25,179 bases of DNA from a virus. Location of the stretch: the IMG/VR virus record IMGVR_UViG_3300032235_000354, positions 1 to 25,179 of that record, one strand, 5' to 3'. The notes under the pieces were generated by a model that saw only the letters and a list, made by a program, of their open reading frames with translations, was not told the origin of the DNA and did no database searches. Every line of letters starts with the position of its first letter. The first letter of the stretch is position 1. Both the position numbers and the translations under genes were made by a program. Of this stretch, positions 1-25,179 are shown one piece after another.

Positions 1-78
1 GTTAGTTTTGTTGCTGCGGCCCTTCTCGTTGGACTTGTCATTTGGTGCGCCAAAGTTTTTATTGAGGTGGTGAGGTAA
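1..78 (+). CDS. C-terminal end of a membrane protein (5' partial)
   Basis: Frame 1 is open from the left edge to a TAA at 76-78 and encodes 25 residues dominated by a hydrophobic stretch (FVAAALLVGLVIW) followed by a short charged tail. This looks like the last transmembrane helix of a small membrane protein. The stop overlaps the ATG of the next gene (TAATG), so it is probably translationally coupled to the lysis genes that follow. The start lies outside the window, and function cannot be told from this piece. Confidence 0.5.
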   Translation, partial: VSFVAAALLVGLVIWCAKVFIEVVR

Positions 79-560
79 TGGACCCGATCACATTAGCACT
101 TGCTGGCATGGCGGCTGTTCAAAAGACGGTTTCCATGATTAAAGAAGTTTCGGGAACAGTGGATGATGTTCGGAGTCTTGGCCCATTGCTTGGCAAATAC
201 TTTGAGCAAAAGCATGAAGTCACCAAGGCGCTAGACCAAGCCAAAAGCAGTGGTGGCTCCAACATGGGCAAAGCCATTCAAATTGAACTTGACCTTAAAG
301 CACAGAGAGACTTTGAGGAACAGGTCAAAGGGCTATTTTTCCCCAACAACATGGACGTATGGAATTCCATCATGGCCCGTGTTGCTGACATGAACAAGCA
401 AGACAAGATTGACGCGCAGATTGCTCGTGACCGTGCATTAAGGGCAAAGCAAGAGCGTGAAGAGCTTGTTGAAATCGTTATCGTGGTTGGCGGCGTAATA
501 CTGATTTTTCTCTTGGTAGGCTTTGGGGTTTACGTTGTCATGGATGCAAGGAGCGCATAA
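78..560 (+). CDS. Membrane-anchored protein of the lysis cassette, unknown function
   Basis: This 160-aa protein has a long charged, probably helical soluble part (residues 1 to about 128, ending in the Lys/Arg/Glu-rich stretch AKQEREELVE) and one strong transmembrane helix near the C terminus (about 131-154, IVIVVGGVILIFLLVGFGVYVV). It sits directly before the holin-like gene with no gap between stop and ATG. I do not recognise the family. The position suggests a lysis accessory or second holin-like protein, but a structural role is equally possible. The single C-terminal helix with a large N-terminal soluble part is unlike classic spanins, which have an N-terminal anchor. Confidence 0.75.
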   Translation: MDPITLALAGMAAVQKTVSMIKEVSGTVDDVRSLGPLLGKYFEQKHEVTKALDQAKSSGGSNMGKAIQIELDLKAQRDFEEQVKGLFFPNNMDVWNSIMARVADMNKQDKIDAQIARDRALRAKQEREELVEIVIVVGGVILIFLLVGFGVYVVMDARSA

Positions 561-1064
561 ATGTTATCTCTCATTTCTACCCTTGGTGGCTTGTTAATCT
601 CTGGCCTACCTAAGCTGCTGGAATACTTTCAAAATAAGGCCGACCAGAAACATGAACTGGCTTTAGCTGCTGTGCAAACAGAACGCGAACTGGCTTTGGC
701 CGCTGCTGGATTTGCAGCACAGGCACGGGTAGAGGAAATCCGCACAGAGCAAGTGGCAATGCAGACCGAAGCTCAGATGACTGAAGCTGCTCTTGTTCAC
801 GATGCCAAGGTTCTTGAGAAGGCATCGACATGGGTATCTAGCTATGTAGGTACTGTGCGGCCAACAGTCACCTATATCTTTGTTATTGAATTGGTGCTGA
901 TTAACATCTTCATGGCTTGGTACTTGTATCAGCATCCCGGCTTAATTCGCAGCATTGATGATGTCATCTTGTACTCTGACCTGATCTTCTCAAGCGATGA
1001 AATGGCAATGCTTGGCGGTATCATTGGGTTTTGGTTTGGATCACGCAATTGGGGCAAGAAGTGA
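561..1064 (+). CDS. Holin-like protein of the 3-TM gene-transfer-agent holin type
   Basis: A 167-aa protein. The middle (about 25-95) is a charged Glu/Ala/Gln-rich helix likely to be a coiled coil. The C-terminal half has hydrophobic segments at about 100-121 and 145-160 and the pattern VRPTVTYIF...GFWFGSRNWGKK. An Arg-Pro before the first helix and a terminal G-x-x-x-x-S-R-x-x-x-K are typical of the 'holin of 3TMs, for gene-transfer release' family (GTA_holin_3TM). Such proteins are thought to permeabilise the inner membrane so the endolysin can reach the cell wall. It lies immediately upstream of the endolysin gene, which supports the call. The residue pattern was read by eye, not scored. 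Confidence 0.75.
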   Translation: MLSLISTLGGLLISGLPKLLEYFQNKADQKHELALAAVQTERELALAAAGFAAQARVEEIRTEQVAMQTEAQMTEAALVHDAKVLEKASTWVSSYVGTVRPTVTYIFVIELVLINIFMAWYLYQHPGLIRSIDDVILYSDLIFSSDEMAMLGGIIGFWFGSRNWGKK

Positions 1065-1570
1065 AACTGAGCAAGGCAGGTGAAGACCTGATGCACAGGT
1101 TTGAGGGGTTTAGAAATAAGCCTTACCTTTGCCCTGCTCACATCTGGACGATTGGCTACGGCCATGTGCTGTACCAAGAGCAAATCAGATTGCCTGTGGT
1201 GCGTGTGCCTGATAAGCACACACCAATGATTCGCAAAGAAATGCCTTTGCAAATAGAGGACTTCCGCATTTGGAGTAAAGATGAAATCGATGCGCTATTC
1301 CGAAAAGATGTCGATTCTTTTGAACGTGGTGTTCTACGACTTGTTCCCGGCGTTATTGGCCGTCAAGGCAGCTTTGACGCTCTTGTCTCTATTTCCTACA
1401 ATTTTGGATTAGGCAACCTCCAACGCTCCACCATCCGTATGAAGGCTAATAGAGGCGATTGGGAGGGTGCTGCGGAGGCTTTTATGGCATGGACTAAGGG
1501 TGGTGGCAAAGTCCTGCCCGGACTCGTTAAAAGGCGTCAGGCAGAGATTGCCTTATTCCTTCAAGAGTGA
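1061..1570 (+). CDS. Endolysin, T4/P22-type lysozyme (glycoside hydrolase family 24)
   Basis: Predicted muramidase that cleaves peptidoglycan at the end of infection. The signature is E15 (in RFEGFR), C24 and T30 followed by IGYGH, i.e. the E-8aa-(D/C)-5aa-T triad with Cys in the place of the T4 Asp, as in many phage endolysins. The C-terminal part contains the conserved SISYNFG and a late lysozyme-type motif near KRRQAEIALF. I chose the GTG at 1061, which overlaps the holin stop (GTGA); a TTG at 1031 would add 10 residues. No signal peptide or anchor is visible, so release should depend on the holin. No clear terminator follows before the convergent gene at 1719. Confidence 0.92.
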   Translation: MKLSKAGEDLMHRFEGFRNKPYLCPAHIWTIGYGHVLYQEQIRLPVVRVPDKHTPMIRKEMPLQIEDFRIWSKDEIDALFRKDVDSFERGVLRLVPGVIGRQGSFDALVSISYNFGLGNLQRSTIRMKANRGDWEGAAEAFMAWTKGGGKVLPGLVKRRQAEIALFLQE

Positions 1571-1718
1571 AATTGGAATGTAGGAGCAAGCCTCTGATGC
1601 GCTTGACTCTACACTGACAATTGGAGTGCGTGGCCCCGACACCTGTTCAGGGTGATAAAGCCAACGCTTGCAATTGCGGCAGAAGTTGTCTGGCAATTCA
1701 GGATCTCACCGACAGACA
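1571..1718. other. Convergent intergenic gap between lysis and early operons
   Basis: This 148-base gap separates the end of the rightward lysis genes from the end of the leftward early operon. I found only weak hairpins (for example CACC...GGTG near 1640-1655) and no GC-rich stem followed by a T run on either strand, so no intrinsic terminator can be called. No tRNA or ORF is evident. Confidence 0.5.
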
Positions 1719-1961
1719 TCAAGCAGCAGTGGCTGCATTCCCATACTCCAACTCAAGCAGCAGTTCTAGGTAATGGATTGCTTTGCGAATGTCAGCAGCA
1801 CCATTCTTTTCTTTGTGACGAGTAACGTACTTGACCACGTTGCCCTCACAAAAACCTAGATTGTTGGCGTGGATGTAGACAATGGGCTGGATGCCTTTGT
1901 CTTTGTAGTGGCTACCTGATACCTGCTTATCAAGCGCAGAAGTAGTAAGGTCAAAAATCAT
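1719..1961 (-). CDS. DUF3310 family phage protein (SaV-like)
   Basis: An 80-aa protein carrying the DUF3310 pattern: SGSHYKDKGIQPIVYIHANNLGFCEGNVVKYVTRH, then KNGAADIRKAIHYLELLLELE. The family is common in phage early regions and sits near nucleotide-metabolism genes, but its biochemical role is not established. The start was set at the ATG at 1961, which overlaps the TGA of the upstream gene (TGATG) and has an AAGGAG five bases before it. A GTG one codon earlier would put the ribosome site too close. It is the last gene of the leftward operon. Confidence 0.88.
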   Translation of the reverse strand: MIFDLTTSALDKQVSGSHYKDKGIQPIVYIHANNLGFCEGNVVKYVTRHKEKNGAADIRKAIHYLELLLELEYGNAATAA

Positions 1962-2266
1962 CACGACTCCTTCACAAAGATGCCTTCTGGCGACAGATAA
2001 CCCTTGCGGTCTTTAATCTGCTCATAAGCGTGTTCAAAACACTTTACAAGGTCAAGATCAGCAGTGGCGCAACCCATCACAAGGGTGACAAGAATATCGC
2101 CGTATGCGTCAATCATGGCCTCGCGGTCATTGACTGTAATTGCTTGCAGCAGCTCGCCAACTTCTTCAAGCGTCTTGATGGCTTGCGCTCGTGGATTGCT
2201 GTGCTGAACAATCTGACGAGCCTCACCCCATCTCACAACTTTCATCTCAATGTCTGCGTAGCTCAT
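1961..2266 (-). CDS. MazG-like nucleotide pyrophosphohydrolase
   Basis: A 101-aa protein of the all-alpha NTP pyrophosphohydrolase superfamily, which hydrolyses (d)NTPs or related nucleotides to the monophosphate and PPi. The first metal motif is intact (KTLEEVGELLQA, EExxE at about residues 34-38). The second appears as DAYGDILVTL at about 54-63; here the acidic residues are D...D with Ala where the classic ExxD has Glu, as in many phage relatives. The start at 2266 overlaps the stop of the upstream gene (ATGA). Housekeeping of the nucleotide pool during replication is the likely job. The substrate cannot be inferred. Confidence 0.85.
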   Translation of the reverse strand: MSYADIEMKVVRWGEARQIVQHSNPRAQAIKTLEEVGELLQAITVNDREAMIDAYGDILVTLVMGCATADLDLVKCFEHAYEQIKDRKGYLSPEGIFVKES

Positions 2267-2472
2267 GCCTGCTCCAGTGACAGTTCATCTTGACCGGGAC
2301 GAATGGCTGTCTCAACAGACTGCCCTTTGGCGACCAGATCAATCAACTGATCTTGTGTTGGGATGTCAACATTGATGATGCCTGTGGCAACATGGTTGAG
2401 TGCTTGTGCGCGTGTGTTTGCACGAACAAGACGGCTTTCGCATCCGTAACTGACAATGTAAATTCTCGACAT
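2263..2472 (-). CDS. Small hypothetical early protein
   Basis: A 69-aa protein beginning MSRIYIVSYG and ending DELSLEQA. The frame is open further upstream to 2544, but the ATG at 2472 is preceded by an AGGAAAAG ribosome site at good spacing and the upstream part has low-complexity, non-coding-looking composition. The N terminus (RIYIVSYGCESRLVRANTRAQALNHVA) resembles the short beta-strand plus helix layout of many small phage proteins of unknown role. The stop overlaps the start of the MazG-like gene by four bases. Confidence 0.75.
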   Translation of the reverse strand: MSRIYIVSYGCESRLVRANTRAQALNHVATGIINVDIPTQDQLIDLVAKGQSVETAIRPGQDELSLEQA

Positions 2473-2589
2473 ATCTTTTCCTGTGGTTAAAAAATGGGTG
2501 GGCCTACTCGCTGCACTGCGCTGTGGGCAGGGAAGTCTCCCCACAGTCGGGACTCACCCCCGTTGCAGCATTTGCTTTCGGCCCAAAAA
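2473..2589. other. Intercistronic gap with a stem-loop in the early operon
   Basis: 117 bases between the small secreted protein gene and the 69-aa gene. An inverted repeat CTGTGGG (2521-2527) / CCCACAG (2540-2546) could form a 7-bp stem with a 12-base loop. No U run follows on either strand, so it is more likely an RNA processing or stability element than a terminator. Confidence 0.35.
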
Positions 2590-2739
2590 TCAGAAGCAGG
2601 TTGTGGTGCAATTGCTACCGTAGCAGCAAGTGGTGCAAGTGACCATACGGTTGCCTTGGAAAACTGTGTGAGTGGAGCAAGTGGCCCACACGGCTGTGGC
2701 AGATGCGGCAAGCGTAAGAGCGATGATGACTTTTTTCAT
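2590..2739 (-). CDS. Small secreted cysteine-rich protein (49 aa)
   Basis: The leftward frame encodes 49 residues. The first 19, MKKVIIALTLAASATAVWA, form a classic Sec signal peptide: Lys-Lys n-region, hydrophobic core and an A-x-A-like cleavage site after A19. The predicted mature part is 30 residues, rich in Thr and Cys, with cysteines at 21, 35, 38, 39, 44 and 48 (core TCTTCCYGSNC). Six cysteines would allow three disulfides in the periplasm or outside the cell. The start has GAGGT at the right distance, inside the stop codon region of the Gp157-like gene, so it is co-translated with it. I do not recognise the family. A secreted product inside a DNA-metabolism operon is odd. Confidence 0.72.
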   Translation of the reverse strand: MKKVIIALTLAASATAVWATCSTHTVFQGNRMVTCTTCCYGSNCTTTCF

Positions 2740-2746
2740 GTTGACC

Positions 2747-3241
2747 TCATTTGATGGTTAAACGATCTTTGCGAACAATGTAAGCACCAGCTACAGGCTC
2801 ACCAGCAAGAATGGCATTCTTGATCTTGGTTTTGCTTGGCTCTGGAGGCTTGGGGTCGTTGCACAATTCAAGCGCAAACTTTGCGCCATCCTCAATGACA
2901 ACAGACTCGTCACGATCAAGATACAGCTTGACAACGAAAGAGCCATCAGCAGCTTTAATTTCGTGGATTCCTGCCGTCTTCATGTTCTCGGCAAGGTAAT
3001 CCTTCAACTTTTCAGCTTTGCGCTCGTAGGCCGTTTGCAGGGCTTTGATGCGCTTGATGGCGGCTTTTGCTTGTTCAGCATCTGACTCGCAGTTAAGGAC
3101 GTAGGCTGCAACAGCGTTTGCTTTGTTGCCGAGCATGACCCGGAACTCTTCAAACGCTGGCAAAGCCTCGCCAGTCTCTGGATCAAAAAGATCGTCAAGT
3201 TGCTCACGGAAGTCGTGGGCTAATTGGTAGAGACTGGTCAT
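2747..3241 (-). CDS. Siphovirus Gp157-like protein
   Basis: A 164-aa protein matching the Gp157 family pattern: N-terminal MTSLYQLAHDFREQLD, an acidic linker DPETGEALP, a helical coiled-coil middle (about 40-88, with ALQTAYERKAEKLKDYLAENM), then a beta-rich C-terminal half with DPKPPEPSKTKIKNAILAGEPVAGA. In the family founder from Streptococcus thermophilus phages the protein was linked to phage resistance when expressed in the host. In proteobacterial phages it usually sits beside SSB-like and recombination genes, as here. Its molecular role is still unclear. The start lies 2 bases after the SSB-like gene's stop. Confidence 0.85.
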   Translation of the reverse strand: MTSLYQLAHDFREQLDDLFDPETGEALPAFEEFRVMLGNKANAVAAYVLNCESDAEQAKAAIKRIKALQTAYERKAEKLKDYLAENMKTAGIHEIKAADGSFVVKLYLDRDESVVIEDGAKFALELCNDPKPPEPSKTKIKNAILAGEPVAGAYIVRKDRLTIK

Positions 3242-3243
3242 GG

Positions 3244-3882
3244 TCAGAACGCTGTGTCATCCATGTCATCAAAGCCGCTGCCTGTAGGCGCAACCGAGTG
3301 ACCAGCAGCCTTGGCAAACTCAGGGCTGCGCTTGATGGCGTCCTTGAGCTTATCGTGGAATGAGTCAAACAAAGCCCAATCAGGATTGTCCAAGTCAAAC
3401 ATCACTGTGTCGTGAATAGGCGCTGGCTTGCTGGCCTTCAATGCTGTAGGCAATGGAGTCAGATTGGCTACGTTGCTGTACGTCTTGCCGTTAGTCTCGC
3501 TGGTGGTCACGTTGACCATGCAGTACGCACCAATCAGCTTGCTGATGTCAAAGCCTTTAGCTTCCTCGTCAGTAAATTCACGACCACGCCAAGATTGCAG
3601 GTCTTTACGCAGCGATGCTTTCTCGCTGAGAGACAAAGTGTATGACTTGCTGATGGTCATAGGCATCTCTTTGCCATCAAACTCAACGGTCAGAGGTTTG
3701 CCTTCCTCGTCCTCGCCAAACAACTCCCAAGCAACACGAATCTTGTGCTGCAATTTCTCGCCATACTGACCGCTAGACAACTGAGTGCCAAGGTCGATTA
3801 ACGAATAGCAACGACCAATGTGAACGCCAGAAGGCACACGTTTGAAGTTACCACCACCACTGTCAGATGCTACAAAGCCCAT
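3244..3882 (-). CDS. Conserved early phage protein, probable SSB-like DNA-binding protein
   Basis: A 212-aa protein with a beta-rich N-terminal two thirds (residues 1 to about 150, including HIGRCYSLIDLGTQ and AYCMVNVTTSETNGKTYSNVANLTPLP) that could be an OB-like fold. A helical segment follows, then an acidic C-terminal tip GFDDMDDTAF. A short acidic tail ending in Phe resembles the DDDIPF tip by which SSBs recruit partners. It lies directly upstream of the Gp157-like gene, a pairing common in phages. A strong AGGAG site precedes ATG 3882. The SSB role is an inference from tail and context; the protein is not a recognisable standard SSB. Confidence 0.7.
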   Translation of the reverse strand: MGFVASDSGGGNFKRVPSGVHIGRCYSLIDLGTQLSSGQYGEKLQHKIRVAWELFGEDEEGKPLTVEFDGKEMPMTISKSYTLSLSEKASLRKDLQSWRGREFTDEEAKGFDISKLIGAYCMVNVTTSETNGKTYSNVANLTPLPTALKASKPAPIHDTVMFDLDNPDWALFDSFHDKLKDAIKRSPEFAKAAGHSVAPTGSGFDDMDDTAF

Positions 3883-3928
3883 TTTATTCTCCTGAAATAA
3901 TTGCCATTAAATAGGTTGGCAAAACACC

Positions 3929-4084
3929 TTAACTTTTACGATTGATTGGTTTGGCAAGCAGCCATTTGTCGCCAAGGAAACGGATTGATTTGATCCACTC
4001 CCTCATGTTGTGTCGCTGTGTGCTAACTGGCACACCATCTACGCAGTACAAGCCGCGAACCCGTGTAAGAAATGTTGTGTTCAT
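3929..4084 (-). CDS. Small basic hypothetical protein, first gene of the leftward operon
   Basis: A 51-aa Arg/Lys-rich protein starting MNTTFLTRVRGLYC and ending AKPINRKS. The ATG at 4084 has AGGAG five bases upstream; an ATG nine codons earlier has no good ribosome site. It is the first gene downstream of the predicted leftward promoter at 4134-4162. The high basic content would fit nucleic acid binding, but no domain is recognised. Confidence 0.65.
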   Translation of the reverse strand: MNTTFLTRVRGLYCVDGVPVSTQRHNMREWIKSIRFLGDKWLLAKPINRKS

Positions 4085-4133
4085 ATGAACTCCTGTCTTG
4101 TTGAGCCTCAATGTTATGACGCATCAAACAAAA

Positions 4134-4162
4134 AAAATACTAGGACATACCCTAATAGACAA
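4134..4162 (-). promoter_or_regulatory. Probable sigma70 promoter of the leftward early operon
   Basis: On the minus strand TTGTCT (4162-4157) and TATTTT (4139-4134) are separated by exactly 17 bases, each matching 4 of 6 consensus positions. The spacer is almost entirely filled by an interrupted dyad (TAGG...CCTA), which is likely an operator. The predicted transcript would start about 40 bases before ATG 4084. A rightward promoter for the gene at 4191 probably overlaps here but has no convincing boxes. Confidence 0.5.
4140..4155. promoter_or_regulatory. Operator-like dyad CTAGGACATACCCTAA
   Basis: Arms TAGG (4141-4144) and CCTA (4151-4154) flank six bases and fall between the -35 and -10 boxes of the leftward promoter. 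The half site TACCCTA (4148-4154) recurs at 10915-10921 and 12413-12419, also in non-coding regulatory DNA. A shared phage or host regulator is inferred. Confidence 0.45.
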
Positions 4163-4190
4163 GCTGGTCAACAATGATAACCTTGCCAGC

Positions 4191-4391
4191 ATGACTACAC
4201 CAGACCAACGCGAAACAGATGCCGCATGGGAGCTTTGCATTGATGCATTGCAAGCCATTAGGCAATACACTTTTGATCCCGGCGACTTTGACGCAGCAAC
4301 TGTTGCAGTGCTGTGCCGAGCCATTGAATTAACAGCAAAAAAGGAAGTTGAAATATGCTACAAGCAAAGCGGTACTACCTTGACCAATTAA
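4191..4391 (+). CDS. Small hypothetical protein, first gene of the rightward early operon
   Basis: A 66-aa acidic helical protein beginning MTTPDQRETDAAWELC. The frame stays open to an ATG at 4116 and a TTG at 4098, but the 4116-4190 stretch contains the leftward promoter and its dyad, and in this frame is rich in rare codons (several ATA and CTA), so I prefer ATG 4191. No good ribosome site precedes either choice. The end overlaps the next gene by 37 bases. No domain is recognised. Confidence 0.55.
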   Translation: MTTPDQRETDAAWELCIDALQAIRQYTFDPGDFDAATVAVLCRAIELTAKKEVEICYKQSGTTLTN

Positions 4392-4753
4392 AGCACGGTC
4401 CGAAGTCGCACCGAACTATCATGAACAACATGGCAAACAAGTTTGAGGTTAGCGCGGCCAAGATAAGGGATGACTTGCTGAAGGAAGGCTTGATTGCTGC
4501 TGACCAATACAAGAACATCGGCCTGACAGACAAGCGCAATTACGCCTACAGGTTGACAGGCAAAAAGCTGAATCAGGATACGCAGGATGTACAGTGTTGG
4601 CCTGATGGGCTGGTCAAATCAACTGGCAACGCCTTTGATTGGCGCAGCAAGGAATGTACGTTAATAAGCAGGCAGGACATTGCCAACGCCAAGAATGCTG
4701 GCAGGCCGACCAACTACAACCCGCATCCAATCACCACTTTCTCAAGGGCTTGA
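4355..4753 (+). CDS. Small winged-helix-like phage protein
   Basis: A 132-aa protein with an N-terminal winged-helix-like region (about 5-68: RTIMNNMANKFEVSAAKIRDDLLKEGLI, then a beta wing KRNYAYRLTG). A polar tail ends GRPTNYNPHPITTFSRA. The AAGGAAG before ATG 4355 supports the start inside the previous gene. Likely a DNA-binding regulator or replication accessory; one of several such small proteins in this operon. Confidence 0.65.
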   Translation: MLQAKRYYLDQLKHGPKSHRTIMNNMANKFEVSAAKIRDDLLKEGLIAADQYKNIGLTDKRNYAYRLTGKKLNQDTQDVQCWPDGLVKSTGNAFDWRSKECTLISRQDIANAKNAGRPTNYNPHPITTFSRA

Positions 4754-4784
4754 TTGGTGGTATAGTTATCTGAAACCCGGCTAG

Positions 4785-4804
4785 GCAGAGAGTAGCTACT
4801 CTGC
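4785..4804. promoter_or_regulatory. Imperfect palindrome before the replication gene
   Basis: GCAGAGAGTAGCTACTCTGC is almost a perfect palindrome: GCAG-AG-AGTAG pairs with CTACTCTGC with a two-base bulge. It lies about 60 bases before the DUF1376 gene in the only sizable gap of the first part of the operon, so it may be an operator or an RNA hairpin in the leader. No T run follows. Confidence 0.35.
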
Positions 4805-4864
4805 TGAAAAGTGAACTCCCCACCTGCCGTTGTTTCTTTCCGGGAGATTTGCGGAGTTGCTTCA

Positions 4865-5686
4865 ATGCACTATTACCAATTCAATATTGGCGATTACAAA
4901 AGCCATACCGAACATCTTTCTGAGATGGAAGACCTTACCTATCGGCGTTTGCTTGATTGGTACTACCTTCACGAAAGTCCAATACCTTTAGATGAGGTAG
5001 AGGTGGCAAGACAGATTCGTATGCGTTCGCATAGCGACTGCATTGCAGTCGTATTGCGCGAGTATTTTGAGCTAACTGATAATGGTTGGATTCATCATCG
5101 TGCCAACAAAGAATTGGCAAAGGCCGGAGAAAAATCTAGTAAGGCAAGTCAGAGTGCAAAGGCTCGTTGGGACAAAAAGCCTAACAAAAACAAAGACTTA
5201 GCTGTTGATGCGAACGCATTGCGAATGCAATCCGAAGGCAATGCTACACATAACACAGAACACATTACACAAAACACAGAACACAAGAAAGAATTGCCGC
5301 AGGGCAAGCCTGCTAAACCCAAGCGCAAGACTTCAATATCAGATGATTTTTCTGTTAGTCAGAGAGTCAAAGATTGGGCCAAACAAAAAGGCTTTGACAA
5401 ACTTGATGAGCATCTTGATGCTTTTGCCCGTAAAGCAAAAATGAACGGCTACCAGTACCTTGATTGGGACTTGGCTTTTATGGAGGCTGTTAGGGAGGAT
5501 TGGGCCAAGATTCGTGGAAAACCATCTTTTGCCCAACAGGCTGCTGACATTGCCAGAACAACAGTCCCTGCCCAACACTCTGGCCCTGACCCTGTGCTGC
5601 TCAAGATTGCGGCTGACAGGGAAAAGGCCACGCCTATGCCTGAGCATATTCGTCAACAAATCAATCAAGTTCTGAGAAAAGCATGA
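4865..5686 (+). CDS. DUF1376 (YdaU-like) replication initiation/replisome organiser protein
   Basis: A 273-aa protein. The N-terminal domain (about 1-95) has the DUF1376 signature: MHYYQFNIGDYKSHTEHLSEMEDLTYRRLLDWYY and later LREYFELTDNGWIHHR. A charged low-complexity linker (about 100-160) follows, then a helical C-terminal domain (about 165-225, SVSQRVKDWAKQKGF...LDWDLAFMEAVREDWAKIRG) of the type seen in phage replication initiators and DnaT-like helicase loaders. Such proteins are thought to bind the origin and recruit the host helicase. ATG 4865 has GGAG eight bases upstream and begins exactly where the domain begins. No helicase gene is seen in the window. Confidence 0.85.
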   Translation: MHYYQFNIGDYKSHTEHLSEMEDLTYRRLLDWYYLHESPIPLDEVEVARQIRMRSHSDCIAVVLREYFELTDNGWIHHRANKELAKAGEKSSKASQSAKARWDKKPNKNKDLAVDANALRMQSEGNATHNTEHITQNTEHKKELPQGKPAKPKRKTSISDDFSVSQRVKDWAKQKGFDKLDEHLDAFARKAKMNGYQYLDWDLAFMEAVREDWAKIRGKPSFAQQAADIARTTVPAQHSGPDPVLLKIAADREKATPMPEHIRQQINQVLRKA

Positions 5687-5967
5687 AGCCGACACGACAA
5701 CAAGCAATCCGTGAGTTGCTGAAAAAACATCACTACGGCCTGACACGGCAGCAACTTTCTGACGCCTTGAATATTCATGTTGCCAACATCAGCAAAGCTG
5801 TCAAAGGTATGCCGGACGTTTACGTTGACCGCTGGCAGATGGGGGAACGCAAGTCGTACCAGAAGGTGTTTTGTGTGGTTGACGTTCCTGAAGACTGTCC
5901 ACATCCAAAGGATAGGGTTTACGCCAATACCAAACCCAAGACAGTTTGGAGACAATTGCAAGCATGA
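5683..5967 (+). CDS. Winged-helix DNA-binding protein
   Basis: A 94-aa protein: helix-turn-helix at about 18-45 (LTRQQLSDALNIHVANISKAVKG) followed by a short wing. It starts inside the stop of the DUF1376 gene (ATGA), suggesting coupling with replication. Could be a local regulator; no exact family is recognised. Confidence 0.65.
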   Translation: MKPTRQQAIRELLKKHHYGLTRQQLSDALNIHVANISKAVKGMPDVYVDRWQMGERKSYQKVFCVVDVPEDCPHPKDRVYANTKPKTVWRQLQA

Positions 5968-6152
5968 CACGAACATACGCACTTAAAAAGCTGCTTGAAC
6001 ACGGCGAACTGTCCAGCAAAGAGATTGAAGAAATTACCTGCTGGACAACAAAGCAAGTTTGGGCCAGCATTCAGCGTCTGCAAAAGACACACACTGTTCG
6101 CAAGTACCCACAAATGAAGTGGGGCTTGATTTCACTATGGCCTTACCCATGA
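5964..6152 (+). CDS. Small winged-helix protein
   Basis: A 62-aa protein, MTRTYALKKLLEHGELSSKEI..., with a helix-turn-helix (about 15-40: SSKEIEEITCWTTKQVWASIQRLQ) and a short wing to the end. It resembles a stand-alone wHTH domain. ATGA overlap with the previous gene. The frame extends to 5946, but the overlapping ATG is the likely start. Confidence 0.65.
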   Translation: MTRTYALKKLLEHGELSSKEIEEITCWTTKQVWASIQRLQKTHTVRKYPQMKWGLISLWPYP

Positions 6153-6355
6153 GCAGAAGACCAGTATCAGACGAAGGCGATAGGTACATGATTGAGTTGG
6201 GCGAAGCAAGAGTTTTGCTTTGCACCTACCAAACACTCAAACGCAGCGTGTTGACTGCCGACCGCATTGAATACCTTGAAAGACGCTACGGCACTGGCTC
6301 AGTACAGCGCATTCGTGGCTACATGAAGAAACTACAAGACGGAGAACTGGAATGA
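6149..6355 (+). CDS. Small hypothetical protein
   Basis: A 68-aa protein starting MSRRPVSDEGDRYMIELGEA, rich in charged residues and predicted helical in the second half (ERRYGTGSVQRIRGYMKKLQDGELE). ATGA overlaps at both ends show it is part of the translated chain. No domain is recognised. Confidence 0.65.
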   Translation: MSRRPVSDEGDRYMIELGEARVLLCTYQTLKRSVLTADRIEYLERRYGTGSVQRIRGYMKKLQDGELE

Positions 6356-6615
6356 GATATGCCGCTAGGGTTGACGCAAACCAAGCGCAAGTCGTGTCGG
6401 CTCTTAGGGCTGCTGGCGCTTATGTGTGGATTATTGGTTTGCCTATTGACCTTTTGGTGGGCTACAACAATCACACATACTTGGTTGAGATCAAGGATGG
6501 CTCCAAAAAGCGTTTGACAAAGCTACAGCAAGACTTTTTTGAGTTTTGGACTGGAGGTAGCTTGCATCGCGTTGATGGGCCTGAAGACGCTTTACGCATG
6601 ATTGGGGTTTTATGA
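6352..6615 (+). CDS. VRR-NUC domain nuclease
   Basis: An 87-aa minimal PD-(D/E)XK nuclease. The catalytic pattern is visible: D33 in GLPIDLLVG, then E46 and K48 in YLVEIKDG, followed by LTKLQQDFFEFW, which is typical of phage VRR-NUC proteins. Members are thought to cut branched DNA, such as Holliday junctions, and are found beside NinB as here. ATGA overlaps at both ends. Confidence 0.85.
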   Translation: MRYAARVDANQAQVVSALRAAGAYVWIIGLPIDLLVGYNNHTYLVEIKDGSKKRLTKLQQDFFEFWTGGSLHRVDGPEDALRMIGVL

Positions 6616-6926
6616 AGCCCGACATGAAAAGCCGTGAGCAGGAAAAGATGTATCACAGCATCATTGGGCAGATTGCCAAGCAGGCCATGCTGCACGGTAG
6701 CCGATGGACGCAAGAATCATGGAAGCGATTTCTGATTGACCAATGGGCGCACGAAAGTGGCGAGATGAAGTCCATCAGCAAGATCATGCCAAGCATTGAT
6801 GGCGAACGGGTTGTACAGCTAGGCCACCAAAGCAGACGCTTTACCAAAGAGCAAGCCATTAGCTTTACCGAGTGGCTGTTGTATTGGGCCAACACTAACG
6901 GGGTAACAATCAATGAAATTTCCTGA
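6612..6926 (+). CDS. ninB: NinB-like recombination protein
   Basis: A 104-aa protein with the NinB pattern: a helical N-terminal half with WTQESWKRFLIDQW, then MPSIDGERVVQLGHQSRRFTKEQAISFTEWLLYWANTNGV. Lambda NinB (Orf) is a recombination mediator that binds single-stranded DNA and SSB and helps RecA-type loading without RecFOR. Here it lies between a VRR-NUC nuclease and a Ref-like nuclease, forming a recombination group. It overlaps the next gene by 14 bases. Confidence 0.82.
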   Translation: MKPDMKSREQEKMYHSIIGQIAKQAMLHGSRWTQESWKRFLIDQWAHESGEMKSISKIMPSIDGERVVQLGHQSRRFTKEQAISFTEWLLYWANTNGVTINEIS

Positions 6927-7191
6927 AACCATTGGCGAACTGCGTAAAAGGCAAATTAGCGGAAACATCAATAAGCCTTTGCGTACTTATCGGGAATTGT
7001 CGGAATTGGTGCAAAAAAAATACAACATTACAGATGCTCAACTGCGTGGATGGTTGAGAAAGCCCGATGCGCCAAAAATGAAAGTTAGGCACAAATCAAC
7101 TGGTGGTGGACAAAACTCATGGTATGAGCCAACAGAATTTTTTGCATGGCTTGTAAAGGTGATAAATGAAGAACGAAGAGAAAAAGCATAA
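6913..7191 (+). CDS. Hypothetical early protein, possible HTH
   Basis: A 92-aa basic protein. A helix-turn-helix-like stretch is seen at about 25-50 (RTYRELSELVQKKYNITDAQLRGWLRK), followed by a basic loop with STGGGQNSWY and a C-terminal helix. It overlaps both neighbours (14 and 26 bases). Probably DNA binding, but the family is not recognised. Confidence 0.6.
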   Translation: MKFPETIGELRKRQISGNINKPLRTYRELSELVQKKYNITDAQLRGWLRKPDAPKMKVRHKSTGGGQNSWYEPTEFFAWLVKVINEERREKA

Positions 7192-7450
7192 GCAAGCCGT
7201 AGCAAGTCTAGGCTGTGCGTTGTGCCATCACTTGTATGGCGATCACGAACCCGGACCTGTTGAGCTTCACCACCTGAGAGAAGGCGGTTGGGGCAAAGGC
7301 GACTACAAAACGCTGATCCCGTTGTGTGTGGAACATCACAGAGGGGATGAGGGTTTTCACGGGCTAGGCAGCAAAGGATTTGTGGCTTACTATGACATCA
7401 CTCAGCAAGAACTGCTTGAGTGGACACTTAACAAGATAGGACAAAAATGA
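7166..7450 (+). CDS. Ref-like HNH recombination nuclease
   Basis: A 94-aa protein with zinc and HNH-type residues: C17-x2-C20, H35-H36 in PVELHHLREGG, and C54-x2-H57-H58 in IPLCVEHHRG, ending with a Q-x-x-LLEW helix. This layout matches phage P1 Ref and its relatives (HNHc_6/DUF968-type), RecA-dependent nucleases that cut DNA at displacement loops. It follows NinB and the VRR-NUC gene. Confidence 0.75.
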   Translation: MKNEEKKHKQAVASLGCALCHHLYGDHEPGPVELHHLREGGWGKGDYKTLIPLCVEHHRGDEGFHGLGSKGFVAYYDITQQELLEWTLNKIGQK

Positions 7451-7701
7451 ACTACACAGCCATTGCAGCGGCTATGAGAGCCGAGATTGAAAATCCCAAG
7501 ATATGCTATATGCCAAACAGCCCCGGCGCATTTGTGCGCGACAGGCTGTTCAGGGAATGTCTTTGGGAAGAGGCCGCATGGTTTTGGGTGCACTATTGCA
7601 GCCGCAGCTTTCGCGATCCCGGCTTGGACAATCTGTATGTCCAGCTTGAAGCACTTGCGGCCAATGAAAAGATGCCCGATTGGGGAACAAAGGGGACTTG
7701 A
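7447..7701 (+). CDS. Hypothetical protein
   Basis: An 84-aa, Trp-rich protein, MNYTAIAAAMRAEIENPKIC..., with the core WEEAAWFWVHYCSRSF. ATGA overlap with the Ref-like gene. No known motif is visible. Confidence 0.6.
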   Translation: MNYTAIAAAMRAEIENPKICYMPNSPGAFVRDRLFRECLWEEAAWFWVHYCSRSFRDPGLDNLYVQLEALAANEKMPDWGTKGT

Positions 7702-7702
7702 T

Positions 7703-7795
7703 ATGTGGCCGTTTCCAACATTCCCAAACCCAAAAGACACGGGCAACCGAGTCCCCAAGTTCAACCCCGGTAACCATGAGGATGCACCGCTATGA
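7703..7795 (+). CDS. Very small hypothetical protein (30 aa)
   Basis: ATG 7703 follows a GGGG-containing ribosome site (AAAGGGGACT) and opens a 30-aa frame rich in Pro and Asn (MWPFPTFPNPKDTGNRV...), whose TGA overlaps the ATG of the next gene. The fit between two genes with proper signals is the main support. Confidence 0.5.
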   Translation: MWPFPTFPNPKDTGNRVPKFNPGNHEDAPL

Positions 7796-8907
7796 CACCC
7801 GAAATCAAAAAAGCATTGGACTTGGCGCTGGAGGCGTTGAAAAAAAGCGATGGCTTTTTATATAACTGGCATGAAAATGCATCAGATGACGAAGCCGATG
7901 CTTATGCGACAGCTAGGCAACTCAACGACCAAGCCATCACCGCCATCAAGCAAGCCCGTTCAGCGCCTGCGCAGGAGCCTGTGGCTTGGCTGATTCCCGG
8001 ATCAATTACGACCGATTTTGAGTTGGCAAAGGCAAACGGCGACAAAGCGGTTGCCCTTGGAAAAATATCGACACAGCAGTGGAATCCTGAAGACCACTAC
8101 AAAGACGGCTGGCGTGATGCACTGGAATCCGTAAAACGCGCCACCCCACCTGCACAGCCAGCACCTGTGCAGGCGATTGGCCCGCTGGAAGGGTTAGTTG
8201 GCTACACCCCACCCGCACAGCCAGCACCTGTGCAGGAGCCTGACCTTGCAAAAGCCTATCGGGAAGAGTTGGACAAACTTTCCCAACGCAACTACGAACT
8301 GCGAATGGAAAATACAAAGCTTAAAGCCGCCCCACCCGCACAGCCAGCACCTGTGCAGGAGCCGTATGGCTATGTGTCCACACACACAAGTGGTCTGATG
8401 CACTTCAACAAAACGTTTCAGGGCGTATACACCGATACAGCAACTGAAATTGTCGCGGTTTACACCACCCCACCCGCACAGCCAGCACCTGTGCAGGAGC
8501 CTGACCACAGCGACGAATTAACCATTGCTTACATGAGTGGAGTGGCACGAGGAAAAGAACTTGCAGCACCTGTTAAACGCCCACAGAACTGCGGCACAGG
8601 CTATTGCAGTTGCATTGAGTGCGTGATGGAGCCAGCACCTGTGCAGGAGCCTGTGGCGTGGGGTTGCAACCGCTACATCGAGGACGACAAGGGATTCCAA
8701 ATTGGAACGGATGAGCCTGAACTTGCATGGGGTAAATACGCTCCAGACGATAACGGATGGTGGCCCCTATACACATCCCCACCAGCACAGCGCACATGGG
8801 TTGGGCTGACGGATGAGGAGCGCACAGAAATCAGGCGACAACATTACGCACGAACGCTGCCTCTTATGGATGCAGTCGAAGCCAAATTAAAGGAACTCAA
8901 CGCATGA
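7792..8907 (+). CDS. Repeat-containing protein with PPAQPAPVQEP linkers
   Basis: A 371-aa protein. Residues 1-60 are a helical cap (ALDLALEALKKSDGF). The rest is a chain of short globular segments separated by four to five linkers reading PPAQPAPVQEP, beginning near residues 119, 140, 181 and 227, with a half copy near 282. The C-terminal unit has AWG...WWPLYTSPPAQRTWVGLTDEER, a pattern common in DUF551-like phage proteins (Trp-Pro-Leu-Tyr-Thr then Pro-Pro and TDEE). Each linker is encoded by a near-identical 25-bp DNA repeat that can fold as a hairpin. The protein therefore looks built by spread of one repeat. Function unknown. Confidence 0.8.
   Translation: MTPEIKKALDLALEALKKSDGFLYNWHENASDDEADAYATARQLNDQAITAIKQARSAPAQEPVAWLIPGSITTDFELAKANGDKAVALGKISTQQWNPEDHYKDGWRDALESVKRATPPAQPAPVQAIGPLEGLVGYTPPAQPAPVQEPDLAKAYREELDKLSQRNYELRMENTKLKAAPPAQPAPVQEPYGYVSTHTSGLMHFNKTFQGVYTDTATEIVAVYTTPPAQPAPVQEPDHSDELTIAYMSGVARGKELAAPVKRPQNCGTGYCSCIECVMEPAPVQEPVAWGCNRYIEDDKGFQIGTDEPELAWGKYAPDDNGWWPLYTSPPAQRTWVGLTDEERTEIRRQHYARTLPLMDAVEAKLKELNA
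8149..8497 (+). repeat. Four in-frame 25-bp palindromic coding repeats
   Basis: Copies start at 8149, 8212, 8335 and 8473. The first reads CCTGCACAG-ccagcac-CTGTGCAGG, a perfect 9-bp inverted repeat around a 7-base loop. The other three differ by one base in the left arm (CCCGCACAG). A half copy (loop and right arm only) is at 8632-8647. All are in the same codon phase and spaced by multiples of three, so each inserts the same Pro/Ala/Gln linker. Confidence 0.9.
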
Positions 8908-9059
8908 ACTGGGAACTTGAGCAAGAGCGCGAGTTGTTTTTGAGAGCACTGCATAACGCTATCGCTTGGCAAAACCGATGTGTTGAATTATGGGAAATCA
9001 TTGAGCTTTTTTGCATGGATGCAGAAGCCGAAGCCAAACTCAAGGAGCGCAACGTATGA
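8904..9059 (+). CDS. Small hypothetical protein (51 aa)
   Basis: MNWELEQERELFLRALHN... to AEAKLKERNV, helical and acidic. ATGA overlap with both neighbours. Its last dozen codons resemble the end of the 371-aa gene (AVEAKLKELNA and AEAKLKERNV) at both protein and DNA level, suggesting partial duplication or shared ancestry of the junction. Confidence 0.65.
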   Translation: MNWELEQERELFLRALHNAIAWQNRCVELWEIIELFCMDAEAEAKLKERNV

Positions 9060-9304
9060 GAGACACGATAGACATGGCCCGTGAGGCTGGCCTTGGTAAT
9101 GTTATGCGCCACAACAGCATTGAAGGCGACCGTATTTGGATTGAGGGCGCAGACTGGCATGACGAGATTAAACGCTTTGAAGCCCTTGTCCGTGCTGATG
9201 AGCGTGCCGATTGTGAGCGTGTTGTTGGAATTGCATTATTAGGCGCAGAGATGGATTTGGCAAAGCGTGTACTTAGAGCCATCCGAGCAAGGGGGAACAC
9301 ATGA
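9056..9304 (+). CDS. Small hypothetical phage protein
   Basis: An 82-aa protein with REAGLGNVMRH...FEALVRADERADCERVVGIAL, a helical pattern common in early regions of proteobacterial phages (ALVRADEREAC-type). ATGA overlaps both neighbours. No known role. Confidence 0.68.
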   Translation: MRDTIDMAREAGLGNVMRHNSIEGDRIWIEGADWHDEIKRFEALVRADERADCERVVGIALLGAEMDLAKRVLRAIRARGNT

Positions 9305-9480
9305 CTGAAGAATTCAACAAGTGGTGGAACGAAGACCTTCTGACCGAAGACAATCCATATGTCGAGGGTACTGCTGCCTATTGGGCATGGGAAGGTTGGT
9401 GCGCTGCTATCCAATCATGCCCACCATGCAATCAAGACTGCAATCAAGGACGCAACTGTCCAGCAAGGGAGAAAGCATGA
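9301..9480 (+). CDS. Small Cys-cluster protein (59 aa)
   Basis: An acidic, Trp-rich N-terminal half (NKWWNEDLL, AYWAWEGWCAAIQ) precedes a cluster of four cysteines, CPPCNQDCNQGRNC (C-x2-C-x3-C-x5-C, from residue 40), which could bind a metal. Similar 'CxxxCxxGRxCPAR' tails occur in many small phage proteins. ATGA at both ends. Confidence 0.65.
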   Translation: MTEEFNKWWNEDLLTEDNPYVEGTAAYWAWEGWCAAIQSCPPCNQDCNQGRNCPAREKA

Positions 9481-9755
9481 CATTTGAAAGCCCAAGGTTT
9501 GATGGTTCTGATTACGTCAGGGCAAGAGATGATGTCCGATTGAAGGGTCAATTGCTACGTGTATGGGATTGCATGAGCGATGGCAAGTGGAGGACGCTTG
9601 GAGAGATTGCCAGATTGACAGGCGATCCAGAGTCAAGTGTCAGCGCACAACTGCGGCATCTACGCAAAGAACGGTTTGGCGCACACACCGTTGAAAAAGA
9701 GTACAAAGACTTTGGCTTATTTGAATATAGGTTGATAAAAAATGATCGTGCTTAA
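9477..9755 (+). CDS. Winged-helix DNA-binding protein
   Basis: A 92-aa protein. A wHTH fold is seen at about 25-90: LLRVWDCMSDGKWRTLGEIARLTGDPESSVSAQLRHLRKERFG, then a beta wing with LFEYRL. It starts at an ATGA overlap; the open frame before it (from 9321) belongs to the other strand of codon use and overlaps the Cys-cluster gene. Likely a regulator or replication accessory. Confidence 0.7.
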   Translation: MTFESPRFDGSDYVRARDDVRLKGQLLRVWDCMSDGKWRTLGEIARLTGDPESSVSAQLRHLRKERFGAHTVEKEYKDFGLFEYRLIKNDRA

Positions 9756-10137
9756 AGCCGAGAAAATTGCCAGAAACCCAATAGCTAGGGCAATAGCTGC
9801 TGACAAATTAAAAAAGGCAATGCTTAACCAGCGCATAGAGCTTTTCATGATGGAAGAAGGGCAAGACGCAAGAGCGCAAGTCATCCCAATTGCCAATAGC
9901 ATTTTTGTATTGGCCGCAGCTTATGAAATGATGGAGTGGCAAGATAAAGTTGAGTATCGCAAGATACGTTCTGCCATGAATGTATTGACTGAATGCTCAG
10001 AGCGAAAGTTTAAATGGCGAACAATTGATACAGTCACCATCGACAACGCAATCAGCATCTGCGTAGACAACTGGAGAAAAGTGCCGCCATCGGTCTTGTA
10101 TGAAGCAATCCAGCACATTACAAGTACAATGAAATAA
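9742..10137 (+). CDS. Hypothetical protein
   Basis: A 131-aa mostly helical protein, MIVLKAEKIARNPIAR... to EAIQHITSTMK, overlapping the previous gene by 14 bases. No domain is recognised. Confidence 0.65.
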   Translation: MIVLKAEKIARNPIARAIAADKLKKAMLNQRIELFMMEEGQDARAQVIPIANSIFVLAAAYEMMEWQDKVEYRKIRSAMNVLTECSERKFKWRTIDTVTIDNAISICVDNWRKVPPSVLYEAIQHITSTMK

Positions 10138-10149
10138 AGGAACACCATC

Positions 10150-10548
10150 ATGAAGTTCACTATCAACGAAGCCCAATCTGATGTCATCAGCGAGTTTGCA
10201 TCTGTGCTGGTTATGGGTGCAGCCGCTGCTCATGTCCACCACTGGAACACCATTGGCCCCGGATCGTTTGCAGCACATGAGGCAATGGGAGAGTTCTATG
10301 ACAAGCTCCCCGACCTTGCAGACAGCGTGATTGAGGCTTGCCTTCAAGACGAGTCCAAAATATTTCTGGAAAAACAGGCACTTTTTGTGGGGGAAAGTCC
10401 ACTGGCGCTTGTTGAGTACATTCAGGCGCGTGTCAAAGAAATGAGACAAAAGCCCGGATTTCCACAGGACAGCGAAGTCCAAAACCTTGTGGATGGTATC
10501 GGAGAGTTGTGCCGCCACACCATCTTTAAGCTCAAGCGACTGAAATAA
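10150..10548 (+). CDS. Dps/ferritin-like protein
   Basis: A 132-aa helical protein with AHVHHWNTIGPGSFAAHEAMGEFYDKLPDLADSVIEA. This matches the Dps active-site region: H31, H43 (+12), D58 and E62 (DxxxE) stand at the spacings of E. coli Dps H51, H63, D78 and E82. The residue matching D67 is Gly47, with Glu48 next to it. Dps proteins oxidise and store iron and bind DNA. The phage relatives (DUF5856-like) are poorly studied. It lacks the N-terminal Lys-rich tail. An AAAGGAAC site precedes ATG 10150. Confidence 0.65.
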   Translation: MKFTINEAQSDVISEFASVLVMGAAAAHVHHWNTIGPGSFAAHEAMGEFYDKLPDLADSVIEACLQDESKIFLEKQALFVGESPLALVEYIQARVKEMRQKPGFPQDSEVQNLVDGIGELCRHTIFKLKRLK

Positions 10549-10748
10549 TGCCACTCGTCAAGAAACAATCCGGCTGGTATTGGGGTTCGCAAGGACCATT
10601 CGACACCAAAGCCAAAGCGTTGGCAGTCTCTCGCGCCGCTTACGCTTCTGGCTACAAAGCACAGAGCAAAGATGTGTTTTCCTACAGGGTTGATGAAGGC
10701 TCGTGGAAGCCGCCTTCAAGATTGCTCAGAAAATTTGAGCAAGCCTGA
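10548..10748 (+). CDS. Small basic phage protein
   Basis: A 66-aa protein starting MPLVKKQSGWYWGSQGPFDTKAKALAVSRAAYASGYK. The 'WYWGSxGPFDTKxKAL' start is widespread among phage and prophage hypothetical proteins. Its ATG overlaps the previous stop (TAATG). It is the last gene before the operon terminator. Confidence 0.75.
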   Translation: MPLVKKQSGWYWGSQGPFDTKAKALAVSRAAYASGYKAQSKDVFSYRVDEGSWKPPSRLLRKFEQA

Positions 10749-10798
10749 CAAAAAATGTTTTTTACGCAATTTTGAGAATTCTCCGGAAAGAGGAATTT

Positions 10799-10825
10799 TG
10801 CCTAGCTCGACTAGGCATTTTTTTT
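10799..10825 (+). terminator. Intrinsic terminator of the rightward early operon
   Basis: GCCTAG (10800-10805), loop CTCGA, CTAGGC (10811-10816), with an extra T-A pair, followed by eight T. A second T run follows. It lies about 50 bases after the last gene. Confidence 0.88.
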
Positions 10826-10884
10826 CTTCAAAATTTTTTTTCCGAAATGCGTAGGTGGCCTTTGGACTTTTCTGGCCCTAGTAT

Positions 10885-10904
10885 TACTGTACGTTCATAC
10901 AGTA
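10885..10904. promoter_or_regulatory. LexA (SOS) box
   Basis: TACTGTACGTTCATACAGTA has CTGT-N8-ACAG with the flanking TA on each side, as in the enterobacterial consensus, which betaproteobacterial LexA also recognises. The dyad extends outward: GTATTACTGTA (10881-10891) and TACAGTATTAC (10898-10908) are inverted copies with one mismatch. No promoter hexamers are convincing next to it. On the rightward side the first same-strand gene is the HNH nuclease at 12441. Confidence 0.75.
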
Positions 10905-10907
10905 TTA

Positions 10908-10922
10908 CAGGGTTTACCCTAG
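10908..10922. promoter_or_regulatory. Operator-like dyad AGGGTTTACCCT
   Basis: AGGG (10909-10912) and CCCT (10917-10920), with T/A inside, lie just after the LexA box. It shares the TACCCTA half site with 4148-4154 and 12413-12419. Confidence 0.45.
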
Positions 10923-10992
10923 TTCTCACTGGCGTGGTATCGGTCTGCTGCCCGTTCTACCTGCCAAAAGTAGTACAAAACCGGCCCGTTTT

Positions 10993-11061
10993 GCCTGCCT
11001 TGCGCCTGCCGCGCTGCCGCTTGAAACCCTGCCGCCTGCCATGCCTGCCTCTGCGCCTGCC
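10993..11061. repeat. GCCTGCC heptamer cluster
   Basis: GCCTGCC occurs at 10993, 11004, 11034, 11043 and 11055, within a segment made largely of CTGCC units. The same motif reappears at 12865-12871 just after the HNH gene. Confidence 0.7.
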
Positions 11062-11073
11062 TGCAATAGACAA

Positions 11074-11124
11074 TTTGCGGCTTTGCAGGCGCTCAAAATC
11101 AATTGACTAGCGACTAGCCGCAAA
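11074..11124. repeat. Long-spaced inverted repeat with tandem heptamer
   Basis: TTTGCGGCT (11074-11082) and AGCCGCAAA (11116-11124) are perfect 9-bp inverted arms around 33 bases. A tandem repeat GACTAGC-GACTAGC (11105-11118) runs into the right arm. It could form a stem-loop in RNA or be a protein binding site. Confidence 0.55.
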
Positions 11125-11186
11125 ACCTAGAAAAGCCCCTACAAACCCAAAAAAGCGAAGTGAGCACTTACTAACTTAGCAAGCCC

Positions 11187-11211
11187 AAAAAAACCCGGCA
11201 AAACGCCGGGT
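11187..11211 (-). terminator. Intrinsic terminator of the leftward accessory cassette
   Basis: On the minus strand ACCCGGC-GTTTT-GCCGGGT is followed by a T run (the A run at 11187-11193). It lies about 20 bases after the stop of the last cassette gene. On the plus strand no T run follows, so it should work leftward only. Confidence 0.85.
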
Positions 11212-11229
11212 GTGCTTGGGTTTAATAAG

Positions 11230-11391
11230 TCAGGCCAAAAGCCAAAAATCCTCTTTATGGATTGTCACCCATGAACATGGGGGATCGTCAAAACGAGTAC
11301 TGCAAAGCAAAACAGCCCCCTTGATGCGCTGGATGACGTATAAAGGGGAATTGTCCTCTAAGGTGTTGACCCCGAATGATCCTTTTTTCAT
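11230..11391 (-). CDS. Small hypothetical protein (53 aa), last cassette gene
   Basis: MKKGSFGVNTLEDNSPLYVI... to HKEDFWLLA. Its ATG overlaps the stop of the 38-aa gene (ATGA), with an AGGGGGGAAA ribosome site upstream, and the terminator follows at once. The beta-rich pattern with QRIKGAVLLCST is not assigned to a family. Confidence 0.6.
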   Translation of the reverse strand: MKKGSFGVNTLEDNSPLYVIQRIKGAVLLCSTRFDDPPCSWVTIHKEDFWLLA

Positions 11392-11504
11392 GCTTTCCCC
11401 CCTGACTGTTTCAAGTATTTGACAAGCATAACGGCGTAGACGTGGAATTTTTCCAAGCTGTCCGCTTGCTTCATTAGCTTAACGATGCGTTGATATTCGT
11501 TCAT
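11388..11504 (-). CDS. Small hypothetical protein (38 aa)
   Basis: MNEYQRIVKLMKQADSLEKF... to KQSGGKA is a helical, basic peptide. Its ATG overlaps the stop of the 66-aa gene and a purine-rich GAGGTGGAAG site lies before it. Overlaps at both ends support real translation despite the size. Confidence 0.55.
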   Translation of the reverse strand: MNEYQRIVKLMKQADSLEKFHVYAVMLVKYLKQSGGKA

Positions 11505-11701
11505 GCTTCCACCTCTTTTGGTGTAATGGTTACTGATTTAAATCCATATGTAATGGTCAATTCTTTGCCTTGTTGAAGTGTTTTGCGAAAGTCTGAAATC
11601 TGCCCATAACTGAAATAGATCATGGTTGCAGCGCGACACAATGCGCCCTCTAGAGTGTCATATTCATAAGGCATACCGCCTGTTGAAACCAAGTATTTCA
11701 T
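11501..11701 (-). CDS. Small hypothetical protein (66 aa)
   Basis: MKYLVSTGGMPYEYDTLEGAL..., with mixed alpha and beta content and ending ITPKEVEA. A GGGG ribosome site (AAGGGGTACACC) precedes ATG 11701, ten bases after the stop of the 167-aa gene. No domain is recognised. Confidence 0.65.
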   Translation of the reverse strand: MKYLVSTGGMPYEYDTLEGALCRAATMIYFSYGQISDFRKTLQQGKELTITYGFKSVTITPKEVEA

Positions 11702-11711
11702 GGTGTACCCC

Positions 11712-12215
11712 TTAAAGCGCCGTTATGACGCGAAACCCAAGCATTTCAAGGCGGCCTAAACCGCTTTCATTGTGCAAGCTGCCCCATGAGCGAGGCAGGC
11801 CCGCGGCGGGAGTATTCCAATTGGCAAAACGGCAACCGATACGAACGGCCCTTTTTTCAAAGGCGGCGTGATCTTCGCGTGACATTTCCCCCGCTTTGAC
11901 CCGGCGCTTATAGGCTTTCATAAGGGCTTCGCGTTTCTTTTCCCCGGCGGCTTCAACATGGCCGCAATGATTCGCTAATTTATAGCCTTCAATCACTGCC
12001 CCGGCCAAGGCGGCGGCGGCTTTATCGTAACCATAGCCACCGGCCTTTTGCTGGTGCGTCAATGAAAGCCACGTTTCACCCTCTTTGCGTGACCATACGT
12101 CACACTGAACCCCGCCGCCTGAACCATAGCGCCATTGAACCGTGGCTACATGTTCGCCTTTTTTGTTCAGGATGATTTTTGCAGCGGTGTCGCTTGCTTC
12201 GCGTATTTGTTTCAT
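11712..12215 (-). CDS. Hypothetical protein (167 aa) of the accessory cassette
   Basis: The N-terminal part (about 10-75) is beta-rich with KKGEHVATVQWRYGSGGGVQCDVW and ends in GGYGYDKAAAALAGAVIEGYKLANHCG, a glycine/alanine pattern seen in other phage and plasmid hypothetical proteins. The middle is Lys/Arg-rich and helical. The start has no strong ribosome site but lies 20 bases after the upstream stop. Function unknown. Confidence 0.7.
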   Translation of the reverse strand: MKQIREASDTAAKIILNKKGEHVATVQWRYGSGGGVQCDVWSRKEGETWLSLTHQQKAGGYGYDKAAAALAGAVIEGYKLANHCGHVEAAGEKKREALMKAYKRRVKAGEMSREDHAAFEKRAVRIGCRFANWNTPAAGLPRSWGSLHNESGLGRLEMLGFRVITAL

Positions 12216-12235
12216 GGTGTCTTGTCTTTCGTGGG

Positions 12236-12331
12236 TTAGTAGGTGAGGATGTCAAAGTAAGCAAGGGCAAAGCCACAAAGGACAAGGCCCAAAAGAACGG
12301 CGGTCAAAATGTCAAAAATTGTGTCTTTCAT
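12236..12331 (-). CDS. Single-pass membrane microprotein (31 aa)
   Basis: MKDTIFDILTAVLLGLVLCGFALAYFDILTY is translated as one hydrophobic helix with polar ends; TFDIL-like segments appear at both ends. It opens the leftward cassette, 20 bases before the 167-aa gene. Ribosome site is weak (GGCGACACC). It could be a holin-like or toxin-like peptide; nothing in the sequence decides this. Confidence 0.5.
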   Translation of the reverse strand: MKDTIFDILTAVLLGLVLCGFALAYFDILTY

Positions 12332-12342
12332 GGTGTCGCCTT

Positions 12343-12368
12343 AAAAAAGCCGGGTCAACGTCAACCCG
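12343..12368 (-). terminator. Leader hairpin or attenuator before the accessory cassette
   Basis: On the minus strand CGGGT-TGACGTTG-ACCCG is followed by GC and six T. This is terminator-like, but it sits between the divergent promoter region and the first cassette gene, so it may act as an attenuator. The loop contains a tandem GTTGAC repeat. Confidence 0.5.
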
Positions 12369-12404
12369 TGCAGCTAATGTCGCACTTGTCCACAATAAAT
12401 TCTA

Positions 12405-12419
12405 TAGGGGTTTACCCTA
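12405..12419. promoter_or_regulatory. Operator-like palindrome between cassette and late operon
   Basis: TAGGG-GTTTA-CCCTA is a perfect 5-bp-arm dyad in the divergent region. A minus-strand TATAGA/TAGAAT element overlaps its right side in that direction (12398-12406). It shares TACCCTA with the dyads at 4148 and 10915. Confidence 0.5.
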
Positions 12420-12440
12420 AGTTTTGCATAGAATGAGGCC

Positions 12441-12863
12441 ATGCCCTCTATTCCGTGCGATCAGTGCGCTAGCTATCACTGCAAAGCCCCCTCTATTAGA
12501 GGGAGTGTCTATTGCATAGAACACGCACCCCCACAAAAGGCAAGCATAGAACGCAAGGCTTTTAATGCACCCTATAAAAGTAAAGCGTGGGCAGCGATCA
12601 GGGCTAGGCAGCTATCACGCGAACCATTGTGCGCGGCTTGCAAGCTGGAAGGCCGCATAACGCAAGCTAACCATGTTGACCACGTGTTCCCGTGGGCAGC
12701 TATTGGCCCCCATGCTTTCACCCGTAATTTATTTCAAAGCCTCTGCCCTGAGTGCCACGGGATCAAGTCAGGGCTAGAAAAGCGCGGCGTTTTCAGGCAT
12801 TACACCGACAAGGCGCAAGACTTCACCGCGCAGGACTACACCTTCGCCATGCTGCAAGCGTGA
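12441..12863 (+). CDS. HNH endonuclease, terminase-associated
   Basis: A 140-aa protein. The HNH core is complete: C64-x2-C67, HVDH (H78, D80, H81), N97 and C102-x2-C105-H106. The N terminus has an extra Cys/His set (C6, C9, C14, C25, H28) that may bind another zinc. HNH proteins beside terminase genes are widespread in HK97-like phages and in studied cases work with the terminase in DNA cutting during packaging. GAGG precedes ATG 12441. It probably opens the late operon. Confidence 0.9.
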   Translation: MPSIPCDQCASYHCKAPSIRGSVYCIEHAPPQKASIERKAFNAPYKSKAWAAIRARQLSREPLCAACKLEGRITQANHVDHVFPWAAIGPHAFTRNLFQSLCPECHGIKSGLEKRGVFRHYTDKAQDFTAQDYTFAMLQA

Positions 12864-13135
12864 AGCCTGCCTGCCCTGCCTGATTCTCGCAATTCATGCG
12901 CGTTTTGTAGTGCTTGGGTTTTCAATACGGTGAGCCGCGCTGCCTCATTAGCTCAAAATGCAGTACCACGGCACTCGCCGCCTGCGCGGTGAGAACTAAA
13001 AGTACACGCTTTTGCGCGGGAGCAGGCGCGGGGTCAATTTCGGAGGGGTACAAAGTCAAGAGGGGGGAGTATTTTGCGTGGGAATTCCCTGAATGTGATA
13101 CGCTTGCGTCAGACAAGACAAAAGGAATTTCCCCT
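12864..13135 (+). other. Non-coding gap between HNH and TerS, possible packaging site region
   Basis: 272 bases with no convincing gene. It begins with CCTGCC repeats (12865-12881) and contains GC-rich repeats GCGCG(G) near 12950-13035. Packaging recognition sites often lie next to the small terminase gene, so cos or pac is possible, but no defined element can be named. A tRNA-like TTAGCTCA was considered and rejected. Confidence 0.35.
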
Positions 13136-13507
13136 ATGGCAAAAAAACCTCGTCACATTCTCGGCTACTTGAACGACCCGTCCACTTGGGACAGGGCTGC
13201 GTTTGAGACTGCCATTCGCGCAGAAGTCGAAGCCTCGACAGGAACACTCACGGCGTCTGATGAACTGCTGGTTGGCACTTTGGTCAACACAGTGGACAGT
13301 ATGCTGACCGCCGAAATCAACATTCGAGAAATGGGCCATGTCACGGTCTACGGCAACAACGAAGGCGTGACAGCTTGGTACAAGATTCGGACAGAGATGG
13401 CTGACAAGGCTGTCAAGATGCTGGCCGAATTGGGTCTTGTGGCCCGTGGCCGTCCGAAGTTGAAGGCAAAAGTGAGTGATGTAGATGAGTTATTCGCCAC
13501 TGCTTAA
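13136..13507 (+). CDS. terS: Terminase small subunit (P27-like)
   Basis: A 123-aa protein beginning MAKKPRHILGYLNDPSTW, with the helical pattern INIREMGHVTVYGNNEGVTAWYKIRTEMADKAVKMLAELGLVARGRPKL near the C terminus. This resembles P27-type small terminases, which recognise phage DNA and load the large subunit. The frame is open back to 12914, but ATG 13136 has AAGGAA upstream and starts the typical sequence. It overlaps TerL by 23 bases. Confidence 0.85.
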   Translation: MAKKPRHILGYLNDPSTWDRAAFETAIRAEVEASTGTLTASDELLVGTLVNTVDSMLTAEINIREMGHVTVYGNNEGVTAWYKIRTEMADKAVKMLAELGLVARGRPKLKAKVSDVDELFATA

Positions 13508-15164
13508 CCCTGCGTTTGAGTATGCGGTAGCGGTAACTAGGGGTGACATTCAGGCGTGTGAGGATGTTCAACTAGCTTGCCAGAGGTTCTTGGATATGGT
13601 CGAACGTAAGGATGCGCCTTACGAGTTTGTCCCTGCCAAGGCTGAACACATCCTCAAGTTCGTCAAGTTCTGCCGCCATGTCAAAGGCCCGGATGCCGGG
13701 AAATCCATTGAGCTTCAGCCGTTTCAGGTTATGTACTTGGCGGCAATTTACGGCTTCAGGGATAGGCGTGACCACACATACCGCTATGTCACTGATGTCA
13801 TTCTGTTCGTGCCTCGCAAATCTGGCAAGACAACCATTGCGTCCATCATTGCGCTGTATGAGTTGCAGTTTGGTGATGCTGGCGCTGAAGTGTTTACTCT
13901 GGCTACTAACAGGGATCAGGCGAGCATTTGCTTTGATTCGTCCAAGGCTATCGTTGAGGCGATGAAGCCTGAGTTGGGGGCAAAGTTCATTGCCTACCGC
14001 AGCGAACTAAAGAAGGCTGGCGACTCGACATCTACCTACAGGGCGCTGTCACGGGAAAACCGTAAGACTGGTGACGGTAAGAACCCGTCTTGCGCCATGA
14101 TTGACGAGGCTGCTCAGATTACTGAGCGACAGTCCATTGAAGTATTGCACTCGGGTATGGGCGCTCGCAAGAACCCTATGCGGATGTATTTGACGACCGC
14201 CAGCTTCACCAAGGAAACCAAGTTCTTTGAAGACCTTTCACACTTCCGTAGCGTCTTGCGTGGCGCTGCTCCTGATTCTTTCCGCTGGTTTGGTCTACTC
14301 TATAGCATTGATCCCGGAGACAATTGGGCTGATCCTGCGGTATGGGGCAAAGCGAACCCGATGCTTGGGGTGTCTGTCACTACACAGCACATTCAGCAGA
14401 TGGCTGAAGAAGCGTCTGCCAAGCCAGCAAGCCTGAACGAGTTTCTCTGTAAGCAGCTAAACATCTATGTGTCGGCTAATTCTGCTTGGATTGATAGGCG
14501 ATATTGGGATGAGTCAATTGCGCCTATGCCTGAAGAAAAGCCAGAAGCTACTTTTGTTGCGTTTGACTTGGCTCACACACGGGACTTAAACGCTGTCTGT
14601 ACTTTGCATAGGTACAGCGAAGAAAACTTCTATGCCAAGTTCCAGTTCTTCCTGCCAGAAGAAAGCATTGAGCTAATTCCAAACCACTACAAGAGCATTT
14701 TCTCTCAGGCTCATGCAAGTGGCATTTTGAGGCTTACTCCGGGCAACGTAACTGACTTGAACGAAGTTGAGTCGTACATTAAACAAGAGTGTGAAAAGCA
14801 TAGTGTCAAAGCTGTAAATTTTGACCCATACAATGCCGCTGCGTTGGTGGCTAACTTGTATGCAGAAGGATTGCCAGTGGTTAAGGTTGGACAGGGCATG
14901 GCTGTGCTATCAAATCCTTCCAAATCTACGGAGCAACTGATTCTGAAGAAGGCAATCCACCACGATGGCAACCCGTTTGTGGGATGGCAGCTTGGGAACT
15001 GCGAGGTTTACACTGATGTGAACGGCAACGTAAAGGTCAGGAAGAACGAAGCAGATCCAAGCGCTAAAGTGGATGGAATCATTGCACTCATAATGGCAAT
15101 TCATGGTCATTTAGACAATGTTTTTGTATCGGATTCTTTTGGGTTTAGAGCATTAGAGTGGTAG
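13485..15164 (+). CDS. terL: Terminase large subunit
   Basis: A 559-aa packaging motor of the Terminase_1 (HK97-like) type. ATPase part: Walker A VPRKSGKTT (109-117), Walker B CAMIDEA (203-209), coupling motif near LTTAS (236-240). Nuclease part: FDLAHTRDL with D361, and KVDGIIALIMA with D530, acidic residues typical of the RNase H-like fold. The protein translocates DNA into the prohead with ATP and cuts it. The length is normal for the family. Intact, with no intron seen, although a homing-type nuclease gene follows directly. Confidence 0.95.
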   Translation: MSYSPLLNPAFEYAVAVTRGDIQACEDVQLACQRFLDMVERKDAPYEFVPAKAEHILKFVKFCRHVKGPDAGKSIELQPFQVMYLAAIYGFRDRRDHTYRYVTDVILFVPRKSGKTTIASIIALYELQFGDAGAEVFTLATNRDQASICFDSSKAIVEAMKPELGAKFIAYRSELKKAGDSTSTYRALSRENRKTGDGKNPSCAMIDEAAQITERQSIEVLHSGMGARKNPMRMYLTTASFTKETKFFEDLSHFRSVLRGAAPDSFRWFGLLYSIDPGDNWADPAVWGKANPMLGVSVTTQHIQQMAEEASAKPASLNEFLCKQLNIYVSANSAWIDRRYWDESIAPMPEEKPEATFVAFDLAHTRDLNAVCTLHRYSEENFYAKFQFFLPEESIELIPNHYKSIFSQAHASGILRLTPGNVTDLNEVESYIKQECEKHSVKAVNFDPYNAAALVANLYAEGLPVVKVGQGMAVLSNPSKSTEQLILKKAIHHDGNPFVGWQLGNCEVYTDVNGNVKVRKNEADPSAKVDGIIALIMAIHGHLDNVFVSDSFGFRALEW

Positions 15165-15173
15165 GTGTATAAT
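15144..15173 (+). promoter_or_regulatory. Possible own promoter of the GIY-YIG gene
   Basis: TTTAGA (15144-15149) and a perfect TATAAT (15168-15173) are 18 bases apart, at the end of terL. The expected start would fall near the ATG at 15180, giving a nearly leaderless mRNA. Homing-type genes often carry their own promoters, but this is a weak inference. Confidence 0.3.
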
Positions 15174-15179
15174 GCAAGC

Positions 15180-15749
15180 ATGAACACCAAAACCAACTTT
15201 TACGTTTACTTGCATTGCAAGCCTGATGGAACAGTTTTTTATGTTGGCAAAGGATGTTTAAAGCGAGCAAAAAGTAAAGGTCAAAGAAATTTGGCGTGGC
15301 ATAAGGTTGCAAAAGACGGCTACACAATTTTTGTCATTGCCGAGAATCTGCCCGAGAGTCTTGCATACGACATTGAAAAAAACGTCATAGCGTATTTTTT
15401 TCCTATGGGCAATCTTGTGAACGTACAAGCTGGAGGAGGCCCAACTGGATTTCATTATTTGATGAAAGGCAGAAAGTTGTCGCAGCAGCATAAAGAAAAC
15501 CTTGCCAAGGCAAACAGGTCTTACAGTAGAAATCGTTACGATCAAAGTTCAGAGACTTTATCAACTGGAACTTGGAGTACTCCAAAAGGGAAATTTCACT
15601 CTTTGCGGCTTGCAGCAGAAGCAAATAACTGTGCCGTTATGACCGTGCGAAATAGATGTATAGGGTTTGTTGCAAAAAGGGGTGACAAGAATTACCCTGT
15701 TGGCCCAAAAGACGGGTGGTCTTTTGACAAGAAAAATGCTAAAGTGTAG
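15180..15749 (+). CDS. GIY-YIG homing-type endonuclease (free-standing)
   Basis: A 189-aa protein. The GIY-YIG domain reads YVYL (8-11) and YVGKG (21-25), with probable catalytic R29 and E66 (DIEKNVI). A NUMOD3-like motif, KGRKLSQQHKENLAKA (about 96-111), and a C-terminal helix-turn-helix, SLRLAAEANNCAVMTVRNRC (about 142-161), probably give DNA specificity. It sits between terL and portal, a favoured site for such selfish genes. It is visibly more A+T rich in codon use than its neighbours, in line with recent arrival. Confidence 0.88.
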   Translation: MNTKTNFYVYLHCKPDGTVFYVGKGCLKRAKSKGQRNLAWHKVAKDGYTIFVIAENLPESLAYDIEKNVIAYFFPMGNLVNVQAGGGPTGFHYLMKGRKLSQQHKENLAKANRSYSRNRYDQSSETLSTGTWSTPKGKFHSLRLAAEANNCAVMTVRNRCIGFVAKRGDKNYPVGPKDGWSFDKKNAKV

Positions 15750-15766
15750 GCAATTGAGGAGAAATC

Positions 15767-17170
15767 ATGGCCTTTTTGGACATTTTCAAGGGTAAAAACG
15801 TAGCCCAAAAAGAGGCAAATACGCTCTTTGGGCAAACCGCTTTGGGCAACAATATTGTCTATCAAGGCGATAACAAGCGTCCAACGGTCAACACTCAGAT
15901 TCTCTATGTGACCACCTCCAGTGCCACTGCTGCTGGTCGTAGCGTGGATATGTCCGTGCTGAGTCGCAACAGCACAATCATGGCTTGCGTTGGCCTGAAG
16001 GCCCGTGCGTTGGCTCAGTTGCCGCTAAAGGTGTGCTGCGAGACAGAAGACGGCCAATATGTTGACGCCATTCGCTCAGACAAGGTGGGCGCTCGTGACA
16101 AGGCCAAAGCCAAGCAAGTTGCCAAGCTGTTGGGCAACCCGAACAACTTTCAGAGCAAGTATGAGTTCTGGTATCAGTGGCTCATGTGGTACGAACTGTC
16201 TGGTGAAGCCTTTACCTTGTGGTGGAGAAAAGACCAGAAGAATTCAACCGAGACTCCGCTTGAGATGTACGTCTTGGACAGCACTTTGATTGCTGCTCAG
16301 ATCACGCCTACCCGCTACCCGTCCTATCGCTTGTCCACACCAAGCTACGGGTTTAGCAAAGACGAGCCATTGGCCGCGCATCAGGTCATGCACTGCAAAG
16401 AGATGGCTTGGCAAGGTTCTGCTGGTTTTAACAAAGGCATTTTGGCAACTGAGTTGGTCGGCCTTGACCAAGACATTGACCTGTACGCCAACTTTGTCAT
16501 GCAGAACGGCGCAAAGCCCTCGGGTATGTTTGTGACCGAGCAGGTTGTGCCTGATGGCAAATACAAAGAGGTTGCGGCTCGTCTGAAAGAGGCTTGGGCC
16601 AACATGACTGGCAGCAAAAACTCTGACCCGAGCAAGCCCGGACAAGGAATGCTGCTTGACCAAGGCATGAAGTACCAGAAGCTGGAAATGCTGAACTTGC
16701 AGGACGCTGACGCCGCTGCTTTGAAGCTGCAAACCATGAAGCGCATCTGCGGCTTGTTTGGTGTGCCTCCATCCATGATTGGCATCTCTGACAGCAAGTT
16801 CAACAACACCCAAACCCAACTGGACGAGTTCTACAAGTCAACCATGTTCCCCGTCATTGTGAACGTGCAGGAAAAACTCAAGGGCCATTTGCTGCAAGGC
16901 TACCCAAGCCTTTGCATTGAGTTCGACACAAAGAACTTCCTCAAGGGCGCTCCTTTGGACCAGATGAACTTTGCGACTGCTGGCGTTAAGAATGGCATCA
17001 TGACGCCAAACGAAGCGCGTGAGTATATGAATATGCCCCACAAGGCTGGAGCAGACGAGTTGGTGAAGGATGACAAACCAGAAGAGCCTATTGCTGGCAG
17101 TTCTCCGCAGGATACTGGTGGTGGCGGTGGCAATCAAACCAGTAAGGCTAACATCGGCTCTAAGACCTGA
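15767..17170 (+). CDS. Portal protein (HK97-like)
   Basis: A 467-aa protein of the Phage_portal family: after a variable start it has VLSRNSTIMACVGLKARALAQLPLKVC, the core WYQWLMWYELSGEAFTLWW, then LKLQTMKRICGLFGVPPSMIGISDSKFNNTQTQLDEFYKSTMFPVI. Twelve copies form the ring at one capsid vertex through which DNA passes and to which the tail attaches. The Gly-rich acidic tail (GGGGGNQTSK) is typical. GAGGAGA precedes ATG 15767. Confidence 0.94.
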   Translation: MAFLDIFKGKNVAQKEANTLFGQTALGNNIVYQGDNKRPTVNTQILYVTTSSATAAGRSVDMSVLSRNSTIMACVGLKARALAQLPLKVCCETEDGQYVDAIRSDKVGARDKAKAKQVAKLLGNPNNFQSKYEFWYQWLMWYELSGEAFTLWWRKDQKNSTETPLEMYVLDSTLIAAQITPTRYPSYRLSTPSYGFSKDEPLAAHQVMHCKEMAWQGSAGFNKGILATELVGLDQDIDLYANFVMQNGAKPSGMFVTEQVVPDGKYKEVAARLKEAWANMTGSKNSDPSKPGQGMLLDQGMKYQKLEMLNLQDADAAALKLQTMKRICGLFGVPPSMIGISDSKFNNTQTQLDEFYKSTMFPVIVNVQEKLKGHLLQGYPSLCIEFDTKNFLKGAPLDQMNFATAGVKNGIMTPNEAREYMNMPHKAGADELVKDDKPEEPIAGSSPQDTGGGGGNQTSKANIGSKT

Positions 17171-17252
17171 ACAAAAATGCGTACTGATTCAAAATATCTG
17201 GTAGCATTGGCAAAACAGGTCATTAGGCCATCAATACAATTGCCCGTACTAC

Positions 17253-17303
17253 AGGGGCAATCCCCTAAAATACAGGACAACAACCAATCCATTGCTTTAG
17301 GGG
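17253..17303 (+). promoter_or_regulatory. Possible alternative RNA structures at the protease ribosome site
   Basis: In the gap before the protease gene, CCCCTAAA (17262-17269) is perfectly complementary to TTTAGGGG (17296-17303), which holds the ribosome site. The same CCCCT can instead pair with AGGGG at 17253-17257 (loop CAAT). The two foldings exclude each other, which would allow on/off control. Seen in sequence only; function is inferred. Confidence 0.35.
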
Positions 17304-17309
17304 CAATCA

Positions 17310-18110
17310 ATGAAGCAACTGAACCTTATCTGCGAAGCAAAACTGAACCTGTCCGAAAAGGCCGCAAACGGCGAGCCGACAGGAAAGATTGAAGCTCGTA
17401 TCACCACATGGGGCGCTCGTGAAGGCGCTGATGGTCGCAAGTTCTTCTATAAGCCAGAGGGCTTTATGGAGTGGGCAAAGCAGTTTGCCGAAGCTGGTCG
17501 CCCATTGCCCATGTTCCTGAACCATAACTCTGACTCCATGCCCGTTGGCGAATGGACTGAGTTGGAGATGGATGATGAGGGTATGTGCGCCAAAGGCCGC
17601 CTGTTCCTGAACACCACTGCTGGCTCTGACTTGTATCAAGTCATGTCTGAGTCGCCCAATATGTTTGGCGGCGTTTCTGTTGGCGCTTATGCTGACGAAT
17701 ACCAGTGGGTCAAGGAAGACGGCAGCGTTTTCCCTGCTGGCTCTGGCGAATATTGGGACGAAGGCTACTTCCAGATCACCAAAGGTGGCCTGCGTGAGAC
17801 TAGCGTTGTGATGTACCCCAACAATCCCAAGGCAGAGGTCAAAAAGCTAGAGTATTTCCGTGAAGACGGCTCTGCTGACCTCAAAGTATTGGAAGAAGCC
17901 CTGCGGGATGCAGGTCTGTCCAAGCAGATGTCGGTTGCCGCCGCATCTGTGTTCAAGACGGTAATTGAGCAGCGTGATGCTGTGAAAGCGCCTATTGAAA
18001 ATGCGCCAACTCAGAGTGATTCTGATGCGGAGGCAACCGAAGCTGAAATTCTCGCTGCTCTTGAGCATCGTGAGTTTCTGAAACTCCTCGACAAACGACT
18101 GAAAGGTTAA
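17310..18110 (+). CDS. Prohead protease (HK97 family, U35)
   Basis: A 266-aa serine protease that trims the capsid protein delta domain during maturation. The catalytic His is H72 in FLNHNSDSMPVGEW and the Ser is S123 in FGGVSVGAYADE; an acidic or His partner follows in GGLRETSVVMYPNNPKAEV. The C-terminal 90 residues (coiled, acidic) may serve as scaffold. AGGGG precedes ATG 17310. Start and spacing to the capsid gene (2 bases) are typical. Confidence 0.92.
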   Translation: MKQLNLICEAKLNLSEKAANGEPTGKIEARITTWGAREGADGRKFFYKPEGFMEWAKQFAEAGRPLPMFLNHNSDSMPVGEWTELEMDDEGMCAKGRLFLNTTAGSDLYQVMSESPNMFGGVSVGAYADEYQWVKEDGSVFPAGSGEYWDEGYFQITKGGLRETSVVMYPNNPKAEVKKLEYFREDGSADLKVLEEALRDAGLSKQMSVAAASVFKTVIEQRDAVKAPIENAPTQSDSDAEATEAEILAALEHREFLKLLDKRLKG

Positions 18111-18112
18111 TC

Positions 18113-19459
18113 ATGTCCAAAGAAATCATCGAAAAATTGGATGCCATCGAAGCCAAACAGGCTGAAGGCATCTCGGCTATTGAAGCCAAAATCCCCGCTG
18201 CTGTTGAAGCCGTCAAGGCCGAATTCAGCGAAATGGTTGCTGCTCTGGAAGCCAAAGTCGCCTCCGTGCAAGCTCCTGCTGTCATCAAGCCAGAAAAGAC
18301 TGTTCGCGGCGATGTGAACAAGTCGGTTCGTGAGCAACTGAAGTCCGTCATCAACGGCAAGTCTTCTTTCGAGAAAGAACTGAAGATTTTCGCTGACGAA
18401 GCTCAGATGGATGCGTACATGAAAGAAGCCTCTGCTTTGACCGCTGGCGGTGATGGCAAGGGTGGTCGTACTGCTTACGATCCAGTGTTTGTTGCTCTGC
18501 GTTTGGCTAACCCCTTGCGCGGCGTGTCTCGCACTGTGGCTACTGACGGCTCTAGCTATCAGTTCCGTGTCAAGACTGGCAACGCTGGCGCTCAGTGGGG
18601 CTACGGCATCCAGAACAACGGCACTCCTACAACTGAAAACACTTCCATCTGGCAAGTGGTGTTGAAGGACATCAACGTGCAGTTCCCAATCCGTACTGCG
18701 GCTTTGGACGACATTGATGGCTTGGAAGCCAACGTGGTTGACGATATGCTGGCCGAATTCGCTCAGAACGAAGCCCTGTCCATGATCGTGAACAACGACC
18801 AAAGCGGTGACGGCACTTCCGTTGCAACTGGCGGCGCTGATGGCCTGCGTGGTTTGGACCAGTACGGCGGCGCCAACAGCGTGTACGCCGGCGGTACAAC
18901 TTCTACTGCTGCTTTCGGTTCGTCCGGCACTGGCTCTAGCTCTGGCCTGCACAGCTTGGCTACCTATGACCAGATCACCACCAACGGCAACACTGTTGGC
19001 GCTGCAAACATCACTTACAAAGACGTTGTGAACTTCATCTACGCACTGCCACAGCAGTACTGGACTGAGAGCGCCAAGTTCGTTGTAAGCCCTGTCTTGC
19101 TTGCCCAAATCCGTGGCTTGGTGGACGACAACGGCACTCCCGTGTTTGAGCGTATGTCCCCACTGGAAACCAACGGCATCGTTGGTCGCCTGTTGGGCTT
19201 TGATGTGGTGGTCAACAAGTATTTGGACAACCCAAGCCAGTCCACAACTGGCACTGCTGGCACAACCAGCTTGTACCCAATGTACTTTGCTGACTGGAGC
19301 CGCTTCCACACCATCGTTGACCGCCTGAATATGGTTATGCGCCGCTATGACCAGACATTGCCCGGTTTCATCACCTTCTTTGGTGAGAAGCGTTTGGCAA
19401 CATCGGTGCGCGATCCCTTTGCTGGTGTGCGCTACCGTTCGACAGGCACTGCGACCTGA
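18113..19459 (+). CDS. Major capsid protein 1 (HK97 fold, with delta domain)
   Basis: A 448-aa protein. Residues 1 to about 105 form a coiled-coil delta/scaffold region (repeated IEAK, EAVKAEF, LEAKVA), probably removed by the protease near KEASALTAGG. The HK97-fold part follows: GRTAYDPVFVALRLANPLRGVSR, SIWQVVLKDINVQFPIRTAALDD, GLRGLDQYGG and the end KRLATSVRDPFAGVRYRS. It is clearly homologous to the next gene product. Codon use is strongly optimised, as expected for a highly expressed protein. Confidence 0.95.
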   Translation: MSKEIIEKLDAIEAKQAEGISAIEAKIPAAVEAVKAEFSEMVAALEAKVASVQAPAVIKPEKTVRGDVNKSVREQLKSVINGKSSFEKELKIFADEAQMDAYMKEASALTAGGDGKGGRTAYDPVFVALRLANPLRGVSRTVATDGSSYQFRVKTGNAGAQWGYGIQNNGTPTTENTSIWQVVLKDINVQFPIRTAALDDIDGLEANVVDDMLAEFAQNEALSMIVNNDQSGDGTSVATGGADGLRGLDQYGGANSVYAGGTTSTAAFGSSGTGSSSGLHSLATYDQITTNGNTVGAANITYKDVVNFIYALPQQYWTESAKFVVSPVLLAQIRGLVDDNGTPVFERMSPLETNGIVGRLLGFDVVVNKYLDNPSQSTTGTAGTTSLYPMYFADWSRFHTIVDRLNMVMRRYDQTLPGFITFFGEKRLATSVRDPFAGVRYRSTGTAT

Positions 19460-19466
19460 TAAAAAT

Positions 19467-19490
19467 GGGGGGGCTACGCCCCCTCCTTTT
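19467..19490 (+). terminator. Terminator-like hairpin between the two capsid genes
   Basis: GGGGGC-TAC-GCCCCC (19469-19483), extended by a G-T and a G-C pair to about 8 bp, is followed by TCCTTTTT. It lies directly after the stop of MCP1 and before MCP2, so full termination would silence all later tail genes. Partial termination or mRNA 3' end protection is more likely. Confidence 0.75.
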
Positions 19491-19515
19491 TGCGCCATTA
19501 CTTTAGGAAATTGCC

Positions 19516-20529
19516 ATGACCATCACTGAAAAAATCCTCGCTGGAATTAAGCAAGCCATTACTGAAGGCGGCACAGTCAACATCGACCTGAAAGAAGCCT
19601 CTGCAATCACTGGCTCTGGCTCTGGTGTGGGTGGTCGTGCAGTATTTGATGATGCCTTTGCCGCCTTGCGTTACGCAAACCCCTTCCGTATGGGTTCGCG
19701 CATCGTGCCTGTTGCTGGCTCTGATATGCAGTTCGTTGCCAAGACTGGTAACGCAACAAACCAAACAAACCCTTGGGGCTATCCCGTTCAAAACAACGTG
19801 GGTTCGCCTGATACCAACACAAGCATCTGGCAATTGCCAGTTCGTGCTGTGACTGCTCGTTTGCCTATCCGTTCGGCTGTGATGTCGGATGTGAATGGCC
19901 TTGAGGCATCCATTGTTGAAGACCTCGCATTGGAATTTGCTCAAGTTGAGGGCGCTTCTATGGCGGTCAACTCCGACCAGTCTGGTTCGACCACCACATC
20001 CACTGGCGCAACATCCGGCCTGCGTGGTTTGGATATGTATGTGTCTGCCTCTGCAAGTGCTTACGGCACATCTGGCACATCCATCACAAACGGCATCCAC
20101 AGCATTGCTACCGTGGCTCAAACTGGCGGCGGCGTGGTGTACAACAACATCGTTGATGTCGTTAATGCCTTCCCAAGCCAATACTGGTCTTTGCCCGGCA
20201 ACGCTTGGCACATTCGCCCATCCATGATTGATTCGCTGCGTAGCCTCAAGGATTCGCAGGGCTTGCCATTGTTCTTGGAAGTTGGCGATGAAGACGGCGC
20301 TGCTGTTGGTCGTATGTTTGGTTTCCCTGTGATTCCGAACCCATACCTGTCCACTGGCTTCCCAATCTATTTGGCAAACTGGCCTCGTTTCCTGACTATT
20401 GGCGACACCGAGCAGATGTCGATTCAAATGATGGACCAAACTGCGCCCGGATTCGTTACACTGTACGCAGAAAAGCGTGTAGTTAGCTCCGTGCGTGACC
20501 CGTTTGCTGGTGTTCGCATGAGCGCCTAA
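19516..20529 (+). CDS. Major capsid protein 2 (HK97 fold paralog without delta domain)
   Basis: A 337-aa paralog of MCP1. The match starts at KEASAITGSGSGVGGRAVFDDAFAALRYANPFR (residue 26; residue 104 in MCP1), runs through SIWQLPVRAVTARLPIRSAV and GLRGLDMY, and ends with SVRDPFAGVRMSA. It therefore lacks about 78 N-terminal residues, nearly all of the delta region. It could be a minor capsid subunit, for example at vertices or as capsid decoration. AGGAAA precedes ATG 19516. Intact and well conserved, not a pseudogene. Confidence 0.93.
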   Translation: MTITEKILAGIKQAITEGGTVNIDLKEASAITGSGSGVGGRAVFDDAFAALRYANPFRMGSRIVPVAGSDMQFVAKTGNATNQTNPWGYPVQNNVGSPDTNTSIWQLPVRAVTARLPIRSAVMSDVNGLEASIVEDLALEFAQVEGASMAVNSDQSGSTTTSTGATSGLRGLDMYVSASASAYGTSGTSITNGIHSIATVAQTGGGVVYNNIVDVVNAFPSQYWSLPGNAWHIRPSMIDSLRSLKDSQGLPLFLEVGDEDGAAVGRMFGFPVIPNPYLSTGFPIYLANWPRFLTIGDTEQMSIQMMDQTAPGFVTLYAEKRVVSSVRDPFAGVRMSA

Positions 20530-20541
20530 TAGGGGATAAGT

Positions 20542-21213
20542 ATGTCCGTGCAAAGTGTATTGACTGGCCTGCCTTACGGTGGTCAAACCCGCAATCCGTT
20601 TAACTACGTCAAGGTTGAGCAGATTGGCAGGGATGTGACCACCAATTGGCTGACTCCTGATGAAGTCACCAATCAATTGAACTTGTTTGACGATCAGAGC
20701 CAAGACAGCTATGTCATGGGCTTGGATTTGGCAACTCGGATGTACATTGAGGACTACCTCGGGCTGTCGATCTTCCCTGTAACGTACCGTGTTTGGTATG
20801 GCGCAGAGAGCTTGACGGCCACTCCTGTGAGTCTTGACCTGCCAGAAGTCAGTCAGAATGTGCAACCAAACCTTGCGCCTCTGACAATCGGTTCTGTCGG
20901 TTATTACAACTCTCTTTTCCCGCCTGTCTTTGTTCCTGTTGACCCATCGCAGTATTACTACGACAACAGCGGTAACAAAATCATCATCACCAGCTTGCCG
21001 ACCGACATCAACACACAGATGACGGCTCCAATTGTGGTGCAGTACACGACCGTGGGCAGTCCTTTGGCGGCTTATCCCGTGATTAAGCAGGCTGGATTGC
21101 TGATTCTCACGCACCTGTACAACAACCGTTCGGACACAACTGAAACCAAGCTGAAGACCATCCCTTATGGCGCTCAGACTTTGCTGCGTCCTTACAAGCC
21201 ACTGGTGATGTAA
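20542..21213 (+). CDS. Head-tail connector (HK97 gp6-like adaptor)
   Basis: A 223-aa protein. The N-terminal helices (WLTPDEVTNQLNLF...YVMGLDLATRMYIEDYLGLSIF) and the C-terminal helix (IKQAGLLILTHLYNNRSD...LLRPYKPLVM) match the gp6-type adaptor that binds under the portal. Between them lies a beta-rich insert of about 100 residues, which makes it about twice the usual length. Confidence 0.85.
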   Translation: MSVQSVLTGLPYGGQTRNPFNYVKVEQIGRDVTTNWLTPDEVTNQLNLFDDQSQDSYVMGLDLATRMYIEDYLGLSIFPVTYRVWYGAESLTATPVSLDLPEVSQNVQPNLAPLTIGSVGYYNSLFPPVFVPVDPSQYYYDNSGNKIIITSLPTDINTQMTAPIVVQYTTVGSPLAAYPVIKQAGLLILTHLYNNRSDTTETKLKTIPYGAQTLLRPYKPLVM

Positions 21214-21558
21214 ATGTCTATTGCGCGTTTTGAAGATGTTGCCATCTACAATTTGACTTTCAGCAAGTCAAGTTTTGGTGAGCAGGCAACCACTCAGACC
21301 GAGTGGTTCAAGACCCGTGCGCGAGTGGAAGATGTGGCGAACAACGTCAAGATTTCGGACAAGTACCGTCTGTATCAAGACTTGGTGAATTTCACATTCA
21401 ATTACACGCCAAACACAAAGCGGATTGTTGACCATCAGCAGTCTTACTCTATTTTCTGGCGCGGCAATTTTTACCGCATCACCGATGTCCGTGAAACGAA
21501 CAATCGGATGAACGTGAAAATGATGTGCTATCGCTCTGACCCTGTTACGGCGGTGTAA
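21214..21558 (+). CDS. Head-tail joining/stopper protein (SPP1 gp16-like)
   Basis: A 114-aa beta-rich protein with FEDVAIYNLTFSKSS at the start and IFWRGNFYRITDVRETNNRMNVKMMCYRSDP at the end, the pattern of head-closure proteins of the Phage_H_T_join type. Order after the connector supports the role. Its start immediately follows the previous stop. Confidence 0.8.
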   Translation: MSIARFEDVAIYNLTFSKSSFGEQATTQTEWFKTRARVEDVANNVKISDKYRLYQDLVNFTFNYTPNTKRIVDHQQSYSIFWRGNFYRITDVRETNNRMNVKMMCYRSDPVTAV

Positions 21559-21978
21559 ATGGCAACACAAAACAATGTCGTACAGTATGGCAAGGCGATT
21601 CAGTACACACTGAGTCAAATCGTCAATCCTGTGCCTGTTTACGCATCGTTTAACCGAAACTTTGCCGATCAGCCAAAGTTCATCACTTGGATGCTGCGAA
21701 ATGTCCATCAGCCAGTCTATACGGGCCAGCAGCAAAGCAACAAAGGCATTGACCGTCCTGTCTTTCAGATTTCAATCTTTACCCAACAGATTGAAGACGG
21801 GTTCACTATCTCCAATCAGATTCTTCAGAGTCTGCATGGGTATAGTGGTCAACTTGGAAGTCCCACGGATGGCTTTTTCATTGCGAAGGCCGATGTGATG
21901 TGGCTTTACAATAGCTACAACAACGAGGAAAATATGGCGCAAATCTTCTTGGATTGCACCATAGACGTCCCGGCGTAA
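21559..21978 (+). CDS. Tail terminator/completion protein (DUF3168-like)
   Basis: A 139-aa protein, with VQYGKAIQYTLSQIVNPVPVYASF, then RPVFQISIFTQQIEDGFTISNQILQSL and a beta C terminus (FLDCTIDV). This resembles the lambda gpU/DUF3168-type tail terminators that cap the tail tube. It lies between the stopper and the major tail protein, as expected. Confidence 0.75.
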   Translation: MATQNNVVQYGKAIQYTLSQIVNPVPVYASFNRNFADQPKFITWMLRNVHQPVYTGQQQSNKGIDRPVFQISIFTQQIEDGFTISNQILQSLHGYSGQLGSPTDGFFIAKADVMWLYNSYNNEENMAQIFLDCTIDVPA

Positions 21979-22020
21979 TACAAGACAATTTGTTCAACTA
22001 TCTTTTGAAGGAAACTCAAA

Positions 22021-22545
22021 ATGGCTCTCATTAACAAAGTCTTGCCCGGTTACGTGGCGACCCTCTGGTGTCAAACTGGCGCTACGCCAACACCTCTGAC
22101 TGATACCCAACTGTCCACATGGACTGGTCAAGTTGCTGACATCATTGGCACTTCCGCTGGTGGTACTGGTACTGATGGCATTCTCGTGCCTGTGGAAGCA
22201 ATCCCTGCTTTCGGTGCTGACGATGCTTTCGCCGCTTACTCTGTGGCTGGCGCTCGCACTGGTGCAAAGATCACCACACAAAACCAAGTGACATCGCTGA
22301 CCGTCACTGCTGCTTGGAATCCCGCTGATACAGCACAGCTGCTGATCCGTGATGACGGCTACAACGGCACAATCGTTCGCACCTATGTGGTTGCCGTGTA
22401 TGACGGCGAAGACACTGTTGCCTACGCCTTCAACGGCATGGTTGGTGGTATGTCTTGGGATATGTCTCCTTCTGCCGAAGGTAAGTTCAACTTCACCATC
22501 CACCCCATCGGTGGCAACAGCTACGGCTGGTCCAACAACGCCTAA
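22021..22545 (+). CDS. Major tail protein
   Basis: A 174-aa Thr/Gly-rich beta protein, MALINKVLPGYVATLWCQTG..., with QNQVTSLTVTAAWNPADTAQ and YVVAVYDGEDTVAYAFNGMVGGMSWDMSPSAEGKFNFTIHP. Position before the tail chaperones, a strong ribosome site (GAAGGAAA) and optimised codons support the tube protein. Family identity is from context and pattern. Confidence 0.8.
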   Translation: MALINKVLPGYVATLWCQTGATPTPLTDTQLSTWTGQVADIIGTSAGGTGTDGILVPVEAIPAFGADDAFAAYSVAGARTGAKITTQNQVTSLTVTAAWNPADTAQLLIRDDGYNGTIVRTYVVAVYDGEDTVAYAFNGMVGGMSWDMSPSAEGKFNFTIHPIGGNSYGWSNNA

Positions 22546-22551
22546 TACAGC

Positions 22552-22776
22552 ATGACGACAATAAAAGACACTACAGACCTGCTGAGTTTCCTTGTGAGCC
22601 AAGCTGATTCTTCCAAGAATTGGTTTGGCTTCACACAACAGCGCATTACTGCTATTGCGTTGGCTCACGACATTGCAAGGCATCACGCCGACAAGATGAC
22701 ACCAGAACAAGCGGTGCAATATGCCATCGACTTGAATCAGGCCGTCTACGAAAAGATCATCAAAACGACACGATAA
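22552..22776 (+). CDS. Small hypothetical tail-region protein
   Basis: A 74-aa helical protein between major tail protein and chaperone, MTTIKDTTDLLSFLVSQADS..., with AIALAHDIARHHADKMTPEQAVQYAIDLNQAVYEKI. No domain is recognised. Confidence 0.7.
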   Translation: MTTIKDTTDLLSFLVSQADSSKNWFGFTQQRITAIALAHDIARHHADKMTPEQAVQYAIDLNQAVYEKIIKTTR

Positions 22777-22785
22777 GGAAAAACC

Positions 22786-23256
22786 ATGTCACGCATTCAA
22801 TCTGCTTTTGGCGACAGTTACCAAAAGGCATCCGCACATCTACGCACCAAGACATTTGAGCTTGGTGGTCATGTCTTCAAGGTTCGCATTCCTTTGTCCA
22901 AAGAGATGGAGCAAATTGAGACAGCAATCACAACCATTGACGATGAAGTTCTGAAGCAGCGATACGAGAAGATGTCGTCCAGCTTCCGTACTGGCACATT
23001 GATCGAAGGTGTAGAAATCACAGAAGATGACGTTATTGTTGAGGGCCGATCCACAAAGGATTTGGTTCGTCAAGTCATCATGATGGAGCAGCGGATTGTT
23101 CAATTCATCAGGCTGTTGGTTCCAGAGGTTGGTACTCTGAACGACTTGACCTATGAGGAAGTTGATGCCGAGTGGCCTATGGCCGTCCAGTTGGAAATGA
23201 TTGCCAAGATTACAGAGGCCATCCAACCCGGCTACAAGGACTCCAGAAAAAACTAA
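22786..23256 (+). CDS. Tail assembly chaperone, short form (lambda gpG-like)
   Basis: A 156-aa protein. Residues 23-45 carry FELGGHVFKVRIPLSKEMEQIE and the rest is helical, in keeping with gpG-type tail chaperones that coat the tape measure. Near its end the codons AGA AAA AAC form a slippery site; most ribosomes stop at TAA 23254. A GGAAAAACC site precedes ATG 22786. Confidence 0.85.
   Translation: MSRIQSAFGDSYQKASAHLRTKTFELGGHVFKVRIPLSKEMEQIETAITTIDDEVLKQRYEKMSSSFRTGTLIEGVEITEDDVIVEGRSTKDLVRQVIMMEQRIVQFIRLLVPEVGTLNDLTYEEVDAEWPMAVQLEMIAKITEAIQPGYKDSRKN
23247..23253 (+). other. Programmed -1 frameshift site A AAA AAC
   Basis: The heptamer stands exactly in phase (A-AAA-AAC) three bases before the zero-frame stop. 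Nine bases downstream, ACGCTC (23263-23268) can pair with GAGCGT (23281-23286), or GAGCGTA (23281-23287) with TACGCTC (23292-23298). Slippage leads into the open frame to 23597, the usual gpG-T arrangement. Confidence 0.88.
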
Positions 23257-23597
23257 TACAGGACGCTCACTTGCAAGCCCGAGCGTATGTGTACGCTCAC
23301 GGTGGGTGTCCTGACGATATTCCGGTCGATGACCTGCGGAACATCGAGATTATGTTGGTCGATGGGATGATTGGGAACAAGGCTGTCTTGCTGGCGCTAA
23401 GTTCCTTGACCACGGGCAACTTAAACTCGAAAATGCAGAAGACGGCAAAGCCATTCCGAATGCAGGATGTCTTGCCGTCAACTCACGACTATATCGTTCC
23501 GCCTTTGAGCGAAGAGCAGCAGCGTGAACAGACGAACAAGCAATTGCTGGCGTTTGTAGCGATGAAGCCCGGTTCGGAGGCATTCTTGAAAGTTTGA
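23253..23597 (+). CDS. Tail assembly chaperone, frameshift extension (gpT-like)
   Basis: After slipping, the -1 frame reads LIQDAHLQARAYVYAHGG and continues for 114 residues to 23597, giving a 270-aa fusion with the upstream protein (22786-23253 joined to 23253-23597). The extension has no good start of its own. It contains DVLPSTHDYIVPPLSEEQQREQTNKQLLAF. In lambda the T part binds the tail tube protein and recruits it to the tape measure. Confidence 0.85.
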   Translation, partial: LIQDAHLQARAYVYAHGGCPDDIPVDDLRNIEIMLVDGMIGNKAVLLALSSLTTGNLNSKMQKTAKPFRMQDVLPSTHDYIVPPLSEEQQREQTNKQLLAFVAMKPGSEAFLKV

Positions 23598-23598
23598 C

Positions 23599-24093
23599 AT
23601 GGCCTATACCCCTCAAGGGCAAAAATACCAGCTAACCGGATTTGCTGAATTTGAGCAGCAACTGGAAGAAATGGCTAGGGATTTTCGGGGTGACTTGGTT
23701 GCTAGAAACACTCTTGTTCCTGCGGCCAAGGCGGCTATGCAATCAGTTCTTAACTCAGCCAAGTCCAAGGCTAGTGTTGGCGACAAGCCAAGGGATGCTG
23801 ACAACCCGATCCACATGAGGGACACCATTCGTTTGGACGCTCGCATTCCAAGTGAAAAAGATAAGCGCAGCGATTACGTCAATGAAACTGATGCTGCCAT
23901 CGCCGTGGTTTCGGTCAAAAAAAGCGCCGTTTCACTGGCAAACGAGTTTGGCACATCCAAGATGCCAGCAAACCCTTTTTTGCGCCCTGCACTGCAAGAA
24001 AACACTCAGACTGTCTTGACGGCACTAAAATCTGAACTGGCTCAAAGAATTACAAATTACGCCAAGAAACTTGAACGCAAGAGGAATAAATAA
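23599..24093 (+). CDS. HK97 gp10-like protein (tail/neck)
   Basis: A 164-aa protein with LTGFAEFEQQLEEMARDF at the start, a basic helical middle, and SLANEFGTSKMPANPFLRPALQ near the end, the hallmark of the HK97-gp10 family. Members usually lie between stopper and tail terminator; here the gene lies after the chaperones and before the tape measure. One base separates it from the upstream stop. Confidence 0.8.
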   Translation: MAYTPQGQKYQLTGFAEFEQQLEEMARDFRGDLVARNTLVPAAKAAMQSVLNSAKSKASVGDKPRDADNPIHMRDTIRLDARIPSEKDKRSDYVNETDAAIAVVSVKKSAVSLANEFGTSKMPANPFLRPALQENTQTVLTALKSELAQRITNYAKKLERKRNK

Positions 24094-25179
24094 TGGCTTC
24101 ACAAAACATTGCTCGACTTGGCGTAACCCTTGGCTTGGACACGGCGGAGTTCACTGCGTCTATTGATAAAGCCATTTCTGAAAATAAAAAGCTCAAAGAC
24201 TCTATTCGCAGAGAAACTGCCGCCGCTGAAAAAGAGCTTAAGGCATTGAAATATGCGACTGATGACTACGGCAAGGTAGTCTCTAAGGTCACATTGGTTG
24301 AGCGAGAGATGGCCGCTGGCAGGTTCAAAAACGCCACTGCTGACGTTAAGAAGCAACTGCTTGACCAAGCCAAGGCATACGATGCAATAGCCGCATCAGC
24401 GAAGAACGCTGCTGGCGCTCAGTTCAAGATGAACGAGCAGCAGAAAATTCAGTTGACCTACCAAACAACTGACTTGGTGACACAGATCGCTTCCGGCCAA
24501 AGCCCATTGATTGCCATCTTGCAGCAGGGTGGTCAACTTAAGGACGTCATGGGCGGCGTGGGCAATGCTTTACGTGCTGTTGGCTCTTTGTTCACACCTG
24601 TGACGGTTGGGGCTGGCGCTGCTGCGTTGGCTATTGGTACTGTTGCTCTTGCCGCATATCAGGCGGCAGATGACTTGCATAAGCTGCAAGACGCATTGAC
24701 ATTGACTGGTAAGTTTTCTGGCGTAACCGAGGAATCTTTCTTTAGGCTTGCCAAGACACTTAGCGAAAACACAAACGCAAGCATTGGCAAAACCAAAGAT
24801 GCGTTGATGTCCGTTATTTCAACGGGGCAATTTACAGGCAAGGCTTTTGAGGCGGTCACTCAGGCAGTCATCACCTATTCTCAGATTGCCGGAGTTACTG
24901 CTCAAGAGGCGACTGACAAACTTAAAGGCGGCTTGAACGGCACTGCCGAAGGCGCAAAGTCTCTCAATAAAGAGATGAACTTTTTGACGCTTGAGCAATA
25001 CAAGCAAATTGAAGCCCTTGAGAGGGCAGGCAAAAAACAAGAGGCAGCACAAGTTGTGGCTGTAGCCTTGAACACCAAACTTGAGCAGCAGCGCCGAGAG
25101 CTTGGCATTCTTGAGGGTGCTTGGAAGGATGTTACGAAAGCTGTCAGCGGTTATTACGACAAGCTGAAAGAATTGCTTA
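24093..25179 (+). CDS. Tail tape measure protein (3' partial)
   Basis: The first 362 residues are present; the frame is open at the right edge. After an N-terminal MASQNIARLGVTLGLDTAEFTASIDKA and a long coiled-coil (to about 110) comes TYQTTDLVTQIASGQSPLIAILQQGGQLKDVMGG, typical of lambda gpH-type tape measures (TMP_2), and a hydrophobic segment near 165-190 (GAGAAALAIGTVALAAY). The protein sets tail length and takes part in DNA injection. ATG overlaps the previous stop (TAATG). Confidence 0.92.
   Translation, partial: MASQNIARLGVTLGLDTAEFTASIDKAISENKKLKDSIRRETAAAEKELKALKYATDDYGKVVSKVTLVEREMAAGRFKNATADVKKQLLDQAKAYDAIAASAKNAAGAQFKMNEQQKIQLTYQTTDLVTQIASGQSPLIAILQQGGQLKDVMGGVGNALRAVGSLFTPVTVGAGAAALAIGTVALAAYQAADDLHKLQDALTLTGKFSGVTEESFFRLAKTLSENTNASIGKTKDALMSVISTGQFTGKAFEAVTQAVITYSQIAGVTAQEATDKLKGGLNGTAEGAKSLNKEMNFLTLEQYKQIEALERAGKKQEAAQVVAVALNTKLEQQRRELGILEGAWKDVTKAVSGYYDKLKELL

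Follow-up and report, generated by a model that had tools for sequence, protein, structure and literature searches.

A LexA operator in a gene-free island of freshwater phages and the untranslated RNA it may control

The stretch of DNA analyzed here (the window, 25,179 nucleotides) covers positions 1 to 25,179 of IMG/VR virus record IMGVR_UViG_3300032235_000354. Between the early/DUF5856 operon and an accessory cassette that faces leftward, with the HNH and terminase genes beyond it, lies an island with the following features (window coordinates).

10799..10825, + strand: rightward intrinsic terminator at the end of the early/DUF5856 operon, the left wall (7-bp stem, loop of 5, T8)
10829..10850, + strand: UP-element-like block CAAAATTTTTTTTCCGAAATGC, matching 14 of 15 specified UP consensus positions and conserved in most related islands
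10855..10860, + strand: candidate -35, GTGGCC, weak, its position and spacing fixed in aligned islands
10879..10884, + strand: candidate -10, TAGTAT, 18 bp after the -35 and matching TATAAT at 4 of 6 positions
10885..10904, no strand assigned: LexA operator TACTGTACGTTCATACAGTA, at about -6 to +14 relative to the predicted start (basis: pattern, matrix score, bacterial loci)
10908..10922, no strand assigned: palindromic element CAGGGTTTACCCTAG (AGGG(G)TTTACCCT type), conserved beside the LexA box
10950..11064, + strand: C-rich array of degenerate GCCTGCC units, within the 200-nt stretch of highest C-over-G excess in the record
10966..10982, + strand: conserved element AAAAGTAGTACAAAACC preceding the array, at the same position in islands L083 and L035 and also present in L052 and L048
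11193..11211, - strand: leftward intrinsic terminator of the accessory cassette, the right wall (8-bp stem plus T-run)
11230..12215, - strand: accessory cassette (53-, 66-, and 167-aa ORFs), which would face a rightward transcript and whose gene content varies among relatives

Judged by pattern, the facing terminators named in an earlier note on this DNA are real: both the rightward one at 10799-10825 and the leftward one at 11211-11193 combine a stem with a T-run. That note placed the island at 10826-11211, which omits the left terminator, an element that is part of the unit and present in nearly all related islands. Its statement that no gene follows nearby also held, as neither the ORF list nor comparison with relatives yielded a plausible gene between the two walls. 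The ORFs that cross the island, 10772-11110 (+) and 10926-11123 (-), run through the terminator, the operator, or the repeats; neither shows a ribosome site or is conserved in relatives. A leader ORF from ATGCGTAG was rejected as well: although it reads through the operator in the window, most relatives have an early stop in it, and it lacks a ribosome site. The neighboring DUF5856 protein (10150-10548) corresponds to the PHROG annotation "starvation-inducible transcriptional regulator," and DUF5856 is also found beside the T-even rI gene.

The box at 10885-10904 has perfect 7-bp arms and is the single exact CTGT-N8-ACAG found by pattern scan in the 25,179 bases. It departs from the idealized E. 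coli LexA consensus at 4 of 20 positions, every one of them central, and LexA is tolerant of changes in the operator center. We scored it with a matrix built from boxes upstream of lexA in Burkholderiales genomes (that the phage host has a LexA is inferred from the box type only). The box is a CTG-N10-CAG palindrome that scores like the lexA operators themselves, at 20.7 bits, compared to 14.4 for the runner-up in the window. The top score in 60 simulated windows never exceeded 17.1 bits, the expected number of sites per 25 kb is 0.27 at ≥14 bits and 0.017 at ≥18 bits, and no site of ≥20 bits occurred in 3 Mb of simulated sequence.

The same 20-mer is in use in bacteria. When 84,980 genomes of bacteria and archaea were scanned with TACTGTACGTTCATACAGTA, exact matches came up in 22 bacterial genomes, chiefly Burkholderiales and Gammaproteobacteria, against about 0.5 predicted from base count. 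Among the loci examined, the nearest downstream gene was an SOS gene at ten: sulA or a weaker sulA-like homologue at L102, L104, L106, L111, and L113, and imuA at L107, L109, L114, L115, and L122. From the matrix score, the excess of the 20-mer in bacteria, and its position before sulA and imuA, we conclude that the box is a genuine LexA operator sequence, which bears out the near-perfect SOS consensus reported earlier. Binding of LexA to it is well supported by these comparisons and would be expected in the real host.

The features immediately left of the operator resemble a promoter. Compared with rrnB P1, the UP-like block stands some 3 bp farther from the -35. The block, AAATTTTTTTTCCGAAA, lies upstream of the -35 and agrees with the UP element NNAAAWWTWTTTTNNAAAANNN at 14 of 15 specified positions, in the consensus form ending NNAAAA that is quoted in PMC5664571. 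The UP pattern AAAWWTWTTTTNNNAAA occurs once in the window, against 0.01 expected. The candidate -35 reads TTGGCC or TTGGCT in most relatives, and the candidate -10 reads TATATT, TATATA, or TTATTA. The UP-like block and the -10 stand at a fixed spacing, as in a promoter that the operator may overlap, but the -35 is weak and a simple promoter scan finds none here. Even so, the succession of UP block, -35, -10, and operator suggests a promoter directed rightward whose start site LexA would cover; the conserved block on the left of the box is what argues for the rightward orientation the earlier note had proposed.

A transcript from such a promoter would be rich in C, would not be translated, and would have no special structure. 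Its predicted folding is no better than that of shuffles (z = -0.87), and an Rfam search of the island gave no match. The array lies at the genome's peak of C-over-G excess (200 nt) in the window and in record G001 and at or adjoining the peak in G007, hence at or adjoining it in three of the five records tested; in G003 it is not a clear Rho site. From 10905 to 12400 we found no intrinsic terminator pointing rightward, in keeping with the reach toward HNH and terminase suggested before, so the RNA would either end by Rho in the array or run against the leftward cassette.

Repeated words and palindromes also occur around the array. Element AAAAGTAGTACAAAACC appears as AAATCATTACA in other relatives. 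The AGGG(G)TTTACCCT palindrome is present both in the island (10909) and before HNH (12406; 12405-12419), with a similar form in many relatives, and in islands L048, L006, L014, and L098 the CAGACCA-type array is bordered on one side or both by AGTGAGCACTCACT-type palindromes. Behind HNH, the motif of a phage's array is found again on the same strand (L083 after 6758, L089 after 7718, window 12865-12880), so that the two gaps of a phage share a repeat word of their own.

The earlier note had proposed looking for the same island in related phages, and with relatives drawn from IMG/VR by DNA patterns and terminase protein, we found it at the same place in about 25 of them. Islands are readable there in 25 cases including the window's, plus L071/L072; they follow the DUF5856 gene and usually a 66-aa gene as well. 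Searches against named phages gave only short, weak similarity matches. In most islands the left part is constant, comprising the rightward terminator, AAAATTTTTTTTCCGAAATGCGTAGTTGGC, and a fixed spacing to the -10-like hexamer. The module directly after the hexamer is exchangeable and belongs to a LexA type, to one of two repeat types, or to none of these. The first repeat type, in twelve islands, consists of TATATAAGC direct repeats at 16-bp spacing, or fewer copies; the second, in three, consists of 20-bp repeats CGGTGCAGTCAWAAACYATA; the L098 island has none of the three modules. A C-rich array of one of four types (GCCTGCC, CCCGCCCAATCG, CAGACCA, or CCTAGCC) follows the module, and then the leftward terminators. 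A given module does not imply a given array type, as GCCTGCC arrays occur with all three modules and CCCGCCC arrays with two.

The LexA type is found in the window, L082, L083, L035, L085, L095, and L101; the more distant L048, L052, and L071 carry it in other forms. Across these ten islands the outer CTG/CAG arms are kept (the exception being L052, with TTG) and the centers differ, the sequences being CTGTACGTTCATACAG (three islands), CTGGATGGGCATACAG, CTGGATGGAAACACAG, CTGGATGCCCATACAG, CTGGATGGATATACAG, CTGGATGCCCGTCCAG, CTGTGAAAAAACACAG, and TTGTATAAACATACAG. The CTGGATG form of the box is also found in Burkholderiales lexA promoters. Over the whole available sequence, no LexA site outscores the island box in the window, G001, G005, G007, L082, L095, L101, or L071. 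Seen across many related phages, these boxes suggest that LexA binding is under selection. With about 16 of 26 islands free of any LexA-type box, control by LexA is not essential to the island. LexA-like boxes of 13.8 to 17.5 bits also lie just behind HNH near cos at L014:5400, L100:14068, and L094:130, where the islands carry the 16-bp repeat module.

The phages that carry the island look virulent from their gene content; several records are probably near complete, with completeness uncertified. Tyrosine integrase, S24 repressor, and resolvase families (PF00589, PF00717, PF00239) were absent from ten relatives of 35 to 41 kb, and integrase and S24 (PF00589, PF00717) were absent from the window, a fragment, which agrees with the earlier remark that no phage repressor gene was in view. 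A prophage search for host assignment found no terminase relatives in bacterial genome contigs. The island is thus not recognizable as part of a temperate lysis-lysogeny switch, with neither integrase nor repressor and no terminase relative in bacterial genomes.

We favor the explanation that the island is an insulated unit in which a rightward promoter repressed by host LexA makes a C-rich untranslated RNA facing the leftward cassette, and we hold this explanation as a whole to have somewhat better than even chances. It builds on what is directly established, namely, the operator sequence and its SOS use in bacteria, its retention with a changing center, the constant promoter-like block, the walls, and the absence of genes. 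The predicted part comprises LexA binding in the real host, the making of a transcript and its rightward course, and what the RNA does. A sigma-70-type promoter (UP element at 10829-10850, weak -35 at 10855, -10 at 10879) would start at about 10891, inside the operator. In an undamaged host LexA would cover the start site and keep the promoter off; upon DNA damage, RecA filaments would bring about LexA self-cleavage and the promoter would come on. The untranslated, C-rich RNA would then run into the array and toward the accessory cassette, with the array possibly serving as a Rho-loading stretch that limits RNA length. Most likely, the output would be the RNA or the act of its synthesis, through antisense or convergent silencing of whichever cassette is present. 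We favor silencing or timing of the cassette by an untranslated RNA that the SOS response induces, in view of the order of promoter and operator, the predicted C-rich transcript, the lack of a terminator found before HNH, and the position of the array; silencing or timing is the weakest step. Since the promoter block is kept and the switch is swapped among relatives, it is probable that the phages sense the host's alarm for DNA damage and use it to control an untranslated RNA.

A broader version of this model is possible, and we offer it tentatively: the island may act as a "sensor socket," a constant strong promoter for a noncoding RNA into which operator modules (LexA and two repeat types) are plugged by recombination, independently of the RNA repeat type, so that the same output would answer to different host signals, DNA damage among them.

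Four other explanations were weighed against the SOS-induced RNA. That the LexA box and the other modules are simply protein-binding sites on DNA, a decoy from which no transcript arises, would suit the insulation from transcription on both sides, the repeat-rich modules and arrays, and the several palindromes clustered in the island. However, a single box could titrate little LexA, and a promoter-like block at fixed spacing to the -10 hexamer would be purposeless, so we regard a decoy as unlikely.

The earlier note had offered either an SOS-controlled late promoter or a small RNA, and of these, the predicted small untranslated or antisense RNA is the better fit. As a late promoter, the island would send a transcript antisense across the cassette to drive HNH, terS, and terL, and it has the right orientation, with no rightward intrinsic terminator detected on the way from the operator to HNH. 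What weakens the idea is that relatives without the island keep HNH and terminase: in L034 the 66-aa gene and HNH are only 244 bases apart, with no island in between, the island is missing from L026 too, and in P19250A, DUF5856 adjoins HNH. Moreover, a conserved promoter-like sequence of terS itself lies next to cos, together with the GGGAATTCCC palindrome, the long C-rich array would favor early termination, and the majority of islands carry something other than a LexA box. We therefore consider a late promoter quite unlikely. The conserved GGGAATTCCC palindrome lies at 13080-13089, between TTGCGT and the -10-like element TGTGATACGCT before terS, and is probably the operator of a terS promoter.

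A chance or relic box without function might be read from the lack of a LexA box in most islands and from CTGG in one arm in L035, L085, L095, and L101. Such a box would be expected far less than once per genome, its arms are kept as centers change in ten islands, and CTGG is present in Burkholderiales lexA operators, all of which make this a slim prospect. A phage replication origin with the repeats as initiator sites is very improbable, and the island is probably not one: it is noncoding, with T-tracts and, in some relatives, direct repeats of 16 or 20 bp, but the window's island has no DnaA box, the clusters lie instead upstream of HNH in G003 and L048, and GC-skew extremes fall away from the island in G001, G003, and G005. 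A role as a cos or packaging site was ruled out, as contig ends cluster at 13033, outside the island.

Phage use of host LexA is known mainly as a prophage induction switch. In the temperate phage lambda, oop is a short RNA directed against cII. According to PMC5869508 (citing Lewis et al. 1994), oop is an untranslated antisense RNA whose promoter, pO, contains a LexA-binding sequence, the likeness here being such a sequence in the promoter of a predicted untranslated phage RNA. The island phages differ in having no cII-like target or lysogeny genes, a predicted RNA that is C-rich and longer, and an exchangeable operator, and with no rightward intrinsic terminator found in the island and no known target, the predicted RNA does not qualify as oop-like. 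LexA use by temperate phages has been reviewed, and GIL01 uses host LexA for its lytic switch (Fornelos et al. 2016, as cited in PMC9437464). GIL01-type phages share a host LexA operator in a phage promoter (predicted here), but in them LexA controls antirepressor, co-repressor, or lytic genes of temperate phages, whereas the island has no such gene and no repressor or integrase was found. Virulent phages that read a host regulator are also on record, with Spo0A sites in phi29 and CtrA sites linked to "lytic deferment" (PMC9437464); here the regulator would be LexA, and the site lies over a gene-free island rather than lytic genes. The closest isolate by terminase, Methylophilaceae phage P19250A (KX815270; 60% identity), has a similar gene order around terminase but passes from DUF5856 directly to HNH, with no island and no strong LexA site (best, 12.5 bits). 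The literature searched held no account of virulent phages with LexA operators in an island free of genes, which is not proof of absence.

The operator described here thus occurs in freshwater phages without sign of lysogeny, where it precedes a gene-free unit. If the model is confirmed, virulent freshwater phages read the DNA-damage state of the host during infection, and the related islands provide a ready-made series of exchangeable operators joined to a single promoter.

Some observations concern the neighboring DNA. At GTCAATTTCGG, a GTCAATT site (window 13033) about 450 bases before terL, or close to it, about 25 contigs of relatives begin, and this is probably the cos end. The region just before HNH is a candidate origin: DnaA-box clusters lie there in relatives (G003 20261-20568; L048:2096-2318), and the window, which has no DnaA-box cluster (TTWTNCACA), has a near match to the DnaA box, TTGTCCACA, at 12386-12419. 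Finally, window 7166-7450 weakly matches a Ref-like RecA-filament endonuclease and lies near NinB/Orf and Mu Gam-like genes, so the phage itself may act on RecA or recombination.
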